DNA of 58,139 nucleotides from an uncultured Myxococcales bacterium (GTDB lineage: Bacteria; Myxococcota_A; UBA9042; DTJE01): the NCBI GenBank assembly GCA_903847405.1, contig CAINDP010000242.1, positions 1 to 58,139 on the forward strand, written 5' to 3'. The notes below the pieces were generated by a model. The model made no database searches and was not told the DNA's origin. It saw only the letters and a program-made list of their open reading frames with translations. Made by a program: the position numbers and the translations under genes. Position 1 is the stretch's first letter; every line of letters starts with the position of its first letter. Below, in pieces: positions 1 to 58,139 of this stretch.

Positions 1-132
1 CTGTCCCAACTACGCGAAAAACTGAAGCTACTTACCCTGCCGCCTCGAAGAACGGACAGGACCTACGCGCGGGTCGTGAAATCCGGCACGTCCCGGTATC
101 CGCGGGCGAAGAGGAAGGTCGAGCCTAAGTGA
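1..132 (+). CDS. IS4-like transposase, C-terminal fragment (cut by window edge)
   Basis: The open frame enters from the left edge and ends at TGA 130-132, giving 43 residues. The tail contains RTYARVVKSGTSRYP followed by a Lys/Arg-rich end. This pattern (R-x-Y-x-RVVK-x-x-x-S-R-Y-P) is typical of the extreme C-terminus of IS4-superfamily DDE transposases. The catalytic residues would lie outside the window, so intactness cannot be judged. The stop lies only 30 nt before the 3' end of the convergent cpoB-like gene, so the element boundary must fall within about 133-162. A short T/C-rich stretch near 141-157 may be the terminal inverted repeat, but its partner is not visible. Identification rests on the tail motif only. 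Confidence 0.55.
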   Translation: MSQLREKLKLLTLPPRRTDRTYARVVKSGTSRYPRAKRKVEPK

Positions 133-162
133 CCAGCATTGTGTCTGTCCCCATTTTTCCGG

Positions 163-966
163 CTACAGGCCCTTGCAGGTCTTCTTCAGCTTCTTGAGGG
201 CGGCCTTTGCCTGGTCGGCTTCCGGGGTCTTCTTCTGCAGGTCGGCCAGGTACTGGTAGACGCCGCCCGCCTTCTTGCAGTCCCCCTGCTTCAGCAGGCA
301 GTCCGCGATGCGCAGCAGGGCCTTGCCGATCGGGGCCCCCTTGATGTCCTTGTAGCGGTCGTGGACCCGCTGGTACTCCTTGACGGCCTGGCCCCACTTG
401 CCGTCCTTGAAGAACGACTCGCCGACCAGGAACTGCGCCTCCCCCGCCCGGGGCTCGTCCGGGAAGGTTTCCAGGAATCGCCGCAGCAGGCCCCGGGCCT
501 GGCTGCCGTCGCCCTTGGCCAGGGCCTCCCGGGCCGCGGTCAGCAGGGCATCCCGGTCCTGGCCGATGTTGGCCGGGATCGGGACGATCGGCGCGCCCAG
601 GGAGTCCAGCGCCTTCTTGACGGCCTCGATGTCCTCCTGGGACTTGCCCAGGGCCCAGGCGTGCTCCTCGTCCACGCCCTTCAGGCGCGCAACGGCCTGC
701 TTCATGGCGTCCACGTCGGCGCCCAGGTTGGCGCCGCCCTTGCGCAGGGCGTCCGTGGCGTCGTCCAGTTCCTTGCGCACCGTTTCCATGCGCTCCCGGT
801 CCTGCTGCTGGACCGTGGCCAGTTCCTGCTTCTGCTGTTCCAGCGTCTTGACCCGGGTCTCGAGGCCGGCGACCGTGTCGTTGAAGCGCCACATCGTCAC
901 GCAGCCGCCGGGCGCCAGGAACAAGGGGCCCAGGGCGAGGATGGTCATCCACCGTCGTGCGTTCAT
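163..966 (-). CDS. CpoB/YbgF-like TPR protein, probable lipoprotein
   Basis: The product is 267 residues. It has a short basic N-terminus, a hydrophobic run and a possible lipobox (LAPGGC, Cys22; the -3 Pro is unusual). A heptad-rich coiled coil spans about 28-115. From about 140 there are TPR-like helices with the spacing of CpoB/YbgF (GEAQFLVGESFFKDGKW, then AVKEYQRV). CpoB proteins act in the periplasm with Tol-Pal to coordinate outer-membrane constriction with peptidoglycan synthesis. It is transcribed in the same direction as, and directly downstream of, the Pal-like gene, with an 84-nt gap. ATG at 966 is chosen; an adjacent GTG at 969 is possible. No tolQRAB is present in the window. 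Confidence 0.75.
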   Translation of the reverse strand: MNARRWMTILALGPLFLAPGGCVTMWRFNDTVAGLETRVKTLEQQKQELATVQQQDRERMETVRKELDDATDALRKGGANLGADVDAMKQAVARLKGVDEEHAWALGKSQEDIEAVKKALDSLGAPIVPIPANIGQDRDALLTAAREALAKGDGSQARGLLRRFLETFPDEPRAGEAQFLVGESFFKDGKWGQAVKEYQRVHDRYKDIKGAPIGKALLRIADCLLKQGDCKKAGGVYQYLADLQKKTPEADQAKAALKKLKKTCKGL

Positions 967-1050
967 CACATCACCGTGAGGAGGGTCGGTTGAGGACCCT
1001 CCGGTCGTCGACCTTCGGGTGCGCGGTCAGGACGGGAGGCGGGGAATCCG

Positions 1051-1848
1051 TCACGGGACCTTGATGTCCGTGCGGCGGTTCCGCGACCAGCAGGACTCGC
1101 TGGCGTCGGAGCACACGGGGCGCTCCTCGCCGTAGGAAATGGTCTTCGCGTTGCCCTTCTTGAGGCCCAGGTTCAGCAGGAACTTCTTGGCCGCCTCGGC
1201 GCGCCGGGTGCCCAGGGCCATGTTGTACTCGTCGGCGCCGCGCTCGTCGCAGTTGCCTTCGATGGACACGGCCTGCTTCGGGGCCAGCTTGCGCTTCTGG
1301 ATGCAGCTGTAATCCTGGTTCAGGGTGTCCCGGGCGTCGGCGCGGATGGCCGACTCGTCGAAGTCGAAGTAGATCGGGTTCAGCGCGCAGATGTCGGCGA
1401 CGCACTTGCCCATGTCGCAGCGCTGTCCCTCGGCGCAGGGCTTGTCGGCGCCGCACTCGGACTCGGGCACGCAGGCGCCCTGGACGCACTTGAAGTTCGC
1501 GCCGCAATCGCCGGACTGCAGGCACTTCGCGCAGTTGCCGCGTTCCGCGCCGGGCAGCTTCCAGCACTTGCCGCCGTCCTTGCAGTTCGCGTCGGACACG
1601 CAGCAGTCGCCCTGCATCCCCATCGGGGTCTGGCAGGAGTAGTCCGTCCCGCAGAACGCGCAGGGGCCCTGGGCCTTGCAGTGAGCGTCAACCGCGCAGT
1701 CGCGGCAGAGCTTGTCGACGCAGAACTGGTTGTGATCCTTGCAGTTCTTGTCCTCGTCGCAGTTCGGGTACTTCGGGCCGCAGGCCGCGAAGGCGAATGC
1801 CGCGAAGATCCCCAGGCCAGCAAGGACGGTCATCTTTCCGAAACGCAT
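1051..1848 (-). CDS. pal: Pal-like OmpA-domain lipoprotein with Cys-rich N-terminal region
   Basis: The 265-residue product has a signal peptide ending in a lipobox (FAAC, Cys23). A Cys-rich segment of about 130 residues follows, and then a C-terminal OmpA/Pal peptidoglycan-binding domain. The Pal signature is clear: YFDFDESAI, then NCDERGADEYNMALGTRRAE, holding the conserved Asp and Arg that contact diaminopimelate. Start ATG 1848 is preceded by GAGGAGG at a good distance. Ordinary Pal proteins have only a short linker before the OmpA domain. The inserted Cys-rich stretch, with roughly paired C-x(5-6)-C spacing, is unusual and recalls other Cys-rich lipoproteins in this window. It probably anchors the outer membrane to the cell wall. 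Confidence 0.85.
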   Translation of the reverse strand: MRFGKMTVLAGLGIFAAFAFAACGPKYPNCDEDKNCKDHNQFCVDKLCRDCAVDAHCKAQGPCAFCGTDYSCQTPMGMQGDCCVSDANCKDGGKCWKLPGAERGNCAKCLQSGDCGANFKCVQGACVPESECGADKPCAEGQRCDMGKCVADICALNPIYFDFDESAIRADARDTLNQDYSCIQKRKLAPKQAVSIEGNCDERGADEYNMALGTRRAEAAKKFLLNLGLKKGNAKTISYGEERPVCSDASESCWSRNRRTDIKVP

Positions 1849-2117
1849 GAGTTCCTCCTCTTCAAGACCCGTAACTTGAGTCATATTGGTTTTCCAGCGC
1901 GTCCCGAATGTACGCCGCGCGCACGGAAGATGTCAATCCCGTCCCCCCTCCCGGCGGGTGGAGAATGGTGGCGGGGGCGGAAATCCCACGTGTGCGGCCG
2001 CGTCGGTCGATTTCGGACGTCCGGCCCGCGACGGAAACCATCCTGTCGGGCGTCTTCTTGTCCCGAGCGTCCTGGTGGGCCTACAATCCTCCGAGATTCG
2101 TGCGTGCGGGGCGTTTC

Positions 2118-3107
2118 ATGCGGCTTGGTGTGGTCGTGGCAGCGGCGTGGTCGGTGGCGATGGCCGGGTGCAACGGCCAGGTCACGGAACTGCGCACCGA
2201 AGTCGACGGCCTGAAGGCTCGCCTCGTCGAACTGGACCAGGCGAACGCGGCCCAGCGCCGGCGCACGTCGGGCCTGGAGGACTCCCTCCTGCTGCTGCAG
2301 GACCAGGTGGACACCCAGCGCCTGGCCGTGTCGCGCGTCGGCGCGCCCCGGGTGCTGCCGACGACGATCGTCACCCCCACCCCGGAGCCGGCGCCCGCGA
2401 AGCCCGAATTCCAGTCCACCGCGGTTTCGATCCGGATGCCGAACACCGCACCCCTTCCGATGGTCCGCATGACCCCGACCGCGGACGACAACGAGGCCGC
2501 CGAGTCCGGCGAGGACGATGACGACGACGCCTCGGCGCCCCGGTCGGCGCGGGAAAGCCGCGACGTGGGCAACCCGGACGACATGGGGGACGTCTACGCC
2601 TCCCTCGACGACAACGGGCGCGTGACCACGTCGAAGGTGTCCGGAAAGGGCGCGGGCAGGGCGGCGATCCGGTCGGCCGGCATCCGCCCGGTTCCAAAGG
2701 ACGCCGTGCGCATCGCGGATCCGTCCGAGGACGCCGCACCCCTGGCGGCCTACCGGACGGCCTACGAATCGTACCAGCAGGGGCGCCTGGACGATTCGCT
2801 GGCGGCGTTCCGCGCCTTCACGAAGTCCTATCCCAGGCATCCCTACTCGGACAACGCCCAGTACTGGGTCGGCGAGTGCTTCTACGACCGCAAGGAGTGG
2901 GAAAGCGCCCGCCGGGAATTCATGCGGGTGGTCACCGAGCACCCCGACGGCAACAAGGTCCCCGACGCGATGGTCAAGGTGGGCCTGTGCGCCCAGCGGA
3001 TGCAGCAGGCCGACGAGGCCCGGCGGATGTACGATTCGGTCATGTTGACGTTCCCGGACAGCCCCGCGGCGGCCGTCGCCATGCGGTTGCTGGGCGAGAT
3101 GCCGTGA
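2118..3107 (+). CDS. CpoB/YbgF-like lipoprotein with acidic linker
   Basis: The 329-residue product has a lipobox (AMAGC, Cys18) and a short coiled coil (about 24-65). A long disordered linker follows, rich in Pro, Thr and a run of acidic residues (GEDDDDDAS). The C-terminal TPR block (about 205-329) has the classic YbgF pattern: AYRTAYESYQQGRLDDSLAAF, YSDNAQYWVGECFYDRKEW, then VKVGLCAQR. The gene is divergent from the Pal-like gene. Two CpoB-like genes therefore flank pal. ATG 2118 is chosen because the lipoprotein signal begins there; upstream in-frame codons read into implausible Arg/Pro-rich sequence. The predicted role is Tol-Pal-associated periplasmic scaffolding. Confidence 0.8.
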   Translation: MRLGVVVAAAWSVAMAGCNGQVTELRTEVDGLKARLVELDQANAAQRRRTSGLEDSLLLLQDQVDTQRLAVSRVGAPRVLPTTIVTPTPEPAPAKPEFQSTAVSIRMPNTAPLPMVRMTPTADDNEAAESGEDDDDDASAPRSARESRDVGNPDDMGDVYASLDDNGRVTTSKVSGKGAGRAAIRSAGIRPVPKDAVRIADPSEDAAPLAAYRTAYESYQQGRLDDSLAAFRAFTKSYPRHPYSDNAQYWVGECFYDRKEWESARREFMRVVTEHPDGNKVPDAMVKVGLCAQRMQQADEARRMYDSVMLTFPDSPAAAVAMRLLGEMP

Positions 3108-3183
3108 AGCCGGGGGGCCTGACCCTCGGTTCCAGAACCTGTGTGTGGCCGGTGCGCCCCTGGGCCGGCCCGGGAGGACGAGG

Positions 3184-4230
3184 ATGAGCGGAGCGACCCT
3201 CTTGCGGACGCCCCTTCGGGCCCTGGCCGTGCTGGCCGTGACCCTCGCGGCCGCTTCGGTGCCCGCGGCGGCCTCCGCCCAGGAGATTTCGGTCAGCGGC
3301 GGCAGCGTCGGCGAGATGAACGTCTACATCGCCGAGGAGGGGGACACCCTCTGGGACATCGCCGATCGCTTCTTCAGCGATCCCGACTACTGGCCGACGC
3401 TGTGGTCGTTCAACCCGCAGATCACGAACCCGAACTGGATCTTCCCGGGGGACCAGGTCTTCCTGGTGCCGCCGCAGCCCAAGGGCCCCCAGAAGCAGGA
3501 GGGCTACCAGGTCACCGAGTCGCGCTACTCGGCGGGACCGCGGGTGGAACTGGCGCTGGGCCGCCGCGTGGGCTTCGTCAGCGAGGACGAGTTCAAGGGC
3601 TCGGGCGTGCTGCAGAATTCCCGCGAGGAAAAGGTCTTCCTGAGCGACCACGACGAGGCCTACATCCGGTTCGAGACCCAGCGGCGGATCAAGCCGGGCG
3701 ACCTGTTCCTGGTCTACCGGACGGTCGGGAAGGTCAAGCACCCCATCACCCGGAAGAAGATGGGGTTCCAGGTCCGGTACCTGGGCGTGGCCAAGGTCAC
3801 GGCGACCGACACCAAGCTGAACAAGTCGATCCTGCTGACCACCTTCGAGGAAATCGAGCGCGGGGATCGCGTGGCGCCGTTCGCGCCCCTGCAGCGGATG
3901 GTCCCGCCGGTCAAGAACGCCACCGCCGTGGCCGGCAACGTCGTGCTGACGTTCGACGACGTGCCCTACCTGGGCGAGTTCCACTACGTCATCATCGACC
4001 GGGGCACGACCGACGGCGTTCAGGCGGGCAACCGCTTCGTGGTCCGGGAAAAGGGCGACGGCGTGCCGAGGTTCAACCCGAAGGCGTCGAAACGGGGCGA
4101 TTTCCCGGACGAAATCTACGGCGAGATCCTGGTCATCGAAGCCGGCGAGGCCACGTCCCTGGGCATCGTCAGCTACACCAACCGCGAGTTCGAGGTCGGC
4201 GCCCCGGTGGACATGCTGGCTGGGTACTGA
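3184..4230 (+). CDS. LysM-domain periplasmic protein
   Basis: The 348-residue product has a signal peptide cleaved probably after Ala32 (AAASA/QE). One LysM domain follows at about residues 45-94 (EEGDTLWDIADRFF, then NPNWIFPGDQVFLV). LysM domains bind peptidoglycan GlcNAc chains. The remaining roughly 250 residues are beta-rich with repeated short basic and acidic strands and match no family that I recognise. Related proteins in delta-proteobacterial genomes are often simply annotated as LysM peptidoglycan-binding proteins. ATG 3184 is preceded by GAGGACGAGG. The gene follows the cpoB-like gene by 76 nt on the same strand, so co-expression with the envelope cluster is likely. Confidence 0.8.
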   Translation: MSGATLLRTPLRALAVLAVTLAAASVPAAASAQEISVSGGSVGEMNVYIAEEGDTLWDIADRFFSDPDYWPTLWSFNPQITNPNWIFPGDQVFLVPPQPKGPQKQEGYQVTESRYSAGPRVELALGRRVGFVSEDEFKGSGVLQNSREEKVFLSDHDEAYIRFETQRRIKPGDLFLVYRTVGKVKHPITRKKMGFQVRYLGVAKVTATDTKLNKSILLTTFEEIERGDRVAPFAPLQRMVPPVKNATAVAGNVVLTFDDVPYLGEFHYVIIDRGTTDGVQAGNRFVVREKGDGVPRFNPKASKRGDFPDEIYGEILVIEAGEATSLGIVSYTNREFEVGAPVDMLAGY

Positions 4231-4319
4231 CCGCTTCGTTCCGTCGCCCCCCCGCCCCTTTTCGCACTCCCCGCCTCCCGTCGTCCCGACGATTGCATGC
4301 CCCGGAACGGAGGGGTACG

Positions 4320-4859
4320 ATGATTCGTCGATCGCGGGGGCATGGAACCATGGCTCACGAGGAAGGGCTCGACGTCAGGGACGGAATCGGGGCCGAGGCC
4401 GAGCGCGCTCGTCGTTTCGAGGCCCACCTGTCGATCCTGCTGGTCAACGTCGACGGGCTGGGCGTGGTCAACGCGAAGCTCGGCAAGAAGGCCGGGGACT
4501 TCGTCCTCGACGAAATCGCCCAGTTGATCCGCCGCCAGACGCGGTCCATCGACGTCGTCGGACGCTGGGACCGGGAGGACTTCATCGTTCTTTCGGTGGA
4601 CAAGAACGCGTTCGGCTCGGTCGTGATGGCCGAGAAACTGCGTCGCATCATCGCCGACCACCTCTTCGACTGGGAGGGCCGGCAGGTCCGCGTGACCGTC
4701 AGCATCGGCGTGTCGCGGGGCGTGCCGTCGGACGAGTCCCAGATCGACTCGCTGATCGACGCCGCGCGCAACGCCGTCCTGCGGGCCAAGACCGCCGGCC
4801 GGAACCGCATCGAGTACGCCGGAAGCGACGGCGAACTGAGCCTCCAGACCAACCCCTGA
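4320..4859 (+). CDS. Stand-alone GGDEF-domain protein with degenerate active site
   Basis: The 179-residue product is almost entirely a GGDEF fold. It has LVNVDGLGVVN (metal-site Asp45 region), AGDFVLDEIA, VTVSIGVSRG and the C-terminal AKTAGRNRI motif of diguanylate cyclases. The signature GG(D/E)EF itself reads DREDF (84-88, context GRWDREDFIVL). The two glycines that contact GTP are lost and the fourth residue is Asp instead of Glu, although the acidic metal ligand position is kept. The protein is therefore probably not an active c-di-GMP synthase; it could be a c-di-GMP or nucleotide sensor or a dimerisation partner. No sensory domain or membrane segment is present. GGAGG at 4310-4314 supports ATG 4320. 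Confidence 0.8.
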   Translation: MIRRSRGHGTMAHEEGLDVRDGIGAEAERARRFEAHLSILLVNVDGLGVVNAKLGKKAGDFVLDEIAQLIRRQTRSIDVVGRWDREDFIVLSVDKNAFGSVVMAEKLRRIIADHLFDWEGRQVRVTVSIGVSRGVPSDESQIDSLIDAARNAVLRAKTAGRNRIEYAGSDGELSLQTNP

Positions 4860-4886
4860 CCGCGTCCCGCCTTTCCGCACGATTCG

Positions 4887-5531
4887 TCAGCGATGGCCTG
4901 CCGCGAGGGCTGCGTCCGCCAGGAGCCGGGCCGCGCGGGCCGGGTCCGGGGCGCACAGGACGGCCGAAATCGACGCGATGCCCGCGATCCCGGTGCCGGA
5001 CAGGAGGGCCGCGTTGTCCCGGTGGATGCCGCCCAGGGCCACGACGGGCACCCCGGAGGCCTCCACGGCGCGGCGCAGGGTTTCGACGCCCTGCGGCGGC
5101 CCGAACGGTCGTTTCGACGGGGTGTCGAACACCGGGCCGAACACGGCGAAGTCCACGTCGACCGGACGCAGGCGGGACAGTTCCGCGGCCCGGTGCGTGG
5201 AAATCGCGACCAGCCCGTCGTAGGCCTTCCGCACGTCGGCGGGGTCCAGGCCGGACGACGAAAGGTGCACGCCCGCGGCGCCCGCGGCCATCGCCAGATC
5301 GAACCGATCATTGACCAGGACCGGGACGTCCCACGGCGCCAGGGCCTCGACGGCCGCCCGGGCCAGGGCGACGACCTCCCGGGGCGCCAGGTCCTTTTCC
5401 CGGATCTGCACGGCCAGGAACCCCGGGGGCAGGGCGGCGGCGACGCGGCGCAGGGCGTCCAGCATCGGGGCGGCGCCGCCCGCGACCCGTCGATCGCTGA
5501 TCACGTACAGGCGTGGCGGGGGATGGGGCAT
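4887..5531 (-). CDS. thiE: Thiamine-phosphate synthase
   Basis: The 214-residue TIM-barrel enzyme joins HMP-pyrophosphate and thiazole phosphate to thiamine phosphate. Family motifs are present: LYVISDRR, VQIREKDL (Q-x-R-x-K pyrophosphate site), VLVNDRFDLA, GVHL, FGPVFDTPSK and VALGGI. The length is normal. It is the last gene of a thiS-thiG-thiE operon, starting 10 nt after the thiG stop. ATG 5531 begins directly before the first beta strand; an upstream extension would run into thiG. It acts in the cytoplasm. Confidence 0.92.
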   Translation of the reverse strand: MPHPPPRLYVISDRRVAGGAAPMLDALRRVAAALPPGFLAVQIREKDLAPREVVALARAAVEALAPWDVPVLVNDRFDLAMAAGAAGVHLSSSGLDPADVRKAYDGLVAISTHRAAELSRLRPVDVDFAVFGPVFDTPSKRPFGPPQGVETLRRAVEASGVPVVALGGIHRDNAALLSGTGIAGIASISAVLCAPDPARAARLLADAALAAGHR

Positions 5532-5541
5532 CGGCGACGCC

Positions 5542-6330
<789 letters not shown>

Positions 6331-6332
6331 CG

Positions 6333-6533
6333 TCAGCCTCCTCCGACCAGGGTCACGACCTCGACCCGATCGCCTTCCGTCAGCACGTGTTCGGCGTGGC
6401 GCGCCCGGGGGACCACGTCACGGTTGACCTCGACCGCCATCGGTCCCGGGGGCAATCCCAGGGTGGCGACCAGTTCCCGGACGGTCGTCGCCTCGGGGAT
6501 CTCGCGCTCGACTCCGTTCACCCGGATCTTCAT
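6333..6533 (-). CDS. thiS: Sulfur carrier protein ThiS
   Basis: The 66-residue ubiquitin-like protein starts MKIRVNGVE and ends in VTLVGGG. The C-terminal diglycine is the site of adenylation and thiocarboxylation. It ends in three glycines rather than two, a minor variation. It is the first gene of thiSGE. It has the MoaD/ThiS beta-grasp pattern, including [11 protein letters not shown] and [10 protein letters not shown]. Confidence 0.9.
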
Positions 6534-6584
6534 CGTCTGGAACCCCGTTCCAGCGCGGCCGGCCGCGCCCTGCATGGTGCGCGC

Positions 6585-6613
6585 AGTCTGGTCCCCGGGG
6601 GCGTGATTGTCAA
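6585..6613 (-). promoter_or_regulatory. Predicted sigma70-type promoter for thiSGE
   Basis: On the minus strand TTGACA (6613-6608) is followed after 17 nt by CAGACT (6590-6585). The -35 is perfect; the -10 matches 3 of 6 including the key A2 and T6. Transcription would start near 6578, about 45 nt before thiS. The leader is too short for a TPP riboswitch and shows none of its conserved boxes. Confidence 0.5.
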
Positions 6614-6625
6614 GGCGGGGGCGCC

Positions 6626-6653
6626 TTGCGGAAGCCGCCGTCGTGCGTAAAGT
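6626..6653 (+). promoter_or_regulatory. Predicted promoter for trxB
   Basis: TTGCGG (6626-6631), a 16-nt spacer and TAAAGT (6648-6653) lie just upstream of trxB. This promoter is back to back with the thiSGE promoter. The match is moderate. Confidence 0.4.
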
Positions 6654-6701
6654 ATCGCGAGGCCGACGCCCGTGTTCGGCCGAGGTGAATGAGGAGGCTC
6701 C

Positions 6702-7628
6702 ATGCGGAACGTGGTGATCATCGGTTCGGGTCCTGCCGGGCTCACGGCGGCAATCTATACGGCGCGCGCCAACCTGGCGCCCCTGGTCCTGGAAGGCATC
6801 CAGCCGGGCGGGCAGTTGACCCAGACCACCGACATCGAGAACTTCCCCGGCTTTCCCGAGGGCATCGAAGGACCGGAATTGATGGACAAACTGCGGGAGC
6901 AGGCCCAGCGCTTCGGCGCCGAGACCGTGTTCGCCATGGCGTCGAAGGTGGACTTCAGCCGGCGGCCCTTCCGGGTCCAGGTGGACGAAGGCGAGTGGGT
7001 CGAAACCGCGTCGGTGATCCTGGCCACGGGCGCATCGGCCCAGTATCTGGGCCTGCCGTCCGAGCAGCGCCTCGTCGGCCACGGCGTTTCGGCGTGCGCG
7101 ACCTGCGACGGCTTCTTCTTCAAGGGCAAGGAACTGGCCGTCGTGGGCGGCGGGGACACCGCGCTGGAGGAGGCCACGTTCCTGACCCGCTTCGCGACGA
7201 AGGTCACCGTCATCCACCGGCGCGACAAGCTGCGCGGGTCGAAGACCATGCAGGACCGGGCGTTCGCGAACCCGAAGATCGCCTTCCGCTGGAACGCCAC
7301 GGTCGACGAGGTGCTGACCGAAACCGGCCACGAGGTGGTGGGCCTTCGACTGAAGGACACCGTGACCGGCGAAACCTCCACCCTGCCGGTCCAGGGCCTG
7401 TTCCTGGGCATCGGCCACAAGCCCAACACGGAAGTGTTCCAGGGCCACGTGGAACTGGACGCGGTCGGGTACGTCGTCACGAAGCGCCACACCGAAACCA
7501 GCGTCCCGGGCGTCTTCGCCTGCGGTGACGTGGTCGATACCCGGTATCGCCAGGCCATCACCGCGGCCGGCACCGGGTGCGCCGCGGCCATCGACGTCGA
7601 AAAGTACCTCGAGGAGCACGCGCTTTGA
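6702..7628 (+). CDS. trxB: Thioredoxin-disulfide reductase
   Basis: The 308-residue cytoplasmic flavoprotein passes electrons from NADPH to thioredoxin. FAD site IIGSGPAGLTAA lies at the N-terminus, the redox pair is CATC (Cys132/Cys135), the NADPH site is VVGGGDTALEEA with HRRDKLR following, and the second FAD motif is GVFACGDVVD. All key residues are present and the length is standard. Start ATG 6702 follows GAGGAGG. The stop overlaps the TTG start of nth (TTGA), so the two genes are probably translated together. Confidence 0.95.
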   Translation: MRNVVIIGSGPAGLTAAIYTARANLAPLVLEGIQPGGQLTQTTDIENFPGFPEGIEGPELMDKLREQAQRFGAETVFAMASKVDFSRRPFRVQVDEGEWVETASVILATGASAQYLGLPSEQRLVGHGVSACATCDGFFFKGKELAVVGGGDTALEEATFLTRFATKVTVIHRRDKLRGSKTMQDRAFANPKIAFRWNATVDEVLTETGHEVVGLRLKDTVTGETSTLPVQGLFLGIGHKPNTEVFQGHVELDAVGYVVTKRHTETSVPGVFACGDVVDTRYRQAITAAGTGCAAAIDVEKYLEEHAL

Positions 7629-8383
7629 ACCGCCCGCCCCGTGACCCGGGCCGCGCCGCCTGGGACCACCTGGTCGCCACCCTCGAAGCCTGGAGGACCG
7701 GGTTCGAGCCGCCCTCGGTGACGAAGGTGGCCGAGGAGCGCCACGATCCCTTCCGCGTGCTGGTCGCGACGATCCTCAGCCTGCGGACCCAGGACGCGGT
7801 GACCGAGGCCGCGTCCAACCGTCTGTTCGCGCTGGCCGACACCCCGGCCGCCCTGGCCGCGATGGACGTGGACGCCATCGCCGCGGCGATCCATCCGGCG
7901 AACTTCTACCTGACCAAGGCCCAGCGCCTGAAGGCCCTGTCGCGGCGCCTGGTGGACGAGTTCGGCGGCGTCGTGCCCGCGGATCTGGACGTCCTGCTGA
8001 CCTTCGGGGGCGTGGGGCGCAAGACCGCGAACCTCGTGCTGACCGAGGGCTTCGACCTGCCCGGCCTGTGCGTGGACGTCCACGTCCATCGAATTCCCAA
8101 CCGGCTGGGATGGATTGCGACCCGGGATCCGCTGGCGACGGAAACCCTGCTGCGGGAAATCCTGCCGCCCGAACACTGGAAGCCCATCAACATGCTGCTG
8201 GTGACCTTCGGCCAGCGCGTCTGCCGGCCCACCTCGCCCCACTGCTCGATCTGCCCCCTGGCGGGTCCTCCCGAGCGCGCAGGCAGAGGCGATGGGTTTC
8301 CGCAGGAAACTCTCGCCGGAGCCGAAGCCGCCTCGGGAGGATCAATCCGGTGCGCCCGGGTCGGCGTGACCCGCAGCCGCTGA
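7625..8383 (+). CDS. nth: Endonuclease III, with in-frame palindromic insertion
   Basis: The 252-residue protein is a base-excision DNA glycosylase/AP lyase. The helix-hairpin-helix LTFGGVGRKTANLVL carries the catalytic Lys, and CVDVHVHRIPNRLGW carries the catalytic Asp. The 4Fe-4S loop begins normally: C-x6-C-x2-C (VCRPTSPHC, then SIC). The fourth Cys should come five residues later. Instead 27 codons (8267-8347) intervene before RCARVGVTRSR, which looks like the natural family tail. Deleting those 81 nt restores CPLAG-R-C, the expected C-x5-C. A structured repeat therefore sits in frame between two cluster ligands. Start TTG 7625 overlaps the trxB stop. Whether the enzyme still holds its cluster is unknown. 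Confidence 0.9.
   Translation: MNRPPRDPGRAAWDHLVATLEAWRTGFEPPSVTKVAEERHDPFRVLVATILSLRTQDAVTEAASNRLFALADTPAALAAMDVDAIAAAIHPANFYLTKAQRLKALSRRLVDEFGGVVPADLDVLLTFGGVGRKTANLVLTEGFDLPGLCVDVHVHRIPNRLGWIATRDPLATETLLREILPPEHWKPINMLLVTFGQRVCRPTSPHCSICPLAGPPERAGRGDGFPQETLAGAEAASGGSIRCARVGVTRSR
8266..8341 (+). repeat. Palindromic element, copy 1 (inside nth)
   Basis: The 76-nt element has perfect 10-bp outer arms TCCTCCCGAG (8266-8275) and CTCGGGAGGA (8332-8341). Inside, GGCGA/TCGCC (8288-8292, 8313-8317) encloses GTTTCC-GCA-GGAAAC (8296-8310). Its reading frame within nth encodes PPERAGRGDGFPQET and onward. Two more copies occur at 42441 and 51071. The setting resembles Rickettsia palindromic elements, which also insert in frame within genes, but there is no sequence relation that I can see. 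Confidence 0.85.
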
Positions 8384-8428
8384 CGTGCGGTACCCTTGGG
8401 CGCGCGCTCGGCGCGGTCCTTGATCGTC

Positions 8429-8456
8429 TTGACATTTCCCTGTGCGCGAATAGGAT
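8429..8456 (+). promoter_or_regulatory. Predicted sigma70-type promoter for the gene at 8493
   Basis: TTGACA (8429-8434), a 16-nt spacer and TAGGAT (8451-8456) give a start near 8463, about 30 nt before the ATG. The -35 is perfect and the -10 matches 4 of 6. Confidence 0.6.
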
Positions 8457-8492
8457 TGCGCCGGCTTTTGACGCCGCACCAGGAGTCCATCA

Positions 8493-9812
8493 ATGGCGAA
8501 TTCCCGGAAGAAGGTCGTGATCGTCGGCGCCGCAGGGCGCGATTTCCACAACTTCAATTGCGCCTACCGCGACAACGAGGCCTACGACGTCGTCGCGTTC
8601 ACCGCGGCCCAGATCCCGGACATCGCCGGGCGCCGCTACCCGGCCGTCCTGGCGGGCCACCTGTATCCCGAGGGCATCCCGATCGTCGACGAGTCGGAGC
8701 TGGAAAACCTGATCCACGCCCACAACATCGACGAAGTCGTGTTCGCCTACTCCGACGTGTCCCACCAGACCGTCATGGAGATCGGCAGCCGCGTGCTGGC
8801 CGCCGGCGCCAACTACGTCCTGCTGGGCGCCCGCGACACCATGATCCCGTCCTGCAAGCCCGTCGTGGCCGTCTGCGCCGTCCGCACCGGTTGCGGCAAG
8901 AGCCAGACCTCCCGCTTCGTGGCCGAGGCCCTGCGCGCCGCCGGCAAGAAGGTCGCGGTCATCCGCCACCCGATGCCCTACGGCGATCTGGCCGCCCAGG
9001 CGGTCCAGCGCTTCGCGACCGTCCAGGACCTCGTCGACCACAAGTGCACCATCGAGGAGCGCGAGGAGTACGAACCCCACATCGAATGCGGCTCGGTCGT
9101 GTTCGCCGGCGTCGACTACCACGCGATCCTGAAGGCCGCCGAGGCCGAAGCCGACGTGATCCTGTGGGACGGCGGCAACAACGACATGTCGTTCTACAAG
9201 CCCGACCTGCTGATCACCGTGACCGACCCCCTGCGGCCCGGCCACGAGACCACGTTCCACCCCGGCATGACGAACCTGCTGATGGGCGACGTGATCGTCA
9301 TCAACAAGATCGATTCGGCGTCGGCCGAGGCCCTGGCGACCGTCAAGGCCTCCATCGCCAAGTGGAACCCGAAGGCCGCCATCGTCGAGGCCGAGTCCAC
9401 CGTGACGCTGGACCACCCGATGGACCTGAAGGGCAAGCGCGTCCTGGTCGTCGAGGACGGCCCCACGCTGACCCACGGCGGCATGCCGATCGGCGCCGGC
9501 TTCGTCCTGGCCCAGCGCGCGGGCGCGATCCTCGTGGATCCGACCGAGCACGCCGTGGGCAGCATCCTGGCGACGTACGCCAAGTACCCCCACTGCAAGC
9601 AGATCCTGCCGGCCATGGGCTACGGCGACAAGCAGTTGGAAGAACTGGCCGAGACGATTCGCAACACGCCCGCCGACGTCGTGCTGGTGGGTACGCCGAT
9701 CGACCTGGGCCGCCTGATCCAGGACACCAAGCCGATGGTTCGCGTGCGGTACGAACTGACCCCGGTGGCGGGCCCCGACCTGGCCGCCCTGGTGGTCAAG
9801 GCGATCGCCTGA
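8493..9812 (+). CDS. Cyclic 2,3-diphosphoglycerate synthetase-like P-loop protein
   Basis: The 439-residue cytoplasmic protein has an N-terminal Rossmann-like domain (KKVVIVGAAGRDFHNFN) and a P-loop near residues 131-137 (RTGCGKSQTSR). GNNDMSFYKPDLLI and VIVINKIDSA follow, resembling the NKxD-type guanine or adenine site. This arrangement matches the family of archaeal cyclic 2,3-diphosphoglycerate synthetase, whose bacterial members are widespread and mostly untested. In methanogens the enzyme makes the thermoprotectant cDPG using ATP. The role in a presumably mesophilic bacterium is open; it may act on another phosphorylated substrate. It has its own promoter and is followed by an unknown gene after 43 nt. 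Confidence 0.75.
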   Translation: MANSRKKVVIVGAAGRDFHNFNCAYRDNEAYDVVAFTAAQIPDIAGRRYPAVLAGHLYPEGIPIVDESELENLIHAHNIDEVVFAYSDVSHQTVMEIGSRVLAAGANYVLLGARDTMIPSCKPVVAVCAVRTGCGKSQTSRFVAEALRAAGKKVAVIRHPMPYGDLAAQAVQRFATVQDLVDHKCTIEEREEYEPHIECGSVVFAGVDYHAILKAAEAEADVILWDGGNNDMSFYKPDLLITVTDPLRPGHETTFHPGMTNLLMGDVIVINKIDSASAEALATVKASIAKWNPKAAIVEAESTVTLDHPMDLKGKRVLVVEDGPTLTHGGMPIGAGFVLAQRAGAILVDPTEHAVGSILATYAKYPHCKQILPAMGYGDKQLEELAETIRNTPADVVLVGTPIDLGRLIQDTKPMVRVRYELTPVAGPDLAALVVKAIA

Positions 9813-9855
9813 GGCATGTACGGCGCCGCGGAACATCCGCGGCATCGGAGGTTCG

Positions 9856-10413
9856 ATGAACTCGACGAACTCCACCGACAATTTCATCGCCCTGCAGGAC
9901 GATTTCGACCACCTGGTCCGGACGCTGGACCTGGCCATGCTGATCGAGCACATCCGTCGGCTGGACTCGATGGCGTTCGCCCGGCACTTCAAGGGCTATC
10001 GCCCCCAGATGCTGGGCCGCAAGCGCGTCGTGGACGCCCTGCACTTCGAGGTGTTCAAGCGGCGCAACGAAACGGTCGCCGAGGTCCTGATCCTGCTGTG
10101 GAACCAGACCCACCGGGATCTGTACCAGGCGATGCTGGCCCTGGTCCGGACGATCCGCGAGGACGTCGAGAACATCGAGAAGATCGAGGACGCGAAGGCC
10201 AACGACTTCATCGACGAACTGCTGCTGAACTTCGACAAGCAGGACGTGCACGCGTGCATCCGGCTGAACGAAGTGCGGTTTTCGCCCGAAGTCATCCTGG
10301 CGCGCTTCCTGGGTGGCGAGGCGCCCGCCGCGACGCCTGCCCCGGCGCCCGAGCCTGCCCCTGCGACGGAGCCCGCCCCCGCGCCGGTGACGGACGAACC
10401 CGCCCCGGAATGA
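9856..10413 (+). CDS. Unknown helical protein with Pro/Ala/Glu tail
   Basis: The 185-residue product is of no family that I recognise. Residues 1-145 are predicted mainly helical and charged (ALHFEVFKRRNETVAEVL, DKQDVHACIRLNEVRF), without signal peptide or membrane segment. Residues from about 150 are a low-complexity Ala-Pro-Glu tail of the kind used as flexible linkers. GGAGG stands a good distance before ATG 9856. It lies 43 nt after the cDPG-synthetase-like gene on the same strand, so they may form an operon. Base composition matches the neighbours. Confidence 0.75.
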   Translation: MNSTNSTDNFIALQDDFDHLVRTLDLAMLIEHIRRLDSMAFARHFKGYRPQMLGRKRVVDALHFEVFKRRNETVAEVLILLWNQTHRDLYQAMLALVRTIREDVENIEKIEDAKANDFIDELLLNFDKQDVHACIRLNEVRFSPEVILARFLGGEAPAATPAPAPEPAPATEPAPAPVTDEPAPE

Positions 10414-10533
10414 TCCCCGGTCGCCCGACCTGCCCGACCCACCCGACCAGACCCGAAGCGCACCTGCGGCTTCCTGTGCAACGAACGGCGGCGTTCCTCG
10501 TGCCGATCCCCGCCCGGTGATTGGAGAATAGTT

Positions 10534-10563
10534 TTGACACTGTGCTCGCCGATTTGAGATAAT
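10534..10563 (+). promoter_or_regulatory. Strong predicted sigma70 promoter for the Ser-His-Gly repeat protein
   Basis: TTGACA (10534-10539), an 18-nt spacer and GATAAT (10558-10563) form the best promoter match in the window (11 of 12 hexamer positions). Transcription would begin near 10570, leaving a 20-nt leader with GGAGGGGAG before the ATG. Upstream bases 10524-10533 are relatively AT-rich. High expression is expected. Confidence 0.7.
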
Positions 10564-10589
10564 GCCGGGGCGAATTCTGGAGGGGAGCC

Positions 10590-10934
10590 ATGGCCTCGCG
10601 ACTGCCTACGTTCAAGAAGCGCGTTCAGGACTTCCTGTCCAGCGAGGAAGGCAAGGTCACCCGCGGACAGGCTGCTGCGATCGGCTCGTTCCTGCTGATG
10701 GCCGGCACCAGCGGTCACGCCCTCGCGGCCGGCTCGTCCGTCACGGGTGGCGAGGGGCCGGCCTCGGACCTCGGCGTCGAGCAGCACTGCTCGCACGGTT
10801 CCCACGGTTCGCACGGCTCCCACGGCTCGCACGGTTCCCATGGCTCCCATGGTTCGCATGGCTCCCATGGCTCCCACGGTTCCCACGGCTCCCACGGCTC
10901 CCACGGCTCGCACGGTTCCCACGGGTCCTGGTGA
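10590..10934 (+). CDS. Small protein with 15 tandem Ser-His-Gly repeats; HxsA-like candidate
   Basis: The 114-residue product has three parts. Residues 1-27 are a charged leader-like segment (FKKRVQDFLSSEEGK). Residues about 28-48 are a hydrophobic stretch ending in HALAAGSS, which could be a signal peptide with a long n-region. A Gly/Ser linker and His-Cys then precede 15 perfect Ser-His-Gly triplets and a final Ser-Trp. His-x-Ser repeats are the mark of HxsA proteins of the HXS system, whose peptides are modified by radical SAM enzymes HxsB and HxsC. No such enzyme is adjacent, so a plain secreted metal-binding His-rich protein is the alternative. A strong promoter and ribosome binding site precede it. 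The fixed amino-acid repeat despite synonymous codon variation shows selection on the protein. Confidence 0.8.
   Translation: MASRLPTFKKRVQDFLSSEEGKVTRGQAAAIGSFLLMAGTSGHALAAGSSVTGGEGPASDLGVEQHCSHGSHGSHGSHGSHGSHGSHGSHGSHGSHGSHGSHGSHGSHGSHGSW
10791..10925 (+). repeat. 15 x 9-nt coding tandem repeat (Ser-His-Gly)
   Basis: There are fifteen uninterrupted 9-nt units of the form TC(C/G)-CA(C/T)-GG(C/T/G). Variation is confined to third codon positions. Repeat number may vary between strains through slippage, but the synonymous drift suggests that the array is not newly expanded. Confidence 0.9.
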
Positions 10935-11055
10935 GTCGTCGCTCCTTCCTTCGCGCACCGCTTTCCCCGGAAGAAAGGTTCCCCTGAATGCCCGAACGGA
11001 GCGACCGGCAGATCGCTGAGCGCGAAGGGTCTGCGCGGTCTTGCAGGGCGCCGCC

Positions 11056-11084
11056 TTTACACGGGTCCGGTGGCTTGGTACCTT
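11056..11084 (+). promoter_or_regulatory. Predicted promoter of the ccm operon
   Basis: TTTACA (11056-11061), a 17-nt spacer and TACCTT (11079-11084) precede ccmE by about 30 nt. The same architecture (TTTACA-17-TACCAT) precedes the gene at 42843. The 120 nt between the Ser-His-Gly gene and this promoter show no gene and no clear intrinsic terminator. Confidence 0.5.
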
Positions 11085-11115
11085 TTCGCGGCTTCTGGGC
11101 CGGCCTGGGGGGATT

Positions 11116-11622
11116 GTGAACGCGCGGAAAATCGTGCCTGTGGTCGTTGCCCTCGCCGTCCTGGGCGGCGGCTTCGCCATCGTCGCCTCGTCGATGCAGA
11201 GCGGCGTCTTCAACCTGACCCTGGAAGAGGCCCTGGCGGCGTCCGAGACCCTGGGCTCGAAGGAGTTCAAGGTCGGCGGCAACGTCATGGAGGGGACCAT
11301 CGCCAAGGGGTCCAACACCTTCGAAACGCTGTTCGCCATCACCGACATCGGGGGGCATCGCCTGGATTGCCTGTACCAGGGCGCCCTCCCGGATCCGTTC
11401 GCCGAGGGCCGCGAAGTGATCGTCCAGGGACACCTGGAGGGTCCCACGCGGATGCGGGTGTCCAAGATCACGGTGAAGTGCCCGTCGAAGTACCAGGAAG
11501 CCGGGGTCACCGAGGAACAGGCGGACCAGTACTACAAGGGCAAGTACGAAACCGGCCACCAGGAGGCCGCCCCGGCAGGCGCTCCCCCGGCCGTGAAACC
11601 CGAACCTTCCCGGACGAACTGA
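11116..11622 (+). CDS. ccmE: Cytochrome c maturation haem chaperone CcmE, CXXXY type
   Basis: The 168-residue product has one N-terminal membrane anchor (about 6-24) and the OB-fold of CcmE (FKVGGNVMEGTIAKG, then DCLYQGALPDPFAEGREVIVQG). In Escherichia coli CcmE haem attaches to His in an H-x3-Y motif. Here the same place reads C-P-S-K-Y, the CXXXY variant known from Desulfovibrio and archaea, where Cys replaces the His. It acts at the periplasmic face of the inner membrane. The likely start is GTG 11116, after a G-rich binding site. A flexible Ala/Pro/Glu tail ends the protein. It leads the ccm operon; ccmF follows after 27 nt. Confidence 0.9.
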   Translation: MNARKIVPVVVALAVLGGGFAIVASSMQSGVFNLTLEEALAASETLGSKEFKVGGNVMEGTIAKGSNTFETLFAITDIGGHRLDCLYQGALPDPFAEGREVIVQGHLEGPTRMRVSKITVKCPSKYQEAGVTEEQADQYYKGKYETGHQEAAPAGAPPAVKPEPSRTN

Positions 11623-11649
11623 TGTGACCCGTACTCCCTCGAGGCGACG

Positions 11650-14283
11650 ATGAGCAGTTCGGCGCTTGGTCAAATCCTGGTCTTCGCGTCGCTGGTCCTG
11701 ACGGCCTTCGTGGCCGCGGTGGCCATCGTGGGCGCCAGCGGACGGAAGGCGCCGCTGGTCCGGGCGGCAGGCTTCGGCATGCGGGCCCTGGCCTGGCTGG
11801 GCGTCGCGACGTCGCTGGTGCTGTTGCACGCGATCGTGACCCACGACTTTTCGAACCAGTACGTCGCCCACTATTCGGACACGACCCTGCCGCTGATGTA
11901 CCTGATCACCACCTTCTGGGGCGGCGAGAAGGGCGCGCTGGCGTTCTGGGTCCTCAGCCTGTCGGCCCTGGGCGGCGCGCTGGCGTGGACGCATCGCAAG
12001 GACGACTCGCCCTACACCGGTTGGTTGCTGGCGACGACGGCCCTGGCCCTGCTGTTCTTCGACATCCTGATGGTCTTCGCATCCAGCCCCTTCGAAACGT
12101 TCCTGGCATCCGGCGGCCCCGCGGACGGAACCGGCCTGAATCCCCTGCTGCAGAACCCGCTGATGGCCGTGCATCCGCCGCCGCAGTTGCTGGGGTTCAT
12201 CGCCTACACGATCCCGTTCGCGTACGCGATGGCGGCCATGGCCTCCGGCAGGAAGGACGGATCCTGGGTGCTGGACGCCCGGCGGTGGTCGCTGTTCGCC
12301 TGGGTGATGCTGACGGCCGGCCTGGTGGTCGGGGAACTGTGGTCGTACCTGGAACTGGGGTGGGGCGGGTACTGGGGCTGGGACCCGGTGGAAAACGCGG
12401 CCCTGCTGCCCTGGCTGACCGGCACCGCGATGCTGCACACCTTTTCGGTCGAGTTCCGGACCGGCCTGCTGCGCCGCTGGAACGTCTTCCTGGCGTTCCT
12501 GACGTTCTTCCTGACGATCTTCGCGACGTTCCTGACCCGCAGCCAGTTGATCCAGTCGCTGCACTCGTTCAGCGGATCGGCCCTGACGCCGTTCTTCCTG
12601 TGGTACCAGTTGGTGATCATCGTGGCCGCCCTGGGCCTGATCGCCTGGCGGTGGAACTTCCTGAAGCCCGCCGGCCGCATCGAATCGTACCTGTCCCGGG
12701 AAGCCCTCGTGGTCACGGCGACGCTGCTGCTGCTGATGGCCGTGTTCGTGGTGATGTGGGGCACGCTGCTGCCCAAGTTCAGCGAATCGCCGGCGGTCCT
12801 GTCCGTCGTCGACAGCGCCCTGGCGGCCCTGGCCGGGATTACCGGCCAGACGCACGTCCCCCTGACGGGCGCGGTCAACGTCGGCCCCGAGTGGTTCAAC
12901 AAGGCCGTCGGTCCCCTGGGGATCGCGGTCCTGTTCCTGACGGCCATCGGCCCGGTCTTCGTCCTGCGGCAGGCGCCCGGTGACGTCGCCCGTCGGACGG
13001 CCTGGCGGACCCTCGCCGTCGGCGCCGGCCTGGCGGTGGTCCTGTCGGTGGTGCTGATCCTGGTCCGCGGCGCGGGGCTTTCGACCGCGTCGGGGATGCC
13101 CTTCGGGGCCGCCTGCAGCCTGTACGTGAAGTCCCTGTCCTGGCCCGGCGTCTACGGCATCCTGGCCGTGACCTTCGCGATGCAGGTGCTGGGTGTGGCC
13201 TCCCTGGACTGGGTTCGCAGCGTGCGGGCCCGGCGCTCGGCGAAGAGCGAATCCCCCTGGGCCGCGGCGGGCGTGCTGTTCCGCGAAAATCCCCGGCGCT
13301 ACGGCGGCCACCTGGTCCACATCGGCGTCGCCCTGACGTTCCTGGGGTATGCGGGTGCTGCGGGCAAGCTGGTCAAGAAGGACGCGGTCCTGGCGCCCCT
13401 GGAAGCGACGACGCTGGGCGGTCGCGAGGTGCGGTTCCTGGGCACGAAGGATCGCTGGGAGCCCATCGGGGGCTTCGCGGCACTCGAGGCGCATTTCGTG
13501 GTGCTGCCGAAGGGCCGCCCGATCGCGCCGGGGGTCCTGGACGCCGTGCGTGCGGCGGTGCCGGGCGCGACGGCGGTCGAGGCCGGCGAGACGCCCTTCG
13601 TGAAGGTCCGGTTCGCCACCGAAGCCGCGGCTCGGGCATGGCTGGTGACCGTCACGGCCCGCACCACGCTGGCGCCGTCCCTGGCGCTGATGTCCCCCGA
13701 TCGCACCCGTCGCGAGGTCCGCCTGGTGCCGCGGCGCCTGGAGGTCCTGCGCGTCCTGCCCGCCTCGTTCCAGCGCCTGGCCCAGGCGGCGAACCTGGTT
13801 GCGGACAGCGCCGGCGGCGAACGGATCACGGTCCGCACGGGGGCCCGGAACGACCCGACGATGACCGTGGCCGCCCTGGACGCCGAGGCCTTCGACGCGT
13901 TCCTGGCCGGCTGGCAGGCGACGGCGAACGATTCCGTGATCCTGGCGGCCCGCGCGGCGGCGAAGGATCCGACGGTCGTCGAGGTGGTGCCGGAGGGCGT
14001 CGGGGACGTGATGACGCCCGAGGTGCGGTACTACCTCAAGTCCGAAAACCCGACCACCGAGGTCGAAATCCAGCCGGGCCTGCTGACCGACATGTACCTC
14101 GCCGCCACGCCCGCCCAGGGCGCCGGCGAAGTGAACCTGACCGCCATGGACCACCCGATGATGACGTCCCTGTGGCTGGGAGCGGTCATCGCCCTGCTGG
14201 CCGGGGGTGCGCTGATCGCACCCGTGCGTCGCCGGCGCGACCCGGTGGCGGTGGCGAGGCCGGAAGGGGAGGGGGCGGCATGA
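11650..14283 (+). CDS. ccmF: Cytochrome c haem lyase subunit CcmF, with enlarged periplasmic domain
   Basis: The 877-residue polytopic membrane protein delivers haem from holo-CcmE to apocytochromes. It has the tryptophan-rich haem-handling motif (GYWGWDPVENAALLPWL), the conserved PPQLLGFIAY loop and many membrane spans. Typical CcmF is about 630-660 residues. The excess lies between the span near GGHLVHIGVALTFLGYA (about residue 551) and the last span (TSLWLGAVIALLAGGAL). This soluble periplasmic region of about 280 residues includes a unit that mixes beta and alpha structure. Its 3' end overlaps the next small gene by 4 nt (ATGA). Confidence 0.92.
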   Translation: MSSSALGQILVFASLVLTAFVAAVAIVGASGRKAPLVRAAGFGMRALAWLGVATSLVLLHAIVTHDFSNQYVAHYSDTTLPLMYLITTFWGGEKGALAFWVLSLSALGGALAWTHRKDDSPYTGWLLATTALALLFFDILMVFASSPFETFLASGGPADGTGLNPLLQNPLMAVHPPPQLLGFIAYTIPFAYAMAAMASGRKDGSWVLDARRWSLFAWVMLTAGLVVGELWSYLELGWGGYWGWDPVENAALLPWLTGTAMLHTFSVEFRTGLLRRWNVFLAFLTFFLTIFATFLTRSQLIQSLHSFSGSALTPFFLWYQLVIIVAALGLIAWRWNFLKPAGRIESYLSREALVVTATLLLLMAVFVVMWGTLLPKFSESPAVLSVVDSALAALAGITGQTHVPLTGAVNVGPEWFNKAVGPLGIAVLFLTAIGPVFVLRQAPGDVARRTAWRTLAVGAGLAVVLSVVLILVRGAGLSTASGMPFGAACSLYVKSLSWPGVYGILAVTFAMQVLGVASLDWVRSVRARRSAKSESPWAAAGVLFRENPRRYGGHLVHIGVALTFLGYAGAAGKLVKKDAVLAPLEATTLGGREVRFLGTKDRWEPIGGFAALEAHFVVLPKGRPIAPGVLDAVRAAVPGATAVEAGETPFVKVRFATEAAARAWLVTVTARTTLAPSLALMSPDRTRREVRLVPRRLEVLRVLPASFQRLAQAANLVADSAGGERITVRTGARNDPTMTVAALDAEAFDAFLAGWQATANDSVILAARAAAKDPTVVEVVPEGVGDVMTPEVRYYLKSENPTTEVEIQPGLLTDMYLAATPAQGAGEVNLTAMDHPMMTSLWLGAVIALLAGGALIAPVRRRRDPVAVARPEGEGAA

Positions 14284-14405
14284 GCGCGACGGACGTGATT
14301 TTCGCGGTGCTGGTGGCCGGCGCGGTGACACTGGCCCTGCGGTCGGCGCTGCGCATGCTGGGCGCCGCCTGGGGCCTGGACCGGGACAAGGGGGAAGGGC
14401 GATGA
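14280..14405 (+). CDS. 41-residue single-span membrane protein in ccm operon
   Basis: This tiny gene starts in the ATGA overlap with the ccmF stop and ends in an ATGA overlap with the next gene. Both junctions argue for real, coupled translation. The product has one hydrophobic span (VIFAVLVAGAVTLALRSALRML) and a charged C-terminus (DRDKGEGR). Its size and position suggest a small Ccm accessory subunit comparable to CcmD, yet a more typical CcmD-like protein is encoded at 17257. No family recognised. Confidence 0.65.
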   Translation: MSATDVIFAVLVAGAVTLALRSALRMLGAAWGLDRDKGEGR

Positions 14406-15106
14406 ACCGCGCGGGCCTTCCCACCATCCTCCCGTTGTCCGGACTGGCGTTGGCGGTCTGCGTGGTCCTGGCGTCGCCCCTTGCGGCCGCCGCGGCCCCC
14501 GAGGGCCCCGTGGCCACCGTCCTGGTCGAAATCAGTTCCGACGAGGGCACCCTGTCGGTGGCCCAGGCCTTTTCGGTCCTGGGCGGCGGTGCGGGTACCT
14601 GGACGGTGCCGCTGCTGCTGCCGGAATCCGGCCCCCTGCCCCGCATGATCGAAAGGATCGGCGACGCGCCGGGCCTGGAAATCCAGGTGCGGGGCGGCGC
14701 CACGGCCAAGGTTCGCGACGGGGCGGTGGTCGTGTCCGGCACGCCGGGCATGTCGGGCGACTTCGGCGTCGAAGTCCATTTCGAGGTCCCGGTCAAGGAC
14801 GCGCACCTGGTCCTGGGGGCGACGACGTCGCTGGACCTGGTCCGCGTGCAGGTCATCCACCGGGGCGGCCCCTACGCGCTGCAGGTCCGGCCCCTGGCGC
14901 CCTTCGCGTACCGCGAGGAATCGGAAGGCGACGGGACGTGGCGCTACCAGGACCTGCTGGAACCGCTGCCCGCGGGACAGCGCCTGCGCGTCGCGGTCGG
15001 CCGTCTGCCGTCGGCCACCGGGCCCTACCGTACGGCGGGCCTGGCGCTGCTGTTGCTGGTCGCGACCGGCACCGCGGTCCTCCTGGTCCGCCGGAGGGCC
15101 GGATGA
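14402..15106 (+). CDS. Unknown exported, C-terminally anchored protein in ccm operon
   Basis: The 234-residue product has a signal peptide (about 1-31, ending AAAAA), a periplasmic beta-rich domain of about 160 residues (AGTWTVPLLLPESG, GDFGVEVHFEVPV) and one C-terminal membrane span (TAGLALLLLVATGTAVLLV) followed by Arg residues. No Cys pair or haem motif is present, so it is not CcmH or CcmG. Its start overlaps the preceding small gene and its stop overlaps ccmA (ATGA), placing it firmly in the operon. It may help substrate presentation to CcmF or CcmABC; that is inference from position only. Confidence 0.75.
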   Translation: MNRAGLPTILPLSGLALAVCVVLASPLAAAAAPEGPVATVLVEISSDEGTLSVAQAFSVLGGGAGTWTVPLLLPESGPLPRMIERIGDAPGLEIQVRGGATAKVRDGAVVVSGTPGMSGDFGVEVHFEVPVKDAHLVLGATTSLDLVRVQVIHRGGPYALQVRPLAPFAYREESEGDGTWRYQDLLEPLPAGQRLRVAVGRLPSATGPYRTAGLALLLLVATGTAVLLVRRRAG

Positions 15107-15816
15107 GCGACGGGCCCCTGAACCTGCGGTGCGAAGCCGTGGCCCGCGTCTACGGACGGCGCCACGTGCTGCGCGACGTATCGTTCACGGCCAGTGCCGG
15201 CGAGGTCGTCGCCATCGTGGGGCGCAACGGCGCCGGCAAGAGCACGCTGCTGTCCATCCTGGCCGGCCGGCGCCTGCCCGACCGCGGTCGCGTGGTCGTC
15301 GCCGCGGGCGATCGTCCCGCCACCCCTTCCGAAACGCGGTCGTGGCTGGGGTTCCTGCCCCACGACCTGCTGGTGTACCCGGACCTGACCGCCCGCGAGA
15401 ACCTGGAGTTCACCGGCGTCCTGCACGGCCAGCCCCATCCCGCGAAACGGGCCGTCGAGGTCCTGGAGGCCGTCGGCCTGACGATCGACGCCGACCGCAC
15501 CGTCCGGACGTTTTCCCGGGGCATGCAGCAACGCACCGCCATCGGCCGCCTGATGGCGTCGGGCGCCCGGTTCTGGCTGCTGGACGAGCCGTCCACGGGC
15601 CTGGACGAGTCGGGGCGCCGCTGGCTGCTGCAGCTGCTGACGGCCCAGGGGCGCGAGGGCCGCACCGTCCTGTTCACGACCCATCACCCGTCGGAGGTCG
15701 AAACGGCCGCGACGCGGGTCCTGGTCCTGGATGGCGGACGCCTGGTCGAGGACCTGCCGGGCGGGCTGAAGGGCGCAACCGCCGCCTTCGCCCGGGTGGA
15801 CGGGGGGCAGCCCTGA
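15103..15816 (+). CDS. ccmA: Haem-export ABC transporter ATPase CcmA
   Basis: The 237-residue ABC ATPase has Walker A GRNGAGKST, signature FSRGMQQR, Walker B FWLLDEPS and the switch His in TTHHPSE. With CcmB and CcmC it releases holo-CcmE from CcmC by ATP hydrolysis. Start ATG 15103 overlaps the upstream stop; its own TGA overlaps the ccmB ATG by one nucleotide. Confidence 0.93.
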   Translation: MSDGPLNLRCEAVARVYGRRHVLRDVSFTASAGEVVAIVGRNGAGKSTLLSILAGRRLPDRGRVVVAAGDRPATPSETRSWLGFLPHDLLVYPDLTARENLEFTGVLHGQPHPAKRAVEVLEAVGLTIDADRTVRTFSRGMQQRTAIGRLMASGARFWLLDEPSTGLDESGRRWLLQLLTAQGREGRTVLFTTHHPSEVETAATRVLVLDGGRLVEDLPGGLKGATAAFARVDGGQP

Positions 15817-16490
15817 TGGACGAGTTCCGCCGCTACCTCGCCATCGTCCAGAAGGACCTGCGCGTCGAGTTCCGCACCCGCGAAATCCTGTACACCACCA
15901 CGCTGTTCGCGTTGCTGCTGGTGGTGATCTTCGCCTTCGCCTTCCTGTCGGACGCCGGGAAGTCGCGGGACTACGGGCCCGGCATCATCTGGGTGACCGT
16001 CCTGTTCGCGACCACCGTGGGCCAGAACCGCCTGTTCGACCGCGAGCGCGAAAACGACTGCCTGTGGTCGCTGTTGTTGTCGCCGGCCGAGCCGTCCACG
16101 GTGTTCATGGCCAAGGCGACGGCCCAGATCGCCTTCGCCGTGATGATGCAGGTCCCGACGATCCTCCTGATCCTGGTGTTCTTCGACCTCGGGGTCACCG
16201 ACCCGTTCTCCTTCATCGCGGTCCTGGCCCTGGGCAACGTCGCCCTGGGCCTGGTCGGGACCCTCTTCGCCGCGATGCTGATGAACGCGCGGATGAAGGA
16301 GGTCCTGCTGCCGCTGGTCACCTACCCGATCTTCGTGCCCGTGGTGATCGCCGGCGTGAAGGTCACCGCAGTGGCCGTGGGTGCGCCGATCGCCGAGGAT
16401 CCGGAAGTCTGGCTAAAGTTCCTGGCGGGTTTTGATATGATCTTCGCCGTCGTGACGGTGGTGTTGTTCGGCCGGATGGTCCGGGCCTGA
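15816..16490 (+). CDS. ccmB: Haem-export ABC permease CcmB
   Basis: The 224-residue membrane protein has about six spans and the CcmB N-terminus (IVQKDLRVEFRTREILYTT), then VLFATTVGQNRLFDRERENDCLWSLLLSP in pieces typical of the family. It forms the membrane part of the CcmABC complex. TGATG junction with ccmA. Confidence 0.93.
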   Translation: MDEFRRYLAIVQKDLRVEFRTREILYTTTLFALLLVVIFAFAFLSDAGKSRDYGPGIIWVTVLFATTVGQNRLFDRERENDCLWSLLLSPAEPSTVFMAKATAQIAFAVMMQVPTILLILVFFDLGVTDPFSFIAVLALGNVALGLVGTLFAAMLMNARMKEVLLPLVTYPIFVPVVIAGVKVTAVAVGAPIAEDPEVWLKFLAGFDMIFAVVTVVLFGRMVRA

Positions 16491-16515
16491 GGGCCGGGGC
16501 CGAAGGGGGCGTTGC

Positions 16516-17235
16516 GTGAGGACGAAGGGCGGGTTCACACCGGGCTGGATCGGGTACGGGCTGACGGTCGCCGCCGCCGGCTTCCTGGCTGCCGCGCTGT
16601 ACATGGTGTTCTTCGTCGCCCCGAAGGAAGCGACGATGGGCATTTCCCAGAAGATCTTCTACTTCCACGTCGGCTCGGCCATCAACATGCTGGTGTCCTT
16701 CGGGCTGTGCGCCACGGCGGGCATCGTGTACCTGTCGATCGGCAGCGTGAACCGCCGGTGGGCCGACATCGCCGACGCGGTGGGCGTGGCGACGGCCGAG
16801 GTGGGCGTGACGCTGGGCGCGATCGTGCTGATCACCGGTCCCCTCTGGGCCCGGAAGGCCTGGGGCACCTGGTGGACGTGGGAACCGCGCCTGACCCTGT
16901 CGCTGATGGTGTTCCTGCTGTTCCTGGCGTACCTGGCCCTGCGCGCCTTCGCGGGCAGCGACCGGTTCGGCCGCAGCGTGGCGGCGGGGCTGTCGATCCT
17001 GGGGATCCCGGCGCTGTACTTCATCCACGTCGCGGTGGATCGGTGGGGCGGCGCCCATCCCCAGGTCGTGTACAAGGGCGGGCTGACCCAGATCGACATG
17101 CGCATCGCCTTCGGCCTCAGCGTCGCCGCGGTGTTCCTGCTGGCGACGGCCCTGTCGTGGCTGCGTCTGTCCATCGAGCGCGAGCGCCAGCACCTGGATG
17201 CGTTGTACCTGGAGGTCGATCGTCGGCTGGGCTGA
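16516..17235 (+). CDS. ccmC: Haem handling protein CcmC
   Basis: The 239-residue polytopic protein loads haem onto CcmE. It shows the WWD-type motif WGTWWTWEPRLT and the two axial His regions (IFYFHVGSA and YFIHVAVDRW). Six spans are predicted. Start GTG 16516 follows a GGGGGC-type binding site; ccmB ends 25 nt upstream. All haem-contact residues that can be recognised are present. Confidence 0.93.
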   Translation: MRTKGGFTPGWIGYGLTVAAAGFLAAALYMVFFVAPKEATMGISQKIFYFHVGSAINMLVSFGLCATAGIVYLSIGSVNRRWADIADAVGVATAEVGVTLGAIVLITGPLWARKAWGTWWTWEPRLTLSLMVFLLFLAYLALRAFAGSDRFGRSVAAGLSILGIPALYFIHVAVDRWGGAHPQVVYKGGLTQIDMRIAFGLSVAAVFLLATALSWLRLSIERERQHLDALYLEVDRRLG

Positions 17236-17256
17236 CGTCGTCGGGGAGGATTCAGG

Positions 17257-17628
17257 ATGCACGGGATCGGATTCGGACGCTGGATGGTTCGGTTGGCGGC
17301 GGTGGCCCTGATGGCGGTTTCGGCATCGGCCCTGGCACAGGACGCGCCCCCGGCCGGCAGTCCGCCGCCGGACAAGGCCTGGGCCGGCGGCTGGAAGAAC
17401 GGCGTCGAGGAAGGCGCGCCCAAGGACGAGGTGTCCGGCGAGACCATGGTGGTCGCCGCGTACGGCGTGCTGTGGCTGATCCTGATCCTGTTCGTGCTGC
17501 GCGCCCAGGGCCAGGTTGCCGCCCTGCGCCGCGAGTCGGCCGAGCTGAAGGCCCTGGTGGAAGCCCGCATCCCATCACCCGGATCGGACGCGCCGCCCGC
17601 CGGGAAGACCGACGCGCCTTCCCACTGA
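17257..17628 (+). CDS. CcmD-family-like membrane protein with signal peptide
   Basis: The 123-residue product has a signal peptide (about 1-28, SASALA/QD), a Pro/Gly-rich segment and one span (VVAAYGVLWLILILFVLRAQ). A helical charged end follows (LRRESAELKALVEA). The AAYGVLWL-type span plus coiled tail fits the expanded CcmD family found outside Enterobacteria. CcmD stabilises CcmABC and helps holo-CcmE release. It is the last gene of the operon, 21 nt after ccmC. Confidence 0.7.
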   Translation: MHGIGFGRWMVRLAAVALMAVSASALAQDAPPAGSPPPDKAWAGGWKNGVEEGAPKDEVSGETMVVAAYGVLWLILILFVLRAQGQVAALRRESAELKALVEARIPSPGSDAPPAGKTDAPSH

Positions 17629-17770
17629 AGACGGCCATACGACAGGTGGTTGGTGGTCGTGGCATGGGCGATGCTGCGGATCCATGGTATAGGAGGCGCG
17701 CGCCGGATCGGCCGAAAGGGCTGGCCGGTGCAGGAATTTCGGGTTCCAGCCCGCGTGAAGGAAGGTCAAC

Positions 17771-20110
17771 TTGGGCAAGTCGCTGATCATCGTTGAGTCG
17801 CCGGCAAAGGCCGCGACCATCAAGAAGTACCTGATGGGCGAGTACGAAGTCGAGGCCTCGGCGGGCCACATCAAGGACCTGCCGGAGCGCACGCTGGGCG
17901 TCGACGTCGACAACGAGTTCGGCACGAAGTTCGAGGTCGTGAAGGGCAAGCGCAAGATCGTGGACAAGCTGCGGAAGGCCGCGGCGACCGCCGATTGCGT
18001 CTACCTGGCCCCCGACCCCGACCGTGAAGGGGAAGCCATCGCGTGGCACATCGCCGAGGAAATCCGCGGCGTCGCGCCCGAGATCCGTCGCGTGCTGTTC
18101 CACGAAATCACCAAGGACGCCGTCCGCAAGGCCCTGGAATTCCCCCGGGACCTCGACGAGAAGATGTACGACAGCCAACTGGCGCGGCGCATCCTGGACC
18201 GCCTGGTGGGCTACCAGATTTCGCCGCTGCTGTGGCGCAAGGTGCAGGGCGGCCTGTCCGCGGGTCGCGTGCAGTCCGTCGCCGTGCGCCTGGTCGTGGA
18301 CCGCGAGCGCGAAATCGAGGCGTTCCAGCCCCGCGAATACTGGGTGCTGACCGCCGACGTCGATCGCGTCGCGCCGCGCACGTCCCATCCCTTCCCGGTC
18401 ACCCTGCGGCGCATCGACGGCAAGAAGGCCGACGTCAACAACGGCGATCTGGCCCGGTCCCTCCTGGTCACGCTGAAGGGCGCCGACTGGAAGGTCGCTC
18501 GTGTCGAGCGCAAGGAGCGCAAGCGCCCGTCGGGCCCGCCTTTCATCACGTCCTCGCTGCAGCAGGAGGCCTCTCGCCTGCTGCGCTTTTCGCCGTCGCA
18601 CACCATGGCCGTGGCCCAGCGCCTGTACGAAGGCGTGGAACTGGGCGACGAGGGCCTGGTCGGCCTGATCACCTACATGCGTACCGACTCCGTGCGCATG
18701 TCGGAAGAAGCCGTTGCCGGCATCCGGGAGTGCATCGCCGAGCGCTACGGCGCGGCGTTCGTCCCCGCGAAGCCGATGGTCTACAAGAACAAGCGAAGCG
18801 CCCAGGACGCCCACGAGGCCATCCGCCCGTCGTCGGCCTGGCGTTCCCCGGCGGACCTGAAGGGGTTCCTGGACCGCGACGAGTTCCGGCTGTACGGCCT
18901 GGTCTGGGCCCGGGCGATGGCCTGCCAGATGATGCCGGCCCTGTACGACCAGACCGCCGTGGACGTCGAGGCCGGGCCCGCGGAATTCCGCGCCACCGGT
19001 TCGATCCTGCGGTTCGACGGCTACCTGGCCGCCTGGAAGGACAGCAAGGACGTTCCGAAGGTCGAGGAAAAGACCGACGCCGCGGAAGGCGACGATGAAT
19101 TCGAAGGGCAGGGCATGCTGCCCGGGGACCTGGTGGACGGCGAGCCGTTGCGCCTGCGGGACCTGGACGGCATCCAGAAGTTCACCGAGCCGCCCTCCCG
19201 CTTCAACGAAGCGACGCTGGTCCGCGAACTGGAAGAAAAGGGCATCGGGCGCCCGTCCACGTACGCGACCATCGTCGGCACGGTCCAGACGAAGGGCTAC
19301 GTCAAGAAGGTCGAAGGCCGCCTGCGTCCCAGCGAACTGGGGCGCGTGGTGACGGACCTGCTGGTGCGGCACTTCGCGGACATCGTGGACTACGACTTCA
19401 CCGCGCGCATGGAAGAGTCCCTGGACGGCGTCGAGGAAGGCCGCACGGCCCGCCTGGAAGTGCTGGGGACCTTCTGGGCGTCGTTCGACAAGTCCCTGAA
19501 GCTGGCCGCGACCGAAATGCGCAGCGTGAAGTCGGAGGCCCTGCCGGCCGGCATCGACTGCGAGAAGTGCGGCAAGCCGTTGCTGATCCGCTTCGGCAAG
19601 AACGGCGCGTTCCTGGGCTGCTCGGGCTTCCCGGAATGCCGCGTCACGAAGGAATTCGACCGCGACGAAAACGGCCACGTGGCCCCGAAGGAAACCGAAA
19701 GCCCCGGCGCCTGCCCCAAGTGCAACGCCGAGCTGCAGGTGCGGTCGGGCCGCTTCGGCAAGTTCGTCGCGTGCACGACCTACCCCAAGTGCGACTTCAC
19801 GCGGCCCTACACCCGCGTGGAACGGTGCCCGGTCGTCGACTGCGAGGGCCACCTGGCCGAAAAGCGGTCCAAGAAGGGCAAGCCGTTCTTCGGGTGCGAC
19901 CAGTACCCGAAGTGCAAGTTCCTGACGTCCTACGAGCCCGTGTCGGAAGTGTGCCCGACGTGCAGCGCGCCGACGCTGTTCGCCAAGTCCTTCCGCAACG
20001 CCCGGACGCTGCTGTGCCAGCGCGAGGGATGCGGGTACGTGCGGCGCGAAACCGCACCGGGGAAGGAGCGGGCCAGCGACAAGGTCGAGGCCGCCGGGGG
20101 CGCCGAATGA
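17771..20110 (+). CDS. topA: DNA topoisomerase I
   Basis: The 779-residue type IA topoisomerase relaxes negative supercoils. The Toprim domain (LIIVESPAKAATIKKYL, then DPDREGEAIAWHI) is followed by the catalytic core with Tyr302 in GLITYMRTDSVR. The C-terminus holds four zinc-ribbon-like Cys clusters (CEKCGKPL, CPKCNAELQV, CPVVDCEGHL and CPTCSAPTLF). Start TTG 17771 follows a GAAGG binding site and gives the family's usual N-terminus. Its stop overlaps the ATG of the adenosyltransferase gene. Confidence 0.95.
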   Translation: MGKSLIIVESPAKAATIKKYLMGEYEVEASAGHIKDLPERTLGVDVDNEFGTKFEVVKGKRKIVDKLRKAAATADCVYLAPDPDREGEAIAWHIAEEIRGVAPEIRRVLFHEITKDAVRKALEFPRDLDEKMYDSQLARRILDRLVGYQISPLLWRKVQGGLSAGRVQSVAVRLVVDREREIEAFQPREYWVLTADVDRVAPRTSHPFPVTLRRIDGKKADVNNGDLARSLLVTLKGADWKVARVERKERKRPSGPPFITSSLQQEASRLLRFSPSHTMAVAQRLYEGVELGDEGLVGLITYMRTDSVRMSEEAVAGIRECIAERYGAAFVPAKPMVYKNKRSAQDAHEAIRPSSAWRSPADLKGFLDRDEFRLYGLVWARAMACQMMPALYDQTAVDVEAGPAEFRATGSILRFDGYLAAWKDSKDVPKVEEKTDAAEGDDEFEGQGMLPGDLVDGEPLRLRDLDGIQKFTEPPSRFNEATLVRELEEKGIGRPSTYATIVGTVQTKGYVKKVEGRLRPSELGRVVTDLLVRHFADIVDYDFTARMEESLDGVEEGRTARLEVLGTFWASFDKSLKLAATEMRSVKSEALPAGIDCEKCGKPLLIRFGKNGAFLGCSGFPECRVTKEFDRDENGHVAPKETESPGACPKCNAELQVRSGRFGKFVACTTYPKCDFTRPYTRVERCPVVDCEGHLAEKRSKKGKPFFGCDQYPKCKFLTSYEPVSEVCPTCSAPTLFAKSFRNARTLLCQREGCGYVRRETAPGKERASDKVEAAGGAE

Positions 20111-20658
20111 AGCTCTACACCCGGACCGGGGACGGCGGGCAGACGGGGCTCCTTTCCGGGGGGCGCGTCAGCAAGGCCGACCCGCGGGTGGACGCGTACG
20201 GTTCCGTGGACGAGGCCAACGCCTGCGTGGGGGTTGCGCGCGTCGAGGTCGCCTGCCTGCCCGCCGGGACCGATCGGGATTTCCTCCTCGAAACGCTGGA
20301 CGTGGTGCAGGACGGGCTGATGCGCCTGTGCTCGGACCTCGCTTCCGGCGGCACCTACCGGATCGGCATCGACGAGGACACCGTGGCGGCGCTGGAGCGG
20401 CGCATCGACGCGGCGACGGCCCTGCTGCCCGAACTGCGCAACTTCCTGGTTCCGGGGGCGTCCCGGGCGGAAAGCGCGCTGCACGTGGCCCGGACGGTGG
20501 TCCGGCGGGCCGAGCGGCGGGTCGTGGCGCTGGGCGAGGACTTCGGGCCCTCGGCGATGCGCCTGGTGTTCCTGAACCGCGTGTCGGACCTGATGTTCGC
20601 GCTGGCGCGTGCCGCGTTGCGGGCGGAAGGGCTGGAACCGCGGGTCTGGAAGCCGTGA
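20107..20658 (+). CDS. PduO-type ATP:cob(I)alamin adenosyltransferase
   Basis: The 183-residue helical protein makes adenosylcobalamin. Family motifs are clear: LYTRTGDGGQTGLLSGGRVSK (ATP site), YGSVDEANACVG, LRNFLVPGASRAESALHVAR and VVRRAERRVVAL, with FLNRVSDLMF near the end. The Arg and Asn that position ATP are present. The ATGA junction with topA shows coupled translation, although no functional link is evident. Confidence 0.93.
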   Translation: MKLYTRTGDGGQTGLLSGGRVSKADPRVDAYGSVDEANACVGVARVEVACLPAGTDRDFLLETLDVVQDGLMRLCSDLASGGTYRIGIDEDTVAALERRIDAATALLPELRNFLVPGASRAESALHVARTVVRRAERRVVALGEDFGPSAMRLVFLNRVSDLMFALARAALRAEGLEPRVWKP

Positions 20659-20662
20659 CGGT

Positions 20663-20691
20663 TTGCGGGGCGGTGTTCCGGCGGGTAGAAT
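20663..20691 (+). promoter_or_regulatory. Predicted promoter of hicBA
   Basis: TTGCGG (20663-20668), a 17-nt spacer and TAGAAT (20686-20691) lie just before the hicB ribosome binding site (GGAGG 20700-20704). The site partly overlaps the region where HicB would be expected to repress its own transcription. Confidence 0.5.
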
Positions 20692-20712
20692 CCGGTGCTG
20701 GAGGTCGTTCCG

Positions 20713-20913
20713 ATGATTGTAGAAATTGACCGCGAGGCCGATGGTCGGTGGATTGCCGAAATCCCCGAACTTCCTGGCGTGATTGTCTATGGCGATACAC
20801 GGGACGAAGCGATCGCTCGGGCCGAGGCCCTGGCCCTCCGGGTGATGGCCGATCGGCTGGACAACGGCGAGGCCATTCCCGAACTCAAGGAAGTGTTTGC
20901 CATCGCATCATGA
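20713..20913 (+). CDS. hicB: HicB-like antitoxin
   Basis: The 66-residue product has the HicB partial RNase-H-like fold: MIVEIDREADGRWIAEIPELPGVIVYGDT followed by DEAIARAEALALRV in sequence. No C-terminal DNA-binding domain is visible, which is common in short HicB forms. ATG 20713 sits 8 nt after GGAGG. It overlaps hicA by 4 nt (ATGA), in the antitoxin-first order. Confidence 0.85.
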   Translation: MIVEIDREADGRWIAEIPELPGVIVYGDTRDEAIARAEALALRVMADRLDNGEAIPELKEVFAIAS

Positions 20914-21125
20914 GCCAGTGGCCCTCCTGCAAAGCCCGCGTCGTCCTTGCCGCCCTTCTGCGGATCGGGTGGTCACTGAAGAGGCAGTCCGGGACCTCCC
21001 ACAAGGTGTTGGGTCGCGAGGGATGGCCGGACTACGTCTTCGCCTTCCATGACGGCGACGAAATCGGCCCCGTCATGATCGCGCGCATCGCCCGCAGAAC
21101 GGGGCTCCGAGCAGAGGATCTGTAG
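20910..21125 (+). CDS. hicA: HicA-like mRNA interferase toxin
   Basis: The 71-residue product fits the HicA double-stranded RNA-binding-like fold. It has LAALLRIGWSLKRQSGTSHKVL, whose His in the G-x-SH segment is the catalytic residue of the family, and ends in GLRAEDL. HicA cleaves mRNA and is neutralised by HicB. The gene appears intact. Confidence 0.85.
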   Translation: MSQWPSCKARVVLAALLRIGWSLKRQSGTSHKVLGREGWPDYVFAFHDGDEIGPVMIARIARRTGLRAEDL

Positions 21126-21156
21126 CCTGAAAAGCGTCGACCGGCGCGTCCCAACG

Positions 21157-21852
21157 TCACCGCCGCGTCCCCGTCCCCCACAGCATCTTGTGCAACTGCA
21201 CGTTCAGGCGGATCGGCAGGCGGGATTCCAGGATCCAGTCCGCGACCGTGGCCGCGTCCAGTTCGTCCCACGCGGCGCCCACCAGCACCGTGCCGACGGT
21301 GTCGAACAGGCCCACGCGGTCCGCCCACAGCGCCGCCCACTCGAACTCCCGGCGATCGCGGACGACGAACTTCACCTCGTCGGGTTTCGACAGGCGCCGC
21401 AGGTTCGCCAGGTCGAAGTGCGGGGGCGCAGGCAGGTCCCCGCGGTCCGGCGCGCGGCCCGCCGGGATCGCGCTGTCCACCGATTCGTGGGACCAGGGCG
21501 TCTTGATGTCCACGGCCAGCGTCGCGGCCAGCGGGATCGCGTGCAGCAGCAGCGAGCCGTTCGTCATCACCTGGACCCCGCGGCCCACGGACAGCAGCGC
21601 CCGCACCAGGTCCGGCGTCGCGACCTGCAGCAGCGGTTCGCCGCCGGTGACGCACACCAGGCCCGGGCCCGACGCAGCCACCTCGGCGACGATCTGCGGG
21701 ATCGACCGCTCGACGCCCGTCCCGCCCTGGGCGTAGGGCGTGTCGCACCAGGTGCAGTGCAGGTTGCAGCCCGCCAGGCGGACGAACGTCGTCGGTTCGC
21801 CGGTGCGCGTCCCCTCGCCCTGGATCGACCGGAAGATTTCGACAATCTGCAT
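21157..21852 (-). CDS. queE: 7-carboxy-7-deazaguanine synthase
   Basis: The 231-residue radical SAM enzyme makes the deazaguanine core of queuosine. It begins IVEIFRSIQGEGTRTG, then holds the cluster motif C-x3-C-x2-C (CNLHCTWC), the GGEP motif (VTGGEPLLQ) and DIKTPWSH. It converges with hicA (31-nt gap) and is divergent from the protoporphyrinogen oxidase gene. No queC or queD is present in the window. It is the only radical SAM protein here and is not a candidate modifier of the Ser-His-Gly protein. Confidence 0.93.
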   Translation of the reverse strand: MQIVEIFRSIQGEGTRTGEPTTFVRLAGCNLHCTWCDTPYAQGGTGVERSIPQIVAEVAASGPGLVCVTGGEPLLQVATPDLVRALLSVGRGVQVMTNGSLLLHAIPLAATLAVDIKTPWSHESVDSAIPAGRAPDRGDLPAPPHFDLANLRRLSKPDEVKFVVRDRREFEWAALWADRVGLFDTVGTVLVGAAWDELDAATVADWILESRLPIRLNVQLHKMLWGTGTRR

Positions 21853-22004
21853 GGTTGGTAGGATACGGATTCGGGGCCGCGCAAGGAAGCGCCGCGACGT
21901 CCTTTGCGGCGATTGAGCGCGGTCCGGGTGACGCATCCGTTGCGCGGACGGCCCGATTGGCCTACAGTCACAACGTTTTCAAAGAATCCGGTGGGGGGGC
22001 GCGA

Positions 22005-23462
22005 ATGGATCGGATCGTCATTGTCGGCGGCGGCATCTCGGGGCTGGCCACGGCCTTCCGGCTGCGCCAGGCGGCCGACGCGGAAGGGCGGGCGCTGCAG
22101 ATCACGATCCTGGAGGCCGAGGACCAGCCCGGCGGCAAGATGCGATCCGACCGCGAGGGCGGCTTCGTCATCGAGCGCGGCCCCAACGGCTTCCTGGACA
22201 GCCGCCTGAACGCCCTGGGCCTGATGGTCGACCTGGGCGTCGAAAACCTGCTGATGCGGGCCGACAAGAACGCGGCCAAACGGTTCGTGTGCCGGGACGG
22301 GCGCCTGGTTCCCCTGCCCGAAACGCCCCCGGCCTTCCTGCGGTCGTCGCTGCTGTCCGGGGCCGCCAAGCGCCGCCTGATGCACGAGCCCTGGATCCCT
22401 GCCGGCACCGCCCACGACGAATCGATCGGGGATCTGGCCGCCCGTCGCATGGGCCCCGAGGCCCGGGACTACCTGGTGGACCCGATGATCTCGGGCGTGT
22501 ATGCCGGCGACCCCGCGCGCCTTTCGGCCGCGGCCGCCCTGCCGCGCCTGGTCCTGATGGAACGCAAGTACGGGTCGTGGATCCGCGGCGCCATCGCCCT
22601 GCAGGGCGGCCTGCCGCGCCTGCTGGGCAAGATTGCGGGCCGCGTCTTCGGCCGCGGGCCGGGCGGCGGCATCAGCGCCGGGCCTTCCGGGGTCCTGACC
22701 TCCTTCAAGGGCGGCGTCACCACGCTGGTCCAGGTCCTGGCGGAACGGGTCGGCGCGTCGCTGCGCCTGGGCGCGCCGGTGACGTCCATCGAGCGCGTGG
22801 CCACGGGCTGGCTGGTCGGCGCCGGGACGGGGGAGGGCACGCACTACTACCCGGCCGACGCGCTGGTCCTGGCGTGCCCCGCGGACGTGTCGTCGCGCCT
22901 GCTGCAGTCGGCCTTCCCGTCCCTGTCCGGCGAGCTGGGCGCCATCCCCTACGCGTCGATCACGGTCGTCGCGGTCGGGTTCAACAAGGCGGACCTGCCG
23001 GAAGGCGCCGTGGACGGCTTCGGCTTCCTGGTTCCCGAGGTCGAGCACCGTCCCGTCCTGGGCGTCCTGTGGGATTCGTCGATCTTCCCGGACCGTGCGC
23101 CCCCCGGACAGGTGCTGCTGCGGGCCATGGTCGGCGGCGCGCGCCATCCCGACCTCGCCGTGGCCGCCGACGACGTGCTGGTGCCGATGGTGCTGCAGCA
23201 GATCGCCGAGTTGATGGGCATCCGGGCCACGCCCACCCGCGTGCGCGTCGTCCGGTGGGCCCAGGGCATCCCGCAGTACAACGTCGGCCACCTGGACCGC
23301 ATGGCGCGGATCGACGCGTCCCTGTCGCGGCTGCCGGGGCTGTTCCTGTGCCACAACTCCTACCGCGGGATTTCGCTGGACGACTGCTGTCGGGAGGCGC
23401 AATTGGCGGCCGACCACGTGATTTCCCACCTGGGCGTCATGCCTTGCCAGGGAGGTGCGTGA
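22005..23462 (+). CDS. hemG: Protoporphyrinogen oxidase (HemY/HemG-type flavoprotein)
   Basis: The 485-residue FAD enzyme oxidises protoporphyrinogen IX to protoporphyrin IX. The dinucleotide site IVGGGISGLATAFRLRQA opens the protein, followed by EAEDQPGGKM, ERGPNGFLDS and YLVDPMISGVYAGDP, typical of the oxygen-dependent family. The end (FLCHNSYRGISLDDCC) matches the FAD-contacting C-terminal motif. A G-rich binding site precedes ATG 22005. Its TGA overlaps the next ATG by one nucleotide. Confidence 0.9.
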   Translation: MDRIVIVGGGISGLATAFRLRQAADAEGRALQITILEAEDQPGGKMRSDREGGFVIERGPNGFLDSRLNALGLMVDLGVENLLMRADKNAAKRFVCRDGRLVPLPETPPAFLRSSLLSGAAKRRLMHEPWIPAGTAHDESIGDLAARRMGPEARDYLVDPMISGVYAGDPARLSAAAALPRLVLMERKYGSWIRGAIALQGGLPRLLGKIAGRVFGRGPGGGISAGPSGVLTSFKGGVTTLVQVLAERVGASLRLGAPVTSIERVATGWLVGAGTGEGTHYYPADALVLACPADVSSRLLQSAFPSLSGELGAIPYASITVVAVGFNKADLPEGAVDGFGFLVPEVEHRPVLGVLWDSSIFPDRAPPGQVLLRAMVGGARHPDLAVAADDVLVPMVLQQIAELMGIRATPTRVRVVRWAQGIPQYNVGHLDRMARIDASLSRLPGLFLCHNSYRGISLDDCCREAQLAADHVISHLGVMPCQGGA

Positions 23463-24355
23463 TGCGATTCGGAACGGTCCTGCGCGACGACGGCGTCGTG
23501 GTGCCGGTGCTGGCCCGGCAGGGCGACCTGGTGGATCTGGCGGCCCTGGCCGCGCTGTGGGCGACGAAGGTGCCGGCCCCGGGCCGCGTGTTCGTGACCG
23601 CCTGGGAATCGGGCGACGCGGACCTGGTGGCGCTGGTCCATACGGCCATGTCCGGCAACCCCGCCGACCTGCCGCTGCTGTTCATGGATTCCGCGCACTT
23701 CCTGCCCCCCGTCCCCGACGCCGCGACCGTCCTGGCGGTGGGCCTGAACTACCTTTCGCACTGCGCCGAGCAGGGGAAGGCGCCCCCGATCACGCCCATG
23801 TTCTTCGCGAAGCTGGCGTCGTCCCTGTCGGGCCACGGCGCGCCGATTCCCGCCTGGCACGTCACGGCGGAACTGGACTTCGAGGGGGAACTGGCCGTCA
23901 TCATCGGCCGCGGGGGGCGCGCCATCCCGGAGGCGCAGGCCCTGGACCACGTCTTCGGCTACACGATCCTCAACGACGTCACCGCCCGGGATCTGCAGCG
24001 CAACGACCGCCAGTGGACGCGCGCCAAGGGGCTGGACGGATTTGCGCCGATGGGGCCGCTGGTCGTGACCCGGGACGAAATCCCCGATCCCCAGGCCCTG
24101 CACATCCGGACCTGGGTGAACGGCGAACTGCGCCAGGACGGGACCACGGACGACATGGCGTTTTCCGTGGCGCGGATCGTCGCGATCGCGTCGGAAGCCA
24201 TCACGCTGCGGACGGGGGACGTGATCACGACCGGCACGCCGTCGGGCGTGGGCGTGTACGACAAGCCGCCGCGGTTTCTGGTTCCGGGCGACGTCGTGCA
24301 GATCAAGATCGACGGGATCGGGGAACTGCAGAACACCGTGGGCGCGGTGGCGTAG
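23462..24355 (+). CDS. Fumarylacetoacetate hydrolase-family enzyme
   Basis: The 297-residue product has an N-terminal cap and the FAH catalytic fold. It shows VGLNYLSHCAEQGK, ELDFEGELAVIIGRGGR (metal-ligand Glu residues), GYTILNDVTARDLQ, RAKGLDGFAPMGP and GDVITTGTPSGVG. Members cleave or isomerise beta-diketo acids in aromatic or sugar-acid breakdown (YcgM, HpcE and 2-keto-3-deoxy-L-fuconate types). The exact substrate is not evident. Metal ligands look intact. It is translationally coupled to the haem-synthesis oxidase, without obvious pathway logic. Confidence 0.88.
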   Translation: MRFGTVLRDDGVVVPVLARQGDLVDLAALAALWATKVPAPGRVFVTAWESGDADLVALVHTAMSGNPADLPLLFMDSAHFLPPVPDAATVLAVGLNYLSHCAEQGKAPPITPMFFAKLASSLSGHGAPIPAWHVTAELDFEGELAVIIGRGGRAIPEAQALDHVFGYTILNDVTARDLQRNDRQWTRAKGLDGFAPMGPLVVTRDEIPDPQALHIRTWVNGELRQDGTTDDMAFSVARIVAIASEAITLRTGDVITTGTPSGVGVYDKPPRFLVPGDVVQIKIDGIGELQNTVGAVA

Positions 24356-24391
24356 GGTTCGTCCGCGTCGCGGTCCTTTCGCCCCGCCCCC

Positions 24392-24727
24392 CTACTGGCC
24401 CAGGACGTCAACGACTTCCACATCGGCATCGGTTTCGGCGGCATCGGTCGTGGTGGTGTCCTGGGGAACGTCCGTGGTGGCGCAGTGGTTCAGGCCGGCC
24501 GAAAAGTCGCAGGACATCAGGCCTTCCAGGCAGGTGCACTCGGTTTCGTACCTTCCCGCCGGACACAGATTGTAGATCCCGTACTCGCAGAAATGCGCGC
24601 CCTGGCACACGCGCCCGTCCGGTACCTCCGCCGGGCACTTGTCCCCGTCCAGGAGGGCCTTGTCCGCGATGCAGGCCGTGGCGCAGACCGACGCAATCAC
24701 CAGGACCAGGCGGGAGAGGGTGCGCAC
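24392..24727 (-). CDS. Small Cys-containing lipoprotein
   Basis: The 111-residue product starts at GTG 24727, five nucleotides after a perfect AAGGAGG. The signal ends in ATAC, a plausible lipobox. The mature part contains nine further Cys in a compact pattern (CPAEVPDGRVC, then CEYGIYNLC) and a Thr/Asp-rich tail (TTTTDAAETDADVEVV). Such acidic or Cys-rich lipoproteins recur across this window. No known family. Convergent with the FAH-family gene. Confidence 0.7.
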   Translation of the reverse strand: MRTLSRLVLVIASVCATACIADKALLDGDKCPAEVPDGRVCQGAHFCEYGIYNLCPAGRYETECTCLEGLMSCDFSAGLNHCATTDVPQDTTTTDAAETDADVEVVDVLGQ

Positions 24728-24844
24728 GCGGACCTCCTTGCCGGGACGGGGAACCGGCGTCTGGAAGGGGATTGTACGCCGGCAGGGTCTCTCCGGCGAT
24801 GCCGCAGAAGGCGTACCACCATCGCACGAACGGAGGGACCGAGG

Positions 24845-24901
24845 ATGCGCAATGCCGTCTGGTTCGCGGGTCTGGTGTGCCTGGCGTGCGGGGACTTCTG
24901 A
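24845..24901 (+). pseudogene. Truncated lipoprotein signal sequence
   Basis: A GGAGGGACCGAGG-type binding region precedes an ATG encoding 18 residues, MRNAVWFAGLVCLACGDF, then TGA. The peptide is exactly a lipoprotein signal with lipobox CLAC, cut off two residues later. It runs directly into the remnant of a brnT-like toxin gene. The likely history is a lipoprotein gene replaced or truncated when the toxin-antitoxin segment arrived, but no insertion ends are visible. Confidence 0.5.
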
Positions 24902-24903
24902 AA

Positions 24904-25103
24904 ATGGGCCGCAGGTTCGAATGGGACGAGCGGAACCTGACCCGGACCATTCGTTGTGGGAGCACCGGTTTCTGATCCTGGGCAAGTCGAGTCAGGGCGG
25001 AGTTCTGGTAATATCTTACGTCGGCAGGGGGTCGCGGACGCGCTTGATTTCGGCGCGCAGGGCGACTCGGCAGGAGATGAGGCGCCATGAGCAAGGCAGT
25101 TAG
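24904..25103 (+). pseudogene. BrnT-like toxin gene, internally deleted and frameshifted
   Basis: Frame 1 from ATG 24904 gives MGRRFEWDERN, the conserved BrnT start. After codon 11 the homology continues in another frame with DPDHSLWEHRFLILGKSS, then RLISARRATRQEMRRHEQ, the conserved BrnT C-terminus. About 30-35 middle residues (the segment with the K-H-G motif and catalytic region) are missing. The gene cannot make an active ribonuclease. Its old stop (25101-25103) overlaps the antitoxin start, the usual toxin-first arrangement. Confidence 0.75.
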
Positions 25104-25368
25104 TCGGGTACGTCGCAACGCCGAGAAGGACACCATGCGGCCCGAATATGACTTTTCGGACGCGGTCCGCGGCGTGACCGCTCCGTGGTTCCCCGAGGGG
25201 ACCAATGTCGTTGTCATTGATCCCGAGGTCATGGACGTCTTCCCGAATTCGGCGTCCGTGAACGAGGCACTGCGGGCATTGGCTCCGGTGCTCCGCCACC
25301 AGCGAGCCGCAAGGACCCGTAAGCAGACCACCACGCCACGGTCCAGGAACACGAAGCAGAGCGCCTGA
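25087..25368 (+). CDS. BrnA-type antitoxin-like protein (orphan)
   Basis: The 93-residue product contains MRPEYDFSDAVRGVTAPWF, then EGTNVVVIDPEVMDVFPN and SVNEALRALAPVLR. This ribbon-helix-helix-like pattern is common directly downstream of BrnT toxins. A basic tail (RAARTRKQTT) follows. AGGAG precedes ATG 25087. Its toxin partner upstream is destroyed, so it now appears to be an orphan antitoxin or a DNA-binding regulator. Confidence 0.75.
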   Translation: MSKAVSRVRRNAEKDTMRPEYDFSDAVRGVTAPWFPEGTNVVVIDPEVMDVFPNSASVNEALRALAPVLRHQRAARTRKQTTTPRSRNTKQSA

Positions 25369-25385
25369 CCAGCGCCCCGCCCCCG

Positions 25386-26855
25386 CTACTCGCACACCTG
25401 TTCCGTCACTTGCCAGGTGCGCGTCACCTGCACCGGCCGGGCGTTGCACGTGCCGGTCGCGCTGGGTTCGCGGACCAGCACCAGGCCGTCCTGCCAGGAC
25501 ACCTGGTCGAACGCCTGCGCGAACTGCTTGTGGACCTGGAAAACGGCGCCCGTCGTGTCGAGGCCCGTCAGCCACACGTCCCTGCGCGGGTCGCCGCCCC
25601 AGGACGTGACGACGAAGTCGCTGCCCAGGGCCGTGCCGGGGGCGCCGGGAGAAACGGCAAACGACAACCCGTCCAGGCCCAGCGCCTCCAGGTCCAGGGG
25701 CGCGCTGCCGGACACCGTTCCGTCCCTGGCGACGTCCACCGTTTCCAGGCCGTCGGGCGAATTCCGGCGGACCAGCATCGTGACCCCGCCGTCCGCGCGC
25801 TCCACGAAGGCCTCGGGGCGGTCGCCGCGCCGCGAATCCAGGTCCAGGCGCCAGGGGAGGGTGCCGTCCGCGTCGAAGCGCAGCACGGTGGCGAGGGTCG
25901 TGGGGGACCCGGAGATCGGACAGGCGCCGAAGTCGAACCCCGATACCCGGACCAGGGCGCCCGCAGCGCCGCTCGCCGGAACCACCGTCGCCCCGACATC
26001 GCCCCCGTTTACGGTGTACTCGCCGACCGTTTCCGCGCCCAGGGACTGCCAGGAGGCGTCGTATCGCAGGACCGCCAGGACCAGCGTGCGCCGCTGGCAG
26101 TTCGTCGAAATCACGGTCGTCGTGGTCTGCGCCACCAGGACGCGGGTGGCGTCGGCGCCGGACCAGGCGGCCAGCACGCTGGAGGACGGGATGCCGGTCC
26201 GGACCACGGTCACCAGCGCACCGTCCGGCGACAGCACCGCGAAACCGCCTTCCAGCGCATCTTCCTCGCCGACGAATCCCAGCGGGGCCACGACCCCCGC
26301 CGAGTCTGCCGGAACGTCCGCCCGCCGGATCGGCCAGGGTTCAGCGCATTCAGCGGGCTGCCCCAACTGCGCGGCAGTCACGGTCCACGTCGGGTCGCCG
26401 GCCAGGCCCACGCCCTGGATCTGGCAGGCGGGAAACGTCGCGTCCAGATCCGTACCGTCCCGAGGGACGGTCTGGGACACGGCAAACCCCGCCGCGAACG
26501 GCACGGCCCATCGGTACACGCGGGTGGCCGACGGCACCATGAGGTTGGTGGACAGCGTCCGGTCCCAGTCGACCGTACCCGCGGCGTTCAACCGGACGAC
26601 CGCGGTAATCGCGGCGTCGGGCCAGCAGGGCGTCAGCGTCCCGATGCCGATCCAGCCGTCATGGGCCGCGTGCGCCGAGTACAGCACGACGTCGGGCGGC
26701 GCCTGTTCCGAGGCCCCGGCGAACCCGTACGACGTCGACAGGACCGCGGCGCCGCCGGCCAGGAACAGCGGGGGACCGTCGCACGCCTGGGTCGCGGGGT
26801 TGCAGGAAGGGGCCCCCAGGACGCAGGCCCCCAGGAACGCCAGAACCCGTCGCAT
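25386..26855 (-). CDS. Large predicted lipoprotein, unknown function
   Basis: The 489-residue product has a signal peptide ending in APSC (weak lipobox; Cys18). The body is a beta-rich sequence with recurring W-D and G-x-D strands (AAGTVDWDRTLST, RFDADGTLPWRLDLDSRRGD, VARDGTVSGSAPLDLEALG). It resembles the beta-propeller lipoproteins common in Myxococcota, although no repeat is exact. GGAGGGGG precedes ATG 26855. Convergent with the antitoxin gene; function unknown. Confidence 0.75.
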   Translation of the reverse strand: MRRVLAFLGACVLGAPSCNPATQACDGPPLFLAGGAAVLSTSYGFAGASEQAPPDVVLYSAHAAHDGWIGIGTLTPCWPDAAITAVVRLNAAGTVDWDRTLSTNLMVPSATRVYRWAVPFAAGFAVSQTVPRDGTDLDATFPACQIQGVGLAGDPTWTVTAAQLGQPAECAEPWPIRRADVPADSAGVVAPLGFVGEEDALEGGFAVLSPDGALVTVVRTGIPSSSVLAAWSGADATRVLVAQTTTTVISTNCQRRTLVLAVLRYDASWQSLGAETVGEYTVNGGDVGATVVPASGAAGALVRVSGFDFGACPISGSPTTLATVLRFDADGTLPWRLDLDSRRGDRPEAFVERADGGVTMLVRRNSPDGLETVDVARDGTVSGSAPLDLEALGLDGLSFAVSPGAPGTALGSDFVVTSWGGDPRRDVWLTGLDTTGAVFQVHKQFAQAFDQVSWQDGLVLVREPSATGTCNARPVQVTRTWQVTEQVCE

Positions 26856-27051
26856 ACCCCCTCCGCGTTGAGGACAGTATAGGGATTGGAGCCCCGGATG
26901 TGGCCGAAAACGTCCACGGTTTCCCCCGGCGACGTCCCCCCCGACGCTTGACGGCCCTGGCCCAACCCCGCAGAATGCAACGGCTCGTCGCGGGCCTGCG
27001 GGGCCTGCGACGGGGCGGATCCAACGCGCACCGGCATTTGGCGGGGTGTTC

Positions 27052-28362
27052 ATGCGAATCGGGATGCTGGTTGCGGTGGTCCTGGCGGTGGTGTCGTGCG
27101 GCGGAGGTCCGGACATCGGGGTCGGCGGGCCGTCCGATCAAGGCGCCGGGGACCTGCGGGACGTGGACGCCCGGGACGCCCGGGACCCGGGGAGCGAGGT
27201 ACGCGGCGACCTGTTCGACGACCCGGACGCGGTTGTGGACCCGGAAACCGACGTTGCGCCGGAGGATTCGGGGCCGGAGGCGACGACCCGCGACGACATC
27301 CTGGCATCCACCGACGACGGCGACGCAACCCCGGGCGACCTCCCCGATGTTTCCGATGACGACGCGACGATCCCGGACGACGTTCCCGCAACCGCGGACG
27401 ACGGCACGATCACCGCCGACGACGCGCCCGCAACCCCCGACGACACCCCGGCGCTCCTGGACGACGGTGCAACCACCCCGGACACCCCGGACATCCCCGA
27501 CACGCCCGACGTCCCCGACGTCCCGTCCACCGGCCCCCTCGCCATCCGCTTCATGGCGGCCAACCTGTCCAGCGGCGACGGCCAGGACTACAACCTGGGG
27601 CACGGCATCCGCCTGATGGCCGGCGCCAAGGCCGACATCCTCATGGTCCAGGAGTTCAACTACCTGACCAACTCCGACGCCGACTACCGCAAGATGTCCG
27701 ACGCGATCTGCGGCGCCGAATGCCAGTTCCACGTGGGCGTCGGCCAGATCCCCAACGGCATCGTCAGCCGCTGGCCCATCACCGACTCCGGGTTCTGGGA
27801 CGACCCGTACATCAGCAACCGCGACCTGGACTGGGTCCGCATCGACCTCCCCGGCCCGAAGGACCTGGTGGCCGTCAGCGTGCACCTGCACACCAGCCCG
27901 TCCAGCGACCAGGTGGGCGCGGCGAAGGTCATCGCGCAGAAGGTGACGGAGTACCGTGCGGCGCATCCGGACTGCTGCTGGTACGTGGTCGGCGGCGACT
28001 TCAACGGCCCGTCGGCGGTGTCGGCCAACGGGTTCGGCACGTACAACAGCCAGCCCGTGTTCTACGTGGCCGGCCCCGATCCCGTCGGCAATGACGGCAA
28101 CGAAAACACCAACGCGGGCCGCAGCAGCCAGTACGACTTCGTCCTGGTCGACACCGCGCTGCACGCCTACCAGACACCGCTGGTCGTCACCGCGTCGGAC
28201 GGCAGCGCGCCGCTCACCTTCCCCAGCGGGCTGGTCTTCGACACCCGCGATTTCAGCGCCACCCAGATGAGCCGCTACTTCGCGCCCGCCCTGACCGGCG
28301 ACTCGGGCGCGCCCAGCATGCAGCACATGGGAATCCTGAAGTCGGTGCTGATCCCCCGATAG
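27052..28362 (+). CDS. Lipoprotein endonuclease/exonuclease/phosphatase-family enzyme
   Basis: The 436-residue product has a lipobox (VVSC, Cys16). A linker of about 140 residues extremely rich in Asp, Pro and Thr follows. The catalytic domain begins at about residue 163 (IRFMAANLSSGDGQ). EEP family motifs are present: QEFN (metal-binding Glu), VSVHLHTS, GGDFNGPS (catalytic Asp-Asn), SQYDFVLVD and QHMGI near the end (general-base His region). The family includes DNase I-like nucleases, sphingomyelinases and inositol phosphatases. The lipid anchor and long spacer suggest action at the outer-membrane surface, perhaps on extracellular DNA or phospholipid. ATG 27052 is chosen over GTG 27046. Confidence 0.82.
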   Translation: MRIGMLVAVVLAVVSCGGGPDIGVGGPSDQGAGDLRDVDARDARDPGSEVRGDLFDDPDAVVDPETDVAPEDSGPEATTRDDILASTDDGDATPGDLPDVSDDDATIPDDVPATADDGTITADDAPATPDDTPALLDDGATTPDTPDIPDTPDVPDVPSTGPLAIRFMAANLSSGDGQDYNLGHGIRLMAGAKADILMVQEFNYLTNSDADYRKMSDAICGAECQFHVGVGQIPNGIVSRWPITDSGFWDDPYISNRDLDWVRIDLPGPKDLVAVSVHLHTSPSSDQVGAAKVIAQKVTEYRAAHPDCCWYVVGGDFNGPSAVSANGFGTYNSQPVFYVAGPDPVGNDGNENTNAGRSSQYDFVLVDTALHAYQTPLVVTASDGSAPLTFPSGLVFDTRDFSATQMSRYFAPALTGDSGAPSMQHMGILKSVLIPR

Positions 28363-28576
28363 CCCGCGATCCCGGGAATCGTTTCCCGCACTCGGTGAAC
28401 CCGCTCCCGGAGTCGGCGTCCCCCCGTACACGTTCAGCTCGTTTCGCCGGGGAGAGGGCGCGTCATAACCATTCGAAAGACATGGGCTTGCGCGCCATGG
28501 AATCCCTGGACAAGTCGCGTTCCGTCTGGCACTCTCGTTGCATCGACCGAAGGCGAAGGTGTCGGAAGGGGAATCC

Positions 28577-30787
28577 GTGAACGGAGAACCTGCGAAGCCA
28601 GCCATTCAACACCCGGAACAGCCCCGGCACACCCTGTTGCAGTCCGTGATCCGGAATCTGGATCGCACCCGGGCCATCCCCGTCCTGGTCCTGCTGGCCA
28701 CCGTGGCGACCGTCCTGTACACGAAGCAGAACGTGGACCGGATCGCGCAGCAGGAATTCACGTCCCAGTGCATCGACGTCAAGGAACGGATCGCCGAGCG
28801 GCTTGCCGGTCACGGTCGCCTGTTGCTCAGCGGCGCCTCCTTCTTCCAGGCCTCCGAAGCGGAGGTGACCCGACAGGCCTGGCATGCGTTCGCGACCGGC
28901 CTGCAGTTGGACCGGCAGTTGCCCGGCATCCAGGGGATCGGGTTTTCGCTGCTGATCCCGAAGGAGCAGCTTGCCGGGCACGTCCGGCAGATCCGCGGCG
29001 AGGGCTTCCCGGACTATGACGTGAAACCCGTGGCGCCCCGGGACGTCTACTCGTCGATCATCTACCTGGAGCCGTTCTCCGATCGAAACCTGCGGGCCTT
29101 CGGCTATGACATGTTTTCGGAGCCCAGGCGCCGTGCGGCCATGGAACGGGCGCGGGACACCGATACCGTGTCGCTGTCCGACAAGGTCGTGCTGGTGCAG
29201 GAGGGCAGCACCGAAATCCAGGCGGGCACGCTGATGTTCGTCCCGGTGTATCAGCGGGGCATGCCGACCGCCACCGTTGAACAGCGACGCGCTGCCATCC
29301 ACGGCTGGGTCTACAGCCCGTTCCGGATGAACGACCTGATGCGGGGAATCCTGGTCGGATCGGATCTGCAGCAGGAGAACCTGCCGACCTTCCAGGTGTT
29401 CGATGGGGAACACCCGTCTGCCGAAACCCTGATGTACCGGCATGGCCTTTCGTCGGGCGACGATCCGGAAGACCTGTCCTGCTTCAGCCGGCAGATCCCG
29501 GTCCAGTTCAATGGGCATGAATGGACGCTTCGTTTCACCCGGAAGTGCAGTCCCGTCCTTTCGGGCCAGTACGCCGGCGTCTGGCTGGCGATGGGCATCG
29601 GCATCGTCATCACGCTGCTGCTGACGACCACGCTCCGTTCGCTGCTGACGCGCGACGACGCACAGCGGATGGCGGAAGGGCTGAGCGCCGAGTTGCGCAC
29701 CAGCGAGGAGCGGTATTCCCTGACGCTGGCCGCGGTGAACGACGGGATCTGGGATTGGCACGTTCCCAGCGGCAACGCGTACTTCAGCCCCGTCTATTAC
29801 GCCCTGCTGGGGTATGGCGACGCGGAGTTCCCGGCCACCTACGCATCCTGGCGGGGGCTGGTGCATCCGGAGGATGTCGAAAGGGTCGAGCGTGTCCTGC
29901 AGGCGAGTGTCGAGGCGGGCGAGGCCTTTGATATCGCAATGCGCATGCGAATGAAATCCGGGCAATGGCTGTGGGTTTCCACCCGCGGGCGCAGCGTCCA
30001 GCAGGGGCCGGATGGCCGGGCGCTGCGGATGGTCGGGACGCTCAGCGACATCACCGAGCGCCGGCGCACCGAGGAGCAGTTGCAGGCAGGGGAAGACAGG
30101 CTGCAGCAGAAGAACCGGGAACTGGAGCGGTTCGCCTACACGGTTTCCCACGACCTCCGAAGCCCCCTGGTCACCATCCAGTGCTTCATCGGGATGATCC
30201 GGAAGGACGTCGAAGGCGGGAATCTTGCCCGTGCGCTGGTCGACATGGGGCGGATCGCGGATGCGGCGACGAAGATGAACGCCCTGCTCCACGATCTGCT
30301 GGAACTGGCCCGCGTGGGCATGGCGATGAACCAGCCTACCCGGGTGGACATGAACCTCCTGGTCCAGGAGACCCTGGTGCAACTGGCGGGGGCGATCGAC
30401 CAGAGCCGGGTGGAGGTCGTGGTACAGCCGGATCTTCCTGCGGTCCAGGGCGACGAAAAGCGGATCGCGGAGGTCGTGCAGAACCTGGTGGAAAACGCCA
30501 TCAAGTACCGGGGCGACCAGGTCGCGCCGCGGATCGAAATCGGCTGGCAGGGGTGCGGCGACGAGATCGTCTTCGTGGTCGGCGACAACGGCATGGGGAT
30601 CGACCCGCGCTTCCAGGAGGGCATCTTCGGCCTGTTCGACAAGCTGGATGTCCACAGTGAAGGAACCGGAGTCGGCCTGGCGCTGGTCCGGCGGATCGTG
30701 GAGGGTCACGGCGGTCGGGTCTGGGTGGAATCGGAGGGGCTGGGGAAGGGGTGCAGGTTCTGTTTCACGGTCGGGGGGGCGGCGTGA
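28577..30787 (+). CDS. CHASE-PAS sensor histidine kinase
   Basis: The 736-residue membrane kinase has a first span at about 33-49 and a periplasmic CHASE domain (about 55-325; IQGIGFSLLIPKE, RNLRAFGYDMFSEPRRR). A second span follows (VWLAMGIGIVITLLLTTTL), then a PAS/PAC unit (NDGIWDWHVPSGNAYFSP), a HisKA domain with phospho-acceptor His525 (YTVSHDLRSPL) and a HATPase domain (NLVENAIKYRG, DNGMGID and GTGVGLAL). CHASE domains sense small extracellular molecules. No response regulator is adjacent. GTG 28577 follows GGAAGGGGAA and is preferred over TTG 28538. Confidence 0.9.
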   Translation: MNGEPAKPAIQHPEQPRHTLLQSVIRNLDRTRAIPVLVLLATVATVLYTKQNVDRIAQQEFTSQCIDVKERIAERLAGHGRLLLSGASFFQASEAEVTRQAWHAFATGLQLDRQLPGIQGIGFSLLIPKEQLAGHVRQIRGEGFPDYDVKPVAPRDVYSSIIYLEPFSDRNLRAFGYDMFSEPRRRAAMERARDTDTVSLSDKVVLVQEGSTEIQAGTLMFVPVYQRGMPTATVEQRRAAIHGWVYSPFRMNDLMRGILVGSDLQQENLPTFQVFDGEHPSAETLMYRHGLSSGDDPEDLSCFSRQIPVQFNGHEWTLRFTRKCSPVLSGQYAGVWLAMGIGIVITLLLTTTLRSLLTRDDAQRMAEGLSAELRTSEERYSLTLAAVNDGIWDWHVPSGNAYFSPVYYALLGYGDAEFPATYASWRGLVHPEDVERVERVLQASVEAGEAFDIAMRMRMKSGQWLWVSTRGRSVQQGPDGRALRMVGTLSDITERRRTEEQLQAGEDRLQQKNRELERFAYTVSHDLRSPLVTIQCFIGMIRKDVEGGNLARALVDMGRIADAATKMNALLHDLLELARVGMAMNQPTRVDMNLLVQETLVQLAGAIDQSRVEVVVQPDLPAVQGDEKRIAEVVQNLVENAIKYRGDQVAPRIEIGWQGCGDEIVFVVGDNGMGIDPRFQEGIFGLFDKLDVHSEGTGVGLALVRRIVEGHGGRVWVESEGLGKGCRFCFTVGGAA

Positions 30788-30808
30788 GGGGACGCTCCGC
30801 GGCCCTTC

Positions 30809-31696
30809 CTACAGCACGTTCGCCAGTTGCTCGCGGATGCGTTCCAGTTCGGCCCGGGCGTCCACCGCCAGGTGGCTGACGGCGGCGCTGTTGGCCTTGG
30901 CGGACGACGTGGACAGTTCGCGGCCCAGTTCCTGGCACAGGAAGTCCAGGCGGCGCCCGTGGGGCGGTTCCGACGCGACGATCGCATCCCACTGCACCAG
31001 GTGCATCGCCAGGCGCGACAGTTCCTCGGCGACGTCCAGACGCTCGGCCATGGACGCGACGGCGTTGGCCATGGCCTGGGGTTCCAGCACCACGTCCGCG
31101 GCATGTGCCAGGGCCGTGATCTTCGCGATGGCCCGCCCGGTCAGCACCACCGTCGCCGCCGCCGCCTCGCGCCGGATGCCTTCCGTCGCCAGGCGCAGCG
31201 CGTCGATGCGCGCCGCGATGTCCCGTTCCAGCGCGGCGCCCTCGATAACCCGCATGCCGTCCATCGCGGTCAGGGCCTGCTCCACGCCGGCCATCACGGC
31301 ATCGCGCACGGTTTCGTCGCCGGCGTCGGCTTCCACCGTGGTCTTGATCACGTCCGGCGACGCCAGCAGGTACGACAACGGCACCTCGGCCTGGATCCCC
31401 GCCGCCGCCGCAACGCGCCGCGCCGCATCGGCCAGGGCCCGGGCCGCCGTTTCGTCCACGTCCAGGCGCCGCGCGCCCTTGGACTTGTCGCGCTCCAGCA
31501 CCACGGACACGTCGCCGCGCCCGCAGACGGCCTGGACCCGGGATCGGATCGCCGGCTCCAGGGCCGCCAGCTCCTGGGGCAGCCGGATCGCGACGTCCAC
31601 GTGCTTCCGGTTCACCGACCGGATCGTGCACCCGTAGGCCGCGCCGCCCGCCTCGAACGTCGCTGCCCCGAACCCGGTCATGCTGCGCACTGCCAC
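30809..31696 (-). CDS. yicC: YicC-family endoribonuclease
   Basis: The 295-residue product shows the YicC N-terminus (RSMTGFGAATFE, RSVNRKHVDVAIRLP) and the conserved C-terminal block (EELSRLAMHLVQWD, GRRLDFLCQELGREL, NSAAVSHLAVDARAELE). In Escherichia coli the family acts with PNPase in small-RNA and mRNA decay. Start GTG 31696 is placed 4-5 nt after GGGAGGA. The gene is divergent from pyrG. Confidence 0.9.
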   Translation of the reverse strand: MAVRSMTGFGAATFEAGGAAYGCTIRSVNRKHVDVAIRLPQELAALEPAIRSRVQAVCGRGDVSVVLERDKSKGARRLDVDETAARALADAARRVAAAAGIQAEVPLSYLLASPDVIKTTVEADAGDETVRDAVMAGVEQALTAMDGMRVIEGAALERDIAARIDALRLATEGIRREAAAATVVLTGRAIAKITALAHAADVVLEPQAMANAVASMAERLDVAEELSRLAMHLVQWDAIVASEPPHGRRLDFLCQELGRELSTSSAKANSAAVSHLAVDARAELERIREQLANVL

Positions 31697-31780
31697 GTCG
31701 TCCTCCCGTCTGCCACCCGTTCTACCTCCCCGCCCGGCAGCCTGCAACCCCCCGACCCGGCACGGCTCGGCGCTTTCCTT

Positions 31781-31810
31781 TTGACAACCCCCGGGGGGTA
31801 GTCTTACGAT
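31781..31810 (+). promoter_or_regulatory. Predicted sigma70 promoter of pyrG with C/G palindrome in spacer
   Basis: TTGACA (31781-31786), an 18-nt spacer and TACGAT (31805-31810). The spacer holds five C followed by six G, a short palindrome that could be an operator. The 5' end of the transcript would be near 31817. Confidence 0.55.
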
Positions 31811-31865
31811 ACGCCGGCCGAGACAAGTTGCGGCCGCGTGTTCTCTTTACAGCACAGGAGTAACC

Positions 31866-33536
<1,671 letters not shown>

Positions 33537-33592
33537 CGGGCGCCAGGCCCCGACTTCCCTGACATTCCCTGAGCCCCGTCCAAGGAGGACCC

Positions 33593-34525
33593 ATGCTTGG
33601 TCGCAGACTGCTCCCCGTCGTCCTGTTGGCCGCGTTTGCGTGCGGCGGGGGGGGCGCGGACATCGACGACGCCCGGCCGAAGGCCCTGCGCATCAGCCCC
33701 GGCGTGCTGGTCAAGGACTCCATCGACGCCAAACGGGACCCGGTCGACTGGAAGGATTTTTCCTACTACCAGGACGCCCGGGCCACGATCGTGTTTTCCT
33801 TCGGCGACCGGTTTTCGCCCCACGCCCTGGAGGGGGAAATCGCGCTGTTCGACTTCGAGGGCAGCGCGCTGCAGAACCAGCGGATCATGCCCGGGACCGT
33901 GGACTACAAGTTCGTGCTGCCGGTCCGGAAGGACAAGGACTACTTCTTCCGGGTCGAGGCCCGGCGGGGGAAGGCCGCCTACCTGGTCGAAACGCGCATC
34001 GATCCCCTGGACGCCTGCGACGACTGCGGCAAGGGCCAGGCCTGCGTGAAGGGCGCCTGCGTGGCCGTCGGCTGCACGCCGCCCTGCCGCCGCGGCAGCG
34101 AGGTCTGCGAGCAGGGCGAGTGCGTCGAGGCGTGCCCCGGCGGGTGCCGGAAGGGGAAGGTCTGCGACGTGTCCGAACGGCGTTGCGTCGGCGGCGAGCC
34201 CGCGGCGCCCCGGGCCCAGCCGCCCGCCCGCAAGGGATGCCCGGCCTGCGGGGCCGGCCAGACCTGCAACGAGGACACGAACCAGTGCGAGGGGGCGGCT
34301 CCGACGGGCGTTTCCGGCGCGGTCGTCAGCGTGGTCGAGGAAGGCAGCGGCATCGTGATCATCATCAACCGCGGGTCCGAGGACGGCGTGCGGCGGGGCG
34401 CCCAGGGGCGCGTGGCCGGGATCGCCTTCACCGTCCGCGACGTGTCCGCCACCAAGTGCAAGGCGTTCCTGAACGCGAAGCCCAGCCAGGTCCCCGCCAA
34501 GTCGCGCGTCACCATCGAAAAGTAG
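33593..34525 (+). CDS. Cys-rich lipoprotein
   Basis: The 310-residue product has a lipobox (AFAC, Cys17). A beta-sandwich-like domain spans about 25-140. A Cys-rich middle follows with repeated C-x-x-G-x-x-C units (CDDCGKGQACVKGAC, CRRGSEVCEQGEC, CPACGAGQTCNEDTNQC). The C-terminal domain (SGAVVSVVEEGSGIVIIINRG, then SKATC-like end) may be OB-like. AAGGAGGA precedes ATG 33593. It follows pyrG by 56 nt. The Cys pattern is like that of the Pal-like protein. Unknown function at the outer membrane. Confidence 0.78.
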   Translation: MLGRRLLPVVLLAAFACGGGGADIDDARPKALRISPGVLVKDSIDAKRDPVDWKDFSYYQDARATIVFSFGDRFSPHALEGEIALFDFEGSALQNQRIMPGTVDYKFVLPVRKDKDYFFRVEARRGKAAYLVETRIDPLDACDDCGKGQACVKGACVAVGCTPPCRRGSEVCEQGECVEACPGGCRKGKVCDVSERRCVGGEPAAPRAQPPARKGCPACGAGQTCNEDTNQCEGAAPTGVSGAVVSVVEEGSGIVIIINRGSEDGVRRGAQGRVAGIAFTVRDVSATKCKAFLNAKPSQVPAKSRVTIEK

Positions 34526-34546
34526 GCGAATCCGGGGCAGGGGCGG

Positions 34547-35833
34547 TCAGTCGGCGGGGGCTTCGGCGTCGGCCGGCGCATCGTTCTCGACGGGGGCTTC
34601 CGCGCTGGCCGGCGCTTCCTTCCTCACCGGCGGCACGCCGTACTGCACTTCCTCGGTCGCGGCCACCGCGGCGTCCACCAGGGCCTCCACATCGAACCGC
34701 TTTTCGATTTCCAGCGTGGGGTCCAGCCGGGCGGCCGTTTCCGGGTGCGGCGGCACGAACAGGCTGCAGCAGTCCTCGTAGGGGATGATGGATGTCTTGT
34801 ACGTCCCGATCTGCTTGGCCAGCAGGATCGCGTCCAGCTTGTCGAAGGCCAGCAGGGGCCGCAGGATCGGCAGGCCCGCCGCGTCCTCGATCACGGACAG
34901 GTTTTCCAGCGTCTGGCTGGCCACCTGCCCCAGGCATTCGCCGGTCGCCAGGGCCAGGGCGCCGGAACGGGCGGCCAGGCGGGTGGCGATTCGCATCATC
35001 ATGCGCCGGTACAGCACGACCAGCATGCGTCCCGGCGCGTGGTCCCGCAGTTCCGACTGCACGGCCGCGAAGGGGACGACGAACAGGCGCATCGACTGCT
35101 GGTACTCGGCCAGCATCCCGGCCAGCGTTTCGGCCTTCTGCCGGGCCTGCAGCCGCGTGTAGGGCGTGGCGTCGAAGTGCACCGCGTCCAGATCGCACCC
35201 GCGCCGCATCATCTGCCATCCCGCGACGGGGGAGTCGATCCCGCCCGACAGCAGCAGCAGCACGCGCCCGCCGGTGCCCACGGGCAGCCCGCCCGGGCCC
35301 TTCACCTGGCGCACCGACAGCATGGCGTGGTTCGGCAGGATGTGGACGCCGATGGCCACGTCGGGGTTCTTCATCTTGCCGGGGACGTGGTGCTTCAGGA
35401 ACACCTGGGCCCCCAGGCGCACCGACAGGTCCATGGACGACAGCGGGTATTCCTTGTCCGCCCGGGAGGCCTCGATGCGGAAGGACGTGGCGCCCACGAG
35501 GTGCTCGTCGGCGATCTTCATCACCTCGGCCTCGATGACGCCGATTTCCCGGGGGATCAGGCGGCAGGGCGAAAAGTTCTGGATGCCGAAGGACTTGGCC
35601 AGCGCGGCCTCCAGTTCCGGCCCGACCACGAAGTCCGGCAGGTTCGTTCCCGTCGCGCTGCGGTGGATGACCATCAGGTGGTCGTAGCCCTCGCGGACCC
35701 GGTATGGCCCCGCCTTCGCGATGTTCCGTTCCAGGGATTCCTTCAGGCGGGCGGTGAACCAGGCCTTGCGGCCGCCCTTCAGGAACAGTTCGGCGAACCG
35801 GATCACCACAGCGTTGGTCAACATCGTCGGCAT
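34547..35833 (-). CDS. thiI: tRNA 4-thiouridine synthase ThiI
   Basis: The 428-residue product has an N-terminal ferredoxin-like/THUMP region (about 8-165) and a PP-loop ATPase with SGGIDSPVAGW. It inserts sulfur at U8 of tRNA and, in many bacteria, helps charge ThiS for thiazole synthesis. This would link it to thiSGE at 5-6.5 kb. A YEDCCSLFVPPHPE segment supplies Cys typical of forms without a rhodanese domain. A disordered Ala/Glu/Pro tail of about 30 residues is unusual. It converges with the Cys-rich lipoprotein gene. Confidence 0.92.
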   Translation of the reverse strand: MPTMLTNAVVIRFAELFLKGGRKAWFTARLKESLERNIAKAGPYRVREGYDHLMVIHRSATGTNLPDFVVGPELEAALAKSFGIQNFSPCRLIPREIGVIEAEVMKIADEHLVGATSFRIEASRADKEYPLSSMDLSVRLGAQVFLKHHVPGKMKNPDVAIGVHILPNHAMLSVRQVKGPGGLPVGTGGRVLLLLSGGIDSPVAGWQMMRRGCDLDAVHFDATPYTRLQARQKAETLAGMLAEYQQSMRLFVVPFAAVQSELRDHAPGRMLVVLYRRMMMRIATRLAARSGALALATGECLGQVASQTLENLSVIEDAAGLPILRPLLAFDKLDAILLAKQIGTYKTSIIPYEDCCSLFVPPHPETAARLDPTLEIEKRFDVEALVDAAVAATEEVQYGVPPVRKEAPASAEAPVENDAPADAEAPAD

Positions 35834-35858
35834 TCCAGTGGAGGATGGATCTGGAGGA

Positions 35859-36842
35859 TCAGGCCTTGCGGCGCACCGACGGCGGGAACAGGTCGGACAT
35901 CGACGTCCCGTCGTGGATGCACCCGATGGCCCGGGCGAACAGCGAGGACAGGTCCAGGACCTCGAAGCGCTCCTCGTGGCCGATGATCTTGGCCGCGATC
36001 GGCACCGTGTTCCCGACGATGATGCGCTCGATGGGGCTGTTCACCAGCTTCTCCACCGCGTTGCCCGAAAACACCGGGTGGACCGCCGCGGCCACGACCT
36101 TGCGGGCGCCGACTTCCAGCAGCTTGTGGGCCGCTTCCACCAGCGTGCCGCCCGTGGTGATTTCGTCGTCCACGATCAGGCAGTTCCGGCCCTTCACGTC
36201 GCCGATGACCTGGCGGACGACGGGCTTCTCGGAGTGGTCCATGCGCGCCTTGTCCATGATGGCCACGGGCATGCGCAGTTCGTCGGCGTAGTAGGCGAAG
36301 GCCTTGGCCGCGCCCGCGTCGCCGAACACCAGGACCCAGTCCTCCTTGGCTTCCTGCTTGAACAGCACGTTGTTGAAGTACTCGAAGAAGATCGGCGCGG
36401 CCAGCAGTTGATCCATGGGGATCCGGAAGAAGCCCATGATCTGCGGCGAGTGCAGGTTCATCCCCAGCACGCGGTCGGCGCCGGCGGTCTGCAGCAGGTC
36501 CGCGACCAGGCGGGCCGCCACGGAAATGCGGGGCTCGTCCTTCTTGTCGCTGCGGCAGTAGGGGTAGTAGGGCAGCACCGCGGTGATGCGGGCCGCACTG
36601 GCGTACTTCAGCGCGTCGATCAGGATCAGCAGTTCGACCAGGTTGTCGTTGACCGGGCTGGACGAGGTCTGAACGACGAACACGTCCTTTTCGCGGACGT
36701 TGTCCTGCAGACGGACCATGATGTTTTCGTTGGAAAACTTGATGGTCTCGCTGCGTCCCAGCGGCTTGCCCATGTGGTCGGCGATGCGCTGGCCGAGGTC
36801 CGGATGAGACGTTCCCGAGAAGACGATCATGTCGGCTTTCAT
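35859..36842 (-). CDS. prs: Ribose-phosphate pyrophosphokinase
   Basis: The 327-residue product makes PRPP from ribose 5-phosphate and ATP. It has MIVFSGTSHPDLGQRIADHM, NENIMVRLQDNVREKDVFVVQ, YYPYCRSDKKDEPR, MNLHSPQIMGFF and the PRPP loop LIVDDEITTGGTL. Compared with the common bacterial form (RQDRKDRPR, HAAQIQGFF and DDMIDTGGT), several motifs differ. These differences are shared by a divergent branch of the family. GGAGG precedes ATG 36842. Followed by thiI after 25 nt. Confidence 0.93.
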   Translation of the reverse strand: MKADMIVFSGTSHPDLGQRIADHMGKPLGRSETIKFSNENIMVRLQDNVREKDVFVVQTSSSPVNDNLVELLILIDALKYASAARITAVLPYYPYCRSDKKDEPRISVAARLVADLLQTAGADRVLGMNLHSPQIMGFFRIPMDQLLAAPIFFEYFNNVLFKQEAKEDWVLVFGDAGAAKAFAYYADELRMPVAIMDKARMDHSEKPVVRQVIGDVKGRNCLIVDDEITTGGTLVEAAHKLLEVGARKVVAAAVHPVFSGNAVEKLVNSPIERIIVGNTVPIAAKIIGHEERFEVLDLSSLFARAIGCIHDGTSMSDLFPPSVRRKA

Positions 36843-36946
36843 GTGGAGCCTCCGATCCTGCGAGAGGTTCGCAAGGGCGGGGCCTTTATAGACCCGAGGC
36901 GGCCTGCCGTCAACCGGTGAGGGGTGTTTTGCGGGGGGCGAAAAGC

Positions 36947-39900
36947 CTACTGGACGCAGCCCGGGATGGACCTGTGGGTGCACAGGCCGTCGATGGGATT
37001 GCACGCGTCGACCGTGCAGGTGTTCCCGTCGCTGCAGTTCCTGGCGAAGTGCTGGACGAACCCCGTGACGTCGTCGCAGACGTCCAGCGTGCACTTGTTG
37101 AGGTCGTCGATGACCTTCGCCGTGAACACGCAGGCGCCGGTGGACGGGTTGCAGGAGTCGACCGTGCAGGGGGCGCCGTCGTTGCAGATCTTGCGGTCGT
37201 GCTTGCAGCGGCCCGTGGCCGTGTCGCAACTGTCCACGGTGCACAGGTCGTTGTCGTCGCAGTCCCTGGGGTCGTGCACGCAGCCCACGCCCGGATCGCA
37301 GCCGTCCACGGTGCAGATCAGGTCGTCGGCGCAGTCCTTGGGAGTGATGTTGCACGCGCCCGACGCGGAGTCGCAGGTCGCGACGGCGCAGAGGTTCGGC
37401 GCCAGGCAGGTCGCCGCCCGGTGGACACACTCGCCCGTGGTGCGGTTGCAGGAATCCACGGTGCAGGCGTCGCCGTCGTCGCAGTTCTTGTCCGTGTTGA
37501 TGCAGAGGGTCGTGTACCAGTCGCAGGCGTCGACGGTGCAGGGGTTGTTGTCGTTGCAGCTCTTGGCGGCGTTCACGCAGGCGTTGGAGGCGTTGCAGGT
37601 GTCGGTCGTGCAGCCGTTTCCGTCGCCGCAGTCGGCGTTGCCGCTGCAGGCCGGCGTGGGCCGGAAGGAGCAGCCCGCGGCGGGCAGGCAGGTGTCCTGC
37701 GTGGCCGCGTTCTCGTCGTCGCAGACCGCGGCGTCGTGCACGCAGCCGCCTTCCGCCGGGGAGCAGCGGTCCGTGGTGCACGGGTTGCCGTCGTCACAGT
37801 TCACCAGCGTGGCCTCGCAGCCGCAGGTGTTCGGGTTGCAGGTTTCCGCCGTGCAGGGGTTGCTGTCGTCGCACGTGATCGGCGACTGCAGGCACAGGCC
37901 CGTGAGGGAGTCGCAGATGGCCTGGGTGCAGCAGTCCGTGGGCACGCAGGCGATGCCCGTGTTGACGCACTTTCCGTCCGTGCAGTAGTCCGTCGTGCAG
38001 GCATTGCCGTCGTCGCAGGTCAGGGGCTCGTACAGGCAGGTGCCCGAAACCGGGTTGCAGCGGTCGGCGGTGCATCCGTTCTTGTCATCGCAGACGATGG
38101 CCGTGTGGACGCAGTTCCCGTTGCGCTGGTCGCAGGAATCGACCGTGCAGGGGTTGTTGTCGTCGCACTGGGTCGGGGAATGCACGCAGCCCGTGTTCGG
38201 GTCGCAGGCGTCCTGGGTGCAGGGGTTGCCGTCCGAGCATTCCAGTTGGGAGTACTGGCAGCCGCCCGTGACGGGGTTGCACGAGTCGAACGTGCAGGGA
38301 TTCGCGTCGTTGCACGTCACCGGGACGAACGCGCAGTTTCCGGTCAGCGGGTTGCAGGTGTCCAGGGTGCAGGCCGAGCTGTCGTTGCAGGGCTTCATGA
38401 CCGACGTGCACGTGCCCGTCGTGTCCTGGCACAGGTCCGTGGTGCACGCGTTGCCGTCGTCGCAGATCGTCGGCAGTTTCGTGTACTCGCAATTGCCGGT
38501 GCCCGAACTGCAGGCGGCCTTCTCGCACTTGTTGCCCTTGAAGCACTGCTGGTTGGTCACGCACTTCGGGCAGGTCGTCCCGTTGGTCTTGTAGGCGTGC
38601 CGGCAGCCGATGATCGGGTCGCAGGTGTCCGTCGTGCAGGGGTCGTTGTCGTTGCACGTGCTGGTGATGTCCGTGTGGACGCACCCGGTGGCCGGGCTGC
38701 AACTGTCGGCCGTGCAGAGGTTCGCGTCCATGCACGAAATCTGCTCGAACTTGCAGGCGCCCGTCCCGGCGTCGCACGAGTCCGAGGTGCAGTCGTTCTG
38801 ATCGTCGCACACGATCGTCTTGTACACGCAACTGCCCGTCCAGACGTCGCACGAGGCCGTCGTGCACGGCGGGCCCAGGTCGCAGGTCTTGTCGAACACG
38901 ACGCACTCCCCGCTGAGCGGCGAGCAGAGGTCGTCGGAGCAGAGGTTCCCGTCGTTGCAGACGACCGGCTTCCACTCGCACAGGCCGGTCAACTGGTCGC
39001 AACTGTCGGTCGTGCAGGGATTCCCGTCTTCGCAGTCGATCGGCAGGGTCCCGCACTCGCCGGTCCGCGCGTCGCAGAAGTCATCCGTGCAGCGGTTCAG
39101 GTCGTCGCAGGCCTTCGGGGTGAACTTGCACAGGCCCGTGGCCGGCTCGCAGGCGTCCTGGGTGCAGGGGTTTCCGTCGTCGCAGAAACTCAGCCGGTAC
39201 GTGCAGGTGCCGGTCCGCGAATCGCACAGGTCCTGCGTGCACTTGTTGCCGTCGTTGCAGTTCGTCGGGCGGTACACGCACTCGCCGGTGTCGGGATCGC
39301 AGGTGTCGGTGGTGCACAGGTTGCGGTCGTCGCACGGCCTGGGGATGTGGATGCACGAGCCGTTGATCGGGTCGCAGCGGTCCAGCGTGCACTTCAGGCC
39401 GTCGTCGCAGGCCTTGCCGCAGACGTAGCTGCAGACGCCGCTGGCGACGTCGCACTTCGGGGTGACGCACTTGTTGCTGTCCTGGGGGTCAGCGCACATC
39501 GCGTCTGTGGTGCACTTGAAGCCCGCGCACTCCGGCACGGCCACGTTCTTGAACTTGATGTAGACCTCGCCGCCGCAAACGGTGTCGCACGAATCGGTGG
39601 TGCACTTGTTGCCGTCGTTGGCGAAGACCGGCGTGTAGATGCACTTGCCGCCGGTGTCGCACGAGTCGTACGTGCAGGGGTTGCCGTCGTTGCAGTTGAA
39701 GCGCGTGTGCCCGCACTGGCCGTTCGCCGGGTCGCAGTAGTCCATCGTGCAGGGGTCGTTGTCCTCGCAGTTCTTGATGTCCCACCGGCACTTGCCCAGG
39801 ACGCCCGAGGTCTTGTCGCACACCCCGGTGGTGCAGGGGTTCGTGTCCACGCATTCCGTGTCCAGGGTGCAGCCGTCGCAGGGCGGGGCCGAAATCCTGC

Positions 39901-42427
39901 TGTGGATGCAGCCGACGCCCTGGACGCAGGTGTCGGAGGTGCACTGGTTGTCGTCGTCGCAGAGTTCGTAGCGGTACTCGCAGGTGCCCGAGGACGGCTC
40001 GCAGTAGTCATGCGTGCAGGGGTCCTGGTCGTCGCACGCGACTGCCGTGAACTTGCACGTGCCGGTCGCCGGGTCGCAGACGTCGTTCGTGCAGCGCAGG
40101 GCGTCGTCGCAGAACATCGCCTCGTGGACGCACCCGACCTGGGCGCCGCACAGGTCGACCGTGCACAGGTTGCCGTCGTCGCAGTTCTTCTGGGTGAAGC
40201 GGCACGTGCACGAATCCAGCATGCACTGGCCGGTCTGGCACTTGTTGCCGGGGTCGTTGCAGGTCAAGGGCACCCACTCGCACAGGCCCTTCGGGTCCAC
40301 CTCGCTGTTGCACCGGCCGATCGTGCAGCAGTCCGGCGTCAGGTAGCATTCCGTGTCCTGGCCGTCGGGGCAGTGCTGGCAGGTCGGCAGGGGCGTGTGC
40401 TTGCACTCGCCGGTGCCCACGACGCAGGAATCCGTCGTGCACGAATCCTGGTCGTCGCAGTCGATCGGCGAGGAGATGCAGACCAGCGACGACGGGTCGC
40501 AGCGGGCCGTGAAGCACGGGTCGGTCTGGGCCCCGGCGCAGGTCGTGTCGTCGCCGGCCGTGCAGGTGACGCAGGCGGGCGGCGGGTTCGGGACCAGTTC
40601 GTAGGTGCAGCCGCCGGTCACCGCGTCGCAACCGTCCAGCGTGCACGCGTTGTTGTCGTCGCAGTTCTTGGCGGTCACGTCGCAGACGCCGGTGACGTGG
40701 TTGCAGGACCCGACTTCACACAACAGCGCGGACCGGCACTCCTCGTCCGACCTGCAGGGGGGAGGCGGGCACTCCGTGTTGTCGGAGTGCTGGCAGCCCA
40801 CGCCCGGCAGGCAATAGTCGTACGTGCACAGGTTGTCGTCGTTGCACGCGTTGGTGGCGTGATGGCACTTGCCGGCCACGCAGGTGTCGATCGTGCAGGG
40901 ATTCTTGTCCTCGCAGTCCACGACGCCGTTGGGGCACTCGACGGCGCCGCACACGTCGTTGACGATGGGGGCGAACAGGCAGCCGTCTTCCTTGGTGCAG
41001 GCGTCACGTGTGCAGGCGTCGCGGTCGTCGCAGGGGACGACGGTCAGGATGCAGGGGCCGTTCGGCGTTTCGCAGGTGCCCACGCCGCACTTGCCGATGA
41101 TGGCCTGGCAGTCCACCTCCTTGCAGGGCTCGCCCGTCGGCGGGATTGGGGTGTACACGCAGCCCTGGATGGGATCGCAGGAATCGAACGTCGTTTCGTT
41201 GCTGTCGTCGCAATTCTTGGCGGTGTGCGTGCAGATCAGGCTGACGGCGGCGCAGGCGCCCGTCGCCGAGCCCAGGACGCACCGGTCGATGGTGCAGGCG
41301 TCGTTGTCGCTGCACTCGGCCGAGACTTCGCCCTCGGGGGTGACGGCGGTGCAACCCGTGCAGATGCAGGTGTGGACGCAGCCCGCCAGCGGATCGCACG
41401 TGTCGGAGGTGCAGTCGTCGCCGTCGTCGCAGGGAATGTCCAGGTAGTTGCAGACCTTCGTCAGGCACTGGCCGTTCGCCTGGTCGCAGGTCGATCCTGC
41501 CGGGCAGGTGATCCCGCGGCCGCAGACCACGGTGCCGCTGTCCAGCGGAGTCGCCACGCAGGCGCCTTCTGCGCACAACAGGTTGGGGTTCGTGTCGGCC
41601 GTGTTGCAGTCGGCATCCGCGGTGCAGACGACGCACGGATTCAGCGGATTTTCGATCTTCACGTGATCGCACCGGTAGCCCAGTTCGCTGTCGCCGAGGG
41701 CCGCGCGGCACGTGTCCGTCGTGCAGTTGTTGTAGTCCGAGCACCCGATCGGGGTGTTGAAGACCTGGCCGGTCGTGTCGCAACGGTCGCTGGTGCAGGG
41801 GTTGCTGTCGTCGCACCCGGCGCACAGGACGTGCTTGCAGACCTTGCCCGTGGAGGGGCAGGTGAATTCGTCCAGGCCGTTCACGCCCGGGAGGGGGCAT
41901 GCGACGCACGTGTTCAGCATGCAGGGGTTCGGGCTGTAGCAGTCGGAGTCGTTCTCGCAGGCCGCGCACGGAATTTCGGACTGGTAGATGTGGCTGCAAC
42001 CGCCCTCGACGCTGGCGCTGCAGGCCTGGTCGTAGGTGCAGTCGAAGCCGTCGCTGCAGTTCCGGACCACCAGCGAGCAGCGGCCCTTCGTGCACTTGCC
42101 GGCCGAACAGATGTCGCTGGCGGAGGCGGGACAGTCCTCGTCCTTGGTGCACGGAGGCGTGATCACGTCGGGCGGGACGTCGGTCGTGCCTTCGGCGTCG
42201 GGGATGTCGACGATGACTTCCGGCGCGTCGGGCGCGACGTCCAGATCGCGGGTGCCGACGTCCTCCGGACCGAGATCCTGCACGTCGAGGGTGTCCGCCA
42301 GGATGTCGTCGATGACGTCCTCGTCCTCCGGGCCAAAATCCTGGCCGGGATTCGAGGAGCCGCCGCATGCGACGAACGCCACCGTCAGGAACAGGACCGG
42401 GAACATCCATCGACGACTGCTGGCCAT
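36947..42427 (-). CDS. Giant CTDC-repeat Cys-rich lipoprotein (1826 residues)
   Basis: The signal ends in FVAC (lipobox, Cys21). An acidic Asp/Glu/Pro stalk of about 70 residues follows. Then come dozens of roughly 20-24-residue repeats of the form C-x-D-x-N-x-C-T-x-D-x-C-D-x-x-x-G-x-C, such as CDDGNPCTQDACEPATGLC. These match the CTDC (Dictyostelium-type) repeat known from slime-mould and myxobacterial surface proteins. Each repeat supplies four to six Cys and several Asp, suggesting disulfide-pinned, Ca-binding modules in an extended rod. GGAGG lies directly before ATG 42427. The 5' leader carries palindromic element copy 2. The role is probably cell-surface adhesion or a stalk; no catalytic domain is seen. 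Confidence 0.88.
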   Translation of the reverse strand: MASSRRWMFPVLFLTVAFVACGGSSNPGQDFGPEDEDVIDDILADTLDVQDLGPEDVGTRDLDVAPDAPEVIVDIPDAEGTTDVPPDVITPPCTKDEDCPASASDICSAGKCTKGRCSLVVRNCSDGFDCTYDQACSASVEGGCSHIYQSEIPCAACENDSDCYSPNPCMLNTCVACPLPGVNGLDEFTCPSTGKVCKHVLCAGCDDSNPCTSDRCDTTGQVFNTPIGCSDYNNCTTDTCRAALGDSELGYRCDHVKIENPLNPCVVCTADADCNTADTNPNLLCAEGACVATPLDSGTVVCGRGITCPAGSTCDQANGQCLTKVCNYLDIPCDDGDDCTSDTCDPLAGCVHTCICTGCTAVTPEGEVSAECSDNDACTIDRCVLGSATGACAAVSLICTHTAKNCDDSNETTFDSCDPIQGCVYTPIPPTGEPCKEVDCQAIIGKCGVGTCETPNGPCILTVVPCDDRDACTRDACTKEDGCLFAPIVNDVCGAVECPNGVVDCEDKNPCTIDTCVAGKCHHATNACNDDNLCTYDYCLPGVGCQHSDNTECPPPPCRSDEECRSALLCEVGSCNHVTGVCDVTAKNCDDNNACTLDGCDAVTGGCTYELVPNPPPACVTCTAGDDTTCAGAQTDPCFTARCDPSSLVCISSPIDCDDQDSCTTDSCVVGTGECKHTPLPTCQHCPDGQDTECYLTPDCCTIGRCNSEVDPKGLCEWVPLTCNDPGNKCQTGQCMLDSCTCRFTQKNCDDGNLCTVDLCGAQVGCVHEAMFCDDALRCTNDVCDPATGTCKFTAVACDDQDPCTHDYCEPSSGTCEYRYELCDDDNQCTSDTCVQGVGCIHSRISAPPCDGCTLDTECVDTNPCTTGVCDKTSGVLGKCRWDIKNCEDNDPCTMDYCDPANGQCGHTRFNCNDGNPCTYDSCDTGGKCIYTPVFANDGNKCTTDSCDTVCGGEVYIKFKNVAVPECAGFKCTTDAMCADPQDSNKCVTPKCDVASGVCSYVCGKACDDGLKCTLDRCDPINGSCIHIPRPCDDRNLCTTDTCDPDTGECVYRPTNCNDGNKCTQDLCDSRTGTCTYRLSFCDDGNPCTQDACEPATGLCKFTPKACDDLNRCTDDFCDARTGECGTLPIDCEDGNPCTTDSCDQLTGLCEWKPVVCNDGNLCSDDLCSPLSGECVVFDKTCDLGPPCTTASCDVWTGSCVYKTIVCDDQNDCTSDSCDAGTGACKFEQISCMDANLCTADSCSPATGCVHTDITSTCNDNDPCTTDTCDPIIGCRHAYKTNGTTCPKCVTNQQCFKGNKCEKAACSSGTGNCEYTKLPTICDDGNACTTDLCQDTTGTCTSVMKPCNDSSACTLDTCNPLTGNCAFVPVTCNDANPCTFDSCNPVTGGCQYSQLECSDGNPCTQDACDPNTGCVHSPTQCDDNNPCTVDSCDQRNGNCVHTAIVCDDKNGCTADRCNPVSGTCLYEPLTCDDGNACTTDYCTDGKCVNTGIACVPTDCCTQAICDSLTGLCLQSPITCDDSNPCTAETCNPNTCGCEATLVNCDDGNPCTTDRCSPAEGGCVHDAAVCDDENAATQDTCLPAAGCSFRPTPACSGNADCGDGNGCTTDTCNASNACVNAAKSCNDNNPCTVDACDWYTTLCINTDKNCDDGDACTVDSCNRTTGECVHRAATCLAPNLCAVATCDSASGACNITPKDCADDLICTVDGCDPGVGCVHDPRDCDDNDLCTVDSCDTATGRCKHDRKICNDGAPCTVDSCNPSTGACVFTAKVIDDLNKCTLDVCDDVTGFVQHFARNCSDGNTCTVDACNPIDGLCTHRSIPGCVQ

Positions 42428-42440
42428 GTCGGACCTCCTA

Positions 42441-42516
42441 TCCTCCCGAGCGCGCAGGCAGAGGCGACGGGTTTCCAATGGAAACTCACGCCGCAGCCGA
42501 AGCCGCCTCGGGACGA
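42441..42516 (+). repeat. Palindromic element, copy 2 (5' leader of giant lipoprotein gene)
   Basis: Arms TCCTCCCGAG (42441-42450) and CTCGGGACGA (42507-42516) pair with one mismatch. Inside, GGCG/CGCC (42463-42466, 42489-42492) encloses GTTTCC-AAT-GGAAAC (42471-42485). The stem is identical to the other copies while the triloop is AAT rather than GCA. The element ends 13 nt from the start codon on the transcript, so folding would crowd the ribosome binding site. Confidence 0.85.
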
Positions 42517-42599
42517 TCCAGGGACTGTGGACGACGCGACACCGCACCCTGGGACAGGATTCCCAGCCTGGAAAAGCACGGGTCACTCGCAACGCGGGA

Positions 42600-42629
42600 A
42601 TTTTATCAGATTGGACGGGTTCCCGACAA
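42600..42629 (-). promoter_or_regulatory. Predicted promoter of the giant lipoprotein gene
   Basis: On the minus strand TTGTCG (42629-42624), an 18-nt spacer and TAAAAT (42605-42600). The transcript would carry a leader of about 165 nt that contains the palindromic element. Confidence 0.45.
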
Positions 42630-42770
42630 TTCTTTCGCGCGCGAGATAGGGAAGGCCCCGGCCGTGGCCCCCCCCGGGGCGATCCGAGGCTGTCGCAGCC
42701 CTGTCGGCGAATATCGTCCGGGGGGTGCCGTCCAAGGCGGCCGGGAGCAGGTGCGGGAAGGCGCCGGTTC

Positions 42771-42799
42771 TTTACAGGGCATGGCTTTGCACCTACCAT
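42771..42799 (+). promoter_or_regulatory. Predicted promoter of the gene at 42843
   Basis: TTTACA (42771-42776), a 17-nt spacer and TACCAT (42794-42799), nearly the same sequence pattern as the ccm promoter. The start would be near 42806. Confidence 0.5.
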
Positions 42800-42842
42800 C
42801 AGCACGGGTTTCGGGTGCGGCTAAACCAGGATCGGGAGGTGG

Positions 42843-43298
42843 ATGATGAGGACTGCCGGAACGTTCGTCGGGTGCCTGGCGACGGCGCTGCTGCTGTCCA
42901 TGGTGGCGGTTGCGCAGGAGAAGGAGGCGCCGGCCGCGCCGGTCGCACCGCCGACCCCGGACCAGGTCGTGACCGGGGAAATCCGGGTGACCCTGTCGTC
43001 CGACTACGCGAAGGTGCTGGTCGACGGCGAGACCTGGGACGAAAACGAGTTCCTGAACAACGGGCTGCTGCTGATCCTTCATGCGGTGAACCGCACGGTC
43101 GAGCACCGGATCGCCCTGACGCCGATCTACTCCGACCTGGCGCCCGTGGAACTGGTGGTGAAGCCGGAAGACTGGAAGCTGGCCACGGTCGCGAAGAACG
43201 AAAAGATGTGGCGGATCGAGCGCAAGGTGTCCTTCGCCAAGGCGCCTCCGAAGCCCGCTCCGAAGGCCGAGCCGGTTCCCGCGACGCCCGCCCCGTGA
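42843..43298 (+). CDS. Small exported protein, possibly PEGA-like
   Basis: The 151-residue product has a signal peptide (about 1-25, VAVA/QE), a Pro/Ala spacer, one beta domain (EIRVTLSSDYAKVLVDGETWDEN in parts, then APVELVVKPEDWKLATV) and a Pro/Lys tail. The L-S-S-D-Y-A-K-V-L-V-D-G strand resembles PEGA domains, which are short surface beta modules. GGGAGG precedes ATG 42843; ATG 42846 is equally possible. Periplasmic or surface location is predicted. Function unknown. The following 223 nt contain nothing recognisable. Confidence 0.7.
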   Translation: MMRTAGTFVGCLATALLLSMVAVAQEKEAPAAPVAPPTPDQVVTGEIRVTLSSDYAKVLVDGETWDENEFLNNGLLLILHAVNRTVEHRIALTPIYSDLAPVELVVKPEDWKLATVAKNEKMWRIERKVSFAKAPPKPAPKAEPVPATPAP

Positions 43299-43521
43299 CG
43301 CCTCGTTCCTGATTTCACCAACAAACCGGACCTTCGTTCCCCCGGGCCCCTTCACGCGTCCGCCGTCGCGCCGGCCGCAGGTCTGTGCGGGTGCGGGCGG
43401 ATGCCGGTCGATCGGAGGTTCTGCGCGCAAGGGGGGCAGGGTAATGCCGTCGCTGAATTCGATGGGGGGGGCGGAAAAAGGCGGTGCGAATCCGGAAGGG
43501 GCCGGGGAAAGCCGCCCGGGA

Positions 43522-43800
43522 TCAGCCCTTGCCCTTCATGGCCTTCTTGGAGGCCTTCAGGGGGTTGACCTTCTTGGCGACGTCGCCCAGCTTGCGGACC
43601 ACGTGGGTGCCCAGGTTGCAGGAACCGATCATCCACTTCGCGGCCGGGTCGTTGAAGGCCTTGCAGAACTGGCCCTCGCCGATCGTCTGCACGTGGGCGC
43701 AACCCACGCACTGCTCGACGATCTTGTGGGCCGGGTTGCCCGAAAACGTCAGCGGAAGCTTGGCCAGGGCGGCCGGATTCAGTTCCTTCGTCGTCAGCAT
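43522..43800 (-). CDS. PxxKW-family Cys-rich small protein
   Basis: The 92-residue cytoplasmic protein has four Cys arranged C-x2-C (VEQCVGCAHV), then GQFCKAFNDPAAKWMIGSCNLGTHV, which contains the signature P-A-A-K-W and a closing Cys. This is the PxxKW family known mainly from delta-proteobacterial lineages, probably a metal- or cluster-binding protein of unknown role. A basic Lys-rich tail ends it. ATG 43800 is chosen for the family-like N-terminus and a GGAGAC site. Confidence 0.82.
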   Translation of the reverse strand: MLTTKELNPAALAKLPLTFSGNPAHKIVEQCVGCAHVQTIGEGQFCKAFNDPAAKWMIGSCNLGTHVVRKLGDVAKKVNPLKASKKAMKGKG

Positions 43801-43897
43801 CGACTGTCTCCATGGAACCCGGGCGTTCGGCGCAGGCCGACGTCCACCCGGGAACCTTGCGCCGGGGCCGTCCACGGGCCCACGGGCGGTTTCAGGC

Positions 43898-44071
43898 TCA
43901 GGCCTTCGGCACGTCCGAGGCCAGCAGGCCAACGGTAGTCAAGCCCAGCGCCTCGGCCACCTTGGCGGCCTTCACGCGCTCGTCGCGGCGGATTTCACGC
44001 TTGCGGCGGCTTCCGGAACTCACTTTCTTGTTGGCGCGGATCTTCCGCACCTTCTGGGTGTTAGACGGCAT
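43898..44071 (-). CDS. 57-residue very basic small protein
   Basis: A short open frame starts at ATG 44071, seven nucleotides after GGGAGGA, and ends at TGA 43900-43898. The product begins MPSNTQKVRKIRANKKVS and is dominated by Lys/Arg until about residue 35 (SRRKREIRRDERVKAAK). A short hydrophobic end follows (ALGLTTVGLLASDVPKA). The composition suggests ribosome or nucleic-acid association. It lies between the PxxKW gene and the peptidase gene on the same strand. No named family recognised. Confidence 0.7.
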   Translation of the reverse strand: MPSNTQKVRKIRANKKVSSGSRRKREIRRDERVKAAKVAEALGLTTVGLLASDVPKA

Positions 44072-44145
44072 GGCTCGTCCTCCCGAATCCAGGGGCGAGC
44101 AATGATACCGGGAAGCGAGCGGGTGTCAAGACTGAAGACAATGCG

Positions 44146-44832
44146 TCAGTTCCGGGACCCGTTCGCGCGCAGGAGGAAGTACACCAGCGTGAGGATCGCG
44201 GAGGCCGCCGCGGCCACGTAGGTCATCGCCGCGGCGTTCAGCACCGCGGCCACGCCGTCCCGGTCCGAGGAGGACACGAGGCCCAGGGTCGGCAGGATCG
44301 CCTTGGCGCGGCGGGAGGCGTCGAACTCGACGGGCAGCGTGATCAGCGAGAACGCCACGGCCAGCGAGAACAGGCCGATGCCGACCCACGTCAGGCTGGC
44401 GAGGGAGTGCACGACCATGCCGACCATGATGAAGATCCACGACAGCTTCGAACCCCAGATCGCGGCCGGCGCCAGGGTCTGCCGCAGGGCCAGGGGGCCA
44501 TAGGCGGCGGCATGCTGCAGGGCGTGGCCGCACTCGTGGGCGGCGATGCCGGCCGCGGACACCGAGCGTCCACCGTACACCCCGGGCGACAGGCGCAGGA
44601 CCCGGGCCGCAGGGTCGTAGTGGTCGGTCAGGACGCCCTGGACCTCCTCGATCCGGACGGAGTGGAGTCCGTTGCCGGAAAGGATGGCCTTGGCGACCTG
44701 GGCCCCGGTCAGGCCCGAGGACGAGGGGACCGCCGCGTACTTCTTGTAGTTGTGCTTGACCTTCCACTGGGCCCACAGGCTGAGGATCATGGCCGGGGCG
44801 ATCATCAGCAGGTACAGGGGATCGAAGATCAC
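44146..44832 (-). CDS. YugP-like membrane zinc metallopeptidase
   Basis: The 228-residue product has an N-terminal span (LYLLMIAPAMILSLWAQW), the zinc motif H-E-C-G-H (AGIAAHECGHALQH) and two or three further spans. LTGAQVAKAIL, RLSPGVYGGRSV and LPVEFDASRRAKAIL are family hallmarks. Members are thought to act in membrane protein quality control. Start GTG 44832 follows GGAGG. Catalytic His and Glu are present. Confidence 0.9.
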   Translation of the reverse strand: MIFDPLYLLMIAPAMILSLWAQWKVKHNYKKYAAVPSSSGLTGAQVAKAILSGNGLHSVRIEEVQGVLTDHYDPAARVLRLSPGVYGGRSVSAAGIAAHECGHALQHAAAYGPLALRQTLAPAAIWGSKLSWIFIMVGMVVHSLASLTWVGIGLFSLAVAFSLITLPVEFDASRRAKAILPTLGLVSSSDRDGVAAVLNAAAMTYVAAAASAILTLVYFLLRANGSRN

Positions 44833-44906
44833 GGGTCAACCTCCGGAAAAATCCACCGGACTCACAAATGGGGCCCGGCGGGGCTGGTGTCAACGTCCCC
44901 CGACCC

Positions 44907-45431
44907 TCAGAACGGCCACGTGGCGTACAGGGCCAGGGACGTCAGGGACGGGATGTCCTGGCGATGCAGGAACGGGATGCGCAACTCCGCCCGCACGCCG
45001 ATGGAAACCCACCGGACCGGCTGGTATTCCAGGGCGGCGCCCACCAGGACCATCCCGTTCACCGGGATGTCGCGGGAGGTCACCGACGCCAGGACGCCGG
45101 CGCCCAGGAAGATTTCGGGCCGGAACATCGAGTCGTCGAGGACCAGCGAGAAGCCGGCGGTGGTGGTCATGAGGTCCGACGCCGGGCCGGTCTTGCGGGG
45201 CAGCGCGGCCCACGCGACCTGGACCCATCCGTCCCAGTCGTCCGACAGCGAACCGCGGTAGCCCACGAAGGCGCCGGCGCCCTCCCCGGGGCCGCCGTCC
45301 CGACGGACCAGGTGCTCCCAGGCCAGGCCGGTGCGGATGGCGTTCGGCGGGGGATCGTAGGCGAGGGCCGGGGAGGCCGTCAGGACGGTCACGAGCAGCG
45401 CGGGGAGCACGTGTTTCCAGCAGGTCCACAC
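44907..45431 (-). CDS. Predicted outer-membrane beta-barrel protein
   Basis: The 174-residue product has a signal peptide (about 1-24, SPALA/YD), alternating amphipathic strands (GWVQVAWAALPR, RPEIFLGAGVLASV, GMVLVGAALEYQP) and a terminal Phe (LYATWPF), the usual signature for insertion into the outer membrane. An eight-stranded barrel is likely. The start is uncertain: GTG 45431 gives a full signal peptide, while GTG 45413 is also possible, and neither has a good ribosome binding site. Function unknown. Confidence 0.65.
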   Translation of the reverse strand: MWTCWKHVLPALLVTVLTASPALAYDPPPNAIRTGLAWEHLVRRDGGPGEGAGAFVGYRGSLSDDWDGWVQVAWAALPRKTGPASDLMTTTAGFSLVLDDSMFRPEIFLGAGVLASVTSRDIPVNGMVLVGAALEYQPVRWVSIGVRAELRIPFLHRQDIPSLTSLALYATWPF

Positions 45432-45740
45432 GATGGGCGATTGTTGTGGAAACGGGTGGAAAATGCCACAATCGCGTCGCTTCCCGGATTCGAAGACGGC
45501 GTGCCGCACGGCCGGGAACAGGCGGGCTTCAGTCCGAGGTCGATCCGCATGATCCGTCGCAGTCAGCGTCCCTCCGCCTTCCTTCGCTTCCGCGTCCTGG
45601 GCCTGCCCGGACCCGGAGGTCGTCGCCCCATGGCGTAAGGCGGGTGCCCGCTCCTGTGCGGGACCATCCCCCACGCCCTCGTCCCGGAACTCGATCAAGC
45701 AGTGCGGCGGACCGCGCCGATGAGCGCGGTGGGAGGGACC
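45432..45740. other. 309-nt divergent intergenic region with imperfect inverted repeat
   Basis: It separates the beta-barrel gene (minus) from the ATP-grasp gene (plus). CGATTGTTGTGG (45438-45449) and CCACAATCG (45466-45474) form an inverted repeat with a 2-nt bulge, directly upstream of the beta-barrel start. This may be an operator or a leader hairpin. The remaining sequence shows no gene; a GGGAGGG site at its right end serves the ATP-grasp start. Confidence 0.5.
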
Positions 45741-47825
45741 ATGAAGGTCGCTGTGGTGCACGGGGGAATGGAGGCGGACGGCGGTCCGGCCATCGATCCT
45801 CCCGACGTTGCGATGGTCTGCAAGGCCCTTGATCTGAAAGGACATACGACGGCGAAGATCTCGGCGGACGACGGCCTGGAAGGCGTGCTGCTGAGCCTGC
45901 GATCGTTCGCGCCCGACGTGGTCGTTTCGCTGGTCGACCGTCGGCGGGGACCCGCGCGGGAAACGCCCTACCCGGCGCTGTTCGCGGAACTGCGGCTGGC
46001 CTACACGGGGTCGGCGCCGCCGGCATTGATGGTGGCCGCCGACAAGCACCTGACCAAGATGGTCGCCCGCGAGAACGGGGTGCCGGTGCCGCCCGGGTGC
46101 ATCGTCACGGCGGCGACGCTGACGTCGATGCAGTGGACCGCGATGCGGCTGCCCGCGTTCGTCAAGCCGGCCCACGAGGAGCAGACCCGGGGGATCGGCC
46201 CGGACGCCGTGTGCCGCACGCCCCGGGAACTGGAGGACAAGGTCCGCAGTTCCCTGACGCGGTACGAGGCCGTGGTGGTGGAAGACTACCTGCCGGGGAC
46301 CGACCTGGTGGTGCCGTACCTGGAGGGCGTCGGCGACGGCGTCCTGCCGCCCTGCGAGGTGCTGTTCCAGGCGGGTTCGCCGTTCCGCCACGTGGTGTGG
46401 GGCGAGGTGGACACGCCGGCGCTGCGGTGCCCGGCGATCGTCCCCGAGCCGGTGCTGACCCTGGTGAAGGCCTACGTGAAGCGCCTGGTCCGGGTGATGG
46501 GCCTGCGGGACTTCGCGCAGTTCGACTTCCGGCTGACGCCCGACGGCGTGCCGTTCCTGCTGGAGGTCAACGCGGTGCCGGAATTGAGCCCGGGCGCGCC
46601 CTTCCTGGTGTCGGCCGAGCGTCGCGGCCTGACGCCCGCGGACGTGGTGCAGAAACTGGTCGAATCGACCGCCCGTCGTCGTCGCCTGTTCAGCGCCGGG
46701 GTCGTGGCGACCGCGGGGAAGGAGCGCAAGGGCGTGCGCGTGGGCTTCGTGTACAACCTGAAGCGCGTCACGCCGACGCTGGAAAAGGACAGCGACGCCG
46801 AGTTCGACGCCCCCAAGACGATCAACGCCATCCGGGACGCCCTGGAGCGCCTGGGCAACATCGTCGTGCCGCTGGAGGCCAACGAGACCCTGGCCGCGCG
46901 CCTGGGCGAGGCCCGGGTGGACGTGGTGTTCAACATCGCCGAGGGCTGGCGCGGGCGCACCCGGGAGGCCCAGGTGCCGGCGCTGTGCGACCTGCTGGGC
47001 ATCCCCCATACCGGGTCCGACGCGACGTCGCTGGCCGTGGCCATGGACAAGGCCGTGGCCAAGGACCTGTTCCTGCGCAACGGCATCCCGACCCCGGTCA
47101 GCCAGTTGTTCCGGTCGGCCAGGGACCGGCTGGAGCCGCGGATGCTGTTCCCGCTGATCGTCAAGCCGAACGCCGAGGGGTCGTCGAAGGGGATCACGGG
47201 CGACAACTCCGTGGCGACCAACGAGGAAGAACTGCGGCGCATCGTGAAGGACGCGCTGGACCGCTACAAGCAGCCGGTCCTGGTCGAGCAGTACGTGTCC
47301 GGGCGCGAGTTCACCGTGGCACTGTTCCAGAGCGACTCGGGGTTCCGGGTGCTGCCGCCGCTGGAAATCTGCTTCCTGGACGCCAGGAAGCCCTACCCGG
47401 TCTACTCGTACGAAATCAAGCAGGACTGGGACAAGAACGTCCGCTACGACTGCCCGGCGGTCATCGACAAGCGGCTGGAGCGCACGCTGGCCACGGCCGC
47501 CCGGAAGGCCTTCCTGGCCCTGGGGTGCCGCGACTACGCCCGGGTGGACATCCGGCTGGGCGGCGTGAACCACGTCCCGTACGTGCTGGAGGTGAACCCG
47601 CTGCCGGGCCTGACGCCGAACTTCAGCGACATGTGCCTGATCGCCAAGGCTGCGGGGATTTCCTACGACGAGCTGATCGCGATGATCCTGCGGTACTCGG
47701 TCCGGCGCGCCCGGATCCGGCCGTTGCGCGGGCGGAACGGGAACGGGGCGACCACGGGGATCCCGACCGCCGTGATCCTGCCGTCCGCGTGCGAGCCCGA
47801 ACTGCCGCTGCTGGGCGGCACCTGA
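45741..47825 (+). CDS. Tandem D-Ala-D-Ala ligase-like ATP-grasp protein
   Basis: The 694-residue product consists of two ATP-grasp ligase modules. Module 1 (about 1-320) begins MKVAVVHGG and includes FVKPAHEEQTRGIG and FDFRLTPDGVPFLLEVNAVPE. Module 2 (about 335-665) begins VRVGFVYNLKR and includes GIPHTGSDATS, LIVKPNAEGSSKGI and YVLEVNPLPGLTP. Both keep the Asp and Glu-x-Asn of the metal site. Module 2 has the canonical Gly-Ser-Ser loop while module 1 has a changed loop. An ordinary Ddl is about 310-370 residues and single. The enzyme probably joins amino acids or small peptides in two steps. GGGAGGG precedes ATG 45741. It stands alone with no partner genes. Confidence 0.85.
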   Translation: MKVAVVHGGMEADGGPAIDPPDVAMVCKALDLKGHTTAKISADDGLEGVLLSLRSFAPDVVVSLVDRRRGPARETPYPALFAELRLAYTGSAPPALMVAADKHLTKMVARENGVPVPPGCIVTAATLTSMQWTAMRLPAFVKPAHEEQTRGIGPDAVCRTPRELEDKVRSSLTRYEAVVVEDYLPGTDLVVPYLEGVGDGVLPPCEVLFQAGSPFRHVVWGEVDTPALRCPAIVPEPVLTLVKAYVKRLVRVMGLRDFAQFDFRLTPDGVPFLLEVNAVPELSPGAPFLVSAERRGLTPADVVQKLVESTARRRRLFSAGVVATAGKERKGVRVGFVYNLKRVTPTLEKDSDAEFDAPKTINAIRDALERLGNIVVPLEANETLAARLGEARVDVVFNIAEGWRGRTREAQVPALCDLLGIPHTGSDATSLAVAMDKAVAKDLFLRNGIPTPVSQLFRSARDRLEPRMLFPLIVKPNAEGSSKGITGDNSVATNEEELRRIVKDALDRYKQPVLVEQYVSGREFTVALFQSDSGFRVLPPLEICFLDARKPYPVYSYEIKQDWDKNVRYDCPAVIDKRLERTLATAARKAFLALGCRDYARVDIRLGGVNHVPYVLEVNPLPGLTPNFSDMCLIAKAAGISYDELIAMILRYSVRRARIRPLRGRNGNGATTGIPTAVILPSACEPELPLLGGT

Positions 47826-47853
47826 CCTCCCGGAGCCGCCCTTCGCAAGACAC

Positions 47854-48309
47854 CTACTGTCCCGTCGATCCGAACCCGCCGGCGCCGCGCCCGGTGTCGT
47901 CCAGGGAATCGACCTCGACCGGCGCCGCCCGCGTGACGGGGCACAGGACCGCCTGGGCGATCCGGTCGGCGCGATGGATGACGAACGGCGATTCGCCCAG
48001 GTTGATCAGGATCACAGCCACCTCGCCTCGGTAGTCCTGGTCCACGGTTCCCGGGGTGTTCAGGACCGTCACGCCCGCCTTCGCGGCCAGGCCGCTGCGG
48101 GGCCGCACCTGCAGTTCCTGGCCCTCGGGCACCGCCACAGCGAAGCCGGTCGGGACGCGGGCGCGGGCGCCGGGGGCGATCGTCACGTCGTCGTCCACGT
48201 CGGCCATCAGGTCCATGCCCGAGGAGCCGGCGGTGGCGTAGGCCGGCAGCGGCAGCGGGGGCTGGCGCGTCGAAAGGCGCTGGAAGGCGAGGCGCACGGG
48301 AGCGGGCAT
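47854..48309 (-). CDS. dut: dUTP diphosphatase
   Basis: The 151-residue trimeric enzyme hydrolyses dUTP to dUMP. Five family motifs appear in order: [43 protein letters not shown] and [18 protein letters not shown] precedes ATG 48309. It lies 80 nt downstream of pnp on the same strand. Confidence 0.96.
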
Positions 48310-48389
48310 GGGACCTCCTCGATGGGGCGTGTCGGCCGGGATGGAGTCTAGCAGGGGAGGGGGCGGGATGGGGAGGGCGCGGCGATCGG

Positions 48390-50582
48390 TCAGACCTTGT
48401 CGGTGCCCTCGGGGGCGTCGATGGGGGCGGCGACGGGCTCGGTGCCCTCGGCGCCGGACTCGCCACGGCCGCGATCCTTGGCGGCCGCCTGCTCTTCCAT
48501 GGCCTCGCGGCGGGACAGCCGGATCTTGCCGGTCTTGTTGTCCACGGCGATGACCTTGACCAGGACCTCGTCGCCCTCGCGGACGACGTCCTCGACGCGG
48601 CTGACGCGGCGGTCGGACAGCTCGCTGATGTGCAGCAGGCCCTCGACGCCGGGGAGGATCTTCACGAAGGCGCCGAAGTCCGTGACCTTCACGACTTCGC
48701 CCAGGTAGGTCGCGCCCACTTCGGCTTCGTCGGTCAGGTCGCGCACCAGGCGGATCGCCAGTTCCATGGCGTCGGAACTGGTGGCGGCGATCGTCACGGT
48801 ACCGTCGTCGACGACGGACACGCGCGCGCCGGACTCGGACTGGACGCCGCGGATGTTGCGGCCGCCGGGGCCGATCAGGTCGCGGATCCGGTCGGGCTTG
48901 ATCTTCATCTGGTGGATCCGCGGAGCCGAGGCCGACAGGTCGGCCCGCGGCGCGGGGATGGTTTCGTACAGCTTGGTGATGATGTGCAGCCGGGCCACGC
49001 GCGCCTGCTCCAGCGCCTTGGTCAGGATGGCCTCGTTCAGGCCGGTGACCTTGATGTCCATCTGGACCGACGTGATGCCTTCGTTCGTGCCGACGACCTT
49101 GAAGTCCATGTCGCCCAGGTGGTCCTCGTCGCCGAGGATGTCGGTCAGGACCGCGACCTTGTCGCCTTCCTTGATCAGGCCCATGGCGACGCCGCCGACG
49201 TGGCACTTGATCGGGATGGCCGCGTCCATCAGGGCCATCGAGGCGCCGCAGACCGTCGCCATCGACGACGAGCCGTTCGACTCGAGGACCTCGGACACGA
49301 TGCGGATCGTGTACTGGAAGCTGTCGTCCTTGATGGGCAGGACCGCCGACACGCCGCGCTCGGCCAGGTGGCCGTGGCCGGTGTCACGACGGGATGGCCC
49401 CATCACGCGCTTCACTTCGCCGACGCTGAAGGGCGGGAAGTTGTAGTGCAGCATGAAGCTGCGGAAGTACTCGCCGCGCAGCAGGTCCATCCGCTGCTCG
49501 TCTTCCGACGTGCCCAGCGTGACCGACACGATGACCTGGGTCTCGCCGCGGGTGAAGACGGCCGAGCCGTGGGTGCGCGGCAGGACGCTGGTTTCGCACC
49601 AGATCGGGCGGACCGTCGTCAGGTCGCGGCCGTCCAGGCGGATGCCTTCGTCGGTGATCATGCGGCGCAGGCGCTCGCGCTCCAGGCCGTCCACCGCGGC
49701 GTCGATTTCCTTGTCGCGGCCGGGGAGTTCCGCGGCCAGGGCGGCCTTGGCGGCGGCGTGGGCCTCGTTGACGGCCACGTGGCGGGGGTGCTTTTCCTTG
49801 TGGGTCAGCGCCTCGCACATCGGCTTCCAGGCGACGTCACGGACGCGGGCCACCAGGGCTTCGTCCTTGACGGGCTCCACGAACACGCGCTTGGTCTTGC
49901 CCACGGCGGCCTGCATCTTGCGCTGCAGTTCCATCACCGGCTGGGCGGCAACCTCGGCGAACAGCAGGGCGTCGATCATGACCTTTTCCGACACGAACTT
50001 CGCGGAGCCCTCGACCATCGCCAGGCCGTCGGGGCCGACCACGACCATCAGGTCCAGGTCGCACTCCTCGCGCTCGGTGTAGGTGGGGTTCACGACGAAC
50101 TCGCCGTTCAGGCGGCCGATGCGCATGCCGACCATCGGGCCCGCGAAGGGGATGTCCGACAGGGTCAGGGCCGCGGAGGCGCCGATCATGGCGGCGACGG
50201 CGGGATCGTTTTCCTTGTCGGCCGACAGGACCAGGGCGATGACCTGGGTCTCGAAGCGCCAGCCCTTCGGGAACATCGGGCGGATGGGGCGATCGATCAG
50301 GCGGCAGGTCAGAACCTCGTTTTCGGTCGGGCGGCCTTCGCGCTTGAAGTAGCCGCCGGGGATCCGGCCGGCGGAGTAGGTCCGCTCCATGTATTCAACG
50401 GTCAGCGGCAGGAAGTCCACGCCTTCGCGGGCGGTCGGGAGGGCCACCACGGTGACCAGCACGACGGTTTCACCCAGGGTCACCAGGGCGGAACCGTGGG
50501 CCTGCTTGGCCAGGCGTCCGGTTTCGATGGTGAGCGTCTTGCCGTAGTAATCGAGCGTTTCACGGGTCATGTTGTAGTTCAT
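48390..50582 (-). CDS. pnp: Polyribonucleotide nucleotidyltransferase
   Basis: The 730-residue phosphorolytic exoribonuclease has two RNase PH domains (about 5-240 and 320-545), then a KH domain ([16 protein letters not shown]) and an S1 domain ([23 protein letters not shown]). Active-site segments such as [25 protein letters not shown] and [19 protein letters not shown] are present. The C-terminal tail (about 695-730) is acidic and disordered. The rpsO-pnp order is conserved across bacteria. ATG 50582 is used; ATG 50570 is an alternative. Confidence 0.97.
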
Positions 50583-50709
50583 TCTTCCTTTCTCCTCTCC
50601 GCTGCCTATGACACCACTGGGTACACGAGTCCGGGCGCAACTACAGGTGTCGCATTCCCGGTGGGCGGGTGGGGGAACCGATCGAGGCGGGTCGACCGAA
50701 AACCGGGTC

Positions 50710-50979
50710 CTACTTGCGGATGCCCAGTTCGGCGATCAGCTTCTGGTACCGGGCCACGTTGGACGCCTTGACGTAATCCAGCAGGCGGCGACGCTTGCCA
50801 ACGAGCTTGAGCAGCCCGCGCCGCGAGTGGTGGTCCTTCTTGTGCGTCTTGAAGTGGTCCGTCAGATACCGAATCCGCTCGGTCAGCAGTGCCACCTGCA
50901 CTTCGGAAGAGCCAGAGTCGGTCTGGTGGGCGCGGAACTTCTCGATGATCAACTGCTTCTGCTCAATCGCAAGTGGCAT
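50710..50979 (-). CDS. rpsO: Ribosomal protein S15
   Basis: The 89-residue 30S protein has the S15 pattern [38 protein letters not shown] in short overlapping parts, then [14 protein letters not shown]. It binds 16S rRNA early in assembly. GGAGGATCT precedes ATG 50979. pnp follows 127 nt downstream. The leader between the promoter and the ATG is about 30 nt. Confidence 0.97.
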
Positions 50980-51015
50980 TCCAGATCCTCCACTACGTCC
51001 GTACAAACGGGCCGC

Positions 51016-51044
51016 AGTCTAAGGGAGATGGAGCGGAGTGTCAA
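51016..51044 (-). promoter_or_regulatory. Strong predicted sigma70 promoter of rpsO-pnp
   Basis: On the minus strand TTGACA (51044-51039), a 17-nt spacer and TAGACT (51021-51016). The -35 is perfect and the -10 matches 4 of 6. Palindromic element copy 3 lies 27 nt upstream of the -35. Confidence 0.65.
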
Positions 51045-51070
51045 GAGGGCGATGCAGCGGGCGTCGAACT

Positions 51071-51142
51071 GCCCCGAGCGCGCAGGCGCAGGCGATGGGT
51101 TTCCGCAGGAAACTCTCGCCGGAGCCGTAGCCGACTCGGGGC
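51071..51142 (+). repeat. Palindromic element, copy 3 (between dnaA and rpsO)
   Basis: Arms GCCCCGAG (51071-51078) and CTCGGGGC (51135-51142) pair perfectly. GGCGA/TCGCC (51091-51095, 51116-51120) encloses GTTTCC-GCA-GGAAAC (51099-51113). Relative to copy 1, T-A pairs of the outer stem have become C-G pairs on both sides, a compensatory change. It starts 15 nt after the dnaA stop codon, so it may protect or end the dnaA transcript, although no T-run follows. Confidence 0.85.
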
Positions 51143-51156
51143 CATCCAAAGACCCC

Positions 51157-52521
51157 CTACAACCCCAACTGGCGCTCGATGTCGCGGACCGCACGCTCGG
51201 TGGCGGGCTCCTTCTTCAGGAGACCCTCGAGGTGGGCCAGCGCGGTCAGGACGGTGGAATGGCTGCGGCCCCCGAACAGGGCGCCGATCGTCGGCAACGA
51301 GGCCGTCGTGTGGCGCCGGATCAGGTACATCGCGATCTGCCGCGGCGTGGACACCGCCCGGTGGCGGCGGGGGCTCTTGAGGTCGCTGGGCTGCAACTGG
51401 CAGTACTCCGCCACGACCTTCAGGATCAGTTCGGGCGTCAGGCGGCCCCGACGATCGCTGACGATCTGCTCGGTCAGCCGCCGGGCGAGGTCCGCCGTCA
51501 GGGGCACCTTGCGGATCAGCGAGTGGGCGGCGACGCGATTCAGGGCGCCTTCCAGTTCGCGAACCGACGTGGGGAAGCGCTGGGCCAGGTAGTGCGCCAC
51601 TTCCTGGGACAGGTCGATGCCCTCGCGGGCGGCCTTCCGCAGCAGGATGCGGACGCGCATCTCCTCGTCGGGCGGGGCGATGTCGACGACGAGGCCCCAC
51701 TCGAACCGCGAACGGAGGCGCTCGGAGACCTTCGGGATCGACGACGGCACCTGGTCGCTGGTGAAGACGATCTGCTTGCCGCCGTTGTAGAGTTCGTTGA
51801 ACGTGTGGAAGAACTCCTCCTGGGCGAACTCCTTCCCGGCGAGGTAGTGCACGTCGTCCATCAGCAGGACGTCGCACTGCCCGCGGTACTGGTAGCGCAG
51901 GGCGTCGAGGCGGCCGTTCTTCATCGCCGTCATCACTTCGTTCACGTACGATTCGCCGAAGTTGTACAGGATGCGCAGGTTCGGCTGGCGGCGGCGCAGT
52001 TCGTGGGCGATGGCGTGCAGCAGGTGCGTCTTGCCCATGCCGACGCCGCCGTACAGGAACAGCGGGTTGTAGGCCGCGCCGGGCTTGGCCGCCACGAACT
52101 CGCAGGCCGAGTGGGCGACCTCGTTCGACAGTCCGACGATGTAGTTGTCGAACGTGAACCGCGGGACCATGCGCTCGGCGTCGGATGCCGCGGGGGTCGG
52201 GCGGGTCGTCGTGGACGGGGACACCGGCGGGATGGCCAGCGCGGTGGCCAGGTCCTGCTGGGCCGGGGCGTCCGTCGGCATCTGTCCGCGGATGGCGAAC
52301 TCGACCCCGATGGGCTGGCGCGTCGTGTCCCAGAGGGCGTCCTTGATCAGTTCGAGGTAGTTGTCGCGGATCCAGCGGGCGAAGAATTCGTCCGGGACCT
52401 CGAGGAGCATCGAGCCCTCGCCGAGCTGGGCGGGCCGGATCGGCCGCAGCCACATCTCGAACTGGACCGGATCCAGTCGATCTTTGAGGATTTCCAGAGC
52501 TTTGGACCACGCTTCGGGCAT
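51157..52521 (-). CDS. dnaA: Chromosomal replication initiator DnaA
   Basis: The 454-residue product has domain I (WSKALEILKDRLDPVQFEMWL), a Pro/Thr linker, an AAA+ domain (GGVGMGKTHLLHAI; DVLLMDDVHYLAGK; SVRELEGALNRV) and domain IV with RQIAMYLIRRHT and the signature GGRSHSTVL. The usual signature is GGRDHTTV, so Asp is replaced by Ser here. The neighbours are rpsO, pnp and dut rather than dnaN-recF, so this is not the textbook dnaA locus. Confidence 0.96.
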   Translation of the reverse strand: MPEAWSKALEILKDRLDPVQFEMWLRPIRPAQLGEGSMLLEVPDEFFARWIRDNYLELIKDALWDTTRQPIGVEFAIRGQMPTDAPAQQDLATALAIPPVSPSTTTRPTPAASDAERMVPRFTFDNYIVGLSNEVAHSACEFVAAKPGAAYNPLFLYGGVGMGKTHLLHAIAHELRRRQPNLRILYNFGESYVNEVMTAMKNGRLDALRYQYRGQCDVLLMDDVHYLAGKEFAQEEFFHTFNELYNGGKQIVFTSDQVPSSIPKVSERLRSRFEWGLVVDIAPPDEEMRVRILLRKAAREGIDLSQEVAHYLAQRFPTSVRELEGALNRVAAHSLIRKVPLTADLARRLTEQIVSDRRGRLTPELILKVVAEYCQLQPSDLKSPRRHRAVSTPRQIAMYLIRRHTTASLPTIGALFGGRSHSTVLTALAHLEGLLKKEPATERAVRDIERQLGL

Positions 52522-52850
52522 AGTTATCCTGCGACCCTCACGGTTGGAACCCCGCTTCCGATCGAATTCAAGAAAGGCCAGTCAGCCTCAGGAGGCGCAA
52601 CCTTACCCGACGCGGTTCGGGGTCGCAACGGCCTCTTTCAAGGGTTTTTGAAAAACCTCGGCGCGGCGGACGCTTGCATGGTGAAGACTGGGGGGTACGA
52701 ATTGCCATTGCCATCGGCCCAACCCTCGGTTGCCGTGGCATTCCACTATATTTCGGTGACAAATCAATGACTTTGCTTATGGCTTAAAAAAACCTAGTCG
52801 GAACGGATGGTTGGCGGAACGCGTTCGGGGGGGTAATTGGAACGCCGGTC
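52522..52850. other. 329-nt region upstream of dnaA with AT-rich segment
   Basis: The region lies between the dnaA start and the 3' end of the next lipoprotein gene. 52740-52795 is strikingly AT-rich for this genome (ending in a run of seven A). Only one weak DnaA-box-like TTATCCTGC (52523-52531) is visible. A T-run on the minus strand, near 52786-52792, might terminate the upstream lipoprotein gene. An origin function is possible but not supported by a box cluster. Confidence 0.4.
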
Positions 52851-54068
52851 TCACGGGGTCGCGGTGCACTGGCCTTCGCTGCAGGCTTCCCCGTCGGCGC
52901 AGTCCGATGCGATCACGCAAGGCAGCAGGATTTCGGTGGAAAGAGGACATCCCGCCAGGCAGTCGCCGCCACCGGACGTGACGACGGCGCGGGACAGGGA
53001 GGCCACCTTGGCGGTGCCGTTGACGAACGCGACCAGCCTTCCCTGCTTGCCGGCGGGCGCCCGGAGGCAGAAGGTGCCGCCTTCCGCGCCGATGCGTTCG
53101 TCGTACAGGGACTCGGGCTGATCCTGGACGTCGATTTTTTCCAGGCGCACGTGGGCGCCGGGGGCGGGACGGCTGCCGACCTTCACGGCGACCTGGACGC
53201 AGGTGGGGTTGTCGAGGGCCTTGGCCCACACCCAGGTCCCGGGAGCGGCGATGTCGAACTGGATCCGGTTGCCGTTGTCCAGGGAGCCCGTGGTCTGCTC
53301 CTCGAAGATGCCGGTGAGGGGATTCACCAGGAAGAGGCGGTCGTCGGCGTCGGACAAGGTGTCGAACTGAAGGTCAGCGTACCGGCTGATCAGTTCGACG
53401 CCCACGCCCGGTTCGGCGCTGGGGGAACCGGTTGCCGCAGCGAACGACCCGGCTGCCAGGGTGCGCAGGTAGGGCGGCGAGGTCCCGACGGCCGCGAGCG
53501 TCGTGGGAACGGGAGGATACAGGGCGTCCCAGCGCACCGGGGCGACGTCGGGATCCGGGGGCAGGGAGGCGTCCCAGCCGGCGATGGTGACGTCGATGCT
53601 GCCCGAGAGGACCGTTCCGGCGCGGTCCGTCAGGGAGTTGGTGCGGAAGCGGAAGGTCGCGTTGTCCGCCGTGGCCAGGGCGGTCGTGCCGCCCACGGGG
53701 ATCTCGATGGTGGAGGTGACGGTCGGGCGGACCATGACGGCGACGATGGTCGTGCGGGCGCCCGGGACGACCGTGACGCTGTGGATCACGTCGGCCAGAC
53801 CGGCCTTGCGGAAGCGGACGGCCGCGATGGGGAGCCGGGCGTCGACGCCTTCCGGGACGGTACCGGACAGGACGAACCGGCCGTCGGGGCCGCTGAGGGT
53901 GGAGACGCCGGCGGCGGGGATGTCCACGGTCACGCCTGCAAGACCGACCGTGTCGTCGGGGGAGGCCAGGACAATTCCCTCGACGGCCAGGCGCACGCCG
54001 CTGTCCGCAGCGCACCCGGCCAGGGTGGCCGCCAGAACGAACGTCACGATACCCGCGAACCGATTCAT
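52851..54068 (-). CDS. Large predicted surface lipoprotein
   Basis: The 405-residue product has a lipobox (LAGC, Cys19). A carboxypeptidase-regulatory-like beta domain follows (about 28-115; GVTVDIPAAGVSTLSGPDGRFVLSG in parts), then a second beta region and a Cys-containing C-terminus (GGGDCLAGCPLS, CVIASDCADGEACSEGQC). The last segment has the C-x-x-D-C-x-x-G-x-x-C pattern seen in other lipoproteins of the window. Function unknown; probably exposed at the outer membrane. Confidence 0.78.
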   Translation of the reverse strand: MNRFAGIVTFVLAATLAGCAADSGVRLAVEGIVLASPDDTVGLAGVTVDIPAAGVSTLSGPDGRFVLSGTVPEGVDARLPIAAVRFRKAGLADVIHSVTVVPGARTTIVAVMVRPTVTSTIEIPVGGTTALATADNATFRFRTNSLTDRAGTVLSGSIDVTIAGWDASLPPDPDVAPVRWDALYPPVPTTLAAVGTSPPYLRTLAAGSFAAATGSPSAEPGVGVELISRYADLQFDTLSDADDRLFLVNPLTGIFEEQTTGSLDNGNRIQFDIAAPGTWVWAKALDNPTCVQVAVKVGSRPAPGAHVRLEKIDVQDQPESLYDERIGAEGGTFCLRAPAGKQGRLVAFVNGTAKVASLSRAVVTSGGGDCLAGCPLSTEILLPCVIASDCADGEACSEGQCTATP

Positions 54069-54383
54069 GGATCTTCTCTCCGCCTGCCCGGGGCGACCAT
54101 AGACCGTTCGGGGCCGTGCTGCCAAGGCCGCGTCCGCCCCCCGCCGCCCCCTGCCGCCCCGTTTCTTGACAGAGGGGGCCTCGACCGATACATTTCGCGC
54201 CGTTAGCGCCGCGGAGTGCGTGCGTGATCTTGCGTCAGCCTCTTCCGTCACGAATGTATTGTTTCCGGCCGGCGTGCGCCGGTGGGAGAGGGCGTTCGAA
54301 CGCCTGACCCGCGGATGCGCCGGCCGCCCTCCCTCCCGACTCCAGGCTTTCGAACCGGCCGTGCAGGCCGTGCAGGGGGCGTC
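54069..54383. other. 315-nt divergent region with structured metX leader
   Basis: It holds a predicted promoter at 54166-54194 and then a leader of about 180 nt. The leader contains two perfect hairpins: CCGGCG-TG-CGCCGG (54279-54292) and the 14-nt palindrome GGCGTTCGAACGCC near 54293-54306. On the minus strand the second region resembles the T-arm and variable loop of a tRNA (GGTCAGGCGTTCGAAC), but no full cloverleaf forms. No standard SAM-riboswitch core is seen. Confidence 0.45.
54166..54194 (+). promoter_or_regulatory. Predicted sigma70 promoter of metX-thrA
   Basis: TTGACA (54166-54171), a 17-nt spacer and TACATT (54189-54194). The start would be near 54201, leaving a leader of about 180 nt. 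Confidence 0.55.
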
Positions 54384-55436
54384 GTGACCCTTTCACCGGA
54401 AACGAAGACGTGGGACCTGCCCGTGGACCTCGCCCTGGAACTGGGCGGCCGGTTGTCGGGCGTGCGCCTGGCCTACCGGACCTGGGGGACGCTGGACTCC
54501 CGCGGGGCCAATGCCGTCGTGGCCTGCCATGCCCTGACCGGCAACGCCGACGCGGACGAGTGGTGGGCGCCGATGTTCGGACCGGGCCGTGCCCTGGATC
54601 CCGACCGGGACTTCATCGTGTGCTCCAACATCCTGGGATCGTGCTACGGCACCACGGGGCCGACCACCGTCGACCCCGCCACGGGCCTGCCCTACGGGCC
54701 GGACTTTCCCCGGGTTTCCATCCGCGACATGGTGGGCCTGCAGCGCGAACTGCTCCGGGCCCTCGGCGTGCGCCACGTCCGGTGCGTGATGGGCGGGTCG
54801 CTGGGCGGCATGCAGTCCCTGGAATGGGCGGCGATGTACCCCGACTTGGTGGAATCGATCGTCCCGATCGCCATTTCGGGCCGGCACTCGGCCTGGTGCA
54901 TCGGCTGGTCCGAGGCGCAGCGGCAGTCGATCCAGGCGGATCCGCTGTACGCGGACGGCCGGTACGACCCGGAACGGCCCCCGGCGGCAGGCCTGGCGGC
55001 CGCGCGCATGGCGGCCATGGTTTCGTACCGCAGCCGTCCCTCCTTCGACCGGCGCTTCGGGCGGCGGCCCCAGGACGGCACCGACCTGTTCGCGATCGAG
55101 TCGTACCTGCGCTATCAGGGCAGCAAGCTGGTGGGCCGGTTCGACGCCAACACCTACGTGACTCTGACCCGGGCGATGGATACTCATGATCTTGCGCGCG
55201 GGCGAGGCGAATACGCGGAAGCGCTGGCCTCGATCCGGGTCCCGGCCCTGGTCGTGTCCGTGGAATCCGACGTCCTGTATCCGCACGAGGAGCAGCGCGA
55301 ACTGGCCCAGGGCATGCCGCGGGCGACGCTGCTGACCCTGTATTCCGACGAGGGGCATGATGCGTTCCTGATCGAAACCGACTGGTTGAACAGCGCCATC
55401 GCGGACTTCCGGGTCCGCGTCGCGATGGGAGTGTGA
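54384..55436 (+). CDS. metX: Homoserine O-acyltransferase (MetX type)
   Basis: The 350-residue alpha/beta hydrolase-fold enzyme activates homoserine for methionine synthesis. The nucleophile elbow is GGSLGGMQSLEWA, preceded by SNILGSCYGTTGPT. The catalytic Asp lies in SVESDVLYPHEEQ and the His in DEGHDAFL. Whether acetyl- or succinyl-CoA is used cannot be settled from sequence alone. Start GTG 54384 is preceded by a G-rich site. The TGA lies 2 nt before the thrA ATG, forming an operon. Confidence 0.92.
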   Translation: MTLSPETKTWDLPVDLALELGGRLSGVRLAYRTWGTLDSRGANAVVACHALTGNADADEWWAPMFGPGRALDPDRDFIVCSNILGSCYGTTGPTTVDPATGLPYGPDFPRVSIRDMVGLQRELLRALGVRHVRCVMGGSLGGMQSLEWAAMYPDLVESIVPIAISGRHSAWCIGWSEAQRQSIQADPLYADGRYDPERPPAAGLAAARMAAMVSYRSRPSFDRRFGRRPQDGTDLFAIESYLRYQGSKLVGRFDANTYVTLTRAMDTHDLARGRGEYAEALASIRVPALVVSVESDVLYPHEEQRELAQGMPRATLLTLYSDEGHDAFLIETDWLNSAIADFRVRVAMGV

Positions 55437-55438
55437 CG

Positions 55439-57967
55439 ATGGAGCAGGCGAAGATCCGGGTGATGAAGTTCGGCGGCACGTCCGTCGGCAGTTCCGACCG
55501 GCTGCTGCGTGTCGTGGACATCGTGGCCGCCGCCGCCGCCCAGGGACCCGTGGCCATCGTCGTGTCGGCCATGCAGCACACCACCGACCGGCTGATCGAG
55601 GCGGCGGGCCTGGCCGCGCGGGGGAACCGCGATGCGGCCGAGGCGATCATCGACGAAGTGGCGGATCTGACCATCGCGAACGGGCTGCTGACGCTGCAGC
55701 AGATCGAATCGAAGCACGGGGCGCCGGCCCGACGGCCCGAGGTCACGCCCCGCGTCCGGGGGATGCTGGCCGAACTGCGGCAACTGCTGTATGGCGTGTC
55801 CCTGCTGCGCGAGTGCACCGATCAGACCCGCGACCTGGTCCTGTCCTTCGGCGAGCGCCTGTCCGCGACGGTGGTGGCCGAACTGCTGGCGGCCCGGGGC
55901 CTGCCGTCGTTGTTCGTGGACGCCCGGGACTGGGCCGTGACCGACGACCGGTTCGGGGCCGCGGACATCCTGGCCCGCGAAACCTGTGCGCGGCTGGCCG
56001 GGATCACCCCTTCGTGGGAGGGGCGTGTCCCGGTCGTGACCGGCTTCCTGGGCGCGACGGCGGACGGACGGTCCACGACCCTGGGCCGCAACGGATCGGA
56101 CTACACGGCCACGCTGCTGGCGCGATGCCTGGACGCGGCCGAGGTCGTCATCTGGACCGACGTGTCCGGCGTCATGACCGCCGATCCGACCATCGTGGCC
56201 GACGCCTACCCGCTGTCGCGCCTGTCCTACATGGAAGCCCTGGAACTGGTGGACTTCGGCGCCAGCATGTTCCACCCGCGCACCATGATCCCGCTGATCG
56301 AGTCCGGCCTGCCGATGCGCATCCGGAACACGATGCAGCCCGAGGACCCCGGCACGCTGGTCGATGCGACCGGGTCGGGGGACCAGACGACCGCCACGTC
56401 GGTCACGTCGCTGGAGGACCTGGCCTTGCTGGGCGTGCAGGTGCGGCGCATCGCCAAGGGCGCCGCGGTGGGCGGGCGCGTGCTGCGGGCCCTGGAGCAG
56501 GCCGGCCTGACGATCTACATGGCGACGCAGTCGGCCCACGGGCAGGCGGTCGCGGTGGCGCTGCCGCGATGCGAGGTGGCCCGGGGGCTGTCCGCGATCC
56601 GCGAGGCGCTGGAAATCGAACTGCAGCGCGGGGACGTCGAGGAGCCGACGGTCCGGGAACCGGTCACGCTGCTGACCCTGGTGGCCGAGGCCATGGGGCA
56701 GACCCCGAACGTGGCGGGACGATTCCTGCACGGCCTGGGATCGGTGGGCATCAGCATCCGGGCGGTGGCCCAGGGGGCGTCCTCCCGGTCCATTTCCGCG
56801 GTCATCGACGGGGACGACACCCTGGTGGCCGTCCGGACGGTCCACGCGGCCTTCAACTTCGCCCACCAGGAGGTGTCGCTGCTGGTCCTGGGCAAGGGCA
56901 CCGTGGGCAGCCAGTTGCTGGCCCAGATCCACGCGGGCAGCGACCAGCTGGAACGCGATCACGACGTCCTGCTGAGGGTGGTCGGGATCGTCGGGAAGCG
57001 GGGGTCGACCTTCGACGACCGGGGGATCGACCTGGAATCGTGGCAGGCGCGGACGGCCGAGGCCGATGCGGCCGGCGAGCCCGTTCCGGACGTCAACGAC
57101 CTGCTGGAGCGCCTGCGCCGGATGCCGGTGCCGATCCTGGTGGACTGCACGGCGGCCGACGGCATGGAGCGGGTGTACGAGGAGGCCTTCGCCCGGGGCA
57201 TCCACGTGGTCGCGGCCAACAAGAAGCCGCTGACCATCCCGTGGGCCGATCGCGAGCGCCTCATGGGCTCGGCCCGGAAACAGCACCGCTTCTACAACTA
57301 CGAAACCACGGTGGGCGCCAGCCTTCCGGTCATCGACACGCTGAAGAACCTGGTGCGCACGGGCGACCACGTGCGCCTGATCGAAGGGTCGTTCTCGGGG
57401 ACCCTGGGCTACGTCGTCAACGAGATGATGGCCGGCGCGAAACTGTCCGAAGCCGTGCGCAAGGCCCGGGAACTGGGCTACACCGAGCCGAACCCGGCCG
57501 AGGACCTGTCGGGCATGGACGTGGCCCGGAAGGCCCTGATCCTGGCCCGCGAGCTGGGGTTGACGCTGTCGGTTGCGGACCTGAAGGTCGAGCCCCTGGT
57601 GGACACCGGGCTGCCGTCCGACGCGCCGGTCGAGGACTTCTTCGTGGCGCTGCAGGGGCTGGACGACCAGATGTCGGCGCACCTGGAGGCCCTGCGGCAG
57701 GAGGGCAAGTCCCTGCGCTACCTGGCCCGCATCGATCCGTCGGCGGCGGGGACCGGGCGCCCGGTGTGCACGGTCGGCCCCGTGTCCGTGGACGGGGACC
57801 ATCCCTCGACGCGCCTGCGCGGCACCGAGTCCTTCGTCGCGTTCACGACCGAGCGCTACCGTCAGTATCCCCTGCTGGTCCAGGGCGCCGGCGCGGGTGG
57901 TCCCGTGACGGCCGCCGGCGTGCTGGCCGACATCCTCAAGATTTCGATGACGTTGCGGGGGCGGTGA
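55439..57967 (+). CDS. thrA: Bifunctional aspartokinase / homoserine dehydrogenase
   Basis: The 842-residue fusion has an aspartate kinase domain (about 1-290; VMKFGGTSVGSSDR, TTLGRNGSDYTATLLA), a central ACT regulatory region (about 310-450) and a C-terminal homoserine dehydrogenase (about 455-842). The dehydrogenase part has SLLVLGKGTVGSQLLAQ (NAD(P) site) and GTLGYVVNEM with TEPNPAEDLSGMDVARK. It supplies homoserine to MetX directly upstream. ThrA and MetL types cannot be separated by sight; given its partner, a methionine link is likely. ATG 55439 is chosen with GGGAG upstream. Confidence 0.95.
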   Translation: MEQAKIRVMKFGGTSVGSSDRLLRVVDIVAAAAAQGPVAIVVSAMQHTTDRLIEAAGLAARGNRDAAEAIIDEVADLTIANGLLTLQQIESKHGAPARRPEVTPRVRGMLAELRQLLYGVSLLRECTDQTRDLVLSFGERLSATVVAELLAARGLPSLFVDARDWAVTDDRFGAADILARETCARLAGITPSWEGRVPVVTGFLGATADGRSTTLGRNGSDYTATLLARCLDAAEVVIWTDVSGVMTADPTIVADAYPLSRLSYMEALELVDFGASMFHPRTMIPLIESGLPMRIRNTMQPEDPGTLVDATGSGDQTTATSVTSLEDLALLGVQVRRIAKGAAVGGRVLRALEQAGLTIYMATQSAHGQAVAVALPRCEVARGLSAIREALEIELQRGDVEEPTVREPVTLLTLVAEAMGQTPNVAGRFLHGLGSVGISIRAVAQGASSRSISAVIDGDDTLVAVRTVHAAFNFAHQEVSLLVLGKGTVGSQLLAQIHAGSDQLERDHDVLLRVVGIVGKRGSTFDDRGIDLESWQARTAEADAAGEPVPDVNDLLERLRRMPVPILVDCTAADGMERVYEEAFARGIHVVAANKKPLTIPWADRERLMGSARKQHRFYNYETTVGASLPVIDTLKNLVRTGDHVRLIEGSFSGTLGYVVNEMMAGAKLSEAVRKARELGYTEPNPAEDLSGMDVARKALILARELGLTLSVADLKVEPLVDTGLPSDAPVEDFFVALQGLDDQMSAHLEALRQEGKSLRYLARIDPSAAGTGRPVCTVGPVSVDGDHPSTRLRGTESFVAFTTERYRQYPLLVQGAGAGGPVTAAGVLADILKISMTLRGR

Positions 57968-58006
57968 CCGGCTGAACTCGTGGACCTGGACGTCCACGTG
58001 CACGTC

Positions 58007-58139
58007 TCACGATTGATCACTTCTCGAAGCAGTCGCCGCGAGCCAGCCTTCTTCGATGAGAAGCAGCCGTTCGAGGCCGTTCTCAATGACTTCCCAGCCT
58101 GGGTCGCCATTGTGTTTCAGGTGGCCGCCGAGTGCTGCA
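58007..58139 (-). CDS. IS4-superfamily transposase, C-terminal fragment (cut by window edge)
   Basis: The minus-strand frame enters at the right edge and ends at TGA 58009-58007, giving 43 residues. The sequence AALGGHLKHNGDPGWEVIE, then GLERLLLIEEGW, matches the conserved C-terminus of IS4/Tn5-like transposases (L-G-G-x-L-x-x-x-x-D-x-x-P-G-W pattern). The end lies 39 nt past the thrA stop. The remainder, including the DDE triad, is beyond the window. Confidence 0.65.
   Translation of the reverse strand, partial: AALGGHLKHNGDPGWEVIENGLERLLLIEEGWLAATASRSDQS

Follow-up and report, generated by a model that had tools for sequence, protein, structure and literature searches.

The window, a 58,139-nt stretch of DNA from an uncultured Myxococcales bacterium, contains a gene (hxsA4, positions 10590–10934, plus strand) whose 114-residue, precursor-like product is by its sequence a new member of the curated HxsA4 family. 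This protein is very probably a precursor-type substrate that an HXS-type radical SAM system modifies in trans. The main evidence is the co-occurrence of HxsA4 and HxsB across the phylum together with the adjacency of their genes in many genomes, which argues for HxsA4 being a substrate of HxsB and its partners, supplied in trans in the window's lineage. The gene set also includes R4, a conserved radical SAM component that is unnamed by present family models.

The hxsA4 gene and its product

The gene is preceded by a promoter consisting of TTGACA (10534–10539), an 18-nt spacer and GATAAT (10558–10563), which spans 10534–10563 on the plus strand with 11 of 12 matches. This is the sole promoter-like site across the 1.9 kb from 9800 to 11700, where shuffled sequences give 0.1. 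The ribosome binding site, TGGAGGGG, is located at 10578–10585 (plus strand). The promoter footprint and the GGAGG core are kept in all 12 aligned upstream regions of the window's family, and the other upstream DNA hardly aligns. A near-consensus promoter and a ribosome binding site had been proposed in a preliminary description of this DNA, and both are borne out by their conservation.

The complete product is MASRLPTFKKRVQDFLSSEEGKVTRGQAAAIGSFLLMAGTSGHALAAGSSVTGGEGPASDLGVEQHC(SHG)15SW, and all of its segments are encoded on the plus strand. Residues 1–65 (10590–10784) form the leader region, which contains SSEEGKVTRGQAAAIGSFLLMAG and is 71–87% identical over matched residues to the leaders of 11 family relatives, among which the repeat number differs. 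Residues 29–47 (10674–10730) form a hydrophobic stretch that ends near Ala-Leu-Ala. Its mean hydropathy is 1.30 over 19 residues, and the corresponding values are 0.9–1.4 in relatives from the same order and from families f4 and f7 and lower in other families. The stretch, a putative export signal, is confined to the window's order and a few neighbors. The leader is followed by a His-Cys pair (residues 66–67; 10785–10790), which is found in 24 of the 26 proteins extracted from relatives and is absent from L104 and from L057, a different HxsA-like protein. The core (residues 68–112; 10791–10925) consists of exactly 15 Ser-His-Gly units, which generate His-Gly-Ser repeats, and Tandem Repeats Finder reports a 9-bp array at 10785–10928. 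A Ser-Trp cap (10926–10931) completes the chain, in agreement with the C-terminal layout described previously. The extracted proteins end in GSW in 23 cases and in GQW in one; the cap is absent from L095 and L057. The last 49 residues of the window's protein include 16 His.

Compared with their own consensus, the 15 repeat units differ at 16 positions, all of them synonymous, where ~26% would be expected to be synonymous (P about 4e-10, a naive value since tandem copies are not independent). This pattern indicates that the protein repeat is under selection and is not chance low-complexity DNA. The 26 extracted proteins share a near-constant leader, His-Cys, (Ser-His-Gly/Ala)n and Ser-Trp, with n ranging from 6 to 31, although some arrays may have been shortened by short-read assembly. 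Two species of one genus (G011 and G040) have identical leaders and arrays of 15 and 6 repeats.

In NCBIfam profile searches the protein matches HxsA4 (NF038313) with 94.7 bits against a curated cut-off of 55, and it is the sole HxsA4 in its genome. The earlier suggestion of a link to HXS systems, based on the His-x-Ser repeats, is therefore upheld at the level of a curated family. The original HxsA model (TIGR03979) gives no match to the protein at E-values up to 10, and the protein is of the A4 type. Its named relatives belong to uncultured Myxococcales and other Myxococcota. The leader and repeat layout is common to the HxsA4 family, but in the window's genome and family the gene does not adjoin hxsB, and the leader contains a hydrophobic stretch that most other families lack.

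HXS enzymes and their co-occurrence with HxsA4

HXS systems were named from sequence. The system is composed of HxsA, HxsB, HxsC and HxsD and goes back to Haft and Basu (2011), as cited in PMC9062424. In the window's genome (G000), HxsB (TIGR03978) is encoded at G000:C156:6945–8345 (529.3 bits, cut-off 370), with HxsD (TIGR03976; 58.2 bits, cut-off 50) just upstream. The best match to the curated HxsC model (TIGR03977) in the whole genome scores 98.2 bits against a cut-off of 267.9, and the HxsC-like radical SAM gene that follows hxsB on C156 is below the cut-offs of both HxsC and HxsC4. The resulting three-gene operon, hxsD–hxsB–(HxsC-like), is kept in the window's family. Searches for HxsB, HxsC and HxsD gave no match on the window's contig, as the preliminary description had noted for the immediate neighborhood of the gene. 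Its idea of an orphan substrate does not survive: the genome carries HxsB and HxsD on a separate contig, and HxsA4 co-occurs with HxsB phylum-wide. The genome search that it called for recovered HxsB and HxsD over cut-off, without the exact HxsC family; an HXS-like radical SAM enzyme, the lack of which would have counted against the proposal, is present in the form of HxsB.

The gene set is thus spread over three contigs: C242 (the window, with the substrate gene), C156 (hxsD, hxsB and the HxsC-like gene) and C115 (the radical SAM cassette described below). It resembles the HXS system in having HxsB and HxsD, and differs from it in the unlinked substrate gene, the lack of an HxsC over cut-off and the additional radical SAM proteins, of which R4 is the most prominent. 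At L118 4443–4658, a 71-residue HxsD-resembling protein is encoded between hxsD and hxsB, and some lineages may have two copies of hxsD. Several radical SAM genes, one of them HxsC4-like (265 bits), also lie together at a second locus of the window's genome (L129, G000:C127).

The co-occurrence of HxsA4 and HxsB, each scored over cut-off, was evaluated in 379 genomes of the phylum, most of which are draft metagenome bins. Both proteins are present in 110 genomes, HxsA4 only in 3, HxsB only in 15 and neither in 251 (Fisher P about 3e-74, uncorrected for shared descent); further counts are given in this order, as both/query gene only/HxsB only/neither. About 113–115 genomes are HxsA4-positive, and the counts of 110 and 3 rest on 113. 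The three genomes with HxsA4 only are all incomplete (58–89%). Collapsing the sample by genus gives 67/2/10/157 (P about 3e-45), which, together with the agreement within family f18 described below, provides a partial control for shared descent. The co-occurrence extends over 24 families and is also seen when only unlinked genomes are counted (53/3/15/251). In 57 genomes hxsA4 lies <10 kb from hxsB on the same strand, mostly at 76–355 bp; in 53 it does not.

The window's family represents the unlinked arrangement. The gene order in the window (5542–15816) is thiG–trxB–nth–GTPase-like–unknown–hxsA4–ccmE–ccmF–unknown–ccmA, and it is kept in the family as far as contigs reach. In all 12 family genomes, including the window's, hxsA4 comes after the same GTPase-like protein and conserved protein; ccmE and ccmF follow wherever the contigs continue, some of which end inside the block. 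Neither the hxsA4 locus nor the hxsB locus of G040 comes closer than 47 kb to an end of its contig, so the split is real in that genome and not the result of a contig break.

A radical SAM cassette with a conserved member, R4

The cassette on C115, four radical SAM genes in a row (L128 7427–11754, minus strand), came to light in a search for HxsC4 and is located directly after a heavy-metal RND efflux operon. A 365-residue protein of this cassette matches the HxsC4 model (NF038332) over its length with 328 bits, but remains under the cut-off of 500 in the window's genome; true HxsC4 genes are found directly after hxsA4 in G356 and others. In other families, members of the cassette adjoin hxsD–hxsB or hxsA4.

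The last gene of the cassette, R4 (G000:C115:69375–70307), encodes a 311-residue radical SAM protein that matches no NCBIfam model over cut-off, the best being HxsC with 77.9 against 267.9 bits. Relatives of R4 are present in 122 of the 379 genomes and follow HxsB closely (115/7/10/247). Among the 30 genomes examined from family f18, R4 and HxsB are both found in 16 and neither is found in 14. R4 lies <10 kb from hxsB in 43 genomes, from hxsA4 in 31 and from either in 52. G093 carries a cassette copy that faces hxsD–hxsB and in which one stop codon breaks R4. As a negative control, a radical SAM gene found next to hxsB in the window's genome alone shows no association with HxsB (12/13/113/241, P = 0.12), indicating that the co-occurrence of R4 is specific.

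This control gene belongs to a pair on C156 that was rejected as a part of the system. At L009 9433–11099 (G000:C156, minus strand), the gene, which encodes a 388-residue radical SAM/SPASM protein, overlaps that of a 167-residue protein with a hydrophobic N-terminus and DLPLAGG(M/L)PLPEP repeats. The pair does not co-occur with HxsB (the same P = 0.12) and does not adjoin hxsB in family relatives; it may be a separate enzyme–peptide pair.

Proposed maturation of HxsA4 and alternatives

The predicted model of HxsB (mean pLDDT 87.7) contains radical SAM and SPASM parts preceded by an N-terminal domain. Residues 24–89 of this domain are predicted to adopt a β-β-β-α-α-α arrangement, with pLDDT mostly 90 or above and with its elements ordered as in RiPP recognition elements. 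When the N-terminus alone was compared by sequence with solved structures, the matches were mainly to pentatricopeptide proteins over 20–40 residues and were taken as chance. The best PDB match of the whole chain is CteB (5wgg, E 2e-23), and further best solved matches are an anaerobic sulfatase maturase, TigE, ChlB and SuiB. The cysteines expected to bind iron–sulfur clusters are invariant. The nearest other family is the thioether-forming ranthipeptide maturase PapB (124.5 bits). HxsD was also considered as the recognition element, but its confident α/β core model found no counterpart in the PDB at E below 0.001, nor any recognition element among its best 50 structure matches.

From the computed results (family membership, the enzymes, their co-occurrence, the neighborhoods in relatives and the conserved promoter) we infer a route of leader binding, reaction and export, and a role for the product. 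HxsB, a radical SAM/SPASM enzyme, would bind the conserved HxsA4 leader through its recognition-element-like N-terminal domain. Together with HxsD and at least one additional radical SAM enzyme, it would then modify the His-Gly-Ser repeats in succession; candidates for the additional enzymes are the HxsC-like protein encoded beside hxsB and the members of the four-enzyme cassette, above all R4. The most likely chemistry would cross-link the ring of each His to the Ser that follows the intervening Gly, after which the hydrophobic stretch may direct export in the window's clade. Searches of openly available literature yielded no description of an HXS product.

The cross-linking chemistry is a lead guess from the sequence motif and is offered tentatively. 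In triceptides, the enzymes join an aromatic residue at position i to residue i+2; known cases connect His C2 to the Cβ of Ala or of Arg, and also Phe with Ser (PMC11002830). The window's His-Gly-Ser repeats have the same i to i+2 spacing as these three-residue cyclophane peptides, but its HxsB is far under every cyclophane-enzyme cut-off (56–65 bits for XyeB, YhhB and GrrM, cut-offs 310–450). Because HxsB is nearer to thioether-forming enzymes and the precursor contains only one Cys, it is solely the motif spacing that points to a His–Ser link. That R4 might be a dedicated HxsA4 maturase, making a chain of His–Ser rings with HxsB and HxsC-like enzymes in a pathway spread over at least three loci, is conceivable, though less likely than not.

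In view of the affinities of HxsB, another possible reaction is the formation of a single thioether at the near-invariant Cys, with the repeats serving passively as a spacer or carrier. PapB and CteB, the nearest family and the nearest solved structure, are both thioether-forming, and the His-Cys pair is nearly constant among the extracted proteins. We regard this as unlikely, since L104 lacks the Cys yet keeps the array, L057, an HxsA-like protein of another genome, has no Cys adjoining its repeats, and selection holds every repeat unit identical in the protein. The high His content, the hydrophobic stretch in the window's clade and the kept position ahead of ccmE–ccmF, which would hint at heme or copper handling, could instead fit a His-rich protein that is exported unmodified and binds metal or heme. 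This is improbable: the ccm neighborhood is seen only in the window's family, whereas the co-occurrence with HxsB covers 24 families, and the abutting of hxsA4 and hxsB in 57 genomes would be left unexplained. A modified protein could still bind metal, and metal binding may even be what the modification is for. The Gly at every third residue and weak matches to Scl2/SclB (30.3 bits) and PF01391 (25.4 bits) recall a collagen-like triple helix with a structural or adhesive function, a reading that we consider very improbable. Both matches are under their cut-offs (325 and 27.2 bits), the repeats contain no Pro, a bulky adhesin domain is absent, and the constant companions of the protein are radical SAM enzymes.

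A radical SAM substrate of the HxsB system remains the preferred assignment for HxsA4. Substrate and enzymes need not be neighbors, and neighborhood-based searches therefore miss such pairs; the trans arrangement and R4 make this system a variant that neighborhood-based annotation would miss. R4 adds a conserved radical SAM component to the HXS-type gene set, and the natural arrays of 6 to 31 repeats between near-constant caps are substrates for probing how enzymes act along a repeat.
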